64,000 nucleotides of DNA from an uncultured Bacteroidales bacterium (GTDB lineage: Bacteria > Bacteroidota > Bacteroidia > Bacteroidales > Muribaculaceae). The translations under genes and the position numbers were made by a program. Below the pieces are notes generated by a model. The model did no database searches. It saw only the letters and a program-made list of their open reading frames with translations, and was not told the origin of the DNA. This document shows, one piece after another, positions 1-64,000 of the stretch (positions are counted from its first letter, which is position 1; each line of letters begins with the position of its first letter). The stretch spans positions 40,858 to 104,857 of the forward strand of contig CAMGBT010000001.1 of the NCBI GenBank assembly GCA_946011725.1. The letters run 5' to 3'.

Positions 1-1
1 T

Positions 2-388
2 CCTGGCTTCCACTCGCGCCACAATTCCGCCTACTGGTTGGACGACTCGCAGTGGTTGGGCATCGGGCCGTCCGCTCACTCGTTCGACGGCACCGTGCGG
101 CGCATCGACCACCCCGACACCGCACGCTGGCTGGCCGAGCTGCCGTATCCCTGCACCATCGAGGAGGAGACCGCCACCGAGCGGCTCAACGACTTCATCG
201 TGGCGGCCTTGCGCACAGCGCGCGGCCTCGACCTCGCCGCCATCGCGCCGCAGGATGCTTCGGCCATCCTCCGTGATGCCGAGCCGTACTTAGCCAACGG
301 CTCCATGACGTTGATTGATAATCACTTGGCTATCAAGGCTGAACACTGGCTCATCGCCGACAGCTTCATCCGCCGCCTGCTGCGTTAG
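2..388 (+). CDS. hemW: HemW-like radical SAM coproporphyrinogen III oxidase-like protein, C-terminal part (5' truncated by window edge)
   Basis: Frame open from base 2: PGFHSRHNSAYWLDDSQWLGIGPSAHSFDG..., the HemW/HemN-like 'HN..YW....YLG.G.SAHS' motif. Confidence 0.85.
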   Translation, partial: PGFHSRHNSAYWLDDSQWLGIGPSAHSFDGTVRRIDHPDTARWLAELPYPCTIEEETATERLNDFIVAALRTARGLDLAAIAPQDASAILRDAEPYLANGSMTLIDNHLAIKAEHWLIADSFIRRLLR

Positions 389-1848
389 CGGCGCCAGAAC
401 ACGCGCGTGAACAGCACCATGATGGTGAACACTTCCAAACGACCGATCACCATCAGCAACGACAGCACCCACTTGGCCGCGGTGGGCAGGGTGGTGAAGT
501 CATCGCCGTAGCCGATGATTGACGAGCCGATGCCGGTGTTGCAGATGCACGAAAGCGATGAGAAGAACGAGTCAACGAACGGGAAGCCCATCATCGACAG
601 CGCCACACCGCCCATCACCGTGGCGATGGCGAAGATAGCTAAGAACGACACCACCTTCTTGACCAAGTCTGGATTGACCACCCGGCCATTGATGCGCACC
701 GGCAGCACGGCGTTGGGCATCACGCAGTGCTTCACCTCGTTGCCGAGGTACTTGCTCAAGTAAATCAGACGGTCGATTTTCACACCGCCGCTGGTGGACC
801 CGGCGCAACCGCCGGAGAACATCATCAGTACCATCAGCGCCAAGATAAACGGTTCATACACAACGAATTGCGGAATTGTGTAACCCGTGGAAGTGATGGT
901 CGACACCACCATGAACGCCGGGTAGAGCACCACCTCGCGCCACGAACCAACCTTGCCGTCGCTCGCGGCAAACAAGGCGAAGCACGCAGTGAACAGCACC
1001 ACCACGATGATGAAGATGCGGAAGGTGCGGTCGGCCGCGATGGCACGCCACTGCAGCCGTGCCGCGCGGAATATCAGCGCGAAACAGGTGCCGCCTAAGA
1101 GCATGAAGATGGTGCAAACGGCCATCACGTAGTCGGAGTTGAACTCGCCGATGCCGCCGGCGCGGTTGGAGAATCCGCCGGTGGACACGGTGCCGAGAGC
1201 GTGGCACACGCTGTCGAACAGCGACATCGGCCCGAGCCAGTAGAGCACGGCCACGATGCCGGTGAGCGCCACGTAAACGCCCCAGAGCGCCATAGCGGTG
1301 TGTGAAATACGCGGAAGCAGCTTGTCATGCGTCACGCCGGTGACCTCGGCGTTGAACATCTGCAGGCCGCCGGTGGTGTTGAACGCCGGCACGATGGCCA
1401 AGGTGAACACGATGATACCCATGCCGCCGAGCCATTGCAGCAAGGCTTGCCACAGCAGCATGCCGTGGCTGTAGGTGAGCGCGGGCGCGGGTAAAACGGA
1501 TGCGCCGGTGGTGGTGAAGGCCGATGCGGCTTCGAAGAAGGCGCTGCTGATGTCGAGTTGCGGGTGGCACACGATGAATGGCATCATGCCGCCGATGCAG
1601 AAGGTGAGCCACACGGCGGCGGTGAGCAGATAGCCGTCGCGCTTGGCCAAACTGCGGCGCTTCTCGTGCACTCGGGTCAGAGCGAAGCCGCCGGCGATGG
1701 CCAACAGGGCGCAGCCGGCAAAGGGTAGGGCGTCGCTTTCCCGATACAGGAAGCAAGTAATGACAGGCAGAAACATGAACAACCCTTCGATTATCAGCAA
1801 CGAGCCGATAATGCGAATGATCATTCGGAAGTTGATGGAGCGCGACAT
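385..1848 (-). CDS. trkH: TrkH family potassium uptake protein
   Basis: 487 aa multi-TM protein with TTTGAS, TVSTGGFS, STITSTGY and CNTGIG selectivity-filter-like repeats; overlaps the trkA-like stop/start by 1 bp. Confidence 0.9.
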   Translation of the reverse strand: MSRSINFRMIIRIIGSLLIIEGLFMFLPVITCFLYRESDALPFAGCALLAIAGGFALTRVHEKRRSLAKRDGYLLTAAVWLTFCIGGMMPFIVCHPQLDISSAFFEAASAFTTTGASVLPAPALTYSHGMLLWQALLQWLGGMGIIVFTLAIVPAFNTTGGLQMFNAEVTGVTHDKLLPRISHTAMALWGVYVALTGIVAVLYWLGPMSLFDSVCHALGTVSTGGFSNRAGGIGEFNSDYVMAVCTIFMLLGGTCFALIFRAARLQWRAIAADRTFRIFIIVVVLFTACFALFAASDGKVGSWREVVLYPAFMVVSTITSTGYTIPQFVVYEPFILALMVLMMFSGGCAGSTSGGVKIDRLIYLSKYLGNEVKHCVMPNAVLPVRINGRVVNPDLVKKVVSFLAIFAIATVMGGVALSMMGFPFVDSFFSSLSCICNTGIGSSIIGYGDDFTTLPTAAKWVLSLLMVIGRLEVFTIMVLFTRVFWRR

Positions 1849-3179
1849 CAGTTGAACAGTTTTTCAGCCTTGTGGAGCGAACCGGCCAAGCAGAAGATCA
1901 TCACGCGGTCGCCGGTGCGGAAGGTGGTGTTACCGGTGACGAGCATGCCTTGGTCGTCGCGGATGAGGGCGGCAAGGGTCATATTGCTGTCGAGGCGCAA
2001 ATCGCGCACGGGGCCGCGGGTGATTTTGGCGTTGGGCTTCACTTCCAATTCGGCCACTTCGGCATCGGTGAGCGCCAAGCACTTCGAGGTGCTTACATCG
2101 GCATCGAGCAGCAACTGGAAAATGGAGCTGCCGGCCAGGAGTTTCTTATTGATTACCGTGCCGATACCGAGGCTCTCGGCCTGCGGTATGAACTGAATGT
2201 CCTCGACTTCGGCCACGCTCTTGGCGATGCCGTACTCCTTGGCAGTCAGGGTGGTGAGGATGTTGGATTCGCTGCTGGGCGAGAGGGTGATGAATGCGTC
2301 GGAATCGTCGATGCCGGCATCGAGCAGCACTTCCGGGTCGCGGGCGTCGCCGAAAATGATGTCGGCGTCGGGACATTTTTCGCACAGGCGATTGCACGTC
2401 TCGCGGTTGTTGTCGATGATGGTGAAGCGGAAGCGGTCGCGGGCCAAGTCGACCAAGCGGATGGCGATTTTGCTGCCACCCATGATGAGCACGCGCTTGA
2501 TTTTGCGCTGCACTTTGCCGCACAGGCGCACCAACTCATCCACATGCTCGCGGGTGGTGGTGATGTAGAGGATGTCGCCGGCGAGCATGGCATCGTTGCC
2601 GCGGGGGATGATGGTTTCGTTGTTGCGACGGATGGCTGACACGTGGAAATGGCCCATGGAGGCGAAGTCTTTGAGCTGCATGCCGGCCAACGGAGCGTTG
2701 TCGCGCAGCTTCACGCCCACCAAGATGATGCGGCCTTCGTGGAGCTCAAACCAATTGCGCACCCACGAGTGCTCAAGTGCCGTAACTATCTCTTTGGCAG
2801 CCAAATACTCCGGGTAGATGAGCCGATCCACGCCCATACGCTCCATGGTGTGGCGGTTGTCCGGGTCCAAGAATCCGTAGTGCGACACGCGCGCCACGGT
2901 GCACTTGGCGCCCAAGCTTTTGGCGATGGAGCAGGCCACCAAGTTGGTGGATTCAAAGGGGGTAACGGCTATGAACAGGTCGGCGCTGCCCACCGAGGCG
3001 TCCTTCTGGGCGAAGAACGAGGTGGGGCTGCCGCATTCGGTCATCAGATTGTAATCCGCATCGAGTTCGGCCAACTTTTCGCGGTCTTTGTCGATGATGA
3101 TAATGTCTTGATTTTCATTCGACAAGAGTTTAGCCAAGTGCGTGCCTACTTCGCCGGCACCGGCAATCACTATCTTCAT
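1848..3179 (-). CDS. trkA: Trk system potassium transporter TrkA (two RCK/TrkA-N domains)
   Basis: 443 aa; [32 protein letters not shown] Rossmann start, second Rossmann domain [17 protein letters not shown]. Confidence 0.92.
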
Positions 3180-5098
3180 TTGTTCACAACGGATTTAATG
3201 GTGTTAACAATCGAATCGGCATCGAAGCCACAGAGCTTCTGGAGCTGAGCCACAGTGCCTTGCGGGATAAAACGGTCGGGAATGCCCATGCGCACGATTG
3301 TGGGGGCGAACCCGTGGGCAATCATCCATTGCTGCACGGCATCGCCGAGGCCGCCTTTCACCGTGCCGTCCTCCACCGTGATGATGGGGCACTGCTTTTG
3401 GGCCACCTCGCGCAGGATGTCTTCGTCGATGGGCTTGAGGAATATCATATCGTAATGCGCCACGCTGATGTCGGGGCATTGGGCTATGGCATCGGCCACG
3501 TTGTAAGCGGTGGTGCCGATGGTGAGTACGGCCACGTCGGAGCCGTCGGCCAAACGGCGGCCGCGGCCGATTTCAATCGGAGTGAGGTCGCACTTCCAGT
3601 CGGCATTGCGGCCGGCTCCGCGCGGATAGCGGATGGCCATCGGGCCGTGTGTGCCCTCGGCAGCGGTGGCCATAAGCCGGCGCAAGGTGTGCTCATCGGC
3701 GGGTGCCGACACGGTCATATTCGGCACGGCTCGCATGTAAGCGAGGTCGAGCGCACCGTGGTGAGTGGCGCCGTCTTCGCCCACGATGCCGGCGCGGTCG
3801 ATGCAGAATGTCACCGGCAGACGTTGCAGGGCTATGTCGTTGATTATCTGGTCGTAACTGCGCTGGAGGAAGCTCGAATAGATGGCTGCAAAGGGCAGCA
3901 AGCCTTCCTTGGCCAAGCCCCCGGCAAAGGTCACGGCGTGGCCTTCGGAGATACCCACGTCGAACACCCGTTCGGGCATTTCCTTTTGCAGAATCGACAC
4001 GGACGTGCCCGACGGCATTGCGGCCGTGATGCCCATGATGCGCGAGTCGCGGCGAGCCAACTCCAGCAGGGTGTGGCCGAACACGTCCTGAAACTTGGGC
4101 GGCTTCGGCGCATCGCTCTTGGCTGATTCGGCGGCGCGGCGGCCGGTGGCGGGGTCGAACTTGCCCGGAGCATGCCAGTGGGCGGGGTCGGCTTCGGCCG
4201 GCGCGTAGCCCTTGCCCTTGATGGTGCGCAGGTGCAGAAGGCGCGGACCGTCCATGTCCTTGATGTCGGAAAGTACGCGCACTATCTTTATCACATCGTG
4301 ACCGTCGAACGGTCCGAAGTAGCGGATGTTGAGCCCTTCGAAGATGTTTTGCTCGTGCACAATCAGCGCTTTGAGGCTATTGTTGAAGCGGAGGATGGCA
4401 CCGCGCGAGCCATCGCTCACCAAATGGAGCTTGCGCAGAAATTTGTACATGCGTAATCGCCAGCGGTTGTAAGCGGGCGAGGTGGTGATGTGTGCGAGGT
4501 ATGAATTGAGCGAGCCGACGTTGCGGTCGATCGACATATCGTTGTCATTCAACACGATAAGCAGATTGTTGGGCGTGTTGGCAGCGTTGTTGATGCCTTC
4601 GAACGCCAAGCCGCCGCTCACCGAAGCGTCGCCGATGATGGCCACCACGTTGCGCTTCTCGCCTTTGAGCCGCGAGGCCACGGCCATGCCCAAGGCGGCG
4701 GAGATGGAGTTGGAGGCGTGGCCGGCGGAGAAGGTGTCGTAGGGCGACTCGTCGGGGTTGGGGAAGCCGCTCAACCCGCCGAAGGTGCGGTTGGTGGCGA
4801 AGCGGTCGCGCCTACCGGTGAGGATCTTGTGGCCGTAGGCTTGGTGGCCAACGTCCCACACCAACCGGTCGTTGGGCGTATCGAACACGTAATGAAGCGC
4901 CACGGTTATCTCCACCGCGCCCATGCTCGATGCAAAGTGGCCGGGATTCACCGCGCAAGCGTTGATGATAAACTCGCGCAGCTCGTCGCACACTTGCGGC
5001 AAGGCTTCTACCGGCAGCTTACGCAGGTCGGCCGGCGAATTGATCTTGGCGAGCAAGTTTTCGGCGGAATATGGCTTATTATCGGTCCTTTTTGTCAT
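3176..5098 (-). CDS. dxs: 1-deoxy-D-xylulose-5-phosphate synthase
   Basis: 640 aa; [60 protein letters not shown]. Confidence 0.95.
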
Positions 5099-5261
5099 TT
5101 TTCACGTATTTCTTATACATCGGGACGAACACAATGATAGCACTTGCCACAATCACAAATGCCAAGTAAGGAGTCAGGGGGCGAGTGGACAGCAGCAAAG
5201 CCACCACGGCCAACCACAAAACGCCTAATATCACGAAACGTATAATTACAGAAGTATTCAT
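5079..5261 (-). CDS. Small membrane protein, 60 aa
   Basis: [28 protein letters not shown]... with two hydrophobic segments; precedes and overlaps dxs; TTTG-N20-TAACTTTG promoter directly upstream. Confidence 0.65.
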
Positions 5262-5266
5262 CAATG

Positions 5267-5298
5267 CAAAGTTACGAATTATGCACGGAATAACCAAA
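5267..5298 (-). promoter_or_regulatory. Bacteroidetes-type promoter TTTG-N20-TAACTTTG upstream of the small membrane protein-dxs unit
   Basis: Reverse complement reads TTTG(5298-5295)-20 nt-TAACTTTG(5274-5267)-5 nt-ATG(5261). Confidence 0.65.
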
Positions 5299-5301
5299 TT
5301 T

Positions 5302-7128
5302 TTAGAGGTTTTGCATCTCCACCAGTCGGCGATAATGGCCGTTGAGGTTCATCAGCTCGGTGTGGGTGCCGCGTTCCACGATGCGGCCTTCGTGCAATAC
5401 GCAAATGAGGTCGGCATTGCGGATGGTCGACAGACGGTGGGCGATGACGATGGTGGTGCGATTCTTCATTAGGTTGTCAAGTGCTTGCTGCACAAGTACT
5501 TCGCTCTCGGTGTCGAGAGCCGATGTGGCTTCGTCGAGGATGAGTACGGGCGGGTTCTTGAGGATGGCACGGGCAATGGAAATGCGTTGGCGTTGACCGC
5601 CGGAGAGGCGGCAACCGCGGTCGCCGATTGAGGTTTGATAGCCGTCGTCGGTGTCCATGATGAAGTCGTGGGCATTGGCTATGCGGGCGGCGGCTTCCAC
5701 CTGCTCTTGTGTGGCATTGTCCACGCCGAAGGCGATGTTGGCGAAGAAGGTGTCGTTGAAGAGGATGGCTTCTTGGTTCACATTGCCCATGAGGCCGCGC
5801 AAATCGGACACGCGCAGCGAGCGGATGTCGACGCCGTCGATGGTGATGGAGCCGGAGTCCACGTCGTAGAATCGCGGCAGCAGGTCGGCCAAGGTGGTCT
5901 TGCCCGAGCCGGATTGGCCTACCAAGGCCACAGTGGTGCCGGGACGGATGGTGAGGTTGATGTCGGTGAGCACTTGGCGCGTGCCGTAGCTGAAATTCAC
6001 ATCGGTGTAGGTGATGGTGTGGGGCTTATTGTCAAGTGTTACAGGCTGTTGCGGGTCGGCGATGGGATTCTCGGCATTGAGGATGCGGTCCACGCGCTCC
6101 ATCGAGGCCAAGCCTTTCTGAACCGAGTATACAGCCTTTGAGAGGTCCTTGGCGGGGTTGATGATGGAGTAGAATACCACCATGTAATAGATGAAGGTGG
6201 GCGCTTCGAGCGATGAGCTGCCGTCCAAAATCAGGCTGCCGCCAAACCACAGGATGATGGCGATGGCCGTGGTGCCCAAGAACTCGCTCATGGGATGGGC
6301 CAGCGATTGGCGACGCGCCACCTTGTTGGAGATGTCGTAGAACACTTGGTTGTCGCGGTGGAAACGGTGGCGCACCTTGCTTTCGGCGTTGAATGCCTTG
6401 ATGATGCGCAAGCCGCCAAGGGTCTCTTCGATGTTCGACATCAGCAACCCCCACTGGTTCTGACCCTCGAGCGATTGGCGCTTGAGCCGCTTGCCTACGC
6501 GCCCCATCACCATGCCCGCCAACGGTAGCAGAATGAATACAAACAAGGTTAACTGCCACGAAATCAGCAACATCATCGTCAGACACACGATTATCATCAC
6601 CGGATTCTTGAACATCATGTCGAGCGAGGCCATAATCGAGTTCTCAATCTCGGCCACGTCGCCGCTCATGCGCGCCATCACGTCGCCCTTGCGCTCGGTG
6701 GTGAAGAAGCCGATGGGCAAAGTGGTGATTTTGTTGTAGATATAATTGCGGATGTCGCGCACGATGCCCGAGCGCATCGGCACAATGTAATAGAGGCTCA
6801 AGTAGGTGGTGCCCGTCTTCAGCGCGGTCATAATCACCAACGCCACGGCCAGTCCGGCCAAGGTCATCACAGGCCCGAACGACGCTATCGACTCCTGCAC
6901 GTAGTAGTAAAAATCATTCACAACCACGTCCTTGAGCGAGCCCGCGCCCATGGCCATATACTCATAATGCACATCCTTAATTTTGAACAGCATCTCGAGT
7001 ATCGGAATGATCAGCGCGAACGAAAACAGCGTCAAAAACGCCGCCAATATATTAAATAATACATTGAGAATCAGATACTTCTTATAAGGCGGCACAAATC
7101 GCCGCAAAATCTTAAAAAATTCTTTCAT
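5302..7128 (-). CDS. ABC transporter ATP-binding/permease protein (MsbA-like exporter)
   Basis: TM domain followed by NBD with GQSGSGKTTLADLLPRFY (Walker A), LSGGQRQRISIARAIL signature, LILDEATSALD; start taken at MKEFFKILRR. Confidence 0.92.
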   Translation of the reverse strand: MKEFFKILRRFVPPYKKYLILNVLFNILAAFLTLFSFALIIPILEMLFKIKDVHYEYMAMGAGSLKDVVVNDFYYYVQESIASFGPVMTLAGLAVALVIMTALKTGTTYLSLYYIVPMRSGIVRDIRNYIYNKITTLPIGFFTTERKGDVMARMSGDVAEIENSIMASLDMMFKNPVMIIVCLTMMLLISWQLTLFVFILLPLAGMVMGRVGKRLKRQSLEGQNQWGLLMSNIEETLGGLRIIKAFNAESKVRHRFHRDNQVFYDISNKVARRQSLAHPMSEFLGTTAIAIILWFGGSLILDGSSSLEAPTFIYYMVVFYSIINPAKDLSKAVYSVQKGLASMERVDRILNAENPIADPQQPVTLDNKPHTITYTDVNFSYGTRQVLTDINLTIRPGTTVALVGQSGSGKTTLADLLPRFYDVDSGSITIDGVDIRSLRVSDLRGLMGNVNQEAILFNDTFFANIAFGVDNATQEQVEAAARIANAHDFIMDTDDGYQTSIGDRGCRLSGGQRQRISIARAILKNPPVLILDEATSALDTESEVLVQQALDNLMKNRTTIVIAHRLSTIRNADLICVLHEGRIVERGTHTELMNLNGHYRRLVEMQNL

Positions 7129-7138
7129 CAAATACAAG

Positions 7139-8017
7139 TTAAAAAGGCGGTTCAGGACCATAGTTTACAGAATCATCGCAAACCATACCATCGTTCATCA
7201 GAAATGATAAATCTTTAATCTTTGATAAATAGGTATTACGTACCGATAAGTCGTTTAACTCAATTCTTCTTTTGCGGCCCATTTCAGCAAATACCAATTC
7301 TTTTTCGATACCGAGGTAACGACGGCCGCATAGAGTGGCAGCAATACCAGTGGTGGATGAGCCCGCAAAAGGATCAAGAATCCAACTGCCGTAATTTGTT
7401 GCAGCCAGAATGATTCTCACTAAAAGAGCCAATGGCTTTTGAGTAGGGTGCTTGCCGCAAGATTTTTCCCAAGGAGCAATCGCCGGCAATCTCCATACAT
7501 CTGTCATTTGTTTACCCTCGTTTATAGTTTTCATGAGTTCATAATTGTATATATGCGGCACTTTGGGTGATTTGCGTGCCCAAATAATGAACTCTGTGGA
7601 AAATGTAAAATACCGGCAAGAGATATTTGGCGGTGGATTAGTTTTTGCCCATGTAATAACATTAAGAATTTTGTAGCCTAATTCAGTAAGAACACTGGCA
7701 ATGGCGAAGATATTATGGTGCGTACCTGAAATCCAGATGGTTCCATTATCTGTCAGCTTATTTCTACATAGCGATAACCATCTACGATTAAAATCAGTGA
7801 TGAATTCCGGCGAACCTCCTTTGTCCCAATCACCTTTATCAACGCAGACAACTTTCCCCGCTTGATAACTAATCCCCCCATTCGAAAGAAAATAAGGCGG
7901 GTCTGCAAAAATCATATCAAATTTGAAATCGAATTGATTTAGCACATCGAAACAATCACCATTTACTATGGTGAAGTCGCGATTATCCGATTTATAATAT
8001 GATGCTATTGCAGTCAT
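7139..8017 (-). CDS. DNA adenine methyltransferase, DpnA (M2.DpnII)-like
   Basis: MIFADPPYFLSNGG motif (DPPY), ILDPFAGSSTTGIAA; overlaps the endonuclease gene by 4 bp. Confidence 0.88.
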   Translation of the reverse strand: MTAIASYYKSDNRDFTIVNGDCFDVLNQFDFKFDMIFADPPYFLSNGGISYQAGKVVCVDKGDWDKGGSPEFITDFNRRWLSLCRNKLTDNGTIWISGTHHNIFAIASVLTELGYKILNVITWAKTNPPPNISCRYFTFSTEFIIWARKSPKVPHIYNYELMKTINEGKQMTDVWRLPAIAPWEKSCGKHPTQKPLALLVRIILAATNYGSWILDPFAGSSTTGIAATLCGRRYLGIEKELVFAEMGRKRRIELNDLSVRNTYLSKIKDLSFLMNDGMVCDDSVNYGPEPPF

Positions 8018-8841
8018 TGATTATCTTTGATAAGATTAATGAAGTCAAAGATGGTTGTAAGGTTGTATACGCTTGGGATGTGAGCGAGTGCTTCTTCAAG
8101 TTTATTGCTCGCGGATTCCCATCCGGTACCATCGGTAATCCACACGAACTCAAAGCCTGGAACTGAGTTGATTCTTGGAGCTAATTCAGTGTATGCACGG
8201 GCTACTTCATTTAACTTCGAACCGCTGCTTGTGTAGAAATTCACCTCAATAAGGTATTGCTTGTTACGTGTAGAGATATGGAAGTCAAATCGTTTTTTGT
8301 CTGCGCCCAAAGCATTGAGAAGCTCCGGAAATTGCGAAGAATTGACTTGGCTGGCAAATGTGATACTATTAGCTGTGAAAAGATTGGCTACTAATCGCTC
8401 CATGATCTTGCCTCCTCGGTTCTTGCGAGCATTTGTATCCAATCCAACTTCGATACCAAACACATAGTCAACAAGGTTTTTTATTTGTTTGGCCTGAAAG
8501 ATTTCGGCAAGGCCGGATTCTTTTAGGAATGCGGATACCTGTTGTGGCGAGTTAAAGTAGTCGGATACTAAACGCACGATGCCGTCGCTACTGATTGTTT
8601 TCTTATTGTCTTCTTTTCTGATTGCAATAAGAATATCTAACACGGAAAACACCTTGGGATTTTCAGCCCAAAGGCGAGCAACTGCTGCATCAACATCTTC
8701 TTGACCGATTAGATAGTTAAGCTGGTTAAGCTTTATCGAGATAGCTTCGATATGCTCTTTAACTTTGTTAAAGTCAACATAATCGCCCAAAGAGTAATGA
8801 GTCTCTTTTAAAGCAGATAAGAATGAATTTATATCAGCCAT
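8014..8841 (-). CDS. DpnII-family type II restriction endonuclease (predicted GATC)
   Basis: 275 aa; YSLGDYVDFNKVKEHIEAISIKLNQLNYLIG... and KNRGGKIMERLV ... KRFDFHISTRNKQYLIEVNFYTSSGSKLNEVARAY; sits between two methylases as in Dpn-type loci. Confidence 0.85.
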   Translation of the reverse strand: MADINSFLSALKETHYSLGDYVDFNKVKEHIEAISIKLNQLNYLIGQEDVDAAVARLWAENPKVFSVLDILIAIRKEDNKKTISSDGIVRLVSDYFNSPQQVSAFLKESGLAEIFQAKQIKNLVDYVFGIEVGLDTNARKNRGGKIMERLVANLFTANSITFASQVNSSQFPELLNALGADKKRFDFHISTRNKQYLIEVNFYTSSGSKLNEVARAYTELAPRINSVPGFEFVWITDGTGWESASNKLEEALAHIPSVYNLTTIFDFINLIKDNQ

Positions 8842-8845
8842 TTTG

Positions 8846-9769
8846 TTATCCTTTGATTAACGAATAATTACGAATTAGAAGCTCGGATAGCGAACCTCGT
8901 TTGGTTCCAATAGAGTTTATCGCTCGTTTGGCATTGACATGCTCAATGAAGAAGTCTTTATAAAGGTCAACAAGGAATGTGTCATCGGAATTTACAGCCG
9001 TACCATCGGAATTACTGAGCAAACCATAGCAGCCTCGTTGTGAAATTGTTTTGAAAAACTCACAGAGACGTTGCTGCTCAGCATCATTGAAAGCTTCTTT
9101 TGTGTATGAGTTGAAGTTTGACGTTGAACTAAGTGGTCTGTAAGGAGGATCAAAATAAATCACAGTGTAGCCGTCAATATATTTTTCAACTTGGCAAAAA
9201 TCGCCATTGAGAATAATGACACTCTGTAGTAATTTGCTATCAGCGATAATCAACTCTTCATCGCAAATAGTAGGGTTAATATATTTACCGAAGGGAACGT
9301 TAAAGCATCCTTTAGAATTCTCTCGATATAGGCCATTGAAACATGTGCGGTTGAGAAACAGCATATATGCTGCATCCTCAATATTGGAATTACCGGCGGT
9401 ATTAAAAGCCTTTCTGATTTCTAAGAAGTATTCTTGCTGACTCTCGGAATTGCCAAGCGATCGATATTCGGTTTGCAAATTTTGGAGCACTTCAATTAAA
9501 TGCCAAGGATAGTCCCTTATCGTTTGGTAAGTGTTGATTAGACGTGGGTTCTTGTCATTGATGATAGCTCTTGAAATATTGGGATACTTTTGTAGCATGT
9601 GAAACAGCAGTGCTCCACCTCCAACAAACGGTTCGATATACGTAATATTATGTTGAGAATCAATCCCCTTTGGTAGAAACGTATCAATCGTAGGCAATAA
9701 TTGTGTTTTGCCTCCCGCCCATTTTAAGAACGGACGTGCTTTAATATTTGATGAGGTTTGAATTTGCAT
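8846..9769 (-). CDS. Dam-family DNA adenine methyltransferase, DpnM-like
   Basis: RPFLKWAGGKTQLLPTIDTFLP (FxGxG SAM motif), YIEPFVGGGALLFHM, VIYFDPPYRPLS (DPPY). Confidence 0.92.
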   Translation of the reverse strand: MQIQTSSNIKARPFLKWAGGKTQLLPTIDTFLPKGIDSQHNITYIEPFVGGGALLFHMLQKYPNISRAIINDKNPRLINTYQTIRDYPWHLIEVLQNLQTEYRSLGNSESQQEYFLEIRKAFNTAGNSNIEDAAYMLFLNRTCFNGLYRENSKGCFNVPFGKYINPTICDEELIIADSKLLQSVIILNGDFCQVEKYIDGYTVIYFDPPYRPLSSTSNFNSYTKEAFNDAEQQRLCEFFKTISQRGCYGLLSNSDGTAVNSDDTFLVDLYKDFFIEHVNAKRAINSIGTKRGSLSELLIRNYSLIKG

Positions 9770-9820
9770 ACGGTTTGTAAAATATTTGCAAAGGTACAAA
9801 TAATTTTTGAATCCATGAAT

Positions 9821-10561
9821 TTAGAGGATGGGTGAGAGCTGTTTGAAGGCGAAGGAGCGGGGCGGGGTGGTGGCCAGGGTCAGGGTGCCGTCGGGGGCGA
9901 TGTGGGCGATGGCGGCGGAGATGTCTTGGTGGCGCAGGTGGTCATGCCAGCGGTGGATGCCGGTGCCGCGCCATTGGTGGGCGCGGTAGCGGGCGGTGAG
10001 GGCTTCGATGTCGGGCGCGGCGGCGTACTGCGCGTAGTCGGCGAGGATGCGGCGAGCAATGTCGGCCAGCAACTCGTCGAGCGGGAACGTCCGCTCGGTT
10101 AATTGGTACATCGACACGGGGTTGGGCGCGTCGCTGTGGAAGCGTTGCTGGTTGACGTTGATGCCGACGCCGATGATGGCGTGCTCGATGCCGGAGGCGG
10201 TGAAGGCGTTCTCAATGAGGATGCCGCAGAGTTTGCGATCGCCCACGTAGATGTCGTTGGGCCACTTAATCAGTACCTCCATCTGCAGCCAATCGCTTAG
10301 TACAGAGGCTATTGAGAGCGAGGTGAGCATCGACACGGCAAATGCCTGCGCCGGCGCTATGGCTCGCGGACGCAGCAGCATTGAGAAGGTGAGATTTTGG
10401 CTCGGCTCGGCCTCCCAGGAGTTGCCGCGCTGGCCTCGCCCGGCGGTTTGGTCGTCGGTGATGTACACGGTGCCGTGGGCCAACGCGGCGGCATCAGCGG
10501 CGATGGCAGTGTTGGTGGAGGGTAGGGAGGCGAAGCGCCGAATCAGCGGCTCGGCGCTCAT
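9821..10561 (-). CDS. birA: Biotin--[acetyl-CoA-carboxylase] ligase
   Basis: From MSAEPLIRRF: SLPSTNTAIA, TAGRGQRGNSWEAEPSQNLTFSMLLRP, IKWPNDIYVGDRKLCGILIE; start overlaps tsaE stop by 4 bp. Confidence 0.9.
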   Translation of the reverse strand: MSAEPLIRRFASLPSTNTAIAADAAALAHGTVYITDDQTAGRGQRGNSWEAEPSQNLTFSMLLRPRAIAPAQAFAVSMLTSLSIASVLSDWLQMEVLIKWPNDIYVGDRKLCGILIENAFTASGIEHAIIGVGINVNQQRFHSDAPNPVSMYQLTERTFPLDELLADIARRILADYAQYAAAPDIEALTARYRAHQWRGTGIHRWHDHLRHQDISAAIAHIAPDGTLTLATTPPRSFAFKQLSPIL

Positions 10562-10992
10562 GGCTGTGCTACGATGATGGTGCGCGAGTGGTCGTCGTTG
10601 AGGCGAATGGTCACGTCCACCGTGTCGTTGGGCAGGATGTCTTCCACCTTTTCCGGCCATTCAATCAGGCAGAGGGCGCCGCAGTCGAGGTAGTCTTCGA
10701 ACCCGATGTCGAGGATCTCCTCCATGGTTTCGAGGCGGTAGAGGTCGAAGTGGTAGATGAGTTCGGCGGTGGTTTCGGAGCGGTATTCGTTGACGATGGC
10801 GAACGAGGGTGAGTTGGCCTCTTCGGCATCGACGCCCAAAGCGCGAGCTAAGGCCGAGATGAAGGTGGTTTTGCCCACACCCATTTCGCCGTGGAAAGCG
10901 TATACGGTTTCATCGCACATCAGTTCGAGGAATTGTTGGGCGGCAGCATCGATGTCGGCCAAGGATGCAACGTGGATTTCAGTTGTAGTCAT
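10558..10992 (-). CDS. tsaE: tRNA threonylcarbamoyladenosine biosynthesis ATPase TsaE
   Basis: 144 aa; GEMGVGKTTFISALARALG, SPSFAIVNEY, HFDLYRLE, LIEWPEK. Confidence 0.93.
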   Translation of the reverse strand: MTTTEIHVASLADIDAAAQQFLELMCDETVYAFHGEMGVGKTTFISALARALGVDAEEANSPSFAIVNEYRSETTAELIYHFDLYRLETMEEILDIGFEDYLDCGALCLIEWPEKVEDILPNDTVDVTIRLNDDHSRTIIVAQP

Positions 10993-12533
10993 TTTGCTGT
11001 AAGGGTTATGATTGGCACCAGCATTTCCTCCATGGATATGCCGCCATGTTGGAATGTACCGGTGTAATATTGTACATAGTAATTGTAATTATTCGGATAA
11101 GCGAAGAAATCGCGCCCGAGGGCGAAGATGTAGGCTGTGGACACGTTGGGCGTGGGCAGACCGAACGCTTCGGGGCGTTTGATTTCGAACACTTGGCGAT
11201 TGTTGTAGCTGAGATTTTTGCCCAGCTTGTAGCGCAGGTTGGTGTTGGTGTTCTTGTCGCCCACCACCTTGATGGGGTTGTCCACGCGGATGGTGCCGTG
11301 GTCGGTGGTGAGGATGATTTTGGCACCGGAAGCGGCTATGCGGCGGAAGAGTTCGAGCACGGGCGAATGGCGGAACCACGACTCGGTGAGCGAGCGGTAG
11401 GCGGCGTTGGTCGATGCCAATTCGCGAATCATTTTTGATTCGGTACGCGCGTGCGAGAGCATGTCGATGAAGTTGAGCACCACCACGTTGAGGTCGTGGG
11501 TGAGCAATTGGTTGAAGTCGCGCAGCAAGCGTTCGCAGCCGGCCGAGTCGTTGATTTTGTTATATGAGAACGAATCCTTGCGGCGGAAGCGTTCCAACAG
11601 CGTTTGAATCAGAGGCGACTCGTTGAGATTCTTGCCCTCTTCGGAGTCGTCGTCAACCCACAATTCCGGGAACATTTTCTCAATTTGGCGCGGCATCAGC
11701 CCGGAGAAGATGGCATTGCGGGCGTACTGCGTGGCCGTGGGAAGGATGGTGGTGTAGAGTTGCTCGTCGAATGTGAATGTGTCGGCCAGCAGCGGGCGGA
11801 TGGTGAGCCACTGATCCAAGCGGAAGTTGTCGATGAGGATGAAGAACACCTTCTCGCCGGCGTTGAGCAGGGGGAACACGCGGCGCTTGAACAGGGTGGG
11901 GCTCAGCTCGGGGCCGGTGCTATCTTCGTCTAACCAGCTTTGGTAATTGCGGCGCACCCACTTGCCGAATTCGGCGTTCGCCTCGTTCTTTTGCATCTGC
12001 AACATTTCGTCCATGTTGGTGTCGGCCTCGGCCAACTCAAGTTCACGGGTGATGAGTTTGGTGTAGAGCGCGTACCAGTCGTCGATGGTCGATGCGGAGT
12101 TGATGTCTTGCGAAATGAGGTTGAACTCTTGGCGGTAGTCGCGGGTGGTTTGTTCGGAGATGAGGCGGTCGCTATGGAGCAGGCGCTTGAGAGCGATGAG
12201 AATTTGGTTGGGGTTGACCGGCTTGATGAGATAGTCGGCAATTTTGTTACCAATAGCCTGATTCATAATGTTTTCCTCCTCGCTTTTGGTGATCATAATC
12301 ACCGGGGTGAGGGGCGAAATTTGCTTCAGACGGCTGAGGGTTTCCAGACCGGTGAGGCCGGGCATGTTCTCGTCGAGAATGATGAGGTCGAACTGTTGCT
12401 GTTGGAGCAAGTCGATCACGTCGTGGCCATTGTTGGCGGTGGTCACGTCGTAACCTCGAGAGCGGAGGAACATTATGTGGGGTTTGAGCAGGTCGATTTC
12501 GTCGTCGGCCCAAAGGATAGAGTAGTTATTCAT
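10989..12533 (-). CDS. porX: PorX-like response regulator with PglZ/alkaline-phosphatase-superfamily domain
   Basis: Receiver domain ILWADDEIDLLKPHIMFL...LIILDENMPGLTGLETL...MITKSEEE...DYLIKP, then a PglZ-type C-terminus (FFILIDNFRLDQW, ILTTDHGTIRVDNPIKVVGDK). Confidence 0.88.
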   Translation of the reverse strand: MNNYSILWADDEIDLLKPHIMFLRSRGYDVTTANNGHDVIDLLQQQQFDLIILDENMPGLTGLETLSRLKQISPLTPVIMITKSEEENIMNQAIGNKIADYLIKPVNPNQILIALKRLLHSDRLISEQTTRDYRQEFNLISQDINSASTIDDWYALYTKLITRELELAEADTNMDEMLQMQKNEANAEFGKWVRRNYQSWLDEDSTGPELSPTLFKRRVFPLLNAGEKVFFILIDNFRLDQWLTIRPLLADTFTFDEQLYTTILPTATQYARNAIFSGLMPRQIEKMFPELWVDDDSEEGKNLNESPLIQTLLERFRRKDSFSYNKINDSAGCERLLRDFNQLLTHDLNVVVLNFIDMLSHARTESKMIRELASTNAAYRSLTESWFRHSPVLELFRRIAASGAKIILTTDHGTIRVDNPIKVVGDKNTNTNLRYKLGKNLSYNNRQVFEIKRPEAFGLPTPNVSTAYIFALGRDFFAYPNNYNYYVQYYTGTFQHGGISMEEMLVPIITLTAK

Positions 12534-12535
12534 AG

Positions 12536-15500
12536 TCAGGGGAGATTATTGAGAAGTGGGTCATCTTCGCCTTCGGAGCCTTGGAGGATAGGCGAAGGCT
12601 GTTGCGGGGTGGAAGCGGGCGCTTGCGGCTGAGCGGCCGGCTGCTGCGCGGCGGGCTGCTGAGTGGGCTGAGCTTGCGGCTGAGCTACTGGCTGAGTAGC
12701 CGGCTGAGCGGCCGGTTGCTGCACGGGTTCAACGGTCGGTTGCGCGGCCGGTTGTTCAAGCGGTTGCTGCTCGGCGGGTTGCTCAGCGGGTTGTTGCTGC
12801 GGCTCTTCCGGCTCTAATTCTTCGTATTCAAATTCGCGGTATTCCTCGAACTCGAAGTTCTCTTGCTGCAGGAAGCGGAAGTACTCCTCGAACGAGCGGC
12901 CTTGGTCGAGCAATATCTTGAAGTTGGCCTCGGAAATAACCACCGGACGCACGCCCGCGGGTAAGCGAAATTCAGAATCGGATGCAGCCACACGGCAGTA
13001 GTGTCGCAGTTCGTTGAGGTTATCGAACGGCTTGATGATAATCATGCCGAGGCGGCCGAAGTTAAGCTGTTCCAAGTCGAAGTCCTTCACCACGAACGAA
13101 CGGAAATTGTGGCGCGCAATGAGGTAGAGCAGGCCGTTGGACGACACCGAGTCAGTGGCGAAAGTCATTACCAACACTTGCCGTTGGTTGTCGTCGAGCA
13201 CGAAGTTGGCTTCGCCCTCGGCGGTGAGGGTGGAGTCGTTGGTCAAGCGCATGTCCCAAATCATGCCGCGCATATTTTCGCCGCCGGATTGGAGCTCGCG
13301 CCCGGAAGCCATACCTTTGAGCCAAGCTGAGGCTATGGGCGTGATGTCGGTGTCGGGATAGCGTTCGAGCAACTCGCGCAGCACGGTGTTGAACTCCTCG
13401 GTGCGGTGCTCGGTGACGTAAGCCAACGCGTGCAGGAACATAAACTTGGGCATGATTTTGCTGAGCGGATAGCGCTCCTGCATGATGGCGTAATTATCGT
13501 GCACGGTTTGGTTGTCGTTATCCATATATGCCTGATACGTAGCATCATACAGCTCGTGTTGGCGTTGGTCCATTTGGCGCAGATTCTCGATGTAGTTGGG
13601 GTCGCGCAGGGCCATGCCGATGGGCGAATCGGCAAAGTTGTCAAGGATGAGCTGACGATACACCTCGGCATCCGCGGTGCGGTTTTGGCGCACATACATC
13701 AAGTACATATTATAATAAGTGTCGAGGCGGTACTCGTTGTCGGGGTAGTCGGTGAGCAGGCGGGTGAACTGGGCGGCCGAGGCGTCGAAGTCCTCCAACC
13801 GATCCTTGAGAATCACGCCCATATTGTACAGCCCTTCCTGAATGACCTGATGAGCTGTTTGTCGTTGCTCCTCGGTGGTGGGGATTTGGGCTAAGTAGTA
13901 CTCGGGATAGTGCGGGTCGGAAGCGCGTTCGGACGCTTCGGTGGCGCTGTCGGATGGTGCATCCTCGGCGGCGGTGGCTTCGCCGTCGGCGCTTTCGCCA
14001 TCGGTCGGCGCATCGAAGTCCTCGGTGTTGAACTGCTGCTTGTTGCGGCGGCGCCAGTTGTCTTCCAATCGGCGTGCACCCCACTTGCGTTGGAACTCGG
14101 TCTTGCCCGCGTTTTTGGTGGAGGTATTGTAGAAGTACCACGAGTTGTCGCTGTTGATGTTGAACTGCGCGGGCGCAGCCGACGAGTTGCCCTGTTGCTG
14201 CGCTTGGTTGGCTTCGGCATTGGCCAAATGCTCGGCACGGCGTGCGGCTTCAGCCTCCTCGCGCTCCTTCTGATTGAGGTCCTCGATAATCTTGTTGATG
14301 ATTACCATTTGCTCCTCGGGCGAGAGGGTGGACAGGTGCAAAAGTGAGTCCTGCAACTGCACGTTCTCGGAGTATACCGACAGCTGGTCGAGCACGTCGG
14401 AGCGGCGCTTCAATAGCGCGCGGTTGGGGTAGTCGTCGGGCAATTGGCCGATGGCTTCGGCATAACACGGCTGGGCCAAATTGTAGCGCCGTTGGGCAAA
14501 GTACAGCTCGCCCAAGGTGATTTGGGCGATGGCTTTGTCGATGCCGTTGCGAGTGGAGTTTTCCACCGCAAGTACGTAGTTTTCAATGGCTTGCGTGGTG
14601 TCGCCGCGGGTGAGGTATAGATTGCCGATGGCGTAGTAAATTTGGTCGCGGTATTCTTTGTTGCGGTCGTAGCGGAGCATACGGCGCAGGGCTTTCACCT
14701 CGGGGGTGATGTCTGCGCCCATGTACACCTCGCTCTGGTGGATGCGTGCGTTGAACTTGGTGCGGTAGGGCGCGGATGCAGACGAGCCGGCACGGCGGTA
14801 AGCCTCGTAGGCCTCTTGGTTGCGACCTAAGCGAGCGTAGACTTGGCCCAAAAGGAAGTTCAGCCGCGAGCGTTGCGAGCCGTGGGCGGCCTCGGCCGAC
14901 CGTTGCAAATAGGGCAATGCTCCCTCGTAGTCGCGGCGGTGGAGAAGAAGGTCGGCACGGGTGAAGTCGGCCAATTCTTGCAAATTTTTGTGGCCTTCGA
15001 GCTGATTGTCCTTGATGCGGTTAAGGATCACTTCGGCCTCAAACAGCCAGTCCATGCACACGTATGACCGCGCTTGCCATATCTCGGCCTCAGTCACCAC
15101 TTCGGGCAGCCAAGTGAAGTGCTTGGAGATGTAGAAAAAGGTGGACGCCGCCCCGGCAAAGTCGCCGTTGTAAAACTGGCTACGGGCCATCATCAACCAC
15201 GCGTTGTGGATGAACGGATTGTACTCTTCGCGGGTGTAGAATGCCTTCTGCTCCGGGGTGAGTCGGCCGCCCTTGCGTTTGGGCCGTTTGCGAATGGAGC
15301 GCAGTTGGATAGCCTTCTGACCCTTCTCAATGGAGCGGGTGAAATCGCCGGTGGGTTGGGGCGCTTGTTGGTTGGCACGCGCTTCGGCCGGGTGCATGTA
15401 CAGCAGTTGCGAGTAGTCGTCCTCGTACTTGTTCTCCATGTCCTCCAAGGTCTCCACAAAGTGCTTGTTGCCGTTGTAATAGATATTGTAGCGCGTGATA

Positions 15501-15625
15501 AAAGCCTGATAGCGACGCGATGCCGCCGTGTTCTTGTTAGGCGAACACGAGGCAATCACCGCCACCAAGGCTATCGCCACCGGCAGCAGTACCGTCCATC
15601 GTGATATATGCTTGAATGCGCTCAT
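12536..15625 (-). CDS. Lipoprotein with TPR repeats, PorW/SprE-like T9SS component
   Basis: MSAFKHISRWTVLLPVAIALVAVIASCSPN lipobox, many TPR-like segments, position next to porX-like gene; Q/P/A-rich C-terminal tail. Confidence 0.8.
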   Translation of the reverse strand: MSAFKHISRWTVLLPVAIALVAVIASCSPNKNTAASRRYQAFITRYNIYYNGNKHFVETLEDMENKYEDDYSQLLYMHPAEARANQQAPQPTGDFTRSIEKGQKAIQLRSIRKRPKRKGGRLTPEQKAFYTREEYNPFIHNAWLMMARSQFYNGDFAGAASTFFYISKHFTWLPEVVTEAEIWQARSYVCMDWLFEAEVILNRIKDNQLEGHKNLQELADFTRADLLLHRRDYEGALPYLQRSAEAAHGSQRSRLNFLLGQVYARLGRNQEAYEAYRRAGSSASAPYRTKFNARIHQSEVYMGADITPEVKALRRMLRYDRNKEYRDQIYYAIGNLYLTRGDTTQAIENYVLAVENSTRNGIDKAIAQITLGELYFAQRRYNLAQPCYAEAIGQLPDDYPNRALLKRRSDVLDQLSVYSENVQLQDSLLHLSTLSPEEQMVIINKIIEDLNQKEREEAEAARRAEHLANAEANQAQQQGNSSAAPAQFNINSDNSWYFYNTSTKNAGKTEFQRKWGARRLEDNWRRRNKQQFNTEDFDAPTDGESADGEATAAEDAPSDSATEASERASDPHYPEYYLAQIPTTEEQRQTAHQVIQEGLYNMGVILKDRLEDFDASAAQFTRLLTDYPDNEYRLDTYYNMYLMYVRQNRTADAEVYRQLILDNFADSPIGMALRDPNYIENLRQMDQRQHELYDATYQAYMDNDNQTVHDNYAIMQERYPLSKIMPKFMFLHALAYVTEHRTEEFNTVLRELLERYPDTDITPIASAWLKGMASGRELQSGGENMRGMIWDMRLTNDSTLTAEGEANFVLDDNQRQVLVMTFATDSVSSNGLLYLIARHNFRSFVVKDFDLEQLNFGRLGMIIIKPFDNLNELRHYCRVAASDSEFRLPAGVRPVVISEANFKILLDQGRSFEEYFRFLQQENFEFEEYREFEYEELEPEEPQQQPAEQPAEQQPLEQPAAQPTVEPVQQPAAQPATQPVAQPQAQPTQQPAAQQPAAQPQAPASTPQQPSPILQGSEGEDDPLLNNLP

Positions 15626-15650
15626 TAACAATATAACGGCAAATTTGTCA

Positions 15651-17693
15651 CTATATTTTATTTGAAGCGGACGAAGACGCGGCCGTGGCACCCGCGGGGT
15701 AGGCCACACGGGTGTGGTACATGGTTTGCAAGCGGCGGATAAACGCCTCCTTGATGGCTTTGATGTCGCGCAGGCAGAGAGTGGAATCAGCGTGCAAGCC
15801 TTCGGCTATTTGAGCGTCGACCAAGCGATTAACCAATTCCACAATCGATTCGCGGGTGTACTCTTTGAGCGAGCGCGAGGCCGCTTCCACCGCATCGGCC
15901 ATCATCAGCACCGACGTCTCGCGCGAGCGCGGATTCGGCCCCGGGTAGGTGAAATCTTTCTCGTCGTCGGGCGTGTGGTCGGGATTGGCCTGGCAGTGAG
16001 TGAAGTAGAAGTATTTAGCCTTGCCGCAGCCGTGGTGCTCGCGGATGAAGTCGATGATAATCTCCGGCAAGCCGTGCTTTTCGGCCATGCGCACACCTTC
16101 GGTAACGTGGTCGATCACAATCTGCGCACTCTGGCGCGGTGTCAGCGCATCGTGCGGATTCACACCGTGCTGATTTTCAGTGAAAAACGCCGGATTTTTC
16201 ATCTTGCCGATGTCGTGGTAAAGCGCTCCGGCGCGCACCAGTTCTTCGTTGGCACCGATGGCGCGGGCGGCATCGGCGGCGAGGTTGCTCACGCCCATTG
16301 AGTGCTGGAACGTGCCCGGACAGTTGTCGCTCAACTGCCGCAGCAACGGCTGGTTGATATCGGAATACTCCACCAAGGTCACCACCGACACGAAGCCGAA
16401 CAATTTCTCGGCTGCAAACATCAGCAGATAGGCCATGGAAGTGAGTAATGCATTGATACCGAGGATAATAGCCATACGCCACGAAAAGCCTTCCACCACA
16501 CCGTTGAGCATCAGTTCCATAGCTACGTATGCTCCCACGTAAGCAGCCGCCACGGCCAACGCCATGCGCATCAATTGCGAGCGGCGGCGCAGCTCTCCGA
16601 GGGTGTAAATCGCTATGGCTGAGGCGGTAAAGTGCAGCGCCACATATTCCAAGGGGTAGGGCGCTATCGGTGCGCACAGCAGGATGGTTATGATGGCCAC
16701 CGCCAAGGCCGTGCGCCCGCCGAAGAAGGCTACTACTAAGACCGCCACGATGGCCATAGGCACGATGTACAACCCGCCCGGCAGGTATTGATACAGCGCC
16801 ACTGTGAGCAACACAAACACTGTGACAAGCGAGAAGATGAAGATGAACGCCCGAATGTTGTCCGCGATGCGCGGCACTAACATTATTAGATATGTGAACA
16901 GCACGCCAAGCAGTAGCGACACGTAAAGCACCCGCCCTAACAGCATCATCAGCGACGACCGCTGGTCGGTGGAGCTGTTGTCCTCCATCAGTTGCTCGTA
17001 AGTGCGCAGGTTGGTGAAGTCTTGCGCGGTGATGATGTCGCCCTTGTTGATGATGGCCTGACCTTGGAGTATCACGCCGCGGTCTGCTGTAAGCAGTTGT
17101 AACTCAGCGCTGTACATGCGCCGACTCTCGTGCCCGTTGTAAATCACATTGGGCTGAATCAGTTCGGGAATATCGTTGGCTACGACCATTCGGCGCACGT
17201 TGTTGTCCGGAATGATGCTATCCAAGTGCGAGAAAAATTCGCGCGGAGAAGTGAGGTTGGCCGTGGAGATGTCGTGCATCACGTTGCCATTAATGATGCG
17301 GATGGTGCGCAACTTCCCGCTCCGGATTTGGGCCATTACGGAGTCATCAACCACACCTGTGGTGTATATCTGACGAATAACCTTGGCCACGTCCTCGCGC
17401 ATGAACACCATCGTCTGTGGCAAGGAGGCCACCACGCTGTCGGCCTTCTGTTTGTTGATGGTGAACACGGGCCGAAATGCCTGATTCAGTGAGTCTTGCA
17501 TCGCTCTGACGGTGGCTGAATCGGTGTGGATGGGGATGTCGAACGGCGCTATCAGTTGAGCGTAATTCCACGGACGCCCTTGCTCGTAATGGAAGTTGGT
17601 GGAGCGATCGTGTGGATAAAACCACACAATCAGCACCATAGCCGCTACGGCTATTAACAATTTCTGAATCAGTGATTTATCCGGTCGTTTCAT
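15651..17693 (-). CDS. 7TM receptor with intracellular HD hydrolase (PgpH-like)
   Basis: N-terminal extracellular region, 7TM block, then HD domain with ALYHDIGKMKNPAFFTENQ, IREHHGCGKAKYFY. Confidence 0.9.
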   Translation of the reverse strand: MKRPDKSLIQKLLIAVAAMVLIVWFYPHDRSTNFHYEQGRPWNYAQLIAPFDIPIHTDSATVRAMQDSLNQAFRPVFTINKQKADSVVASLPQTMVFMREDVAKVIRQIYTTGVVDDSVMAQIRSGKLRTIRIINGNVMHDISTANLTSPREFFSHLDSIIPDNNVRRMVVANDIPELIQPNVIYNGHESRRMYSAELQLLTADRGVILQGQAIINKGDIITAQDFTNLRTYEQLMEDNSSTDQRSSLMMLLGRVLYVSLLLGVLFTYLIMLVPRIADNIRAFIFIFSLVTVFVLLTVALYQYLPGGLYIVPMAIVAVLVVAFFGGRTALAVAIITILLCAPIAPYPLEYVALHFTASAIAIYTLGELRRRSQLMRMALAVAAAYVGAYVAMELMLNGVVEGFSWRMAIILGINALLTSMAYLLMFAAEKLFGFVSVVTLVEYSDINQPLLRQLSDNCPGTFQHSMGVSNLAADAARAIGANEELVRAGALYHDIGKMKNPAFFTENQHGVNPHDALTPRQSAQIVIDHVTEGVRMAEKHGLPEIIIDFIREHHGCGKAKYFYFTHCQANPDHTPDDEKDFTYPGPNPRSRETSVLMMADAVEAASRSLKEYTRESIVELVNRLVDAQIAEGLHADSTLCLRDIKAIKEAFIRRLQTMYHTRVAYPAGATAASSSASNKI

Positions 17694-17695
17694 AA

Positions 17696-19921
17696 TTACT
17701 GAATGCGATTAACCGACTTGATGCCGGGGATGGTTACTGCTTGGTTGCACAATTGGCGCACGGCCTCCACCGATGGGATGCGTATCCACAAATCGCAGGT
17801 GAACACCTCGGCGGCCGCTTCGATGTTGAGCTTGCGGATGTCAATAGCCAAGTGGGTGGAAATCAGGTGGATAAGCTCCTGAAGGATGCCGCGGCGGTCG
17901 ATGCCTTCGATGTGGATGTGAGCCATGAATCGGCCGCCGGTGGTTTCCCAGCGGGTGGCCACGATGCGCGGGCCGTATGAGGCTTTAAGTACTTGAGCAT
18001 GAGGGCAATCGAGGGTGTGGATTTCCACGGTGTTGTCGTCGCGAATGAAGCCCAACACGTCGTCGCCCGGCACCGGCGAGCAGCAGTCGGCCGTCACAAA
18101 GTTGCCCTTGCCGCTCTCGTCGCACTTGAGCACGTAAATTTCTTTGGGGTTGATTTTGGCCGGCTCTTCCTGCGTTTTCTTGCCGAAACGGAGGAATTTG
18201 CTCAGCAAGCCGGTGGCTGTGGAGGCTTCGGCCGGCTTGCGCAGCGCCTTCACCAAGAATTCGCCCATGATGATTTCTTCGTTGCCGAGTTGGAAGCAAA
18301 GGTCCTCGCGGTTGGCGATGTGGAATGTGCCTAAAATCTTGGAAATCACGGCGTTGGTGTCGGGAATATTGTGCTCAGCGAGCCATTCGCGCAGAATCTC
18401 GCTGCCGCGAGCGGTGATGGGCTGGCGCATCTTGCGCAAGGCCGCACGCAGGCGTGTTTTGGCGTGAGCGGTCACCAGGAAATCGGCCCACTCGGCTTGC
18501 GGCACCTGCGTTTGCGAGGTCAGAATCTCAATTTGGTCGCCCGACGACAGGCGCGCGCTCAGCGGCACCAGTTTGTGGTTCACCTTGCCCGCGATGCAGT
18601 GCATGCCCAACTCGGTGTGCAGCGCAAAGGCCGCATCCAGCACCGTGGCGCCAGCCGGCAGCGTCTTCAGCTCGCCCTTGGGCGTGAACACCACGATTTC
18701 CGACGAGAACAGGTTCAGCTTCACCGTGTCTAAGAAGTCGATGGCCGACGGTTCCGGGTTGTCCAAAATGTCCTTAATGGTTTTCAGCCAAGCATTTAGC
18801 TCCGATTCTTCATCGCCTTCGCCGATTTTGTATTTCCAGTGAGCGGCGAAGCCTTTTTCGGCGATTTCGTCCATGCGGCGGCTGCGGATTTGCACCTCCA
18901 CCCAGTTGCCGTCCGGGCCCATCACGGTAAGGTGAAGTGCCTGATAGCCATTGGCTTTGGGCGTGGAAATCCAGTCGCGAGTGCGGTCGGGATGAAGGCG
19001 GTAAAGGTCGGTGATGGCCGAGTAGATGCGCCAGCACAGCGCCTTCTCCTCCTTTGGTTCGGGGCAGTCGAAGATGATGCGCATGGCATACAGGTCGTAC
19101 ACCTCCTCAAACGGCACGTGCTTCGTCTCCATCTTGTTCCAAATCGAGTAGACGGATTTCAGACGCGCTTTCGCCTCATACTTCAGCCCCATATTATCCA
19201 GACTCGCCTTAATCGGCGCGGAGAAGTCGGTGTACACTGCCGAGCGGCGTGCCTCGCTCTCCTGAATCTTCTTGAGAATGTTATCGTAAACGGCAGGATG
19301 CTCATACTTGAAGGCCAAATCTTCCAACTCCGTTTTGATAGCGAACAACCCTAAGCGGTGGGCCAACGGCGCGTAGATATAGAGCGTCTCGCCGGCGATT
19401 TTGTACTGCTTGTTCGGCGCCATCGACCCTAACGTGCGCATATTGTGCAATCGGTCGGCCATCTTCACAAGCACCACGCGAATGTCCTCGCTCATAGTCA
19501 GCAGCAGTTTGCGGAAATTCTCCGCTTGCGCCGATGCTTTATCGCCGAAAATGCCACCCGAAATCTTGGTGAGACCTTCCACCAACTGTGCTATCTTCGG
19601 GCCGAAATGTTGCGCAATATCCTCCACCGTGTAGTCGGTGTCCTCCACCACATCATGCAGCAGAGCAGCGCAAATCGAAGTAGAACCGAGCCCGATTTCG
19701 CGCGAGGCGATGCGTGCCACCGCTATCGGGTGCAGAATGTACGGCTCGCCCGAGCGACGGCGCACACCGCTGTGCGCCTCCTTCGCAAATCGGTACGCTC
19801 GTTCTATGATCTCCACCTTCTTGCGGTGGTTCGACTTCAGATAGCCATCCAGCACGTCGGCAAACGCCGCTTCTATGATTTTATCCTCCTCTTCCGGGGA
19901 GCGATGAGTAAGTTCATTCAT
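17696..19921 (-). CDS. RelA/SpoT family (p)ppGpp synthetase/hydrolase
   Basis: HD motif ICAALLHDVVEDT, synthetase YDLYAMRIIF, ANGYQALHLTVMGPDGNWVEVQIRSRRMDEIAEKGFAAHWKYK, TGS and ACT domains. Confidence 0.95.
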   Translation of the reverse strand: MNELTHRSPEEEDKIIEAAFADVLDGYLKSNHRKKVEIIERAYRFAKEAHSGVRRRSGEPYILHPIAVARIASREIGLGSTSICAALLHDVVEDTDYTVEDIAQHFGPKIAQLVEGLTKISGGIFGDKASAQAENFRKLLLTMSEDIRVVLVKMADRLHNMRTLGSMAPNKQYKIAGETLYIYAPLAHRLGLFAIKTELEDLAFKYEHPAVYDNILKKIQESEARRSAVYTDFSAPIKASLDNMGLKYEAKARLKSVYSIWNKMETKHVPFEEVYDLYAMRIIFDCPEPKEEKALCWRIYSAITDLYRLHPDRTRDWISTPKANGYQALHLTVMGPDGNWVEVQIRSRRMDEIAEKGFAAHWKYKIGEGDEESELNAWLKTIKDILDNPEPSAIDFLDTVKLNLFSSEIVVFTPKGELKTLPAGATVLDAAFALHTELGMHCIAGKVNHKLVPLSARLSSGDQIEILTSQTQVPQAEWADFLVTAHAKTRLRAALRKMRQPITARGSEILREWLAEHNIPDTNAVISKILGTFHIANREDLCFQLGNEEIIMGEFLVKALRKPAEASTATGLLSKFLRFGKKTQEEPAKINPKEIYVLKCDESGKGNFVTADCCSPVPGDDVLGFIRDDNTVEIHTLDCPHAQVLKASYGPRIVATRWETTGGRFMAHIHIEGIDRRGILQELIHLISTHLAIDIRKLNIEAAAEVFTCDLWIRIPSVEAVRQLCNQAVTIPGIKSVNRIQ

Positions 19922-20054
19922 AACAGTTCGCAATTAAAAATAGCCAAACTTCACATTAAGCCACAAATTTACAAATTTTTCCCAAATCCCACAAATTTTT
20001 TTTGCCATCCACTTTCGCCTTCCCCAATATTCGCCGGTCGCGGGCTGCAAAAAA

Positions 20055-20083
20055 GAAGAGTTCGGTATGGTACCGAACTCTTC
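20055..20083 (-). terminator. Rho-independent terminator downstream of the adhesin-like gene
   Basis: Perfect 13-bp inverted repeat GAAGAGTTCGGTA-tgg-TACCGAACTCTTC with an A-run on its left (T-run on the minus strand). Confidence 0.8.
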
Positions 20084-20105
20084 CGTTTAACGCGGGTGGG
20101 CGTTG

Positions 20106-23100
20106 TTATTTAATGTACACCTTTTGGACGGTGTTGCCTTGGCGGCGGATAAACACTCCGTTGTGAGGCTCATCCACTTTTATGCCTTGAAGGTTGTAGT
20201 AGACAGCCGGGGCGGTAGCGTCGCTGTTGATGGTTACAATGCCGGCGGTGACATTGAAGGTGAGAGTCAGCGGGGTGGATTCGGCTGTGGCGTACACTTT
20301 CACGATGCTGGCGGTGTGTTCGCCTTCATCGAGGTCGGACAGCGGCAGGGTGGTTACGTCGTTGGGTAGTTCGGTGCTTTGGCCATCGATGGTTACGCGA
20401 TAGCCCACGAACGAGCCGTAGCAGGGACCCTCGCCGGAGTGCTTGATGCCGGTGGTCATCTCCACGTCGTCTACAAGCAGGAAGAAGCCGTCGAAGGTAT
20501 AATTGTTGATTGCCACATACTTAGCTTCTTTAGGGATAGTGAATTCGAAGCGCTTGTAATCAATGGGCGCTTCCATCAAACCGGATACAAAAGTGAAGTC
20601 TTCGGGAGCCATTCCGGTAGTGGAGTAGCCCACGCGGATGGTTTCCAACGCATCCTCCACGTACATGTAGCTGCGAGCCCAGAATGAGAATTTGAAGTCG
20701 CGATGATAGTCGAGCTCGGGCGAGATGAACCAGTCGTCAGTTTGGTGCTTGTCGGGTTCGCCGGAAGTTTCCTCAGAGCTGAGGGTTGCTGCGGCATCGA
20801 AGAATGCGAGCGCGCGGTCGCCGCTGTGTGCGGTTTCTTGAGGCATAGCCGGAGCGGTATTTTTGCCGTTAAATACGATTGCGGCCATCTTGGAGCCCAT
20901 GCCCGGGAAGCTGATGCCGCTGAAGCCGTATGTCAGATACATGTCGCCATCGTAATAATTCCAGCCGAGTTCGCCGGGTGCGTTGATTTCGAAGTCGGAG
21001 AAGTCTTCACCGTCGAAGTCTTCGGTGATGTCGGCAAAGAAGTCCCAAGCCAGGGTGTTGGTTTCGGCGATATAGTCGATGTTGGCGATGGGCAAAATCA
21101 ACTGCTCGAGTTCGGCTTGGATAGTTTGAGCGTTGTCTTCCAATACAATGCTTCCTTCAATGGGGCTGAAGCCCTTGCGGGTGATGCGGTATGAATACTC
21201 GCCCTTGAGCAGGCCTTCAATGGTGGCGGAGCCGCTTTCTACTGTGGCGGTGCGGGCTTTCATGCCTTGGCGGTACACTTCGAACAGCGCTCCGTCGGCA
21301 TCTGCCGCATTGCCGGAATTGGTGCCTAATTGCAATGTGAGGTTGCAGCTCATATCTTTAGCTACGTTGTCGGAATTAGTGGCTTCCGAAGTCACATCAT
21401 CGATGGTGTAATGAGCCTTTACGCTGTAAACGTAGTAGCCTTGCTTGAGGCTCGTCCAATCGCTGTCGGTAAGGCTCGTTGCGGTAGTGGCGGGGAAGGA
21501 TACCCACGCTTCGGGATTGCTGCTGTCCTCGATATTATATCGGGTGACCAAATATTCGTAATTCTCCTCAAGCGAGTCTTCGATGTTTTCGCCATCCACG
21601 CGGATTAACAATGCACCTGTATAATCCATGTCGCTGAAATAGCGATAGGCATCGGGCGCGGAATAGTACGACGAGAAGAACGATTTCTTGCCGGGAAGTA
21701 CTTCCGGATTGTTGTCGCGGGCGATACTTACCGGGCCATCGCCGGCAATAGCGATTGCGCAGCCATATTCACATTTGATAGGCTCCGGCAGGCTTATTTC
21801 GACCCACTTGTTCAAGAAGTTCGGTTCGATGGTGGAGTAGAGCACTGTACCGGTGGGCTCGCCGTTGCTGCCTACTTCCAGCACATAGATAATCAGGGAG
21901 GAGGCAGCGCCCTCGATCTCGGCAGAATAGTATTTAAACTTATACAGAGTCATCGGGCTGAAGAAGAGATTGCCCACTACGTTGTATTCCGAACCGGTGC
22001 TATAGCCGAACACGTCGTCGTACTCGCCGGTGTCGTATGAGTGCTCGCGCAGGTGTACCGGACGTGTCCATGTTACATTGCCCAACCCGTTGGAGGTGAT
22101 GGCAAACGGCTTCACACCGATTTGAGCCAACGTGGCAACGACCTCTTTAGCCGGCTGTGCTTCCGACAGGCTTGCCACCAACTGCACATCCGCCAGCAGG
22201 TTCTTGCTCACCGAGATAGCGTACTCCGAGTTTGTGTTGTCATTAATTGTCACACCCGACACCGAGAACTTACCTTCGTCGTCCGTAACGGCAGTGTAAT
22301 CGTCGTAGCCGGTGATTGTCACCGCTGCGCCTCGTACCGGCGTGCCGTCGGTGTGAGAAATCGTGCCGCTCAAAGTGCCTTTCTGCATCTGAGCCAAAGT
22401 CAAGCTGACCGGATTGGTTTCACCATTGGCCACGGTAACTGCTTGAGAACCGGTGAAGTAACCGTGGTATTCGGCCTCAAGGGTGTAATTACCCACCGGT
22501 ACCTTGCTGAATTCAAACGAGCCATCGGCGGCCGTGGTGGCGCTGAACAGCTCAGGCAACTCCTTGATGAACACATTTACACCGGTGCAGTCGTCACTAC
22601 CTTCAAGGACCACGGTGCCTTTCAGCGAGCCTTGTGCCGGCGCATCAAGCTTCAAGTCCTTGATTACGATAATCATACCCTTACTTTGCGAAAGGTAGTG
22701 GCGAAAACTCAGGTAGTAATCGCCATCCGCCTCAATTTGCGGCAGTTCGATCTCGCATTTCTGACCATAGTAATTCTTGATTTCCTGAGTGAACAGAATG
22801 GTGTGAGTGCTGATGTCGGTCGAGGTGCCGATACCCACTTCCAAATTCTCACGTTCATAGTAGGAGGTGTACGCCGTGAAAGTCAAGGTGTACTTCTCAC
22901 CGGCCTCTAAATAGATTGCCGGCGACACCATCACGTTGTTCACATCGTTGTCGGAACTGTAGCCCGAAGCAGCACCATCGCCACCGTATGCGCTGGTCCC
23001 AAAATACCAGTTGATACCATCGCCATCAAGGTCCTGTAGCGACCATGTGGCAAATTCAGTCTCGCTGAACCCGCAAGAGTAGGGCACAGATTCAGCGGCA

Positions 23101-23177
23101 AGAGCCCTGTAGCTGAAGATAGGAAGCATTAGCGCTAACACAAGCGCAATACCCGGTTTCCCTAAAAAATTGTGCAT
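20106..23177 (-). CDS. Large secreted protein with cleaved-adhesin/choice-of-anchor-J-like domains, carboxypeptidase-regulatory-like domains and a short conserved C-terminal motif
   Basis: 1023 aa with signal peptide; two jelly-roll adhesin-like regions (W..G.SAYGGDG..., DDWFISPELDYHRDFKFSFWARSY); LKGTVVLEGSDDCTGVNVFIKELPELFSATTAADGSFEFSKVPVGNYTLEAEYHGY; C-term VYYNLQGIKVDEPHNGVFIRRQGNTVQKVYIK. Confidence 0.8.
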   Translation of the reverse strand: MHNFLGKPGIALVLALMLPIFSYRALAAESVPYSCGFSETEFATWSLQDLDGDGINWYFGTSAYGGDGAASGYSSDNDVNNVMVSPAIYLEAGEKYTLTFTAYTSYYERENLEVGIGTSTDISTHTILFTQEIKNYYGQKCEIELPQIEADGDYYLSFRHYLSQSKGMIIVIKDLKLDAPAQGSLKGTVVLEGSDDCTGVNVFIKELPELFSATTAADGSFEFSKVPVGNYTLEAEYHGYFTGSQAVTVANGETNPVSLTLAQMQKGTLSGTISHTDGTPVRGAAVTITGYDDYTAVTDDEGKFSVSGVTINDNTNSEYAISVSKNLLADVQLVASLSEAQPAKEVVATLAQIGVKPFAITSNGLGNVTWTRPVHLREHSYDTGEYDDVFGYSTGSEYNVVGNLFFSPMTLYKFKYYSAEIEGAASSLIIYVLEVGSNGEPTGTVLYSTIEPNFLNKWVEISLPEPIKCEYGCAIAIAGDGPVSIARDNNPEVLPGKKSFFSSYYSAPDAYRYFSDMDYTGALLIRVDGENIEDSLEENYEYLVTRYNIEDSSNPEAWVSFPATTATSLTDSDWTSLKQGYYVYSVKAHYTIDDVTSEATNSDNVAKDMSCNLTLQLGTNSGNAADADGALFEVYRQGMKARTATVESGSATIEGLLKGEYSYRITRKGFSPIEGSIVLEDNAQTIQAELEQLILPIANIDYIAETNTLAWDFFADITEDFDGEDFSDFEINAPGELGWNYYDGDMYLTYGFSGISFPGMGSKMAAIVFNGKNTAPAMPQETAHSGDRALAFFDAAATLSSEETSGEPDKHQTDDWFISPELDYHRDFKFSFWARSYMYVEDALETIRVGYSTTGMAPEDFTFVSGLMEAPIDYKRFEFTIPKEAKYVAINNYTFDGFFLLVDDVEMTTGIKHSGEGPCYGSFVGYRVTIDGQSTELPNDVTTLPLSDLDEGEHTASIVKVYATAESTPLTLTFNVTAGIVTINSDATAPAVYYNLQGIKVDEPHNGVFIRRQGNTVQKVYIK

Positions 23178-23321
23178 AGAAGTTGTTAATTTATAGAGGA
23201 ATAAAGATTTTAATAATCAATCTGCACATCTCAAAAAGTTCGACGTCCACAAATTGTTAATGCAAATTTACAAAAAAATCCCCAAAACTCAAACATTTTA
23301 ACCAAAAAATCCTCAAAAAAC

Positions 23322-23974
23322 GGGTCAATGTAAACCCCCGGTTGTTAAATCTGCAAAAGAAAGTGTGTCAAAAGTTCACCGCGAGTAGCACAGTTGGCAA
23401 AAATCCACAGAAGCCGATATGCCGCCGTCGCGCCAACAAAAATCAGTATAACACTATCAGCTTCAGACCATGGCTAATATGTCGCTCCGCGGCAACTCGC
23501 TAAACACTTGAAAATAAGCAAAATAGATGTTTGTTATATGATAGCTGATATGCGATCAATGTAAAAAAACGGTTGTTAATTTTGTTAAAAACCGCGGAGC
23601 GGTTGCGTTTTAGATAACACCACGTTGGCACGAAACGTAGGGCAAGCGAAGCGCCCGAAGTGAAGTGCCTACGTGGTGTAAGAGCCCATCAATAATCACG
23701 AACCGCGGAGCGGGTTCCTTATGCAGGACTTGCGGACTGCCGGCAAAAGGAACCGCCCCGCGGTTCGTGGCGTGGGGCGGTAGTCTACACCACGAAGGCG
23801 CTTCGCAGGCTTCGCGCCATCGTGGTGTTATTTAAAAAGGAACGCGCTCCGCGCGTATGGAGCCGTATTAACACGTTCGGAATGTTGTTAACATTTCAAC
23901 GTTTTTTACATTGATCCAAAATTATCGCTCTCGGGAATGTTTTTAACATTTCAACTGTTTTTTTACATGACCCC
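23322..23974. repeat. Nested inverted-repeat element with three long internal hairpins
   Basis: Inward copies of (G)GRTCAATGTAAA...GGTTGTTAA at 23322 and 23554 mirrored by TTAACATTTCAAC..TTTTTTACATTGATCC (23888-23916) and the copy ending at 23974; stems at 23616/23665, 23697/23749, 23787/23814. Confidence 0.75.
23417..23544 (+). repeat. Dispersed ~128-bp noncoding repeat, copy A
   Basis: Same sequence recurs at 38825-38951, including the identical block ATCAGTATAACACTATCAGCTTCAGACCATG. Confidence 0.9.
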
Positions 23975-24006
23975 AAAAAAAAGCTCGCCGTGGGGCGAGC
24001 TTTTTT
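23975..24006. terminator. Bidirectional rho-independent terminator (rplI side)
   Basis: AAAAAAAAGCTCGCC-gtgg-GGCGAGCTTTTTT. Confidence 0.88.
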
Positions 24007-24024
24007 ATGGGATGGTGGGGCGGA

Positions 24025-24468
24025 TTATTCTGCTACCACTTCGAAGGGGATTTCTACGGCCACTTCCTTGTGGAATTGGATGGTGGCGGTGTATTTGCCC
24101 ACTTCTTTGATGCTTTCTTTGAGGATGATGAGCTTGCGATCTACGGTGTGACCGAGTTTTTCGAGCGCTTCGGCGATTTGGATAGCGTTTACGCTGCCGA
24201 AGATGGTGCCGGTGGCGCTGGTCTTTGCACCGATAGTGAGAGCCACGCCTTCGAGAGCTTTGGCAGCTTCTTCGGCTTTAGCTTTGATTTCAGCGAGTTT
24301 GTGAGCTTGTTGACGTTGGTTTTCTGCCAGAACCTTCAGGGCTGAAGGAGTAGCAACAACGGCTTTACCTTGGGGGATAAGGTAGTTGCGGCCGTAACCA
24401 TCTTTTACTTCAACTACGTCGTCCTTGTATCCAAGGCCGCGAACGTCTTCTTTAAGAATGATTTTCAT
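24025..24468 (-). CDS. rplI: 50S ribosomal protein L9
   Basis: MKIILKEDVRGLGYKDDVVEVKDGYGRNYLIPQGKAV. Confidence 0.97.
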   Translation of the reverse strand: MKIILKEDVRGLGYKDDVVEVKDGYGRNYLIPQGKAVVATPSALKVLAENQRQQAHKLAEIKAKAEEAAKALEGVALTIGAKTSATGTIFGSVNAIQIAEALEKLGHTVDRKLIILKESIKEVGKYTATIQFHKEVAVEIPFEVVAE

Positions 24469-24489
24469 GTTGGTGGTCCTTTAGCTTGA

Positions 24490-24759
24490 TTATTTCATGA
24501 GGTCAGTTACGTAGGGCAGAAGAGCCAGGTGACGAGCGCGTTTAACGGCTTGAGCCACACGACGTTGGAACTTCAGCGAGGTGCCGGTGATGCGGCGGGG
24601 AAGGATTTTGCCTTGTTCGTTGAGGAACTTTTTGAGGAACTCAGCGTCTTTGTAGTCAACGTATTTGATACCGGCGCGTTTGAAGCGGCAGTATTTTTTC
24701 TTTTTAACGTCTACCGACATGGGGGTGAGGTAGCGGATTTCAGATTGTGCTTGTGCCAT
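24490..24759 (-). CDS. rpsR: 30S ribosomal protein S18
   Basis: [65 protein letters not shown]. Confidence 0.97.
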
Positions 24760-24762
24760 GAT

Positions 24763-25131
24763 TTAGTCCTCCTTTGCTTCTTGGGTTTGGGGTGCTTCAG
24801 CTTTGTTAGCCTTGAGGCTGCGACGTTTAGCAGCGTATTCGGCTGCATATTTGTCTTGACGGAAGGTGAGGAAGCGGATAACGCGTTCGTCACGACGGTA
24901 AGCGGTTTCGAGCTTGCGAACCAAAGTGGGTTCACCTTCGAATTCAATCAGGGTGTAGAAGCCGGTCGACTTCTTTTGGATGGGATAGGCGAGTTTGCGC
25001 ATGCCCCATTCCTCGGTGTTCACAATGGTGGCACCGGCATCGGTGAGCACCTTGCTGAACTTTTCTACCGCTTCCTTCATCTGAACATCAGACAAAACGG
25101 GAGTTAAAATGAAAACGGTTTCGTACTTCAT
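24763..25131 (-). CDS. rpsF: 30S ribosomal protein S6
   Basis: [25 protein letters not shown]...[27 protein letters not shown]. Confidence 0.97.
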
Positions 25132-25269
25132 TGGGTGTGAAATAAGTTGTTATTTAATTAGTTACGTTGTTTGCGAGCGCACACGGCCGCAAATCGACTG
25201 CAAAGTTACGAAAAAATCTGTGTTCTACCAACTTTTTCTCAATTTTTTTCAAAAAAATCGCTTAGCTAA

Positions 25270-25300
25270 TTGTCTATGAGCACAAAAATTGATAACTTTG
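25270..25300 (+). promoter_or_regulatory. Bacteroidetes-type promoter (TTG-N20-TAACTTTG)
   Basis: TTG at 25270-25272 and TAACTTTG at 25293-25300; ATG at 25305. Confidence 0.6.
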
Positions 25301-25304
25301 CGCT

Positions 25305-26864
25305 ATGATTACCATTCGCAAAACAGAATCTACGGATATAGAGGCGGCGTTGGAGGTCTACGCCATCGCCAAGCAGTACATGCGCCGTAGCGGCAATGCC
25401 AACCAGTGGGCGGGCGAGTACCCCGGTCGCGCCGACATTGCCCGCGATGTGGCTGCGGGCAATTCCTACGTGGGTGTGGACTCCAATGGCCGCATCCGCT
25501 TCGTGTTCGCCTTCATCCTCGGCGAAGATTCCACATATAATTATATAGAAGGCGGCCAATGGCTCAACTCTGCGCCCTACGGCACCATCCACCGCATCGC
25601 TTCCGACGGCTCCACCGCGCGCGTGGTCGAAGCGGCGTGCCGCTTCTGCAGCCGCATCTGCGCGAACATCCGCATCGACACCCACGCCGATAATCAGCCT
25701 ATGCAAACGGCTTTGCTCCGCTGCGGATTCACCCGTTGCGGCATCATCTATCTTGCCGATGGCGCCCCGCGCGTGGCCTTCCAGAAGGTTTGGCAACGGC
25801 CGCGCCTGTGGCTCTTCAATCCCGAGAACGACATCGCCCTGGCCCACGGCTCCGCCCGCTTCACCCCGCCGATGGCGGCAGTGCAGTTGGCTCGAAGCGG
25901 TGCCACCTTGCCTTTCTGGCTGGCCGACAAGGGCGACCGCGTGCTCTGTCGCGGCGTCAACGACCGCTGGCTCGCCGACATCCAATCGCGGTTCGGCATC
26001 GAAGCCGAACCGTGGGACGGTTCCATCGACCTCGCCCCCTCGCCCTGGGGATGGTCGCACGCCGCCCGCCAAACCTTTATCGAAGCCGGATTCGACCCCT
26101 CTCAACTGCCTTCGGACAGTGACCTCGACACGTTGCGCCGCCTGAGCCACCGCCGCACGTCGGCACTCGTGGCCAATGCCTTGCAACCGTTGCTGCCGTT
26201 CGCCATCTGGCCCGCCGCCCGCGAAGCCTTCACCACCGACGACATCGCCGCCGCGGTGGCCGCCGGGCCGTGCGTGGTCAAAGCGCCGTGGTCGTCGAGC
26301 GGTCGCGGCATCGCCTTCGTCGACGCTGACACGTTGCCCAAGCAACTGTCGCGGTTTGCCGGCACCATCCGCCGCCAAGGCTCCGTGATGGTTGAGCGCC
26401 AAGCCCGCCGCCTGCTCGACTTCGCCATGCTCTTCGACTACGCCTACGGCCACTGCCAATTCGTGGGCTACTCCGTGTTCGACACCATGACCACCGGCGC
26501 CTACACCGGCAACTACGTCGAGCCGCAGGACCGACTCCTCGACCGCATCACCGCCCACGTGCCGTCCGAGCACATCTTCCGGCTGCAAGACGCTCTGCCA
26601 CAAGCACTTGCGGCCACGCTTGGCACCGACTATCGCGGCCCGGTGGGCGTGGACATGCTCTTGGCCGACACCCCCGACGGCCCGATGCTTCACGCGGTGG
26701 TCGAGGTCAACCTCCGATACACCATGGGCCGCGTGGCACTCGCTCTTCACCAACGCACCGGCCGCATAGGGCGCTTCACCATCACCCCGGCCTCGGCCGC
26801 CACCGCGCCATCAGCCCTATCGCTCACTCAGCCCGGCACCGACTTCGCTTTCACCCTCCAATAA
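25305..26864 (+). CDS. Fusion protein: N-terminal GNAT acetyltransferase and C-terminal ATP-grasp-like domain
   Basis: Residues ~1-165 GNAT-like (RIDTHADNQPMQTALLRCGFTRCGIIY); residues ~170-519 FNPENDIALAHG..., CVVKAPWSSSGRGI, GPVGVDMLL, VVEVNLRYTMGR resembling ATP-grasp nucleotide/metal motifs. Confidence 0.75.
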   Translation: MITIRKTESTDIEAALEVYAIAKQYMRRSGNANQWAGEYPGRADIARDVAAGNSYVGVDSNGRIRFVFAFILGEDSTYNYIEGGQWLNSAPYGTIHRIASDGSTARVVEAACRFCSRICANIRIDTHADNQPMQTALLRCGFTRCGIIYLADGAPRVAFQKVWQRPRLWLFNPENDIALAHGSARFTPPMAAVQLARSGATLPFWLADKGDRVLCRGVNDRWLADIQSRFGIEAEPWDGSIDLAPSPWGWSHAARQTFIEAGFDPSQLPSDSDLDTLRRLSHRRTSALVANALQPLLPFAIWPAAREAFTTDDIAAAVAAGPCVVKAPWSSSGRGIAFVDADTLPKQLSRFAGTIRRQGSVMVERQARRLLDFAMLFDYAYGHCQFVGYSVFDTMTTGAYTGNYVEPQDRLLDRITAHVPSEHIFRLQDALPQALAATLGTDYRGPVGVDMLLADTPDGPMLHAVVEVNLRYTMGRVALALHQRTGRIGRFTITPASAATAPSALSLTQPGTDFAFTLQ

Positions 26865-26913
26865 CCAATTCACAGGCTTATGACTATGCTATGCAATTAT
26901 TTTACATAGCAAC

Positions 26914-26953
26914 AAAAAAATAGAGATAATTTGCGAATTACCTCTATTTTTTT
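26914..26953. terminator. Bidirectional terminator between convergent genes
   Basis: AAAAAAATAGAG...CTCTATTTTTTT inverted repeat. Confidence 0.8.
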
Positions 26954-26966
26954 GAAAAAGTGTATG

Positions 26967-28289
26967 CTACAATAGGATTTCGCTGAGGGTGGGGTGTGCG
27001 TGGATGTATCGGCGGGGCAGGTCGGTCAGGGGGGTGCGGTCGGTGACCAACAGGGTGGCTTCGGCCACGAGGTCGGCTGCGTGGGCACCGAGCACGGTCG
27101 CGTCGAGCAACGCGCCGGAGGCTTCGTCCACCAACAGTTTGGCGGTGCCGTCGGCGGCGCCCATGGCGCAGGCTTTGCCGTTGGAGGCGAAAGATTTGCG
27201 CACCACTTTGTAGCTGACGCCGGCGGCATCGAGTGCGGCGGGAGTCGGGCCTACCATGGCGATTTCGGGGGTGGTGAACACAACCGAGGGCACACGTGCG
27301 GCATCGAACAGGGCGGGATTGTCCTCAGCTACCACGCGTGCTTGCGCTGTGGCGGCGTGGGCCAGCATGAGCAAGCCGTTGCAGTCGCCGATGGCGTAGA
27401 TACCTTCGACGGATGTGCGCATACGTTCGTCCACTTCCACGAAGCCGCGGCGCGAGATGTTCACGCCCGCTTCGGCAGCACCTTGCGGCACCACGGGCCG
27501 ACGGCCGACGGCCATCACCACCATCTCGGCTTGCACCTGCACCGGGCCGCGCTTGCCTTGGTATGTGACAGTGCGCGAGCCGTCGGGGTTGGCGGCGATG
27601 CTTTCCACGGCGGCGCCCACCACCACGTTGATGCCGCGGCGCGAGAGGGCGGTGCGCAGGCGTTTGGCCATGTCGCTATCGAATGGCGGCAGAATCTCCT
27701 TGCAGTATTCCACCACGGTGGTTTCCACGCCGAGAGCGTTGAAAATCGAGGCGAACTCCATGCCTATGACGCCGCCGCCGATGATTACGGCCGATGCGGG
27801 TAAGGAGTCGGCGGCGAGCACGTCGTCGCTGGTTACGGCCAATTCGGCGCCGGGGATGGGAAGGCGTGCCGGCTCGCTGCCGGTGGCAATAACGATGCGC
27901 TTCGCGACTGTAAATTCTTGATCGCCAACGGTTACGGTGTGTGATGAAGTGATGCGAGCCTCACCTTCCACATAGATGGCGTCCTTGACTACGGCGCGCA
28001 CGCCTTGCTGCAAGTTGTCGATGACCGACAGCATGCGTTGGCGGGCGGTGGCATAGTCGATGCCGTTGAAAGTGACGTTCACACCGAATTGCTCAGCCTT
28101 GCGAGCATTGAGCACGGCTTCGGCGGTGGCGCACAGGCACTTGGTGGGGATGCATCCGCGGTTGAGGCATGTACCGCCCGGAGCGGAGCGCTCCACCAGT
28201 ACGGTGGATTCGCCCGCTTCGCACAGCATTGCGGCCAACTCGTAGCCGCCGGGACCGGCGCCGATGATTACGTTATCTACTTGTTGCAT
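26967..28289 (-). CDS. lpdA: Dihydrolipoyl dehydrogenase
   Basis: IIGAGPGGYELAAMLCEAGESTVLVER...GGTCLNRGCIPTKCL; YAIGDCNGLLMLAHAA; HAHPTLSEIL. Confidence 0.93.
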   Translation of the reverse strand: MQQVDNVIIGAGPGGYELAAMLCEAGESTVLVERSAPGGTCLNRGCIPTKCLCATAEAVLNARKAEQFGVNVTFNGIDYATARQRMLSVIDNLQQGVRAVVKDAIYVEGEARITSSHTVTVGDQEFTVAKRIVIATGSEPARLPIPGAELAVTSDDVLAADSLPASAVIIGGGVIGMEFASIFNALGVETTVVEYCKEILPPFDSDMAKRLRTALSRRGINVVVGAAVESIAANPDGSRTVTYQGKRGPVQVQAEMVVMAVGRRPVVPQGAAEAGVNISRRGFVEVDERMRTSVEGIYAIGDCNGLLMLAHAATAQARVVAEDNPALFDAARVPSVVFTTPEIAMVGPTPAALDAAGVSYKVVRKSFASNGKACAMGAADGTAKLLVDEASGALLDATVLGAHAADLVAEATLLVTDRTPLTDLPRRYIHAHPTLSEILL

Positions 28290-29740
28290 AGCTCTTTATA
28301 AGTAACGATGGGATGCAGAGCGGCTTCGGTGTCGTCGGGGCGTACAGCCGGAGTGAGGTGCGGTGCTTCCTTCACCACCTCGGGCGATTCGGCAGCTTCG
28401 CGGGCGATTTGGCGCATGGCTTCGCAGAAAGTGTCGAGTGTGTCGAGGCTTTCGGTTTCGGTGGGCTCAATCATGAGCGACTCGTGGAAGAGCAGCGGGA
28501 AGTATATAGTGGGAGCGTGGAAGCCCATATCGAGCAGGCGTTTGGCCACGTTGAGGGTGGTGACGCCGGTGGACTTGTCGATGAGGCCATCGAACACGAA
28601 CTCGTGCTTGCACGGGCCGGGGATGGGCAGCAGGTAGAGGCCTTTGAGGCGGTGCATCACATAGTTGGCATTGAGTGTGGCCAACGGGCCAACGTGAGCA
28701 AGGCCGTCGCAGCCCATAGTGAGGATGTAGGCCCATGCGCGGATGAGCACGCCATAGTTGCCGAGGTTCGAAGAGATACGGCCGAGGGCGGTGGCGCTGT
28801 GTTGGTCAACGGAGAACGAGCCGTCGGCGAGTTTCACCACGCGCGGCGAGGGCAAGAACTGCTCCAAGCCGGCACGCACGCCAACCGGACCGGCGCCGGG
28901 ACCGCCGCCGCCGTGCGGTGTGGAGAAAGTCTTGTGCAGGTTGATGTGCATAACGTCGAAGCCCATGTCGCCGGGGCGAGCCACGCCCAACATGGGGTTG
29001 AGGTTGGCGCCGTCGTAGTATAGCAGGGCGCCGGCAGCGTGCACCGCTTCGGCGATTTCAGGGATGTGCTTTTCGAACATGCCCACGGTGTTGGGGTTGG
29101 TCATCATCATGGCGGCCACGGTGTTGTCGAGCTTCGAGCGAAGGTCGTCAACGTCGACGGTGCCATCGGCCAAGCTCTTCACCTCCACCACTTCGTAGCC
29201 GCAGACGGCGGCGGAAGCGGGGTTGGTGCCGTGAGCGGAGTCGGGCACGAGCACCTTGGTGCGAGCCGAGTCGCCGCGGTGGTCGTGGTAAGCGTGAATC
29301 ACCATCAAACCGGTGAGCTCGCCGTGAGCGCCGGCATAGGGATTGAGGGTGAACTCGCTCATGCCGCCGATTTCGCTGAGGCTTTGTTGCAACTCATAAT
29401 AGAGTTGGAGCGCGCCTTGCATGGTGGCGGCTGGTTGCTTGGGGTGGATGGCAGCGAAGCCGGGGTCAGAGGCCAGCAGGTCGTTCACCTTGGGATTGTA
29501 CTTCATGGTGCACGAGCCCAAGGGGTAGAAGCCGGTGTCTACGCCGAAGTTGTTGGTTGACTGGTTGTTATAGTGACGTACCACGGTAGGCTCGTCCACT
29601 TCGGGCAGCTCGGCCGGAGTTTGGCGCAGCAGGTTTTCGGGCAGCTGCGGCATGGGTGCATCGCCCTCGGCGAAATAGAAACCTCGGCGGCCGGGACGTG
29701 AGTAATCGAAAATGAGTTTTTCGTATAGTTGACGGTTCAT
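28277..29740 (-). CDS. gcvPB: Glycine dehydrogenase (decarboxylating) subunit 2
   Basis: YPLGSCTMKYNPKVND, VPDSAHGTNPASAAVCGYEVVEVKS, INLHKTFSTPHGGGGPGAGP (PLP lysine motif). Confidence 0.95.
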   Translation of the reverse strand: MNRQLYEKLIFDYSRPGRRGFYFAEGDAPMPQLPENLLRQTPAELPEVDEPTVVRHYNNQSTNNFGVDTGFYPLGSCTMKYNPKVNDLLASDPGFAAIHPKQPAATMQGALQLYYELQQSLSEIGGMSEFTLNPYAGAHGELTGLMVIHAYHDHRGDSARTKVLVPDSAHGTNPASAAVCGYEVVEVKSLADGTVDVDDLRSKLDNTVAAMMMTNPNTVGMFEKHIPEIAEAVHAAGALLYYDGANLNPMLGVARPGDMGFDVMHINLHKTFSTPHGGGGPGAGPVGVRAGLEQFLPSPRVVKLADGSFSVDQHSATALGRISSNLGNYGVLIRAWAYILTMGCDGLAHVGPLATLNANYVMHRLKGLYLLPIPGPCKHEFVFDGLIDKSTGVTTLNVAKRLLDMGFHAPTIYFPLLFHESLMIEPTETESLDTLDTFCEAMRQIAREAAESPEVVKEAPHLTPAVRPDDTEAALHPIVTYKELCNK

Positions 29741-29743
29741 GGC

Positions 29744-31066
29744 TTAGAGGTTTTCGAGGGTTGATACGTAAGTTTGGATAGCTTCTTCGGAGCAGCATTC
29801 GGTGGCGGCCACGAGCAGGCGGTTGTCGGCGATGGCCACGCCGGCGAGGATGCCTTTGGCCACGAGTGCGTCGATAAGTTGCTGAGCGCTAACGCCTTGC
29901 AGGTCGATGGCAAACTCGTGGAGGAACGGCTTGTCGGGGAATGCGAGGCGTGCTTTGCCGGTGGCTACCAAAGCGGCCGCTAAGCGGTGGGCTTTGTCGG
30001 CGCTGATAGCGTTTACTTGGCGCAGGCCTTCGTTGCCCAAGAGCGAGAGGTAGATGGCGGCGCGGAGCGTCATCACGCCTTGGTTGGAGCAAATGTTGGA
30101 GGTGGCTTTCTCGCGGCGGATGTGTTGCTCGCGCGCTTGGAGCGTGAGCACGAAGGTGCGCTGACCATTTTTATCGGTGGTAGCGCCCACGATGCGGCCG
30201 GGAATCTTGCGCATCAGCGCCTTGGTGCAGCACATGTAGCCAAGGTAGGGACCACCCACGCACAGCGGCATGCCGAGCGACTGAGCGTCGCCCACGGCGA
30301 TGTCGGCGCCCCATTTGCCGGCAGGACGAATCACGGCCAAGGGCGATGCGGGCGAGTTGATCACCAACAGCGCTTTGGCGGCATGCACCTTGTCGGCCAC
30401 GCCGGAGAGGTCTTCCACAATGCCATAGTAGTTAGGCTGGGGAAGCACCACCGCGGCCACGTCGCCCTTTTGCAGCAGTTGCTCCATGGCTACGAGGTCG
30501 GTAACGCCGTCGGCTTCGGGGATGAGGTCGAGGTCGATGCGGTGATAGCGAGCGTAAGTGCGCATCACATCAATCACATCGGGATTGAGCGTGGCCGATA
30601 CCAACGCACGGCGGCGCTTGCGGGTGGCGTTCACGGCCATGATGATGGCTTCGGCCGAGGCGGTGGCGCCGTCGTACATCGAAGCGTTGCACACGTCCAT
30701 AGCGGTGAGTTGAGCCAACATTGATTGGTACTCGAAGATGTATTGGAGCGTGCCTTGAGAGATTTCCGATTGATAGGGGGTGTAGGAGGTGAGATACTCC
30801 GAGCGGCTCACGATGGAGTCGACCACGGCGGGGCAGAAGTGAGCATAAGCGCCGGCGCCGGCAAAACATTCCAAAGCGGTGTTTTGCAACGCGGCGAATT
30901 GGCGGCGCACTTGCTGCTCGTCGCGAGCGGCGGGCAGATTATAGTTGCGGCCTAAGCGCAGCTGCTCGGGCACGTCGGCATACAAGTCCATAATGGACTT
31001 GGCGCCGCACACATCGAGCATGTGCTGCACATCCTCAGCGGTGTGAGGGAAATATCGGTGTGCCAT
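29744..31066 (-). CDS. gcvPA: Glycine dehydrogenase (decarboxylating) subunit 1
   Basis: MAHRYFPHTAEDVQHMLDVCG..., YTPYQSEISQGTLQYIFEYQSMLAQLTAMDVCNASMYDGATA. Confidence 0.95.
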   Translation of the reverse strand: MAHRYFPHTAEDVQHMLDVCGAKSIMDLYADVPEQLRLGRNYNLPAARDEQQVRRQFAALQNTALECFAGAGAYAHFCPAVVDSIVSRSEYLTSYTPYQSEISQGTLQYIFEYQSMLAQLTAMDVCNASMYDGATASAEAIIMAVNATRKRRRALVSATLNPDVIDVMRTYARYHRIDLDLIPEADGVTDLVAMEQLLQKGDVAAVVLPQPNYYGIVEDLSGVADKVHAAKALLVINSPASPLAVIRPAGKWGADIAVGDAQSLGMPLCVGGPYLGYMCCTKALMRKIPGRIVGATTDKNGQRTFVLTLQAREQHIRREKATSNICSNQGVMTLRAAIYLSLLGNEGLRQVNAISADKAHRLAAALVATGKARLAFPDKPFLHEFAIDLQGVSAQQLIDALVAKGILAGVAIADNRLLVAATECCSEEAIQTYVSTLENL

Positions 31067-31072
31067 AGCGGA

Positions 31073-31450
31073 TTAGTGTTTTTCGGCGGCGCACACTTCG
31101 GCGTAAGCTTCGGGCGAGAGGAGGTCGTCGAGCTGAGCGGGGTCGCTCATTTCCACCTTGATGATCCAGTTGGTTTCGGGATCTTCGTTGATCAGGCGAG
31201 GATTGTCCACGAGGTCTTCGTTGACTTCCACCACCACGCCGCTAACGGGGGAGAACAGGTCGGAGGCGGCTTTCACGCTTTCGATGGCGCCGAATTCTTC
31301 GCCGGCTTCCACTTTGTCGTCCACTTCGGGCATGTCAACGTACACCACGTTGCCCAGTTGTTCGGCAGCGAATTTGGAGATGCCGATGTAAGCGATGTTG
31401 CCCTCCACGCGGGCGTATTCGTGCGATTTCAGGAAATAAGTTTTGCTCAT
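31073..31450 (-). CDS. gcvH: Glycine cleavage system H protein
   Basis: 125 aa; HEYARVEGNIAYIGISKFAAEQLGNVVYVDMPEVDDKVEAGEEFGAIESVKAASDLFSPVSG (lipoyl-lysine motif). Confidence 0.96.
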   Translation of the reverse strand: MSKTYFLKSHEYARVEGNIAYIGISKFAAEQLGNVVYVDMPEVDDKVEAGEEFGAIESVKAASDLFSPVSGVVVEVNEDLVDNPRLINEDPETNWIIKVEMSDPAQLDDLLSPEAYAEVCAAEKH

Positions 31451-31476
31451 AATATATGTCGGTTTTTGAGGGTTAT

Positions 31477-32562
31477 TTATTTTTTGTAGTTGGGGGTATA
31501 GAAACGTTTTTTGATTACTTTTGCGGGGAACACTTTGCGGCGCACTTGCACTTGGAGCGGGGTGTCGAGCTTGGCGTGAGCGGCATCCACCAAGGCCATG
31601 GCGAGATTGCGATCGAGCGAAATGGAGTGGTAACCGGTGGTGATAGTGCCCACTTTGTTGCCTTCCATATCGAGCACATCGTAGCCGTGGCGGGCGATGG
31701 CGCGGCCGTCGATTTCGAGACCGATCACACGCTGTTTGGGGCCTTCGGCCTTCTGAGCCACGAGTGCGTCGCGGCCGATGAATTCAGCCTTGTCGAGCTT
31801 GGCGAACATCCTCAATCCGGCCATGATGGGGGTGATGTCGTCGGTGAGCTCGTTGCCGTACAGAGGCAAGCCGGCTTCGAAGCGCAGGGTGTCGCGACAG
31901 CCCAATCCGCAGGGAGCCACGCCGGCTTTCATCAACTTCTGCCAAGCGTCGACCACCGTGGATTCAGCGGCATAGAATTCGAAGCCGTCTTCGCCGGTGT
32001 AGCCGGTGCGGCTCACCAGAGCGCGTTCGCCGGTGGGCAGTTCCACCACTTTGAAGGTGTAGAAGCCGAGGTCGGCACAGTTGATGCCCAGCACGTTGAG
32101 CATAGTTTCTTCAGCCTTGGGGCCTTGGATGGCCAGTTCGGCGGTAACTTCGCACAGGTCTTCGACCAAGGTGCCGGGCAGCACGTTTTCGCGAATCCAT
32201 GCAAGGTCTTTATCAATGTTGGCAGCGTTGATTACCAACAGGTAGGAGGTGTCGGAGAATTTGTACACGAGCAGGTCGTCGACCACGCCGCCGGAGGGGT
32301 TGGTGAGCATGCCGTAGACCACTTGGCCGGGGGCTAAGGGAGCAACGTCGCCGCAGAAGATGTGGTTGACCGCTTCGGTGGCGTTATCGCCGTGGAGGTG
32401 CACTTCGCCCATGTGGGAAACGTCGAACACGCCCACGTTGTGGCGCACAGCGTTGTGCTCGGCTTCGATGCCTTCGTAGCTGATGGGCATGTCGTAGCCG
32501 GCGAAGGGCGACATCAGAGCGCCCAGGGCAGTGTGATGAGAATGTAAGCAGGTAGTTTTCAT
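31477..32562 (-). CDS. gcvT: Aminomethyltransferase (glycine cleavage T protein)
   Basis: FAGYDMPISYEGIEAEHNAVRHNVGVFDVSHMGEV; RTGYTGEDGFEFY. Confidence 0.96.
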   Translation of the reverse strand: MKTTCLHSHHTALGALMSPFAGYDMPISYEGIEAEHNAVRHNVGVFDVSHMGEVHLHGDNATEAVNHIFCGDVAPLAPGQVVYGMLTNPSGGVVDDLLVYKFSDTSYLLVINAANIDKDLAWIRENVLPGTLVEDLCEVTAELAIQGPKAEETMLNVLGINCADLGFYTFKVVELPTGERALVSRTGYTGEDGFEFYAAESTVVDAWQKLMKAGVAPCGLGCRDTLRFEAGLPLYGNELTDDITPIMAGLRMFAKLDKAEFIGRDALVAQKAEGPKQRVIGLEIDGRAIARHGYDVLDMEGNKVGTITTGYHSISLDRNLAMALVDAAHAKLDTPLQVQVRRKVFPAKVIKKRFYTPNYKK

Positions 32563-32595
32563 GGTTGTAATAAGTGGGCTATATCAAGCCTGAGA

Positions 32596-33588
32596 TTAAG
32601 GATTAGTTTTTGATTCGAGAATTACGTTGGCGAGGGCTTCGGCGGTGAGGCCGGCCACGATTTGCTCCACATTGAGCGGTTGGAGGCATTGCATCAGCGC
32701 TTCGCGTTCGGCTTTGATGCCGCAAAGATGGGCCAACAGCTCGCTGTCGATGTCCTTGAGCGGGAAGAAGTCGCCCGACAGGCGCGGGTTTTCGATGAGG
32801 CCGTCGGCGGAGAGTTGGCAGGAGAATTGCAGTTCGCCCACGCCTTCCACGCGGTGCGGCTGCACGGTGCGAGCGGTGTCGCGGTCGAGGCGGAAGCTGT
32901 CGACCAAATACGTCTGCATAATCTCCTCCACGCCGGCGATGTCGGCTTCGCGGAGCATGTATTCTTCGTTGCAGAGGAACCCTAAGGCGTAGCCGATGAA
33001 TTGGTCGCAAGTGAGTTCGATGCCTTGCGCTTTGAGGGTGGTAACGCGCGCGGGCACTGATTTCACGCCCTTGGCGCTCAGTTTGGCTCGCGACGGGGTC
33101 AGAGCCTTGCTCATGGTGGGGAAATCGGCATCGTAGAGCATGGTGCCGTGGACGATGCTACGTCCCGGCAGCGAGTAGAAGGCATTGCCGGCCACTTTCA
33201 TACCGTTGATTTCCACATCATTGCGCCCGGTGGGCTTGGCATCGAAGCCGATGGCACCCAGCATTTCGCAAATCATGTCGGTGTAACGGCGGAAGGTGCC
33301 GCTTACGCCCGTTTGCGGAGTGATGTAGGAGAACATAATATTGTGAGCATCGGAATACACGCATCCGCCGCCGCTTTTGCGCCGCCATACTTTGATGCCG
33401 TGCTCGGCGCAGAAGTCCATATCCACCTCAAGGTGCATTTGCTGGTGTCGGCCGCAAATCACCGTGGGCTGTACCTGCCATGCAAAGAGGTATTCGTCCG
33501 GGGGCAGATTCCGTGCCACCCATTCTTCCAAAGCAAGGTAAAAGGGAAGAATGCGATCCTCATGCGTTGGCAATTCTATCAGTTTCAT
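32596..33588 (-). CDS. lplA: Lipoate--protein ligase family protein
   Basis: TVICGRHQQMHLEVDMDFCAEHGIKVWRRKSGGGCVYSDAHNIMFSYI; KVAGNAFYSLPGRSIVHGTMLYD. Confidence 0.88.
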   Translation of the reverse strand: MKLIELPTHEDRILPFYLALEEWVARNLPPDEYLFAWQVQPTVICGRHQQMHLEVDMDFCAEHGIKVWRRKSGGGCVYSDAHNIMFSYITPQTGVSGTFRRYTDMICEMLGAIGFDAKPTGRNDVEINGMKVAGNAFYSLPGRSIVHGTMLYDADFPTMSKALTPSRAKLSAKGVKSVPARVTTLKAQGIELTCDQFIGYALGFLCNEEYMLREADIAGVEEIMQTYLVDSFRLDRDTARTVQPHRVEGVGELQFSCQLSADGLIENPRLSGDFFPLKDIDSELLAHLCGIKAEREALMQCLQPLNVEQIVAGLTAEALANVILESKTNP

Positions 33589-33714
33589 CGGGTTTAGTTA
33601 GGAGTTTTCACAAAAGAATTTCAGGTAAGAGTTGCCAAAATGAATTGACGCCCCAAATTTACGAAAAATTCTTTTACGTTGCAAGAAAAAATCGTACTCC
33701 GAACCAAATTTTTT

Positions 33715-35211
33715 TTACGATTTTTTTAGCACGTGGGCCAACACTTCGGATTGGATGGCCGAACGAGTCAGGCGATTGGCCGTCATGTAGAGTGCGGCAC
33801 CGAGGATCAGTTGGGCGGCGAGAATCAGCGCCGGGTGCCACGGCAAGTTGGTGAGCAGCATCATCGGCACGGCTATGGCGCAGGTGAAAGCGGAGTAGGG
33901 GGCTAATGCCAACAGCAGTTGCTTAACCCCGAGGCCGCTGAGGCGTCCGGTGTAGATAAGGGTCACCACCCAGGTGATTAGCGAGGCCAACAGTTGGCCG
34001 TAGATCATGATGCCCACGCCGTACACCGGGTTGCCGTCGCGGCTTAGGTTGATAAACGGCATGGTAGCCAGCAGCAGCGCCAACGCAAGTCCGTCGCGCA
34101 AGATTTCCATGCGCAGGATGATTTTGGCGTTGCCCACGGCCAGCAGGATGTTATTGTACAGCCCGGTCAACACGGTGAAGATGCCGCGAATCAGCAGCAG
34201 CTGGAACAGCAAGATGGAATAGTCCCACTTCGTGCCGAAGAGCGTGTGGAAGATCGGTTCGGCCATGATGGCCAAGAAGATGAATGCGGGGATGACCAAG
34301 TAGGCGGTGAAGCGGTTGATTTTGGCCGCCACGGAGCGGAAGCGAGCCGGATCGTCCTGCACAGCCGACAGCGTGGGCAGGAAGGTGGAAGTGATCACTT
34401 GCGACACGCTCATGATGCCCATTTTGCTCCACTTGTCGCTCTGCGTGTAGTAGCCTAACGCGGTGAGCCCCACGCGGTTACCGATCAAGAAGGAGTAGAT
34501 ATTGAGAAAAACGGTGTTGAGAAATGATGTGAACATCATCTTGGTGCCGATCGACAAGAAGCCGCGCAAGATGGTGAAAGAGAATCGCATCTCGGGCCAC
34601 CAGCGTTGGGTGATCCACAGCGTGAGCGACTTCACTGCCGCCAAGATTACGGTTTGCCACACGATGGCCCACGCTCCATAGCCGGCCACGGCCAAGTAAA
34701 TGCCCACCGCGGCGCCGGCCACCAAGCCGAGCGCGTTGCTCACCGCCACCATTTTCACATCCATCCGCTTCATCAGGCGGTTGGTCTGCACAATGGCAGA
34801 GGCGTTGAGAATCATCGACAGGAACATCACCCGCGAGAGCGGAATCAGTCGTTGGTCGCCGTCGAAGCAGTCGGCAATCAGCGGTGCCGCTATATATAAT
34901 ATAATGTATAGCACTATTGCCACGGCCAAGTTGAACCACAGCACGGTGGAATAGTCGCTATGCGACGGTTCTTTGCGCTGAATCAGCGCGTAGGAGAAGC
35001 CGCTGTCGACCAGCAACGCGGCGAAGGCTTGAAACACCAACACCGCGCCCACCAGGCCGAAGTCGTCGTGCGACAGCAGATTGGCCAGCACGATGCCGGT
35101 GACGGCATAAAGCACTTGCTGCGAAAGCCGGTCGATGATGTTCCATTTCAACGACCCGGCCGTTCGCCGCTTGAGGTTATTGGCTGATGTAGAATCAGTT
35201 GTCTCCATCAA
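33715..35211 (-). CDS. Lipopolysaccharide biosynthesis / oligosaccharide flippase (Wzx-like, MOP superfamily)
   Basis: 498 aa polytopic; GSLKWNIIDRLSQQVLYAVTGIVLANLLSHDDFGLVGAVLVFQAFAALLVDSGFSYALIQRKE. Confidence 0.88.
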   Translation of the reverse strand: MMETTDSTSANNLKRRTAGSLKWNIIDRLSQQVLYAVTGIVLANLLSHDDFGLVGAVLVFQAFAALLVDSGFSYALIQRKEPSHSDYSTVLWFNLAVAIVLYIILYIAAPLIADCFDGDQRLIPLSRVMFLSMILNASAIVQTNRLMKRMDVKMVAVSNALGLVAGAAVGIYLAVAGYGAWAIVWQTVILAAVKSLTLWITQRWWPEMRFSFTILRGFLSIGTKMMFTSFLNTVFLNIYSFLIGNRVGLTALGYYTQSDKWSKMGIMSVSQVITSTFLPTLSAVQDDPARFRSVAAKINRFTAYLVIPAFIFLAIMAEPIFHTLFGTKWDYSILLFQLLLIRGIFTVLTGLYNNILLAVGNAKIILRMEILRDGLALALLLATMPFINLSRDGNPVYGVGIMIYGQLLASLITWVVTLIYTGRLSGLGVKQLLLALAPYSAFTCAIAVPMMLLTNLPWHPALILAAQLILGAALYMTANRLTRSAIQSEVLAHVLKKS

Positions 35212-35899
35212 CTCTTACGGCTTTCACACCGATGGAGCGGTTCGACACTGACTCGGGCTTGCCCACATAGTATACAACGCCGCTACCGGCACCGTAGATG
35301 GTGAGCTTCTGCACGGGGCGGCAGTCGATGGAGCCTGTGCCCAAGCTCGACACTTTCACTTCGCGCGCAATCAAGCCGCCGGCTTCCACCGTGCCTTTGC
35401 CCACGTTGGAGAACTTGGCACGGACCACTTCGCCGGAGACGATCACCACGTGGCCGTTGCCGGTTGAGATGCCGGCATCCAATTCGGTGGCCTCGATGTG
35501 GCGCACTAACACAGTGCCGTTGCCCACCACGCGCGCCTTGAATTTGGATTGCGGCAAATTGGTTTGAACCACCACGGTGGAATCGCCCTGGTTTTCAACC
35601 TCTTGCAGCTGAGATGAGTACACGCGAATCACGGGCACACCGGTCAAACTTTGGTCGCCATTGTCGAGCTGGATGGTGAGCGTGCCTTTCTTGTTGGAGA
35701 AAATCAGGCGCGATGACATAGCGGGTTCGCAGGTATAGTAGGCGAAGCCGGCCGAGTCGGCCGAGCAGTAGTATTCCACGTTGATGTCGTCGGTGATCTT
35801 GAGCTTGGTAAAGTCCTGCACTTGCAGCCGGTAGGTGTCCACTTGCGCAGTGGCAGTGAATGCCACAAAGCTAATGAGGAGGATGAGTAGTTTTTTCAT
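35195..35899 (-). CDS. Secreted DUF2807 (GIN-domain) beta-helix-like protein
   Basis: MKKLLILLISFVAFTATAQ signal; V.VVQTNLPQSKFKARVVGNGTVLVRHIEATELDAGISTGNGHVVIVSGEVVRAKFSNVGKGTVEAGGL repeats. Confidence 0.75.
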   Translation of the reverse strand: MKKLLILLISFVAFTATAQVDTYRLQVQDFTKLKITDDINVEYYCSADSAGFAYYTCEPAMSSRLIFSNKKGTLTIQLDNGDQSLTGVPVIRVYSSQLQEVENQGDSTVVVQTNLPQSKFKARVVGNGTVLVRHIEATELDAGISTGNGHVVIVSGEVVRAKFSNVGKGTVEAGGLIAREVKVSSLGTGSIDCRPVQKLTIYGAGSGVVYYVGKPESVSNRSIGVKAVRVDGDN

Positions 35900-35927
35900 T
35901 ATGATGATATGGTAGATTGAGTGGTTG

Positions 35928-36704
35928 TTATTTTTCGGATTTAGTAGGAGGCAAGGTGATATGGTCGGCGGCACCTTGGCGGTCGATGGGCAGGCTCTGC
36001 GGAATGTAGATGAAGCCTTCGCCGTACACGGCTGCTTGGATGCGGCGCGTTTGGAGTTTGGTCACGTCGATGATGCCGGTGCCCTTCACCACTAAGGCCG
36101 GACGATTCACGGCCGTGCCGGCTATTTTCACAGTGCCGGAGCCGCGCAAGGTGGCACAAAGGTCGTTGGCAGCGAGGTCATTGAAAGTGACGACGCCCGA
36201 GCCCACGGCCGACACCGTAGCGTTGCCGGTCTTTACCCGCCCGTGAAGGGTGATTTTGCCCCCGCCGGTGTTGGATATGTTAAGATCGGTGGCGGTGAGT
36301 CCGTCGGCGGTGATGGTGGCAAAACTGGTGGCAATCAAGCTCAGCGTGTAATCCAAGTGCAAGTTGGATGCGATTCGCAGGTTGCACCGTTCGGCCACCG
36401 AGATCACCTGCAGATTGCGGTTGCAGTACACGGTGATGCGTGTGGTTGTGCGGCCGGCATTCTGCGGCATGGATATGTAGAGCGAGCGCTGCAACAGAGC
36501 CTTCTCCATAGCGTTGTACACCTCGGGCAAGGTCTCCACCACCAGTATGCCGATGGAGTCGGTGCGGTAACGCAAATCCACCACACATGCCCCCTTCACA
36601 TACAGCTCATCGAAGGAGTCCACGCTCAGATTATACTTGGCTGTTGCCGAGGCCTGCATAGCGCCGAGCAACACGGCTAATACGCTTAAAATCAGATGCT
36701 TCAT
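35928..36704 (-). CDS. Secreted DUF2807 (GIN-domain)-like protein, paralogue of the downstream gene
   Basis: Signal peptide MKHLILSVLAVLLGAMQASA; LTATDLNISNTGGGKITLHGRVKTGNATVSAVGSGVVTFNDLAANDLCATLRGSGTVKIAG. Confidence 0.75.
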   Translation of the reverse strand: MKHLILSVLAVLLGAMQASATAKYNLSVDSFDELYVKGACVVDLRYRTDSIGILVVETLPEVYNAMEKALLQRSLYISMPQNAGRTTTRITVYCNRNLQVISVAERCNLRIASNLHLDYTLSLIATSFATITADGLTATDLNISNTGGGKITLHGRVKTGNATVSAVGSGVVTFNDLAANDLCATLRGSGTVKIAGTAVNRPALVVKGTGIIDVTKLQTRRIQAAVYGEGFIYIPQSLPIDRQGAADHITLPPTKSEK

Positions 36705-37681
36705 GGTAAAATGTTGGTTTGTATGTGATCAAGAATGGCAGTGAGCTCGTCCAAAGTGTCGGCCCGCAGCATGGCTATGCGCGTTTGGCGGAAATCGGGG
36801 ATACCTTTGAACAGCGGCGAGGCAGCCAAGTGGCGGCGGATGTGGAGGATGCCGCGGTACTCGTCGATGCGGTCCACGCTCTCGCGAATCTGGCGGCGCA
36901 GGCAAGCAAACTTTTCGGCATTCGACAGCGGAGTCACTTCGCCGGTGGTCAAGAACTGCTTGATGTCGTGGAAAATCCACGGTGCGCCGATCGATGCGCG
37001 GCCCACCATGATGGCATCCACGCCGTAGCGGTCGAATGCCTCGCGGGCCAGTTGGGGCGTGGTGATGTCGCCGTTGCCGATGATGGGGATATGCACCCGC
37101 GGGTTGTCCTTCACCCGGGCAATCATCTCCCAGTCGGCCGAGCCGGTGTACAGTTGCGAACGGGTGCGGCCGTGCACCGTTAGCGCCACGATGCCGCAGT
37201 CCTGCAGCTGCTCGGCCAGCTCCACGATGATTTTCGACTCGTGGTCCCAGCCCAAGCGGGTCTTCACCGTTACCGGCACTTTCACCGCCTCAACCACCGC
37301 ACGGGTGATTTGCAGCATCTTGGGCACGTCGCGAAGCAACCCCGCGCCCGCACCCTTGCCGGCCACCTTCTTTACCGGACAGCCGAAATTGATGTCGATG
37401 ATGTCGGGGTGGGCCTCCTCGGCTATGCGGGCGGCCTCCACCATCGGCTCCACCTCGCGGCCATAGATTTGGATGGCTGTGGGGCGCTCCGCCGGGTGGA
37501 TGTGAAGCTTGCGCGTGGTGGCTGCAATGTTGCGAATCAGCGCATCGGCGCTCACAAATTCAGTATACGTCATGTCCGCTCCCATCTCTTTGCAGAGCAG
37601 GCGAAACGAGGCGTCGGTAACGTCCTCCATCGGCGCCAAAACCACCGGGCGCTCTCCTAAGTCGATATCGGCTATTTTCAT
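36701..37681 (-). CDS. dusB: tRNA-dihydrouridine synthase (DusB-like)
   Basis: From MKIADIDLG: VVLAPMEDVTDASFRLLCKEMGADMTYTEFVSADALIR, IDINFGCPVKKVAGKGAGAGLLRD, VKTRLGWD, VHGRTRSQLYTG. Confidence 0.92.
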   Translation of the reverse strand: MKIADIDLGERPVVLAPMEDVTDASFRLLCKEMGADMTYTEFVSADALIRNIAATTRKLHIHPAERPTAIQIYGREVEPMVEAARIAEEAHPDIIDINFGCPVKKVAGKGAGAGLLRDVPKMLQITRAVVEAVKVPVTVKTRLGWDHESKIIVELAEQLQDCGIVALTVHGRTRSQLYTGSADWEMIARVKDNPRVHIPIIGNGDITTPQLAREAFDRYGVDAIMVGRASIGAPWIFHDIKQFLTTGEVTPLSNAEKFACLRRQIRESVDRIDEYRGILHIRRHLAASPLFKGIPDFRQTRIAMLRADTLDELTAILDHIQTNILP

Positions 37682-37768
37682 ATTTGAAATTTTGCAGTGC
37701 AAAGTTACAAAATTTTTGCAATTTTTTATTGGTAAACATGCCGCAATTATTGGTCTTTTTGGCAAAAA

Positions 37769-37800
37769 TTTGCTCAAAAGCGAATTTTTTACTAACTTCG
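37769..37800 (+). promoter_or_regulatory. Bacteroidetes-type promoter TTTG-N20-TAACTTCG upstream of rsgA
   Basis: TTTG 37769-37772, TAACTTCG 37793-37800, ATG 37820. Confidence 0.6.
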
Positions 37801-37819
37801 CGTTGGAAAAAACAAAAAT

Positions 37820-38755
37820 ATGACAGGCTTAGTAATCAGAAACACCGGTTCGCACTACGTCGTGGCCATCGATGGCGGCGGCGAAGTCAATTGCAAAATC
37901 AAGGGCAACTTCCGCATCAAAGGCATCCGCACCACTAACCCCGTGGCGGTGGGCGACCGGGTGGAAGTAGGCACTCCCGCCGACGATGGCACCGCGTTCA
38001 TCACCGCCATCGTCCCGCGCCGCAACTACATCATCCGCCGAGCCAGCAACCTGTCGAAAGAATCACACATCATCGCCGCCAACATCGACCAAGCCCTCTT
38101 GGTAGTGACTTTGGCGCACCCCACCACCTCCACCACCTTCATCGACCGCTTCCTCGCCACTGCCGAAGCCTACAACGTGCCCGCCATCCTCGCCATCAAC
38201 AAGGTCGACATCCTCGACGAGGACGACCGCGAACTGCTCGACGGCGTGCAGTATCTCTACCAAAGCATCGGCTACAAAACCGTGGCCATATCCGCCACCG
38301 AAGGCGTCGGCGTGGACGAGTTGCAAGCCATGCTCAACGGCAAAGTCACCCTGGTGTCGGGCAACTCCGGCGTGGGCAAATCCACACTGATCAACCGCCT
38401 CATCCCCGGCCTTGATTTGCGCACCGCCGAAATCTCGGCCGTGCACGACACCGGCATGCACACCACCACCTTCAGCGAACTGTTCAACCTCCCCGCCGGC
38501 GGTCAAATCATCGACACCCCGGGCATCCGCGGCTTCGGCACCATCGATTTCGACAAGTATGAAGTAGCACACTACTTCCCCGAACTCTTCGCCATCTCGC
38601 GCGACTGCCGCTTCGACAATTGCACCCACACCCACGAGCCCGGCTGCGCCGTCCTCGCCGCCCTCGAAAGCCAACACATCGCCCAATCCCGCTACGCCTC
38701 CTACCTCTCCATCCTCGACGACGCCACCGAAGGCAAATACCGCAAACCTTACTAA
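37820..38755 (+). CDS. rsgA: Ribosome small subunit-dependent GTPase A
   Basis: OB-fold then VSGNSGVGKSTLINRLIPG, DTPGIRGFG, FDNCTHTHEPGCAV circularly permuted GTPase with Zn site. Confidence 0.95.
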   Translation: MTGLVIRNTGSHYVVAIDGGGEVNCKIKGNFRIKGIRTTNPVAVGDRVEVGTPADDGTAFITAIVPRRNYIIRRASNLSKESHIIAANIDQALLVVTLAHPTTSTTFIDRFLATAEAYNVPAILAINKVDILDEDDRELLDGVQYLYQSIGYKTVAISATEGVGVDELQAMLNGKVTLVSGNSGVGKSTLINRLIPGLDLRTAEISAVHDTGMHTTTFSELFNLPAGGQIIDTPGIRGFGTIDFDKYEVAHYFPELFAISRDCRFDNCTHTHEPGCAVLAALESQHIAQSRYASYLSILDDATEGKYRKPY

Positions 38756-38824
38756 CCCCCGCCGGAACATCTCACGCAGATTCCGCAGATTCTTACGGAG
38801 TGGACGAGGGATTCAGAGGCGTAA

Positions 38825-38951
38825 GTATGCCGCAGTCGCGCCAACTATAATCAGTATAACACTATCAGCTTCAGACCATGACGAATATGCCCTCCGCGGC
38901 AACTTACTAAACACTTGAAAATTAGCAGAATAGAGGTTTGCTTTATGATAG
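38825..38951 (+). repeat. Dispersed ~128-bp noncoding repeat, copy B
   Basis: Near-identical to 23417-23544. Confidence 0.9.
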
Positions 38952-39150
38952 AACAGGAGATTTAATAGGAGAATAGGATGTAATTCATTGATAATCAGGC
39001 GTCAACAGGTAGAACCGTGGCTTGCCGCGGCATACCCGGATGGCTCAACCGCAGGTCTATAGAATCAAATTTCGCACTACGACGGGGCCCTCCGGATTCC
39101 CTGAGGCAAGCCTCGGGGCTACAAGTGGACGATGCGATGATCTCTTACCA

Positions 39151-39375
39151 CTAAAGCCGCATGGAGCGGACGAAGTCGGCGATGACCGGGTCGCGGGAGA
39201 TGTAGCGGGTGGAGGGGCGGGCCACAAAGAGCCAACCGGTGGCAGAGTTGGCGGCGTTGTCGGGGGTGGTGCGCAAGATTTGGGCGTGGATGCCCATTTG
39301 GAGGAGTTCTAACAGGAGGGAGTGATGGGTGGTGAAGTCGTAGCCCGCGATGGTACCGGTGAAGAGTGTTTGCAT
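39151..39375 (-). CDS. Small hypothetical protein, 74 aa
   Basis: ATG-initiated ORF MQTLFTGTIAGYDFTTHHSLLLELLQMGIHAQILRTTPDN...; no recognised family. Confidence 0.4.
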   Translation of the reverse strand: MQTLFTGTIAGYDFTTHHSLLLELLQMGIHAQILRTTPDNAANSATGWLFVARPSTRYISRDPVIADFVRSMRL

Positions 39376-39415
39376 GTTTGTTCATCGCAACCAAATTTCT
39401 GTGTTTTCTGAAAAA

Positions 39416-39445
39416 GAATGACGAAGCCGTGGGGCTTCGTCATTC
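39416..39445 (-). terminator. Rho-independent terminator downstream of the S9 peptidase gene
   Basis: GAATGACGAAGCC-gtgg-GGCTTCGTCATTC perfect 13-bp stem. Confidence 0.8.
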
Positions 39446-39463
39446 GTTAGGGGGTGGGGAGGG

Positions 39464-41566
39464 TTACTTCAGCCAGCGGTCGAACCAGCGGAAGAATAGG
39501 CGCTGCCATTCGATGGCGTTTTGGGGCTTGAGGATCCAGTGGTTTTCGTCGGGGTAGATCACCATTTCGCAGGGGATGCCGCGCATGCGGGCGGCGTTGA
39601 AGGCGGCCATGCCTTGCGAGGCGAGGATACGGAAGTCGTATTCGCCGTGGGAGATGGCGATGGGGGTGTCCCAGCGGTCAACGAAGCGGTGGGGCGAGTT
39701 GGCGAAGGTGCGCTGTGCGGCGGCATTGTCGCGGTCCCAGTAAGCGCCGCCCATGTCCCAGTTGGCGAACCACATTTCTTCGGTTTCGAGGTATTGGGCT
39801 TCGATGTTGAAGATGCCGGCGTGGGCCCAAAAGGCTTTGAAGCGGCCATCGTGGTTGCCGGCGAGGTAGTAGATGGAGAAGCCGCCATAGCTGGCGCCGG
39901 TGGCGCCGATGTGGTCTTCATCGATGTAGGGCTCTTGCTTGAGGCAGTCGACGGCAGCGAGGTAGTCGGCCATATTCTGACCGGGATAGTCTTTGGAAAT
40001 TTGGGCTTCCCATTCGGTGCCGAAGCCGGGCACGCCGCGGCGGTTGGGCGCAATGATCACGTAGCCGCGCGATGCCATCAGGGCGAAGTTCCAGCGGTAG
40101 CTCCAGAACTGGCTTACGGCGCTTTGCGGGCCGCCTTGGCAGTAGAGGATGGCGGGGTATTTCTTGGTGGCGTCGAAGTTGGGCGGAAGAATCACCCATG
40201 TGAGCATCTCTTTGCCGTCGGTGGTGGGCACCATGCGCTTTTCCACAGTGGGCATGGTGAGTTGGGCGAAGATGAACCCGTTGACGTCGGTGAGGTCGGT
40301 CACTTCGAATTTGTCGCGACCTTTGGCCTCTACTTTCACGATTTCGTTGGGGCGGAGCATGCTGTGGCGCATGGTGATGACGGTCTTTTCGTTGGCGCAG
40401 CTCAGCGAGGTGAAGTCGCAGATGCCGTCGGCCCAAGTGGTGACTTTGCGGGTCTTAACGTCAATGGAGAAGATGGGTGCTCCGCCTTGGTGGTAGGCGT
40501 TGAACCATATGCTCTTGCCGTTGGGGTTCCAGAGGAATTGCTCGATGGTGTAGTCCCAGTCCACGGTGAGGTCGGTGCGTTGGCCGGTGGCCATGTCCAT
40601 GATGAACAGGCGGTTCTTGTCGCTCTCGCAGCCGTCGTGCTCCATGCTGAGCCAGGCGAGAGTGTTGCCGTCGGGCGAGAAGGCGGGGCAGGTGTCGTAG
40701 CCCATCATGCCTTCGGTGAGGTTAGTGGTTTGACCGGTGGGAATGTGGTAGGCGTAGAGGTCGCTGTTGGTGGATTCGGCGTATTCGAGACCGGTTTTCT
40801 TACGCGAAACGTACACCAGAGTAGTGCCGTCTTTCGACCATGCGAAGGATTCTACGCCGCCGAAGGGCTTCATAGGAGCTTCGTAAGGTTCACCTTCCAT
40901 GATGTCGATGGCTTGGCCGATGACGTTGCCGTCGAAAGGAGCGATGAAGGGGTGGGGAATCTCAACCACCCATTCGTCCCAGTGCTTGTACATCACGTCG
41001 GTGAACACGCGGCCGGTGGCTTGGGGTAAGCCGTCGAAGATTTCGGGGTCTTTGTTCTCAACGGGTACTGAGCCGATCATCAGCACGTTGGCTTGGTCGG
41101 GTGAGAACAGGAAGCCGCTCACACCGCCTTTGAGGGTGGAGATTTGTTTACGGTCGGAGCCGTCGGCGTTCATCACCCACACTTGTGGCTTGCCGTCGGC
41201 ATCGGGATAGAGGAAGGCGATGCGGCGGCCGCCGTCGATCCACACTGCGGAGTTCTCACTCTTGGCGGTGGTGGTGAGGCGGGTTTGGTTGCTGCCGTCG
41301 AGGTTCATCACCCACAGCTCGCGGTTGCCTTTGTTTTGCTCGATGCTTTCCCAGGTGATGCCGTAGAGCACCTTGCTGCCGTCGGGTGAAACCACGGGCT
41401 CGCTCACGCGGCCTAACTGTTCGAGGGTTTCGATGGTGAAAATCCCGGAGGGGTTTTGGTAGTCGGGGCGCTCAATCAGCGGTGCCTCGCTGTCGGCGGC
41501 AACGGCCGACGCGGCCATCATTAATGCTGATGCGCTCATTGCAATTTGTTTAGTTAGGTAAGTCAT
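39464..41566 (-). CDS. Secreted S9 family prolyl oligopeptidase (DPP5-like)
   Basis: TolB-like beta-propeller repeats then GATGASYGGFSIYYLAGNHDGRFKAFWAHAG (GxSxGG), SHGEYDFRI, DENHW catalytic motifs. Confidence 0.92.
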   Translation of the reverse strand: MTYLTKQIAMSASALMMAASAVAADSEAPLIERPDYQNPSGIFTIETLEQLGRVSEPVVSPDGSKVLYGITWESIEQNKGNRELWVMNLDGSNQTRLTTTAKSENSAVWIDGGRRIAFLYPDADGKPQVWVMNADGSDRKQISTLKGGVSGFLFSPDQANVLMIGSVPVENKDPEIFDGLPQATGRVFTDVMYKHWDEWVVEIPHPFIAPFDGNVIGQAIDIMEGEPYEAPMKPFGGVESFAWSKDGTTLVYVSRKKTGLEYAESTNSDLYAYHIPTGQTTNLTEGMMGYDTCPAFSPDGNTLAWLSMEHDGCESDKNRLFIMDMATGQRTDLTVDWDYTIEQFLWNPNGKSIWFNAYHQGGAPIFSIDVKTRKVTTWADGICDFTSLSCANEKTVITMRHSMLRPNEIVKVEAKGRDKFEVTDLTDVNGFIFAQLTMPTVEKRMVPTTDGKEMLTWVILPPNFDATKKYPAILYCQGGPQSAVSQFWSYRWNFALMASRGYVIIAPNRRGVPGFGTEWEAQISKDYPGQNMADYLAAVDCLKQEPYIDEDHIGATGASYGGFSIYYLAGNHDGRFKAFWAHAGIFNIEAQYLETEEMWFANWDMGGAYWDRDNAAAQRTFANSPHRFVDRWDTPIAISHGEYDFRILASQGMAAFNAARMRGIPCEMVIYPDENHWILKPQNAIEWQRLFFRWFDRWLK

Positions 41567-41582
41567 TATGATATAATAAAAG

Positions 41583-42179
41583 TTAGTCATTGAATGTGAG
41601 GCCATCGATGTCGGTGAGCCGGTTGCGTACATTGTCGAGGTGGTCAAGTTCTACGCGCAGAATCATGCTGCAGGCGCAGTCGAACACCTGGGTGACGATC
41701 TCCACCCCGGGCAAGCGAGCCACTTTCATCACTTCGTTCATAGCCATATAGGGGAAGGCGAAGTTGACCTCGGCGCATTGGTGGCATTCGATGATTTCGG
41801 CCGCCTCGAGGGCTAATCGTGCCGCTTGACGGTACGCCACGATTAGCCCCGAAGTGCCTAATTTGATGCCGCCGAAATACCTTACCACACCGATCACCAC
41901 ATCGGTAAGCTCCAACGAGTTGATTTGGCCCAAGATTGGCTTGCCGGCGGTGCCGGAGGGCTCGCCGTTGTCGTTGGCTCGGAAGTCTTTGCGCTCGGGG
42001 CCGAGCATGTAAGCCCAGCACACGTGGCGCGCGTCGAAGTACTTCTTCTGCAGCTCGGCCACGCGCTCTTTGGCCTGCTCCGCCGAGGTGACGGGGTAGG
42101 CAAAGGCCAAGAATTTCGACCGCTTTTCAGTGTAAACGGCTTCCGATGGTGCGGCTATGGTGCGAAAGGTATCTGACAT
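41583..42179 (-). CDS. YigZ/IMPACT family protein
   Basis: EKRSKFLAFAYPVTSAEQAKERVAELQKKYFDARHVCWAYMLG...NDNGEPSGTAGKPILGQI...VVRYFGGIKLGTSGLIVAYR. Confidence 0.93.
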   Translation of the reverse strand: MSDTFRTIAAPSEAVYTEKRSKFLAFAYPVTSAEQAKERVAELQKKYFDARHVCWAYMLGPERKDFRANDNGEPSGTAGKPILGQINSLELTDVVIGVVRYFGGIKLGTSGLIVAYRQAARLALEAAEIIECHQCAEVNFAFPYMAMNEVMKVARLPGVEIVTQVFDCACSMILRVELDHLDNVRNRLTDIDGLTFND

Positions 42180-42188
42180 ATCACATTA

Positions 42189-43328
42189 TTAATATTGGTG
42201 CGAATCTTCGCTCACTTCTTTAGCGGAGAGGCCGCCAAAGTTCATCTTGCGCCATACGTAGGCGATGTAAGCGATTACAAAGGGCACGCCGATGCTCACG
42301 TAAGCCATGGTGCGCAGGGTGTAGAGGCTCGACGAGCTGTTGGCGATGGTGAGCGAGCTTTGCGGGTCGGAGTTGGAGGGTAGGTAGCAGGTGCTGTTGT
42401 ATCCGGCCACGGCCAAAAGCGATACAACCACCAGCACTGCCCCGATGCCGCTCAGCCAAATGCCGCTGCGGCTCGAGGAGAATGCGCCCACGGCGATGCC
42501 GGAGAGGGCGAGCACCACGCCGAGGATGAGGGCTATGGCCCACCACCACATGGTGAGGAAGTTGTTGAAGTACAGATAGTCAACATTTACCACGGTGCCG
42601 GTGGCATCCACTTGCTTGCCGGTGGAGGTAAGCAGCACCACGGCAAAGGCCACGAACAGCACGGCGAAGATGGCGCCGTTTACCAGGGTGGCGCGGCGCA
42701 TACGTTGCTCCAACGCGGCATCACCGCGCAGGTTGTTGATGAAGTACAGCGCCGCTTGAGTGCGCGCCAAGAAGAATACTACCACGCCCAGCAGCAGGCA
42801 GCGCCAGTCGGCAATCATCTCCAAACCGCGGGTAGGGGCCCAGCGCGAAATTACCGGCGACGAGGCATCGAGCAAGTTGGAGTGCGACACCTCGAAGTTG
42901 CCGCCGAAGAACAGGCCGCCCACGGCCACGCCCAGCAGCACGCAACCCACCACGCCGTTGAACAGCAGGAAGCCGTCGTACACCTTCGTGCCGAAGATGT
43001 TGCCGGGTTTGCGGCGGTATTCATAGCTCACGGCTTGCAGTACGAAGCTCAGCAGAATGAGCATCCACAACCAGTAGGCACCGCCGAAGCTGGTGGAGTA
43101 AAACAGCGGGAACGAGGCGAAGAAGGCGCCGCCGAACAGCACCAGAGTGGTGAAGGTCAGCTCCCATTTGCGGCCAAGCGAGTTGACCAACAGTTGGCGG
43201 GTGGATTCGTCGGCTTTGCAGTAAAGCATCGACTGACCGCCCTGCACGAATAACATAAACACAAGCGCTGCTCCCAACACACAGATCAGAAGCCACCAAT
43301 AGGCTTGTAAGAATTCTAATTCAGTCAT
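42189..43328 (-). CDS. cydB: Cytochrome bd ubiquinol oxidase subunit II
   Basis: 379 aa polytopic; LQAYWWLLICVLGAALVFMLFVQGGQSMLY; directly downstream of cydA. Confidence 0.92.
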   Translation of the reverse strand: MTELEFLQAYWWLLICVLGAALVFMLFVQGGQSMLYCKADESTRQLLVNSLGRKWELTFTTLVLFGGAFFASFPLFYSTSFGGAYWLWMLILLSFVLQAVSYEYRRKPGNIFGTKVYDGFLLFNGVVGCVLLGVAVGGLFFGGNFEVSHSNLLDASSPVISRWAPTRGLEMIADWRCLLLGVVVFFLARTQAALYFINNLRGDAALEQRMRRATLVNGAIFAVLFVAFAVVLLTSTGKQVDATGTVVNVDYLYFNNFLTMWWWAIALILGVVLALSGIAVGAFSSSRSGIWLSGIGAVLVVVSLLAVAGYNSTCYLPSNSDPQSSLTIANSSSSLYTLRTMAYVSIGVPFVIAYIAYVWRKMNFGGLSAKEVSEDSHQY

Positions 43329-43348
43329 AGTTTCGGGTATTTAGCTTG

Positions 43349-44914
43349 TTAGAGTTTTTCGATGTCTTTAGATAATGAGCGCTTCAGGTAGCGAGCCATG
43401 ATGCTCACTTCGGCAATCAGCAGGCCGGTGAACAGGATTAGGAACAACCAGAAAGTGAGTTGCACGGAGCTGCTTCCGGCATCTGAGATGCCGGCGCAGG
43501 TGGGCATCAAGTCTTGGATTACCCACGGCTGACGACCTACTTCGGCCACAATCCAACCGGCTTGGCTGCATACGTATACCAACGGAATAGCTAACATGCC
43601 GATAATCAGCGCAAAACGGTGCTCAAGCCATGCCGGACGCCATTTGCCCAACACGATGCAGGCAATGAACAGAGCCAGCAGCAAGCCACCTACCATCACC
43701 ATCACGCGGAAGGCGTAGAAGGTGAGCGCCACGGGCGGCACAGCATCTTCCGGACGTTCCAGATAGCCGTAGCCGAAGTATTGGAAGTTGTCCTCCACGG
43801 TCTTGGCGGCCACAGCCATGGCGGCAGTGTCGCCGGCTCCCTTAGCCACGCCGTATTGGCGCAGAGCCTCCTGAGCGGTGCGGCCCATAGCCATACGCTC
43901 GGCGTACGACACGGTGTTGATGGTGTCGCCTTCGGGGGTGAGTGCCACGCCGTTGAGCAGGTCGTTGATGCCGGGCACAAAGGTGTTGGGATCGTGGTTG
44001 GCCAAAATCGACAGGCCGTAGGGGATGGAGATCTCACAGTGGATGGCTTCGAGGTCATCGCCGGGCACCTTGTCGGTGTTCAGAATGCCGAAGCCCACCA
44101 GATCTTGACCCACTTTGCCGTCGTACAAGCCTTCCATAGCGGCAAGTTTCATCGGTTGAACTTTAGCCACTTGCACAGCCGAGCCGTCGCCGGTCCACAT
44201 GGTGAACAGGATGCCGGCCAAGCCTACCCAGCCGCCCACTTTCAGCGAGCGGCGTGCACCCTCCACATTGCTGCGGCGCCACATCAGCCAGCAGCTGATG
44301 CCCACCACAAACGCACCGGCCAACGTCCATGTGCTGGCCACGGTGTGGAAAAACTTGTTCATAGCCACGGCATTGAACGCCACTTGGCTGAAGTCGCTCA
44401 TCTCATTACGCATCTGAGCCGGGTCGAACTCCATGCCCACGGGGTATTGCATCCACGCGTTGGCCACCAGAATCCACAGCGCCGACAAGGTCACGCCAAT
44501 CACCACCATCCAAGTGGATATCAGGTGGAAACGCTTGCTAACCTTGTTCCAGCCAAAGAACATTACCGCCACAAATGTAGCTTCGATAAAGAAGGCAAAG
44601 ATGCCCTCGATGGCCAACGGAGCGCCGAAAATGTCGCCCACAAACCAACTGTAATTCGACCAGTTGGTGCCAAACTCAAACTCAAGGATGATGCCGGTGG
44701 CCACGCCAATGGCGAAGTTGATGCCGAACAACGTCATCCAGAATTTGGTGATACCTTTCCACCGGTCATCGCCGGTGCGCACATAGATGCTTTCCATGAT
44801 TGCCACCACCAACGACAAGCCTATCGTCAGCGGCACAAACAACCAGTGATACATGGCCGTCAACGCAAACTGCGCACGCGACCAATCGATCACCGTCATT
44901 AACAATTCATTCAT
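43349..44914 (-). CDS. cydA: Cytochrome bd ubiquinol oxidase subunit I
   Basis: WSRAQFALTAMYHWLFVPLTIGLS, GIEGIFAFFIEATF-like region, GRQPWVIQDLMPT. Confidence 0.96.
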   Translation of the reverse strand: MNELLMTVIDWSRAQFALTAMYHWLFVPLTIGLSLVVAIMESIYVRTGDDRWKGITKFWMTLFGINFAIGVATGIILEFEFGTNWSNYSWFVGDIFGAPLAIEGIFAFFIEATFVAVMFFGWNKVSKRFHLISTWMVVIGVTLSALWILVANAWMQYPVGMEFDPAQMRNEMSDFSQVAFNAVAMNKFFHTVASTWTLAGAFVVGISCWLMWRRSNVEGARRSLKVGGWVGLAGILFTMWTGDGSAVQVAKVQPMKLAAMEGLYDGKVGQDLVGFGILNTDKVPGDDLEAIHCEISIPYGLSILANHDPNTFVPGINDLLNGVALTPEGDTINTVSYAERMAMGRTAQEALRQYGVAKGAGDTAAMAVAAKTVEDNFQYFGYGYLERPEDAVPPVALTFYAFRVMVMVGGLLLALFIACIVLGKWRPAWLEHRFALIIGMLAIPLVYVCSQAGWIVAEVGRQPWVIQDLMPTCAGISDAGSSSVQLTFWLFLILFTGLLIAEVSIMARYLKRSLSKDIEKL

Positions 44915-44955
44915 AATTCTGATTAGTTTAAGGGTTATTAGTTTAGTTTATTATT

Positions 44956-45162
44956 CTATCGTGTGCTCTCGGTCAGATTCTGTCGCACCGCTTCGGCGCG
45001 CTCCTCATCCGACGACAATTCTCCCAACACATCCGGGAAGAAGAACAATTTCAGCACCAAAAACATCACCGCCAACTTGATCAAAATCAGCACCCACAGA
45101 CTGCGTCCGACAGTCATCCGCCGGAAGCCATCCACATAAAACTTAACGATGCGCTTAATCAT
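44956..45162 (-). CDS. DUF4492 family small membrane protein linked to cydAB
   Basis: MIKRIVKFYVDGFRRMTVGRSLWVLILIKLAVMFLVLKLFFFPDVL; immediately upstream of cydA. Confidence 0.8.
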   Translation of the reverse strand: MIKRIVKFYVDGFRRMTVGRSLWVLILIKLAVMFLVLKLFFFPDVLGELSSDEERAEAVRQNLTESTR

Positions 45163-45331
45163 ATTACATTAGCGTGATAAAAGAGGGCCTAATATTCCGA
45201 CTACAAATTTAGCAAAAAAATTAATACCCCGCTAAATTTCCCCATTTTTTTTCACAATAAAAATAAAAAAGCCCCTCCCCGCCGGCGCCCTGCCCGCCGA
45301 TGCCCTGCCCGCCGCCAGCCTCCGTGCCGCA

Positions 45332-45425
45332 GTTCGGCTTCCGCCTCACCACAGAACCCGTTGCGACCCGGCTACCTTCCGCCGGGCGCTTCCGCGCCGT
45401 TCGGCTTTCGCCTCACCACCGAACC
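45332..45425 (+). repeat. Two copies of a 27-bp hairpin repeat GTTCGGCTTYCGCCTCACCACMGAACC
   Basis: Copies at 45332-45358 and 45399-45425; further copies at 47248, 47304 and (minus) 56550. Confidence 0.85.
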
Positions 45426-45496
45426 GCTCCGCTGCCGCGCCGCCGCGCCGGGTGGTTGGCTTTTTGTAACGGCTCTGAGCTTTAGCGAAGGGGTGC

Positions 45497-46141
45497 TTAT
45501 TGAGGCGCTTGGCCGGGGCGGGCGAAGACTTCGTAGCTGTTGTCGTCGTAGAAGACGGTGATGTATTTGATGCGTTTGCAGGGGATGCCCGGCGCTTGGG
45601 ATGCTTGGGACAGCGCTTCGGCGAGTAGGGCTTGCGCCGAGTCACTGTTGGAAGTCGGTGGCTGTGCCGCCGGCGTCGCCGCCGTTTGAGGAGTTGCTTG
45701 TATGCGTTGATTTTGCACGGGGGTGGCTTGCGGTGTTTTTACACTTGATGGCCGATTTTGAGCGATTTTGTCGCCGGAATCGCCCAAAACGCTACTTTGC
45801 TCAAAATCTTCGACAAAATTTTGGTCGAGTTCTTGTGGAATAATATCCTGTGAATCAGTAGGATGGGTGAATAAATCGCCTGAAAATTCGGCGTTTTTGG
45901 CCTCTGAGAAATCGATATTTCGGTTCACCAACATCTCCCCCGAGCCAAAAAGCAGCCACAACACGTTCAACTCCGGGAAGGCGGAGTGCAACTTGGAAAT
46001 AAGGTCGTCACTTAAACGCTTGTTGCGCCCGTTGAGAAATTGCGACAGAGTGGGGCGCGGAATCCGGGCCTTGTCGGCGAACTGCGAAGAAGTGAGATTC
46101 GTCCAATTTTTGAAGGTGGTCAAACGGCTAACTATATCCAT
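45497..46141 (-). CDS. Helix-turn-helix (XRE/cI-like) regulator with long disordered linker
   Basis: MDIVSRLTTFKNWTNLTSSQFADKARIPRPTLSQFLNGRNKRLSDDLISKLHSAFPELNVLWLLFGSGEM: typical HTH_3; low-complexity middle; C-term KRIKYITVFYDDNSYEVFARPG. Confidence 0.8.
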   Translation of the reverse strand: MDIVSRLTTFKNWTNLTSSQFADKARIPRPTLSQFLNGRNKRLSDDLISKLHSAFPELNVLWLLFGSGEMLVNRNIDFSEAKNAEFSGDLFTHPTDSQDIIPQELDQNFVEDFEQSSVLGDSGDKIAQNRPSSVKTPQATPVQNQRIQATPQTAATPAAQPPTSNSDSAQALLAEALSQASQAPGIPCKRIKYITVFYDDNSYEVFARPGQAPQ

Positions 46142-46240
46142 AACGAAAAAAGTGGTGATTTTGGTGAAAAAAGGCGATTTTGTTTCGCGGTGCAAATGTA
46201 AAAAGAAAAATTCAAATATGCAAATAATTAATTAAGAAAA

Positions 46241-46283
46241 TTGAATTACGTCTGCAAACTGCAAATTTGCAGACTTGAATTAC
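46241..46283. promoter_or_regulatory. Candidate operator upstream of the HTH regulator
   Basis: ttgaattac-GTCTGCAAA-ctgcaaa-TTTGCAGAC-ttgaattac: 9-bp inverted repeat flanked by 9-bp direct repeats. Confidence 0.55.
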
Positions 46284-46882
46284 ATTTGTAAATAATGCAA
46301 GCGGGTTGGATATGGGTATTGCACTAAATATTCAATTAAAGTAAAGTAACTACTAAATAATCAGAAAATATTGATGCATTACTTATAAAATAATAGGTAT
46401 ACGCGCGCAGGAAGTAATAGAATTAATCGAAAACTTTAGAAAATACGCATAACACCTATGGAAATCAATCACTTAAGTAATATGTTAACAAATCTTTATC
46501 GCTGAATTTTGGAAATGCAAACAGGCGACCCGATGTTGAAAAGGAGTGATGATTTAGATTTAAAAATCGCTGAAACTATTTACATAATCAAATTGATTAA
46601 AGATGTTTATGGGTGCAGGCGTAAACAAATTAACTGTTTTGGAATGTAAATTTTGATTTGCAAACTAAAATTTTATTAATTTTGATACGCAAATGTAAAA
46701 TTATGGTCTAAAAATTTGCGTCTGTTTTGGGTGGATTTTTGTTTTTGGCCAAAATTCCCTCCACGTGGTCGGTTGGCGGCGTATATCCGCCTTCTCGTCA
46801 CGCAAATTTGGCCGGAAATCCGCTATAATAACTTGTGAATCACTAAGTTTGCATATAAGAATTTTGTCAGAATTTTTGGCGC

Positions 46883-46921
46883 AAAAAAAATCCTGACGGG
46901 GCCATTTGCTCCGTCAGGATT
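46883..46921 (-). terminator. Rho-independent terminator, minus orientation
   Basis: AAAAAAAATCCTGACGG...CCGTCAGGATT; A-run on left equals T-run downstream on minus strand. Confidence 0.8.
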
Positions 46922-46935
46922 GGGTTGGTTGGGGT

Positions 46936-47103
46936 TTATCGCTTCTGCGCGATGAAGAAGGTGTAGCCGTAGTACTCGTGGTACTTGCTGTACAGTTGAG
47001 CTTCCCGGCGCTGGTTCACAACCAGCGCTACGGCGGTCGGATTTTCACCATGGCGCGCCAAATAGCAGCGTTGCGCTTCGATGGCGGGCGCGGGGGCGCT
47101 GTA
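46936..47103 (-). pseudogene. C-terminal remnant of a protein-coding gene (possibly a methyltransferase-like protein)
   Basis: Minus-strand frame reads ...IEAQRCYLARHGENPTAVALVVNQRREAQLYSKYHEYYGYTFFIAQKR* and ends just before the minus-strand terminator, but is closed upstream by TAA and palindromic repeats, with no start. Confidence 0.55.
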
Positions 47104-47126
47104 TTAAAAGCCAATGCAAAATGTAT

Positions 47127-47225
47127 ATCAGTAGGGACGCGGCCTGCCGCGTCCGCGTCAACGCACACATAATCAGGTTGTTAGGCACAGCGAGCGCGGA
47201 CGCGGCAGGCCGCGTCCCTACTGAT
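47127..47225. repeat. BIME-like pair of inverted REP palindromes
   Basis: 31-bp perfect inverted repeat ATCAGTAGGGACGCGGCCTGCCGCGTCCGCG (47127-47157) vs 47195-47225; each arm is itself palindromic (GGACGCGGCctGCCGCGTCC). Confidence 0.9.
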
Positions 47226-47247
47226 TCTGACCTTTTGATACAGCCTC

Positions 47248-47400
47248 GTTCGGCTACCGCCTCACCACAGAACCCAAGGCGGGCGCGGGGGCGCTTCTGC
47301 GCCGCTCGGCTTCCTCCTCGCCACCGAACCGCCCCGTTACAGGGCTGGCGGCGCGCTTGCGGGCGGAGCCTTTTTGCATCAGCTCCGAGCCCTTGCTCGG
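47248..47400 (+). repeat. Further hairpin-repeat cluster
   Basis: 27-bp repeat copies at 47248-47274 and 47304-47330, then a 42-bp unit GCGGGCGGAGCCTTTTTGCATcaGCTCCGAGCcCTTGCTCGG (47359-47400) that recurs at 63133-63174. Confidence 0.85.
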
Positions 47401-47454
47401 CATCAGTAGCTGTGCCCCTCAGCCGGAGATGCGGCACGGCAGCCGGCGGTGTGG

Positions 47455-47790
47455 TTACATTTGGGTGCGGGCCCAGCGGCTGAGGTCGTTTAGGATTGGC
47501 AATAGGCTGCGGCCTTTTTCGGTGAGGAAGTAGTAGACCGATGGCGGCACGGTGGGTTGGACGGTGCGTCCGATCAACCCGTTTCGTTCTAAGGCTTTGA
47601 GGGTGGAGCTCAGCACTTTTGCCGAGATGTCGGGCATGATGCGGCATAGGTCGCTGAACCGCAAGGTGCTTACCTCGCCTATGGCTAACAGCAGCAAGAT
47701 TGCCCACTTCGAACTGAAGTGCGCCACCACATTGCGAATAGGACAATGCTCCACGTCGGAAAATTTGTTGATCAATTCTTCGATTTCCAT
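47455..47790 (-). CDS. HxlR family transcriptional regulator
   Basis: CPIRNVVAHFSSKWAILLLLAIGEVSTLRFSDLCRIMPDISAKVLSSTLKALERNGLIGRTVQPTVPPSVYYFLTEKGRSL. Confidence 0.93.
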   Translation of the reverse strand: MEIEELINKFSDVEHCPIRNVVAHFSSKWAILLLLAIGEVSTLRFSDLCRIMPDISAKVLSSTLKALERNGLIGRTVQPTVPPSVYYFLTEKGRSLLPILNDLSRWARTQM

Positions 47791-47810
47791 CTCTTTGATT
47801 TTCAGCAAAA

Positions 47811-47850
47811 GTAACCGTAAGGTAACTACCTCACTTATAGGTAACTTCTT
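47811..47850. promoter_or_regulatory. Candidate HxlR operator in divergent promoter
   Basis: GTAACCGTAAGGTAACTACCTCACTTATAGGTAACTTCTT: three GTAAC units and the GGTAacTACC dyad between divergent genes. Confidence 0.5.
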
Positions 47851-47921
47851 GCATAATAGTAATTTAATGCTTAACTTTGCACTGCAAAATTACTCAAAAA
47901 TTTTTAAACAATCAAATAATT

Positions 47922-48320
47922 ATGAACAAAAACCTCAGCGGCGAGCACTTCGCCCATGTTTCCGTTGGCTCTTTGGCCGCTTTCCGTGGCAAAGAATTCC
48001 TCAAAGATGCGCTCGGCACTACCGGTTGCGAGCTTTCCTTCGGCTCTCTTGATCCGGATCAATCCGTACCCTTCTTCCACGACCACAAGCAGAACGAGGA
48101 GGTGTACGTAATCCTTGCGGGTGAGGGCCGTATGCAAGTATCCGACCACGTGTTCGACATTGCCGAAGGGTCGGTAATCCGCGTGGCCACCGGTGCTGCG
48201 CGCAACCTCAAAGCCGGCGCCTCCCCGTTGGTTTACCTCTGCATGCAAAGCCGCCAAGGCTCGCTGCAGCAGTGCACTATGGACGACGGCATCATCACCG
48301 ACACCCCCTCGTTGCTCTAA
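47922..48320 (+). CDS. Cupin domain protein
   Basis: DPDQSVPFFHDHKQNEEVYVILAGEGRMQVSDHVFDIAEGSVIRVATGAARNLKA cupin signature. Confidence 0.88.
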   Translation: MNKNLSGEHFAHVSVGSLAAFRGKEFLKDALGTTGCELSFGSLDPDQSVPFFHDHKQNEEVYVILAGEGRMQVSDHVFDIAEGSVIRVATGAARNLKAGASPLVYLCMQSRQGSLQQCTMDDGIITDTPSLL

Positions 48321-48490
48321 CTCACTCCGCCAAGCTTACAGCCGGAAGTAGCGCTCAAACGCCGCCGCTTCCGGCTTATTACATGTAAAATATGTGTAAT
48401 TTTATGCTTAGATGAATTTTTCAGAGTCAAACTCTTGTGAGATTTCGGATTATTTTGTAAATTTGCATCAAAATTGTAACAACCATTTTT

Positions 48491-49168
48491 ATGATAGATT
48501 TCATCCCCTGTCTTGCTGTGTTTGATGCGGCATCTTTCTTTCAGTGGTTCGTGGAAAATGCCGGCTACATGTTGGTGTTTGTGTTCATGGTCATTGAAAG
48601 TTCGTTCGTGCCCTTTCCTTCGGAAGTGGTGGTGCCGCCCGCAGCTTACTTGGCCGCAACCAAGGGTGATATGCACATAGCCGGTGTGGTGTTAGCCGCC
48701 ACGGCCGGCGCTTTGGTAGGTGCACTCATCAACTACTACCTCTCGCTGTGGATCGGTCGTCCGCTGGTTTACCGCTTTGCCGAGTCCACCGTGGGTCACG
48801 TGTGTCTGCTAAATAAAGCCAAGGTGGAGAATGCCGAACGCTACTTCGACCGCCACGGCGCCATCTCCACCTTCATCGGCCGCTTGGTGCCCGCCGTGCG
48901 CCAGCTTATCAGCATTCCCGCCGGCTTGGCTCGCATGAATGTGGCCAAATTTTGTCTGTTCACATCCTTGGGCGCGTTAGTGTGGAACATGGTGTTGGCC
49001 GGTCTCGGCTGGTGGCTTTCCACCTTCGTCACCCTTGAAGATTTATACAACCAAGTAGAGCGCTACAACCACTATCTGTCCATTGCCGGTTTGATTATCG
49101 GCGTGCTGTGTGTGCTCTTCATCATCTGGCGCGTAATCCAACATCGTCGCGCTCAACAACAGTCATAA
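48491..49168 (+). CDS. DedA family membrane protein
   Basis: FVENAGYMLVFVFMVIESSFVPFPSEVVVPPAAYLA...FDRHGAISTFIGRLVPAVRQLISIPAGLARM. Confidence 0.93.
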   Translation: MIDFIPCLAVFDAASFFQWFVENAGYMLVFVFMVIESSFVPFPSEVVVPPAAYLAATKGDMHIAGVVLAATAGALVGALINYYLSLWIGRPLVYRFAESTVGHVCLLNKAKVENAERYFDRHGAISTFIGRLVPAVRQLISIPAGLARMNVAKFCLFTSLGALVWNMVLAGLGWWLSTFVTLEDLYNQVERYNHYLSIAGLIIGVLCVLFIIWRVIQHRRAQQQS

Positions 49169-49189
49169 CCATCCGAATCATTACTTGCT

Positions 49190-49834
49190 ATGATAGTATC
49201 TCCGTCGCTTCTTTCGGCCGACTTCGGCCACCTCGCCGATGACATCGCCATGCTCAACCGCTCCGCCGCGCAGTGGCTCCACTGCGATGTGATGGATGGC
49301 ACTTTCGTGCCCAACATCTCTTTCGGCTTCCCCGTAATCAAGGCCATGAGCAAGCTCACCGACAAGCCGCTCGACGTGCACCTGATGATTGTGCAACCCG
49401 AGAAATACATCTCGGCCGTGCGCGATTGCGGCGCGGCCATCATGAACGTGCATCAAGAAGCATGCCTCCACCTCGACCGCACCGTCCATGCCATCCGTCA
49501 GGCCGGTATGAAGGCGGCAGTCACGCTCAACCCCTCCACCCCGGTTTCCACCCTCGAGGACATCATCACAGAGGTCGACATGGTGCTGCTGATGAGTGTC
49601 AACCCCGGTTTCGGCGGCCAATCTTTCATTGAAAATACTTACGCCAAGATAGCGCGCCTGCGCAAGCTCATCGCCGAATCCGGCTCCAAAGCCCTCATCG
49701 AAGTGGACGGCGGTGTGAACCCGGCCAACGCGCCCAAACTTGCTGCCGTCGGCGTCGACGTCGTGGTGGCCGGTAGTGCCGTGTTCGGTGCGCCCAATCC
49801 CGAAGAAGTCATCGCACAGATGGCTGCTCTCTAA
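49190..49834 (+). CDS. rpe: Ribulose-phosphate 3-epimerase
   Basis: SPSLLSADFGHL, LHCDVMDGTFVPNISFG, PLDVHLMI, VDMVLLMSVNPGFGGQSFI, EVDGGV. Confidence 0.97.
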   Translation: MIVSPSLLSADFGHLADDIAMLNRSAAQWLHCDVMDGTFVPNISFGFPVIKAMSKLTDKPLDVHLMIVQPEKYISAVRDCGAAIMNVHQEACLHLDRTVHAIRQAGMKAAVTLNPSTPVSTLEDIITEVDMVLLMSVNPGFGGQSFIENTYAKIARLRKLIAESGSKALIEVDGGVNPANAPKLAAVGVDVVVAGSAVFGAPNPEEVIAQMAAL

Positions 49835-49869
49835 TCCACATTATTAGTAACTATCATATTTAGATATAA

Positions 49870-52647
49870 ATGTCGAACAACTCTGACATCGACGTAGAAA
49901 TGGGCTCGGTGCCCGGTCCCGCCCGTCGCCGTCGGCAGAAAGTTACGCCCGCGGCCCAACCGGACGCAGCATCGCAACCGGCTGTTGACACTTCCGCCGC
50001 TCCGGCTGCTGACACCCCGTCGAAAGCTCCGGCTGCGCGCCGTAAGCCGGCGGGCAAATCGCCCGCGGCCGACAGCCGCCAAGTCAACACCCTCATTGAG
50101 TTGATTACCTCCAAACGCTTGCACACGGCCATCGGCCTCATCCTGCTGGCCATCGCCGTCACCATGGGCATATCCGCCTTCATTTACGTCCGCACGGGCG
50201 TGGCCGACCAAAGCATCGTCACCAACCAATCCTTGGCGCAGGTGGCCGAGCATGCCGAAGAAGTCACCACCACCGGCGGCGCTATCGGCGCGTGGATTGC
50301 CCACGCACTGCTGGTCGACACCTTCGGCATCGGCTCATTCGTGCTGGTGGTTTACACCCTGCTGCTGTCGTTGGCGCTCTTCGGCCTGATGAAGGTCCGC
50401 TTCTGGTCATTCACCTTCAAATGCCTGTTCACAGCCGTGTCGCTGTCCATCATTGCCGGGCTGTTTACATTCAATCTCGACACCCCGTTCCACTGGGGCG
50501 GCTCGCATGGCCACTACGTCAACGCCTTGCTCATGCAATACGCCGATATTTTGGTCGCTTACATCCTTACTTTCTTGCTAATCAGCTTGTTAGTGGTGCT
50601 GTATATCAACCAAATCGTACACATCTATAATCAAGTCAGCGGCAAAGTGCGTCGCGCTCACGAGGCTATGGTCAACACTGCCCGCAGCGAGCGCAATCCC
50701 CACGTTGAGCCGCAGGATGTGCCGGATTCCACCGCCTCCTCACCCGTGGCCCTCGATGAGAGCAACGCTGCTGAAGCGGTTGCGGCCCCGTCAGACCAGC
50801 CCGCCGAAGCGGTGGTCGGCTTCAACATCGACGACCTCGCCGACGACCAACCTTCCGCCCCCGTCACCCCGCTTGACGCCCCTGTCGCCATGGAGCAACC
50901 CATCGTTGCCGAGCAACCGGAGCAACCCGCTGAGCCGCTGGACGTGCCTGCAGATGCGGTGGTCATTTCCACTGACGAGCCCGAAATCAACATCGACACC
51001 CCCGAAGAAGCACCGGCCGACAACCAACCGGCCGACACTCCGGCCCGGCCGCAGAATGCCGAGGAGGTCGACCCCGAATTCACCATCAACGTGGCCGAGC
51101 TCGGCGCAAACCCCGCCCCTGCCAACAACACCCCCACCGAACAGCTGCCGCCTATCAACGTCCGCGACGAACTCAGTAGCTTCCGATTCCCCTCGGCCAA
51201 GTTGCTCATCGACCGACCCATTACCAAGGTCATCGACGAACAAGAGCAAAACGACAATAAAGAGCTGATTGTTAAGACTTTGCGCGACTACGGTATCCCC
51301 ATCTCGCGCATCGAAGCCACCATCGGCCCCACAGTTACCCTCTACGAAATCGTCCCCGCCGAAGGCGTGCGCATCGCCCAAATCAAGCGTCTCGAAGACG
51401 ACATCGCCCTCTCACTCTCGGCCCTCGGCATCCGCATCATCGCGCCCATCCCCGGCAAAGGCACCGTCGGCATCGAAGTGCCTAACCGCGAGCCTCAAAC
51501 CGTGTCGATGTTCTCCGTTATCAACTCCCGCAAGTTCCGCGAGTGCCAAATGGCCCTGCCCATGGCTCTGGGCGCCACCATCAGTAACGACATCTTCATC
51601 GAAGACCTCACCCGCATGCCCCACATGCTCGTGGCCGGCGCCACCGGTCAAGGTAAGTCGGTTGGCCTCAACTGTATCATCGCGTCTCTCCTTTACAAAA
51701 AGCACCCGGCTGAGCTCAAATTCGTGCTTATAGACCCCAAGATGGTGGAATTCAGCCTCTATTCGCGCCTCGAGCGCTACTATCTGGCCAAGCTCCCCGA
51801 CGAAGAAGATGCCATCATCACCGACCCCATGAAGGCGCTCTCAACCCTTAGCGCTCTCTGTGTGGAGATGGACAACCGCTACGACCTGCTCAAAGATGCT
51901 GGCGTCCGCACCGTGGTTGAGTACAACACCAAATGGGTGGACCGCCGCCTCAATCCCAAGAACGGCCACAAGTACATGCCCTACATCGTGGTAATCGTCG
52001 ACGAATTTGCCGACCTCATCATGACAGCCGGCAAGGAAATCTCCGTGCACATAGCCCGCATCGCCCAGAAGGCCCGCGCCGTGGGTATCCACATGATTAT
52101 CAGCACTCAACGCCCGTCCACCGACGTGATCACCGGTATGATCAAAGCCAACTTCCCCGCCCGCATCGCCTTCCGCGTGGCCTCCGGCATCGATAGTAAG
52201 ACCATCCTCGACCGCCCCGGCGCTCACCGCCTAATCGGTCGTGGCGATATGCTCTTCTTGCACAACAACAAGATGGACCGCGTGCAGTGCGCATTCATCG
52301 ACACTCCCGAAGTGGAAGCCATGGTCGACTTCATCTCGCGCCAGTCAAGCTACACCACCGCTTACCTCCTGCCCGAGCCGGAGAACGCCTCCAATAGCGG
52401 TGTCGTTTCCGACGACCTCAGCCGCCGCGACGAAATGTTCGAAACCTGCGCCCGATTCGTGGTTACCAACTCCACCGCCTCCACCTCTTCGCTCCAACGC
52501 CGCTTCAGCATCGGCTACAACAAAGCCGGCAAGATTATGGACCAACTCGAAGCCGCCCACATCGTGGGCCCCGCCGACGGCCAGCGCCCCCGCGCCGTGC
52601 TGATGGACAGCGAAGCCCTCGAAACATTCCTCAGCCAACTCTCCTGA
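49870..52647 (+). CDS. ftsK: DNA translocase FtsK
   Basis: 925 aa; N-terminal TM region, acidic/proline linker, MLVAGATGQGKSVGLNCII, IVVIVDEFADLIMTAGKE, STQRPSTDVITGMIKANFPARIAF, C-terminal gamma winged helix. Confidence 0.96.
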   Translation: MSNNSDIDVEMGSVPGPARRRRQKVTPAAQPDAASQPAVDTSAAPAADTPSKAPAARRKPAGKSPAADSRQVNTLIELITSKRLHTAIGLILLAIAVTMGISAFIYVRTGVADQSIVTNQSLAQVAEHAEEVTTTGGAIGAWIAHALLVDTFGIGSFVLVVYTLLLSLALFGLMKVRFWSFTFKCLFTAVSLSIIAGLFTFNLDTPFHWGGSHGHYVNALLMQYADILVAYILTFLLISLLVVLYINQIVHIYNQVSGKVRRAHEAMVNTARSERNPHVEPQDVPDSTASSPVALDESNAAEAVAAPSDQPAEAVVGFNIDDLADDQPSAPVTPLDAPVAMEQPIVAEQPEQPAEPLDVPADAVVISTDEPEINIDTPEEAPADNQPADTPARPQNAEEVDPEFTINVAELGANPAPANNTPTEQLPPINVRDELSSFRFPSAKLLIDRPITKVIDEQEQNDNKELIVKTLRDYGIPISRIEATIGPTVTLYEIVPAEGVRIAQIKRLEDDIALSLSALGIRIIAPIPGKGTVGIEVPNREPQTVSMFSVINSRKFRECQMALPMALGATISNDIFIEDLTRMPHMLVAGATGQGKSVGLNCIIASLLYKKHPAELKFVLIDPKMVEFSLYSRLERYYLAKLPDEEDAIITDPMKALSTLSALCVEMDNRYDLLKDAGVRTVVEYNTKWVDRRLNPKNGHKYMPYIVVIVDEFADLIMTAGKEISVHIARIAQKARAVGIHMIISTQRPSTDVITGMIKANFPARIAFRVASGIDSKTILDRPGAHRLIGRGDMLFLHNNKMDRVQCAFIDTPEVEAMVDFISRQSSYTTAYLLPEPENASNSGVVSDDLSRRDEMFETCARFVVTNSTASTSSLQRRFSIGYNKAGKIMDQLEAAHIVGPADGQRPRAVLMDSEALETFLSQLS

Positions 52648-52649
52648 TT

Positions 52650-53252
52650 ATGAAACATACTCTCACACTCATCCTCATAGTGCTTGCGGCGCTCACCGCC
52701 TCCGCTGCCTCCTCAGCCGAGCAACTGATGGCTCGGTGCGCCAAGGCCGTAAATGATGCGCCATCGCTCACCGTGGCTTTCACCCTCAGCGCCGGGCGAA
52801 CCACCTCATCCTGCACCATGAAGATTGCCCGCCAGCGATTCACCATGCAGTCGCCCGATATGACCGTGTGGTACGATGGCACCACACAATGGACCTACAT
52901 AGCCTCTGACCGCGAACTATCCATCACCGAGCCCACCGCCGACGAGCTGTTGGAATGCAATCCGTTCGCCATCGTCAACTACTACTCACAATTATATAAT
53001 GTGCGCACCGTAGCCGGGCAGGCCAACACCGTGGAGCTTACCCCCAAGCGCGCCGGCACTTCCATCCGCCGCGCCACCGTCACCATCAACCCCGACACCT
53101 CCCTCCCCTCGGCCATCAATGCCACATTGGCCAACGGCCACACTTTCTCCGTGAAAGTCACCTCCGCATCCCGCGGCTCAAATCTCCCCGCATCCACTTT
53201 TGTTTACAACAAAACCACCCACCCGGCCGTTATTACTAACGACCTGCGTTAA
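52650..53252 (+). CDS. LolA-like outer-membrane lipoprotein carrier family protein
   Basis: 200 aa with signal peptide; MKIARQRFTMQSPDMTVWYDGTTQWTYIASDRELSITEPTADELLECNPFAIVNYY. Confidence 0.85.
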   Translation: MKHTLTLILIVLAALTASAASSAEQLMARCAKAVNDAPSLTVAFTLSAGRTTSSCTMKIARQRFTMQSPDMTVWYDGTTQWTYIASDRELSITEPTADELLECNPFAIVNYYSQLYNVRTVAGQANTVELTPKRAGTSIRRATVTINPDTSLPSAINATLANGHTFSVKVTSASRGSNLPASTFVYNKTTHPAVITNDLR

Positions 53253-53290
53253 TCACTCCATCCGTCAATATAAATTACACATATAATAAT

Positions 53291-54226
53291 ATGGAAACAA
53301 CCAAATGCCTGATTATTGGCTCCGGCCCCGCCGGCTACACCGCCGCCATCTACGCTTGCCGCGCCAACCTCAGCCCCATCCTCATTGAAGGCCCGGCTCC
53401 CGGCGGTCAGCTCCTCCAAACCACCGAGGTGGAAAACTTCCCCGGCTATCCCGAAGGCGTCACCGGCAATCAGCTCATCGAAGACTGCCGCAATCAAGCA
53501 CTCCGCTTCAAAGCCGACATCCGCCCCGGAGTGGTGACCGATGTCGACACCTCCGCACGACCCTTCACCGTGACTTTGGCCGACGGCTCCACCATCGCCG
53601 CCCAAACCATCATCGCCGCCACCGGTGCCACCGCCCGCTACCTCGGCCTCCTCGATGAGCTAAAGTACCAAGGCTTGGGCGTGAGCGCATGCGCCACCTG
53701 CGACGGCTTCTTCTACCGCAAGCGCGTGGTGGCTGTAGTAGGCGGCGGCGACACCGCCTGCGAAGAAGCTCTCTACCTCGCCGGATTGGCCAAAAAAGTG
53801 TACCTCATCGTGCGCAAACCCTATCTCCGCGCATCCAAAATCATGCAAGAACGCGCCCTCAATAACCCCAACATCGAAGTGCTCTTCAACACCAACACCG
53901 AAGGCCTCTTCGGCGACGAGTACCTCGAAGGCGCCCACCTTGTAGAACACCTCGGCACCCCCGACGAACGCCACTACGACATTGCCATCGATGGATTCTT
54001 CCTCGCCATCGGCCACAAGCCCTGCTCCGACTTCTTCCACGGCGCAGTCGACACCGATGCCGCCGGCTTCATCAAAACCAACGCACCCTCCACCGCCACA
54101 AACATCCCCGGCATATTCGCCGCCGGCGACGTGGCCGACCCTGCATATCGACAAGCCATCGTGGCCGCCGCTTCCGGTTGCCGTGCCGCCATCGATGCCG
54201 AACACTTCCTCCTCGAAAACGCCTAA
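53291..54226 (+). CDS. trxB: Thioredoxin-disulfide reductase
   Basis: IIGSGPAGYTAAIYACRANLSPILIEG, SACATCDGFFYRKR (CATC), FAAGDVADPAYRQAIVAAASGCRAA. Confidence 0.96.
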   Translation: METTKCLIIGSGPAGYTAAIYACRANLSPILIEGPAPGGQLLQTTEVENFPGYPEGVTGNQLIEDCRNQALRFKADIRPGVVTDVDTSARPFTVTLADGSTIAAQTIIAATGATARYLGLLDELKYQGLGVSACATCDGFFYRKRVVAVVGGGDTACEEALYLAGLAKKVYLIVRKPYLRASKIMQERALNNPNIEVLFNTNTEGLFGDEYLEGAHLVEHLGTPDERHYDIAIDGFFLAIGHKPCSDFFHGAVDTDAAGFIKTNAPSTATNIPGIFAAGDVADPAYRQAIVAAASGCRAAIDAEHFLLENA

Positions 54227-54247
54227 GCACACTAACACACCCCGCAA

Positions 54248-55357
54248 ATGGCGCGTTACGACTATCTAATTGTTGGTGCCGGTCTTTTCGGCTCGGTATT
54301 CGCCCACGAAGCCCGCGAAGGCGGTCGTTCATGCTTAGTGATCGACCGCCGCGACGCCGTGGGCGGCAATATCCGCTGCCGCGAAATCGACTCCATCAAC
54401 GTGCATCTCTACGGCGCTCACATCTTCCACACCGACCGTCAACGCCTCTGGAAGTATGTCACCCGATTCGTAGAGATGAACAACTACATCAACACGCCAA
54501 TCGCTTTCAACAACGGCCGGATCTTCAACCTGCCGTTCAACATGAACACATTCTATCAGCTCTGGGGCGTTACAACCCCGGCTGAAGCTAAGGCCGAAAT
54601 AGAGCGCCAACGTGCCCCATTCGCACATATCGCAAAGCCCGCCAACCTCGAAGAACAGGCGCTATCGCTTTGCGGCAGAGATATTTACGAATTACTTATT
54701 AGAGATTACACCGAGAAGCAATGGGGCCGGAAGTGCTCCGAGCTCCCGGCTTTCATAATCAAAAGAATTCCATTACGCTTCACATTTAACAACAATTACT
54801 TTAACGACACATACCAAGGCATCCCCATCGGCGGTTACAACCGTTTGATCGACGCGCTCCTCAGCGATGTAGAAGTCCGTACCGGCGTCGACTTCCTTGC
54901 CGACCGTAGCAACCTCTCCCAATTGGCTCGCAAAATCATCTTCACCGGATGTATCGACCAATTCTACGACTACTGCTTCGGCCCGCTCGCCTACCGCTCG
55001 CTCCGATTCGAACATCAACGTTTGGACATCCCCGACTTCCAAGGAAATGCCGTGGTCAACTACACTTCATCCGAGCAACCATTCACTCGAATTATCGAAC
55101 ACAAACATTTCGAATTTGGTAATCAACAACACACCATTATCACTCGCGAGTATTCAGAAACTTTTGAATTGGGCCGTGAACCGTATTATCCGGTTAACGA
55201 TAATGCCAACTCTGCCATCTACGCCAAATATCAGCGTAGAGCCGCAGCCGAGGCCGGCGTGAGATTCGGTGGTCGATTAGGTTCATACACCTACGCCGAC
55301 ATGGACGATACCATCGCCGCCGCCCTCGCTCTTTGGGAACGCGAACGATTATGTTAA
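54248..55357 (+). CDS. glf: UDP-galactopyranose mutase
   Basis: YDYLIVGAGLFGSVFAHEA, GGNIRCREIDSINVHLYGAHIFHTDRQRLWKYV, TEKQWG, IPIGGYNRLIDALL. Confidence 0.95.
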   Translation: MARYDYLIVGAGLFGSVFAHEAREGGRSCLVIDRRDAVGGNIRCREIDSINVHLYGAHIFHTDRQRLWKYVTRFVEMNNYINTPIAFNNGRIFNLPFNMNTFYQLWGVTTPAEAKAEIERQRAPFAHIAKPANLEEQALSLCGRDIYELLIRDYTEKQWGRKCSELPAFIIKRIPLRFTFNNNYFNDTYQGIPIGGYNRLIDALLSDVEVRTGVDFLADRSNLSQLARKIIFTGCIDQFYDYCFGPLAYRSLRFEHQRLDIPDFQGNAVVNYTSSEQPFTRIIEHKHFEFGNQQHTIITREYSETFELGREPYYPVNDNANSAIYAKYQRRAAAEAGVRFGGRLGSYTYADMDDTIAAALALWERERLC

Positions 55358-55372
55358 CACACAAACTTTTAT

Positions 55373-56428
55373 ATGATATACTTACTTTCTAAAAACTATA
55401 AGGGAACAACATACGCAGGAAACAAAGCCAAAACCGACATAGAAGCAATACTCCGACACATGGGCTTAGAGCTTGCCGGCCTCGAGCAAACTCGCTACTC
55501 CAACCCCGTCAGAGGATTCTTCCGCACGCTCTTCTCCGTGCTGAAAGTCCCATTCACACTGCATAAGCGCGATGTTGTGGTTGTGCAATATCCTTTCAAA
55601 AAATACTTCAAGCTAATCTGCCGATTAGCCCACATGCGCGGCGCATCCGTAGTGACAGTCATTCACGACCTCGGCTGCTTCCGCCGCAAACGCATCTCGC
55701 CCAAACGCGAGATCCGCCTGCTCAACCACTCCGACTACATCGTGGCCCACAACCAAATCATGGCACAATGGCTTCACGACAACGGTTGCCGCGCCAAAAT
55801 CTCCTCCTTAGGCATCTTCGACTACCTCGCTCGTGCCACTCCTCAGCCGCAGCCCGACCATTTCAAGCCCGCCGAAATCATCTACGCCGGCTCGCTGCGC
55901 AAGCGCAAAAACGCCTTCCTCTACGATTGGCTCAACAACCTCTCTCCCGATAGCCAAATCCACGTAGCACTCTACGGCGGCGACTTCGAGCAGCAACACC
56001 TCAACGCCGATGCCCAAGTCGATTACAAAGGCTTCGTCGCTCACGAGCAACTCATAGCCTCCGCCCGCGCTCACTTCGGCCTGGTGTGGGACGGCGATTC
56101 CGTGGACTGTTGCAGCGGCAACTTTGGCGAATACCTCCGCATCAACAATCCCCACAAAGCATCGCTTTACCTTCGTTGCGGCATCCCCGTCATCGTGTGG
56201 AATCAATCCGCCATCCGCCACATTATCAACGACTTCCATGCCGGCATCGCCGTTGAAAGCCTCAACGACCTCCCCGCCATCCTCGCCAAGATGACCGCCG
56301 AAGAATACCAAACCCTGCGCCAAGGCGCCTGTCGCCTCGGTTCTCTCATCGCCAAAGGCCACTTCATCCAACAAGCCCTCCTCAGCTTCCGCTTCCGCTT
56401 CGGCTCCGACGGTCGCCACTACGTCTAA
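55373..56428 (+). CDS. Glycosyltransferase, possibly galactofuranosyltransferase
   Basis: MIYLLSKNYKGTTYAGNKAKTDIEAILRHMG..., VVVVQYPFKKYFKLICR, IHDLGCFR, IIYAGSLRKRKNAFLYDWL; adjacent to glf. Confidence 0.8.
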   Translation: MIYLLSKNYKGTTYAGNKAKTDIEAILRHMGLELAGLEQTRYSNPVRGFFRTLFSVLKVPFTLHKRDVVVVQYPFKKYFKLICRLAHMRGASVVTVIHDLGCFRRKRISPKREIRLLNHSDYIVAHNQIMAQWLHDNGCRAKISSLGIFDYLARATPQPQPDHFKPAEIIYAGSLRKRKNAFLYDWLNNLSPDSQIHVALYGGDFEQQHLNADAQVDYKGFVAHEQLIASARAHFGLVWDGDSVDCCSGNFGEYLRINNPHKASLYLRCGIPVIVWNQSAIRHIINDFHAGIAVESLNDLPAILAKMTAEEYQTLRQGACRLGSLIAKGHFIQQALLSFRFRFGSDGRHYV

Positions 56429-56444
56429 CCACCCGCAAGGCCCT

Positions 56445-56506
56445 AACGAAGTAACGAAGGACGAAGTAACGAAAAAATTAGTTACTTCGTCCTTCGTCAC
56501 TTCGTT
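56445..56506. terminator. Long hairpin after the glycosyltransferase (terminator-like)
   Basis: 26-nt arms AACGAAGTAACGAAGGACGAAGTAAC / GTTACTTCGTCCTTCGTCACTTCGTT with one mismatch and 10-nt A-rich loop. Confidence 0.6.
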
Positions 56507-56549
56507 ATAACACACCTCCGCCACGCCGCCGCCACCGCCGCCCGCCACG

Positions 56550-56576
56550 GGTTCTGTGGCGAGGCGGAAGCCAAGC
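56550..56576 (-). repeat. 27-bp hairpin repeat copy (reverse orientation)
   Basis: Reverse complement GCTTGGCTTCCGCCTCGCCACAGAACC matches the 45332/47248 repeat family. Confidence 0.75.
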
Positions 56577-56766
56577 TGCCGCGCATTCGCCCCGTAAATA
56601 TTTAAAATTAATAAAATTTAACTATCAAAAAGCCATAATTTGCAAAAAATAGTATAACTTTGCGTAACTATATGTCTATGAATGGAGCGTTGCCGCATCT
56701 GCGGCTCTGCCCGCACGCTTTCTGAACCTAATACACCGCCGGCGGGTAGCGGTCTGAATAATCTTT

Positions 56767-59700
56767 ATGGCTAATACCAAATTTTTCAGCTCTTTAAGCC
56801 GTAGATTACTTCCGCTTACTTTGATGTTGGGTGCATTCATCACATCATCAGCTCAAGATTACGAAGTAAACACTATGGCCAACCGCCGCGGCGAATTTGT
56901 GCCCGGCGAGGTTATTGTGAAGTTTAAGGACACAAGTTCGGTGCGCATGCGTGCGCCTCGCGCCGTAGATTTCCGCTCCACCACCGTGGATGCCGTCGAC
57001 CAAACCTTCCGCGCCTTGGGCGTGCAGCAGGTCGAAGAACTGATGCCGCTCACCGGCGGCGCTCCAATGCGTCAAAATGTGCGTTCATTCTCCGGCAGCA
57101 CCGTGCCATCCGCCCCGATGGCCTTGGCCTACCGCGTCACCCTCAGTCCCGAGACCAACGTATTCGACGCCATCAACCAATTGCAAGCCCTCGAACAAGT
57201 GGAGTATGCCGAGCCTAACTATATGGTTTACACCTTGGAAGACGGCTCCCCCGACGACCCCTATTATACCAACCAATATGGCATCCAAGACATCAACTTA
57301 TACGATCTCTGGGGTATGCCCGTCATCTCAAAGGAAGGTCCAGTGATTGCCATCCTCGACACCGGTGTCGACGTCACTCACCCCGACCTCATCGACAATA
57401 TCTGGACCAACACCTCCGAAAACGATGGCGCCATCAAGTTTGATGACGACGGCAACGGCTTCGTCGACGACGTGCACGGTTGGGACTTCGTCAACCAAAC
57501 CGGCGACATCTTCGACTACAACGGCCACGGCACACACTGCGCCGGTATCGCCGCCGCCACCGGCTACAACGGCAAAGGCATCATCGGCGCCAACCCCTAC
57601 GCTCGCATCATGCCCGTTACCGTGATGCAAAGCAACGGCACCGGCGACATCGCCACCATCATCAAAGGCATCGACTACGCTGCCGCCAACGGTGCCGCCA
57701 TCATCAGCATGAGCCTTGGCACTTACTCCACCTCAATCGCCTTTGAGCAAGCCCTCGGTCGCGCTTACCAAAAGTGCGTATTAGTGGCCGCTGCAGGCAA
57801 CGATGGCTTGTGCCTCAATCATAAGCATCCGGAAAAGGGTCAAATGGCCCCGGCGCCTCAGTTCCCGGCTGCTTATACCTTCGTGCTCGGTGTGCAAGCC
57901 TCGAAACCCGAAGGCGGATTGGCCGGCTTCAGCAACTATGACGACGATGGTCCCGTATTCTCCTCATACACAGAACAATACAACTACGAACTGACCGTAC
58001 CGGGCGCGAACATCGTCAGCACCTTCCCCAACGGCCAATACAAGTATCTCAATGGTACTTCAATGGCCACTCCTTTGGCAGCCGGCGCCATCTCGCGCTT
58101 GCTCCAAGCCAAAGAATATCCCAATAAAGAAATCCTTTTTGGCGACTTAATCAACTGCCTCACCTCCAAAGGCAACACCGACTTCTACGCCGCCTACCAA
58201 ATCACCGATGAGCAACGCACTCCCGAGTTGCAAGTCACCACATTCGCCATCGAAGACCCCGAAGGCGACAATGATGGCCGTCCCGATGCCGGCGAACTCG
58301 TCAATATCTATCCTACAATCCGCAACGCTTGGGGTACCGCCAAAAATATCCGCATCAAACTCGAGTGTGCCGAGCCTGTCAATAATGTGTACACCCCTGT
58401 AGTTGAAGAAGTGGACTTCGGCTGGGAACTTTCAGCCTACGGTAGCGCTCGCTCAGCCAACCCGCTGCAAATCCGCCTCAAAGATGACGTAGTCGACGGC
58501 CGCATCATCATGCTCAAATTGATTGTCACCGGCGACAATGCCGCCACAGTGGAACTGCCCATCCAAATCACCGCCGAAAATGGCGTAGAACTTTCCGGTG
58601 TCATCGCCGAGGATATGACCCTCTATCCCAATGTTCACTACATCGTAACCACCAACCTCGCCGTGCCCGAAGGCGTCACCCTCACCATCCTCCCCGGCAC
58701 TGTCCTCAAATTCCGCGATGATACCGGCCTCAACGTGCAAGGCAACATCATCGCTAACGGCGAACCCGGCAACATGATTACATTCATGCCTGCCGACGGA
58801 GCTTTGGGCCAAATGAATGGTTTTATTCTTGGCCATTATGCTTATCCAACAAACAAACTGGGCTTCATTTCATACGCGACATTTACAAATCTAAGAAGTG
58901 ACTGGATGATTCGGTATGCTAACCTGAGTAATTGTATATTAAAGGATAGCAACACATTTAATTGTCTAGACAATTCTAATGTTGATAAATGTGCAATATA
59001 TCAAAATGATATAATTCGAATGCTTGATTCATATTTGTTCAATACGAATTATTGCGAGAATCGACATAATAATGGATATCACACCTGCTTCGATACATTT
59101 GAAAATACGAATTCATTTAATAACGATTGGAAAAATTATGGTCTGTTCTCAGTGGATTACTATACGGAATCAGTTAGTGTTTTCACTCCGGAGAAGCCCA
59201 ACTACCTTGGCTCGGCTCGCGAGGACATCGTGAAGCCGTTGGTATTGGATATTCGCACCGGCTTCGGCTTTGGCCAATACGACCTCTTGAATATGCGGAC
59301 GAGGCCGGTGGCTCAGGCTCACGGCATCGTGTGGAAGGTGGTGGTTAATGGCTATGATGCTCAGGATGAGTACGAAAGCCTGCCGCCGTTAGGCGTGGGT
59401 CGCCACGAGTTCAAGGTCTACTTCAACCGTCCGATGAATCACGACAAAGCGCCGGTGATTGCCATGGGTCTGCGTGAACCGTATACCCAAACCGCCATCG
59501 CCGAGGACGGAGCGTGGAGCTCGGAAGTGTTCGATGGCGAAACCGTCGACATCTACACCGCCTACCTCACTCTCCGCGGCAAGGATAACATCGACGGCGT
59601 CAACACCATCTACGTGGCTCAAGCCGAAGATGACGAGTTCTTCGAAATCCCTGTTGAGAAGCGCCGCTTCCATGTCAACGTGCAGAGCGCCGGTTCGCTC

Positions 59701-60807
59701 AGCGCCGGCTTCATGGCCGAAGCGGGCGTGGGCAAGGTGTCGCTCTCGTGGGACAACACCGAAGAGAACTTCGACGACATGCTCGGCTACAACCTCTACC
59801 GCTACACCCTCGCCGAAGACGGTTCGCAATCCGAACCCGCCTGCATCAACCGCAGCCTCATCACTCCCGACGAAACCGAATTCGTCGACTACGACATCAC
59901 CCCCGGCAACACCTACTGCTATTACTACAAGGTGCTGAGCACCTCGCTCACCGAGAACTCGCCCTCGAAGGTGGTGGCCGCCACTCCGCGCGCCGCTTCC
60001 AAAGGCGATGCCAACGGCTCCGGCGATGTTGACGTCAACGACGTGGTGTCCATTGTCAATTACATGGTGGGTGTGGACCAACGGCCTTTCATCCTTGATG
60101 CCGCCGACGTCAACTCCGACACCGCCATCGACATCCTCGACGTGGTAAGCACCGTCAACATCATCCTCACTCCCGAACAGGCCGCCAAACCGGCTGCTAC
60201 GGCGGAGAATGGCGTGGCCATCTACTATGTGGAAGACGGCGTGCTCTACGTCGACTCGCCCGTGGCTCTCTCCGGCGTTGACATCACCTTCGCCGCCACT
60301 CCGCGCGTGTCGTCCTTCACCCCGATGGCCGACATCGCCGCAATGGAAGTTACCGGCGGCTATGTGACCGACGGCCTCTACCGTGTGGTAGTCTTCTCCG
60401 CCGCCGGCAAGGCAATCCCCGCCGGTCGCACCGCTCTGCTGCGCATCGCCGATGCTGACATCGAAGCCATCACATTGGCCGACACTCGCGCCAATCGCGT
60501 GGACGCTCAAGCTGCCGACGAAAGCGGTGTTAGCGAAGCCGTGGCTGATGAAGTCCTCCGCCCCTGGCCGAATCCGTTCAAAGATTTCATCAACGTGCCT
60601 GTAACCGTGGCCGCCGACCAAGACGGCAAAGTGACCGTAACTCTGGTCAACCTCGCCGGCCAAATCGTGGCTATGCAGTCGCTCACACTGCAACCCGGTG
60701 ACCACACCGTGACCCTCGCCACCGACGCGCTGCCGCAAGGTTTCTACCTGCTCAACGCCTCAGTGGACAACTATACCGTACTCACCGAAAAAGTAATCAA
60801 ACGTTGA
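56767..60807 (+). CDS. Secreted subtilisin-like (S8) peptidase with beta-helix-like, FN3-like, dockerin-like, cohesin-like and T9SS type A-like C-terminal domains
   Basis: Catalytic motifs VIAILDTGVDVTHPDL, GHGTHCAGIAAATGYNGKGIIG, NGTSMATPLAAGAISRL; dockerin-like GDANGSGDVDVNDVVSIVNYMVG...AADVNSDTAIDILDVVSTVNIIL; C-term RPWPNPFKDFINVPV...VTLVNLAGQIVAMQSLTLQPGDHTVTLATDALPQGFYLLNASVDNYTVLTEKVIKR. Confidence 0.9.
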   Translation: MANTKFFSSLSRRLLPLTLMLGAFITSSAQDYEVNTMANRRGEFVPGEVIVKFKDTSSVRMRAPRAVDFRSTTVDAVDQTFRALGVQQVEELMPLTGGAPMRQNVRSFSGSTVPSAPMALAYRVTLSPETNVFDAINQLQALEQVEYAEPNYMVYTLEDGSPDDPYYTNQYGIQDINLYDLWGMPVISKEGPVIAILDTGVDVTHPDLIDNIWTNTSENDGAIKFDDDGNGFVDDVHGWDFVNQTGDIFDYNGHGTHCAGIAAATGYNGKGIIGANPYARIMPVTVMQSNGTGDIATIIKGIDYAAANGAAIISMSLGTYSTSIAFEQALGRAYQKCVLVAAAGNDGLCLNHKHPEKGQMAPAPQFPAAYTFVLGVQASKPEGGLAGFSNYDDDGPVFSSYTEQYNYELTVPGANIVSTFPNGQYKYLNGTSMATPLAAGAISRLLQAKEYPNKEILFGDLINCLTSKGNTDFYAAYQITDEQRTPELQVTTFAIEDPEGDNDGRPDAGELVNIYPTIRNAWGTAKNIRIKLECAEPVNNVYTPVVEEVDFGWELSAYGSARSANPLQIRLKDDVVDGRIIMLKLIVTGDNAATVELPIQITAENGVELSGVIAEDMTLYPNVHYIVTTNLAVPEGVTLTILPGTVLKFRDDTGLNVQGNIIANGEPGNMITFMPADGALGQMNGFILGHYAYPTNKLGFISYATFTNLRSDWMIRYANLSNCILKDSNTFNCLDNSNVDKCAIYQNDIIRMLDSYLFNTNYCENRHNNGYHTCFDTFENTNSFNNDWKNYGLFSVDYYTESVSVFTPEKPNYLGSAREDIVKPLVLDIRTGFGFGQYDLLNMRTRPVAQAHGIVWKVVVNGYDAQDEYESLPPLGVGRHEFKVYFNRPMNHDKAPVIAMGLREPYTQTAIAEDGAWSSEVFDGETVDIYTAYLTLRGKDNIDGVNTIYVAQAEDDEFFEIPVEKRRFHVNVQSAGSLSAGFMAEAGVGKVSLSWDNTEENFDDMLGYNLYRYTLAEDGSQSEPACINRSLITPDETEFVDYDITPGNTYCYYYKVLSTSLTENSPSKVVAATPRAASKGDANGSGDVDVNDVVSIVNYMVGVDQRPFILDAADVNSDTAIDILDVVSTVNIILTPEQAAKPAATAENGVAIYYVEDGVLYVDSPVALSGVDITFAATPRVSSFTPMADIAAMEVTGGYVTDGLYRVVVFSAAGKAIPAGRTALLRIADADIEAITLADTRANRVDAQAADESGVSEAVADEVLRPWPNPFKDFINVPVTVAADQDGKVTVTLVNLAGQIVAMQSLTLQPGDHTVTLATDALPQGFYLLNASVDNYTVLTEKVIKR

Positions 60808-60814
60808 TTCGCCT

Positions 60815-63058
60815 ATGCTTTTCAGATTATTAATGCTCATTGTGGCGTATGGAGCCGCCTCGGCTCTATACGCCGGCAATGTGGTGAGTGTGACGGGCGG
60901 CAGCGGTGCCGTCGGTTCGCAAGTGACACTGAGTGTGGGCTTGCAGACCGACGGTAGCGATGCCGTGGCCGCCGAAATTCACATCCCGCTGCCGGACGAA
61001 GTGACCCCGGTGGGTGAGTGCGTGGTCAATACCTCGCGCCTGCCGTCGCACTTGGTGAAAGCCGAGGCGCGCTCCGGCGAGTATGTGATTGTGATTTTCG
61101 ACTTAGCCGCCACGCCGTTCACCCCCGGCTCGGGCGAGGCTGTGCGCTTCTCCCTAAACCTCGGCGAGAACCCGGGCGTGTTTGACCTCACGCCCACGGT
61201 GAAACTCAGCAACGCCGCCGGCCAAGCCGTGGAAGCCACCGCCACCGGCGAATCGCTCACCGTTCTCGGTGCCCGCTTGGAAGTGGATGCCGTGACGCTC
61301 GACTTCGGCCGCGTCCCCATCCGCGGCACATACACCCGACAAGTGACCGTGCGCAACACCGGCACCACCGCGCTCCAATTCTCCCCGATTGCCACCGCCA
61401 TGTCCGGCCTCAGCGCCGTGCCGGCCTTGGCCGAACTCCCGGCCGGCGAATCCACGAAGCTGGTGCTAACTTACTCGCCCACAGTGCGTTCAACAGGCGA
61501 AACCGACCGCCTCATTCTCGAATCCAACTCTGTGGGCCGCGCCCCGCGGTTGATTGTCACCGCCGAACCGTTCTCCGTCAACGAGCTTCACGTGGGCAGC
61601 GCCGAGGGCGTTAGCGACACGGAAGTGACTATCTCCTTGAGAATGAACAATATGGAACCGATTGTGGCTGCGCAAGCATCGTTCGTGCTGCCGCAAGGCC
61701 TGGAATATGTCGACGGCAGTGTAGCTGCCGCCGACCGAGCCTCGGCGCTGTCGGCCTTGGCCTCGGTCGACGAAACCCGCCGCCTCACGCTGTTCCTCTA
61801 CAGCCTCGGCAACACCGCCGTCGATGGCGAAGATGGCGAACTGCTCACCTTCCGCCTTCTGCTCACCGGCCAAAGTAACACTCACACCCTCCGCCCGGAG
61901 AATGTGGTATTAGCCAACGCTGCCGGCGAGAACATGGTGTCGGCCGCCGAAAATGGGCGCGTCACCATTCGTGCTCCGTACATCTCCGGCTCGAGCTCGC
62001 TCTCGCTTGGTAATAAGCCTATTACCGGCACGCATACCTTCGCCTACACTGTTCGCAACTACGGCTCGGCACCGCTGCAAATCGAACGCGTGGTGTCGCC
62101 CGATGGCGTGGCCGTGTGCGACGCGCTCCTGCCCGCTACCGTGGCCCAAGGCGGCACATTCACCCTGCCCATCACCATCGCCGACCCGCAGTTGGGCGCC
62201 TTCACCTCCACCGTCAACATCTACTCCAACGCGCCCAACGCGCGCGTGAAGTCATTCACCGTATCCGGCTCGTTCTACAGCCCGAATGAGATAGTTTTCA
62301 CCGGTGAATTTGTCGATGGCGACTTTGTGATGGGCGCTTACCTGCTGAACGAAGCACCGATTACCGCCGTGCAGATGGATGTGGTGGTGCCCGAAGGCGT
62401 GACCACCGCCGCCGCCAACCTCCGGATGGCCGACCGAGCCGGCTCGCACACCGGCACCGTGGCCGCTGTGGGGGAGAACCGCTACCGCGTGATTGTGTTC
62501 TCGCTGTCGAACGTTGCCTTCAGCGGCAACAGTGGCGAAATCTTCACCATCCGCTTCACTCCGGGCGAGGCCGACCCGCGCACCATCAGCGTGGAGAACA
62601 TCAAACTCAGCGGCAACGACGGCGTGGACTACACTACCCCCGACAGCCAAAGTAAGCAAGTGCGCGGCATCCAACTGGAAGACCCCATTGTGGTCAACCT
62701 CGGAAGCCAAACCACCATCACCCCATCCACCTTCGGTTTCTCCGGCGAAACTCTTGACTATCAGTGGTCTGTAGAAGATACCGCCATCGCCACCGTGGCC
62801 GATGGCACCGTTGAAGGCCTCGCCTTTGGCCAAACCACCCTCCGAGTGCAAGCCACCGATCCCCAAGGCGTGACCTATATTGCCACCTGCCCCTTGACCG
62901 TCAAAGAAGACTCCGGCATCGCCGACCCCGCCGCTGACTCCGCACCGGTTGAATACTACAACCTGCAGGGCGTGCGCATCGACCGTCCCGAAGCCCCCGG
63001 CATCTACCTCCGCCGCCAAGGCTCCGCCACCACCAAAGTGCGCCTCCCCGCTGAATAA
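60815..63058 (+). CDS. Secreted modular protein: three cohesin-like modules alternating with two ASH-like modules, a BIG2-like domain and a short C-terminal motif
   Basis: Repeats such as VGSAEGVSDTEVTISLRMNNMEPIVAAQASFVLPQGLEYVDGS...LTLFLYSLGNTAVDGEDGELLTFRLLL; ASH-like LDFGRVPIRGTYTRQVTVRNTGTTALQFS; C-term EYYNLQGVRIDRPEAPGIYLRRQGSATTKVRL. Confidence 0.75.
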   Translation: MLFRLLMLIVAYGAASALYAGNVVSVTGGSGAVGSQVTLSVGLQTDGSDAVAAEIHIPLPDEVTPVGECVVNTSRLPSHLVKAEARSGEYVIVIFDLAATPFTPGSGEAVRFSLNLGENPGVFDLTPTVKLSNAAGQAVEATATGESLTVLGARLEVDAVTLDFGRVPIRGTYTRQVTVRNTGTTALQFSPIATAMSGLSAVPALAELPAGESTKLVLTYSPTVRSTGETDRLILESNSVGRAPRLIVTAEPFSVNELHVGSAEGVSDTEVTISLRMNNMEPIVAAQASFVLPQGLEYVDGSVAAADRASALSALASVDETRRLTLFLYSLGNTAVDGEDGELLTFRLLLTGQSNTHTLRPENVVLANAAGENMVSAAENGRVTIRAPYISGSSSLSLGNKPITGTHTFAYTVRNYGSAPLQIERVVSPDGVAVCDALLPATVAQGGTFTLPITIADPQLGAFTSTVNIYSNAPNARVKSFTVSGSFYSPNEIVFTGEFVDGDFVMGAYLLNEAPITAVQMDVVVPEGVTTAAANLRMADRAGSHTGTVAAVGENRYRVIVFSLSNVAFSGNSGEIFTIRFTPGEADPRTISVENIKLSGNDGVDYTTPDSQSKQVRGIQLEDPIVVNLGSQTTITPSTFGFSGETLDYQWSVEDTAIATVADGTVEGLAFGQTTLRVQATDPQGVTYIATCPLTVKEDSGIADPAADSAPVEYYNLQGVRIDRPEAPGIYLRRQGSATTKVRLPAE

Positions 63059-63079
63059 AACCAACCCAACCCACAAACC

Positions 63080-63114
63080 GAACAGGATGCCCTCTCCAAG
63101 AGGACATCCTGTTC
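63080..63114 (+). terminator. Terminator-like hairpin downstream of the modular protein gene
   Basis: GAACAGGATGCCCTCT-ccaa-AGAGGACATCCTGTTC (one mismatch). Confidence 0.7.
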
Positions 63115-63132
63115 TATTTCCATCCCCCGCGC

Positions 63133-63174
63133 GCGGGCGGAGCCTTTTTGCATATGCTCCGAGCTCTTGCTCGG
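63133..63174 (+). repeat. 42-bp hairpin repeat, second copy
   Basis: GCGGGCGGAGCCTTTTTGCATatGCTCCGAGCtCTTGCTCGG, near-identical to 47359-47400. Confidence 0.85.
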
Positions 63175-63210
63175 GCGGTGGTGGGGTGGAGAGCCGGTAG
63201 GGCAAAAAAT

Positions 63211-63249
63211 CACAACAGGATGTCTTCATCGCGAGGACATCCTGTTGTG
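63211..63249. terminator. Second hairpin sharing the AACAGGATGTCCTC core
   Basis: CACAACAGGATGTCTTC...GAGGACATCCTGTTGTG. Confidence 0.6.
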
Positions 63250-63562
63250 GTATTGTCATAAAAACAATCACATAACTAACATAAAACACTTTGATTGTTA
63301 AGACAACCGGCGGAGTCCCGCTCTGAGTTGCTTTGATAAACAATCTTATACTAACCCTAAAACTGAAATTATTATTCAACTGTTACACTGCAAAGTTACG
63401 ACATTTTTTGCGCCCTCACATAGTGTATTGAAATCGAATATAAATAAATATTAGCCCTATAAATATGTAATATATTGATTTACAGTTGGTTAAAAATTCG
63501 GGAATTATGGCAAAATATAAGAGTTTGTAAGGTCGAAAAGGGGTGAAATCAAAGTGAGAGAA

Positions 63563-64000
63563 TTAGTATTCGGCTTGGATTTTCATCACATCTTCTTCGA
63601 AAGTGTCGCGATTGATGGCTCGAGCCTTGGTGCGATTGCGGTAGGCGTAGATGGTGTTGAGCGAGTAGTTGAGCACCTGTGCGATGCGTGAACTTTCCTC
63701 GATGCCCAAGCGCATGAATGCTAAGATACGGAGGTCGGTGTTGAGGCGTTCGCCGTCCTTGAGGTCGATTTGCTTGTCGGGAAGGAGCAGGGCGTTGACC
63801 TGTGCCACGAAGGTGGGGTAGATGTGGAGGAAGGCGTTGTCGAACACCTCGTAGAAGTCGCGGCTCTGTTCTTCGACGAATTTGCCCGACTTGGTGAGGC
63901 GGTACAGCTCGTCGACATTGCCGGAGGCTATCTTGCGGTTGGCGATCTTACAGAATTGGTTCAGCTTATCCATATAAATGGAGCAGAGCGAGAGGAAGTG
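63563..64000 (-). CDS. C-terminal part of a DUF6377-like regulator with HTH (truncated by window edge)
   Basis: Frame is open to window end (HFLSLCSIYMDKLNQFCKIANRKIASGN...); LNTDLRILAFMRLGIEESSRIAQVLNYSLNTIYAYRNRTKARA HTH-like region. Confidence 0.75.
   Translation of the reverse strand, partial: HFLSLCSIYMDKLNQFCKIANRKIASGNVDELYRLTKSGKFVEEQSRDFYEVFDNAFLHIYPTFVAQVNALLLPDKQIDLKDGERLNTDLRILAFMRLGIEESSRIAQVLNYSLNTIYAYRNRTKARAINRDTFEEDVMKIQAEY

Follow-up and report, generated by a model that had tools for sequence, protein, structure and literature searches.

The window, a 64,000-nt stretch of the genome of an uncultured Bacteroidales bacterium, carries a two-gene operon in which a 7-bp gap separates the genes for protein A (1346 aa) and protein B (747 aa) on the same strand (+). 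Both open reading frames, the length of B and the size of the gap stand as the first-pass annotation of the window had given them. The features of the two proteins are listed below in window coordinates.

56767..60807, + strand: protein A, 1346 aa, with a signal peptide, fervidolysin-type propeptide, S8 subtilase, accessory beta domains, dockerin, X module and T9SS type A sorting domain
57334..58116, + strand: S8 catalytic domain of A, aa 190-450 (PF00082 E 2.4e-48; PDB subtilisins E to 4e-34)
60004..60177, + strand: dockerin of A, two Ca-binding repeats, aa 1080-1137 (Dockerin_1 in 28/28 homologues; conserved ligands)
60205..60516, + strand: module X of A, degenerate cohesin-like, aa 1147-1250 (hhalign against the module profile, probability 96.9, E 1.9e-10)
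60565..60804, + strand: T9SS type A C-terminal sorting domain of A, aa 1267-1346 (PF18962 7.9e-9; TIGR04183 2.2e-8)
60815..63058, + strand: protein B, 747 aa, with a signal peptide followed by Coh1-ASH1-Coh2-ASH2-Coh3-Big_2-short tail
60878..61273, + strand: cohesin module 1 (A1 profile 3.6e-33, as a member of its training set; Coh1-Coh2 hhalign E 4.6e-34)
61271..61564, + strand: ASH/HYDIN Ig-like domain 1 (PF22544 2.5e-15; choice_anch_D 9.7e-16)
61568..61990, + strand: cohesin module 2 (PF00963 E 3.3e-4; AF2 and Foldseek; most conserved part of B, 55%)
61985..62260, + strand: ASH/HYDIN Ig-like domain 2 (DUF1573/ASH matches)
62258..62650, + strand: cohesin module 3 (A1 profile 2.8e-30, as a training member; Coh3-Coh2 hhalign E 3.5e-21)
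62666..62884, + strand: Big_2-like Ig domain (PF02368 E 0.0058, below cut-off)
62936..63046, + strand: short C-terminal tail of B, YYNLQGV..GIYL..TTKV, which recurs at the C-termini of many family proteins

Protein A is an S8 subtilase with the D-H-S triad and the oxyanion Asn: besides the PF00082 match, all four catalytic motifs are present, namely ILDTGVD (196), GHGTHCAG (253), AAAGNDG (341) and NGTSMATP (429). The type A C-terminal sorting domain noticed on first reading was recovered by PF18962 at 36-41 bits, and SprA is present in the window genome, which places A among T9SS cargo. The short tail of B matched neither PF18962 nor TIGR04183, and B is not counted as cargo by these models; its tail is possibly a minimal sorting tail.

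The duplicated Ca-binding motif of the peptidase, described as dockerin-like in the first-pass annotation, has every ligand position intact in both repeat 1 (D1081/N1083/S1085/D1089/D1092) and repeat 2 (D1114/N1116/D1118/D1122/D1125), and these ligands are mostly near-invariant across 33 sequences. Pfam Dockerin_1 scored 16.4-18 bits on the A dockerin alone and 25.1 bits with its neighbours in frame, against a cut-off of 22.9, and matched 28 of 28 homologues (best E 1.1e-8). Both Ca-binding loops have the type I form (D-x-N-x-D/S...D..D), and the model places a helix after each of them, at 14-25 and 47-58, but with low confidence (AF2 pLDDT of about 50-60 for the dockerin in the A fragment). 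Conservation within A is highest in this domain, at 76% mean pairwise identity versus 67% for the S8 domain. A Ser/Thr recognition pair, as in Clostridium thermocellum, is not universal in dockerins. Compared at the clostridial recognition positions (PMC5772552), the A dockerin lacks this pair and has V-N/A in repeat 1 and I-L in repeat 2, which suggests a partner face unlike the clostridial one. Because the missing pair points to a different specificity, we call the domain a dockerin and not a clostridial type I dockerin.

The three modules of B lie where the first-pass annotation had placed them, and both family-level sequence profiles and a predicted beta-sandwich (jelly-roll) fold identify them as cohesins (PF00963). 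In B itself, Pfam Cohesin matched module 2 only, at 21.3 bits and thus below the cut-off of 24.1; across family modules it matched 48 of 68, well above chance and with E values down to 2.8e-9, and was the only family to recur. A profile built from the 68 modules found mostly cohesins in the PDB. The AF2 model of module 2 reached pLDDT 97 and pTM 0.89, and all of its top 50 Foldseek matches were cohesins (best 2xdh, E 2e-10); the fold was modelled on Coh2, and Coh1 and Coh3 were assigned through profile homology (hhalign). The profiles and Foldseek together rule out plain Ig/ASH domains for the B modules, an outcome on which the earlier reading would have fallen; the ASH domains sit between the cohesins.

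The absence of Pfam Cohesin matches across the window genome was a failure of sensitivity, cured by the A1 profile. With the B cohesins below the Pfam cut-off, standard annotation gives a dockerin without a cohesin, and dockerin partners are probably hidden in this genome for the same reason. A phmmer search of the PDB with B as a single sequence was uninformative, and when cohesin strand 3 was aligned by hand with the clostridial contact positions Asn37/Asp39 (PMC5772552), the register was ambiguous by two residues, so that this alignment carries no weight here. No CBM or SLH domain was found in B in a Pfam domain search. Homologues of B vary beyond Coh3, which indicates that anchoring is not uniform, and some carry a dockerin of their own.

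Flanking sequence is available for full-length B homologues at about 35 loci besides the window, some of them overlapping, and each of these homologues is directly preceded by a dockerin-bearing A on its own strand, at a distance of -4 to about 650 bp, the stop codon of A often overlapping the start codon of B. These loci come from other assemblies and rule out chance adjacency or an assembly artefact. A and B occur together in 16 of 297 same-family genomes; a 17th genome (G062) has the only extra A, which is truncated where its contig stops. Conservation peaks in the dockerin within A and in Coh2 within B. The genomic support for A and B belonging together is stronger than anything on which the first reading could draw.

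At genome scale, the one dockerin detectable in the window genome (in A) and its three cohesins (in B) are all at this locus, and G046, G137 and G194, from three other genera, gave the same match counts. A cellulosome proper is ruled out for the window genome, the only detected dockerin being on a protease. Among the 297 same-family genomes, 98 have both dockerin and cohesin, 14 have one only (4 + 10) and 185 have neither. With phylogeny ignored, this co-occurrence gives a Fisher p of 4e-61 (98/4/10/185), or 1e-53 once the A-B genomes are removed, and 3e-9 within the genus of the window (13/0/1/24); these values are inflated, because dockerin and cohesin often share one polypeptide. Big_2, a secreted Ig domain taken for comparison, is near-ubiquitous (265/297). 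The first-pass annotation had called a non-cellulosomal, proteolytic pair of this kind unusual for a gut Bacteroidales; cohesin and dockerin modules as such are not rare here, as both are present in about a third of the 297 genomes.

As the only detectable dockerin and cohesins of the genome, in a pair kept intact in dozens of relatives, A and B are probably a surface protease complex built to fit. We propose that they form a dedicated extracellular cohesin–dockerin complex in which B holds the subtilase at the cell surface, a reading to which we give a probability of about 0.65. Signal peptides, as predicted from sequence, would take both proteins across the inner membrane, and the T9SS probably carries both across the outer membrane; A has the sorting domain for this, and the short tail of B is no more than a hint. 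Once loaded with Ca, the dockerin of A would dock on one or more of the three cohesins, so that B would act as a Coh-ASH rod presenting one to three subtilases at the cell surface. In relatives whose B ends in a dockerin of its own, other cohesins, module X of A among them, could connect these rods further. Such an assembly might serve concentrated cell-bound proteolysis for peptide or nitrogen supply, or the processing of surface proteins.

Module X, a fourth cohesin-like module at the locus, lies inside A itself, and its place after the dockerin is constant in A homologues. The first-pass annotation had missed this module, as well as the conservation of the pair and the dockerins carried by some B homologues. 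Its homology to cohesins and the single-chain dockerin–cohesin tandems common in relatives would fit a scheme in which the A dockerin docks mainly on X, its own or that of another A, with the B cohesins serving another dockerin or ligand and the two genes only co-regulated. The best Foldseek match to a model of dockerin, X and tail was the cohesin–FnIII structure 2w1n. However, at about 100 residues X is a shortened, degenerate module with an E value of only 0.39 against the A1 profile, and AF2 packed it against the dockerin without confidence in the A fragment (pTM 0.50); stable intramolecular docking is not supported by the model. Docking on X would also leave the three conserved cohesins of B partnerless in a genome with no other detectable dockerin, and we regard it as unlikely.

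Binding could instead have been lost, leaving the dockerin as a Ca-stabilised spacer, the cohesin folds as structural or adhesive beta domains and B as an adhesin or rod unrelated to the dockerin of A. The animal TMEM132 family combines cohesin and Ig domains without a known dockerin partner (PMC6030884), and the dockerin pLDDT is low; yet the dockerin is the best-conserved part of the protease, and neither the strict A-B pairing nor the genome-level co-occurrence is expected if neither module needs the other, which makes this account rather improbable. Slightly less credible still is a role for B as maturation partner, inhibitor or substrate, presented to the protease by docking: strict one-to-one gene pairing and tight coupling are typical of enzyme–cofactor pairs, but three cohesins per B suggest multivalency, and A has kept a propeptide, which usually serves as the aid to folding.

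We judge A and B to be a non-cellulosomal, probably T9SS-exported protease–scaffold pair, with binding, stoichiometry, surface location and substrate as predicted here. Cohesin–dockerin complexes are normally known from cellulose-degrading clostridia. One of the closest parallels is the C. thermocellum S8 protease whose double dockerin, dDoc_0689, binds the cell-bound scaffoldin ScaD (reviewed in PMC12484212): there, as for A, a tether between an S8 protease with a dockerin and a cell-surface cohesin is proposed. That system, however, belongs to a Gram-positive cellulosome producer and pairs two dockerins with a cohesin on a cellulosomal scaffoldin, whereas A-B has one dockerin, an adjacent partner gene, a T9SS-type Gram-negative envelope and no cellulosome. 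Clostridium perfringens glycosidase modules (2jh2, 2ozn, 2w1n and 2vo8) and the Archaeoglobus fulgidus cohesin 2xdh, likewise cohesins outside cellulose degradation, are among the solved structures nearest in fold to X and the B modules; those sit on enzymes or an archaeal protein, whereas B has three, alternating with ASH domains, and no recognised catalytic domain. ANME archaea, also not known for cellulose degradation, have proteins that resemble scaffoldins and combine a dockerin with several cohesins (PMC9012536), some S-layer linked and with partners unassigned, whereas a partner is proposed here from a conserved operon. The two domains of B related to choice-of-anchor-D/HYDIN-ASH proteins (NF012200, PF22544) are interleaved with cohesins, an architecture not found described in the sources searched.

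Within the same phylum, dockerins occur in secreted proteins of rumen Bacteroidetes (PMC7480376, PMC6071333, PMC4035507), where their role was left undefined (PMC7480376). One genome study detected neither module and regarded this as in line with other Bacteroidetes genomes (PMC5831590). Those rumen surveys used library domain models and yielded mostly dockerins, whereas a family-specific profile supplies candidate cohesin partners here. With one detectable dockerin and three cohesins in a single operon, this genome is a simple, well-defined system in which to ask whether enzyme complexes of the plug-and-socket type are assembled by Gram-negative gut bacteria, and the pair could yield a new cohesin–dockerin specificity for protein engineering. 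More tentatively, at somewhat less than even odds, Bacteroidales may have their own cohesin–dockerin assembly system on the T9SS envelope, used mainly for non-cellulase proteins (S8, C10 and M6 peptidases, nucleases, peptidyl-arginine deiminase-like enzymes and LRR adhesins), with the window operon as its smallest form and the genus g17 as its largest.

Elsewhere in the family, two other types of dockerin–cohesin tandem gene pair recur, and the dockerin set of g17 is far larger, numbering at least some 20 and perhaps more than 200 per genome. Some A homologues end in a short tail similar to that of B in place of PF18962. Tail type was rejected as a marker of T9SS absence, since SprA was present in 20/20 genomes tested, whichever tail A carries.

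The S8 subtilase gene (A) and the gene for a cohesin–ASH protein (B) are arranged in tandem on the + strand, separated by 7 bp:

56767–60807, + strand: A, signal peptide, fervidolysin-type propeptide, S8 subtilase domain, accessory beta domains, dockerin, cohesin-like module X and T9SS type A sorting domain
60815–63058, + strand: B, signal peptide, Coh1–ASH1–Coh2–ASH2–Coh3 (cohesin modules 1–3 with Ig-like ASH domains between them), Big_2-like domain and short tail

This ORF layout agrees with the first-pass annotation, which had placed a repeat protein 7 bp downstream of an S8 peptidase and had also recognized the type A-like C-terminal sorting domain found in A. The catalytic triad of A is intact. 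The short tail of B occupies positions 62936–63046. A tail of about 40 amino acids replaces the full PF18962 sorting domain in A homologues L015, L017–L025 and L044, and tails like it occur widely in the family; it may be a minimal T9SS tail that domain libraries fail to detect.

The cohesin identity of the B modules is weak from the window protein alone, in which only module 2 matches Pfam Cohesin (21.3 bits, below the cut-off of 24.1), and a Pfam scan of the window genome found no cohesin. With homologues included, the assignment is clear by profile and predicted fold. A profile built from 68 modules, three per B protein, matched mostly cohesins in the PDB (top match 5nrm, E = 1.7e-4), and 48 of the 68 single modules matched Pfam Cohesin (best E = 2.8e-9), with no other family recurring in those searches. 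The first-pass annotation had proposed three cohesin-like modules and suggested structure modelling; the AlphaFold2 model of module 2 (pLDDT 97, pTM 0.89) bore the proposal out, as its 50 top-ranked PDB structures in a Foldseek search were all cohesins, many out of cohesin–dockerin complexes. The top match was 2xdh, a non-cellulosomal A. fulgidus cohesin (E = 2e-10, TM 0.77). Modules 1 and 3 share homology with module 2.

The duplicated Ca-binding motif that had been read as dockerin-like in A retains all Ca ligands, most of them invariant in the family, and Dockerin_1 was matched by all 28 A sequences tested (best E = 1.1e-8). Of the segments measured in 15 full-length A proteins, the dockerin is the best conserved, at 76% mean pairwise identity (catalytic domain, 67%), as expected of an interface under selection, although this is no proof of binding. 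Because V-N/A and I-L stand in place of Ser/Thr at its recognition positions, and repeats 1 and 2 differ, the dockerin likely has a single binding mode and its own specificity.

The A–B pair is a unit. Among B homologues drawn from 297 same-family genomes and a GTDB-wide scan (overlapping sets; for example, L012/L040), every full-length locus with upstream sequence has a dockerin-bearing A homologue immediately before B in the same orientation, and often the stop codon of A overlaps the start codon of B. A search with the central part of A gave strong matches in exactly the 16 of the 297 genomes with full-length B, plus G062, in which the contig ends within the A dockerin. B homologues share the three cohesins and two ASH domains as a constant part and vary past Coh3: they carry a short tail, Big_2 arrays, other repeats or their own dockerin (L014, L015, L017, L022, L024, L025, L041, L046, L054 and L055). 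Cysteine-bearing repeat arrays (ACDSYTW..G.TYT.SG.Y...L.T..GCDS) lengthen L047, L050 (1,508 amino acids) and L053.

The dockerin of A (82.8 bits) is the only one in the window genome; the runner-up, in a 94-amino-acid ORF, reaches only 13.1 bits (E = 0.29). In a search with the family-specific A1 profile, the cohesins of this genome were the three in B, plus X, and no others. Match counts in G046, G137 and G194, from three other genera, are likewise three cohesins and one dockerin. Across the 297 genomes, 98 have both domains, 4 cohesin only, 10 dockerin only and 185 neither (Fisher p = 4e-61; 1e-53 without A–B genomes), and the window's genus splits 13/0/1/24 in the order both/cohesin only/dockerin only/neither (p = 3e-9); these p values ignore genome relatedness, and some genes bear both domains. 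Big_2, a secreted Ig-like control domain, is present in 265 of the 297 genomes, so the pattern is not accounted for by a general occurrence of secreted beta domains. One genome of genus g2 (G001) has 20 dockerin matches and zero matches to the cohesin profile.

The domain content, gene order and co-inheritance of A–B were observed directly, as was the presence of a T9SS (marker SprA) in the genome. The B modules match cohesins by profile and, as modelled for module 2, by fold, and the A homologues match Dockerin_1. The modules are predicted to bind as a cohesin–dockerin pair does, and we put the probability that A–B docking is their function at 0.65. The A dockerin would plug into one or more B cohesins, yielding a surface complex in which each B rod holds up to three proteases; B homologues with their own dockerin could build longer assemblies.

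The pair is not a cellulosome, an identity that we rejected for the window genome. The nearest known case is a C. thermocellum S8 protease whose double dockerin prefers a cell-bound cohesin (PMC12484212); A–B differs in its T9SS-type Gram-negative envelope, adjacent dedicated partner gene and ASH–cohesin rod. Bacteroidetes dockerins have been reported without a defined role (PMC7480376), and some cohesin-containing sequences have been attributed to Bacteroidetes (PMC4035507, PMC6071333). One genome study reported finding no cohesin or dockerin modules (PMC5831590), and as of 2014 no Bacteroidaceae cellulosome producer had been reported (PMC4035507). We found no description of the A–B pair in open-access papers.

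Module X, between the dockerin and sorting domain of A, is short and scores weakly with the A1 profile (E = 0.39); its alignment to the cohesin module profile gave a probability of 96.9 (E = 1.9e-10). Foldseek with the dockerin–X–tail model returned 2w1n, a C. perfringens cohesin–FnIII structure, as top match, with other cohesins lower in a mixed list. AlphaFold2 gave no confident dockerin–X packing in the A fragment (pTM 0.50, dockerin pLDDT about 50–60).

Other tandem dockerin/cohesin gene pairs recur. In L026, L028, L029, L032, L033 and L035, a Big_2–Doc–Coh protein ending in a tail precedes a Coh–Coh–Big_2 or Coh–Coh–Doc protein (own dockerin in L035), and no protease was seen in these pairs. 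In genus g17, a Coh–Doc–Coh protein, often with LRRs, precedes a Coh–Doc protein of about 220 amino acids (L095, L097, L105, L106, L109 (two loci) and L110); one L109 copy has only Coh–Doc in the first protein. In most g17 genomes, confirmed dockerins number about 20 or more, with only about 21 candidates per genome scored and first-look candidates, up to 234, giving an upper bound. These dockerins are carried by C10 and M6 peptidases, alpha-amylase, endonuclease I, a PAD-like enzyme and BspA-type LRR proteins. Dockerin-rich g17 genomes, which include G187, G193, G222, G286 and others (L095–L111), also have many cohesins. Three g17 genomes contain a partial second SprA-like segment (model positions about 758–1199) with one in-frame TGA, at G193:C4:27504-28871, G222:C35:28226-29599 and G286:C41:64917-66281.
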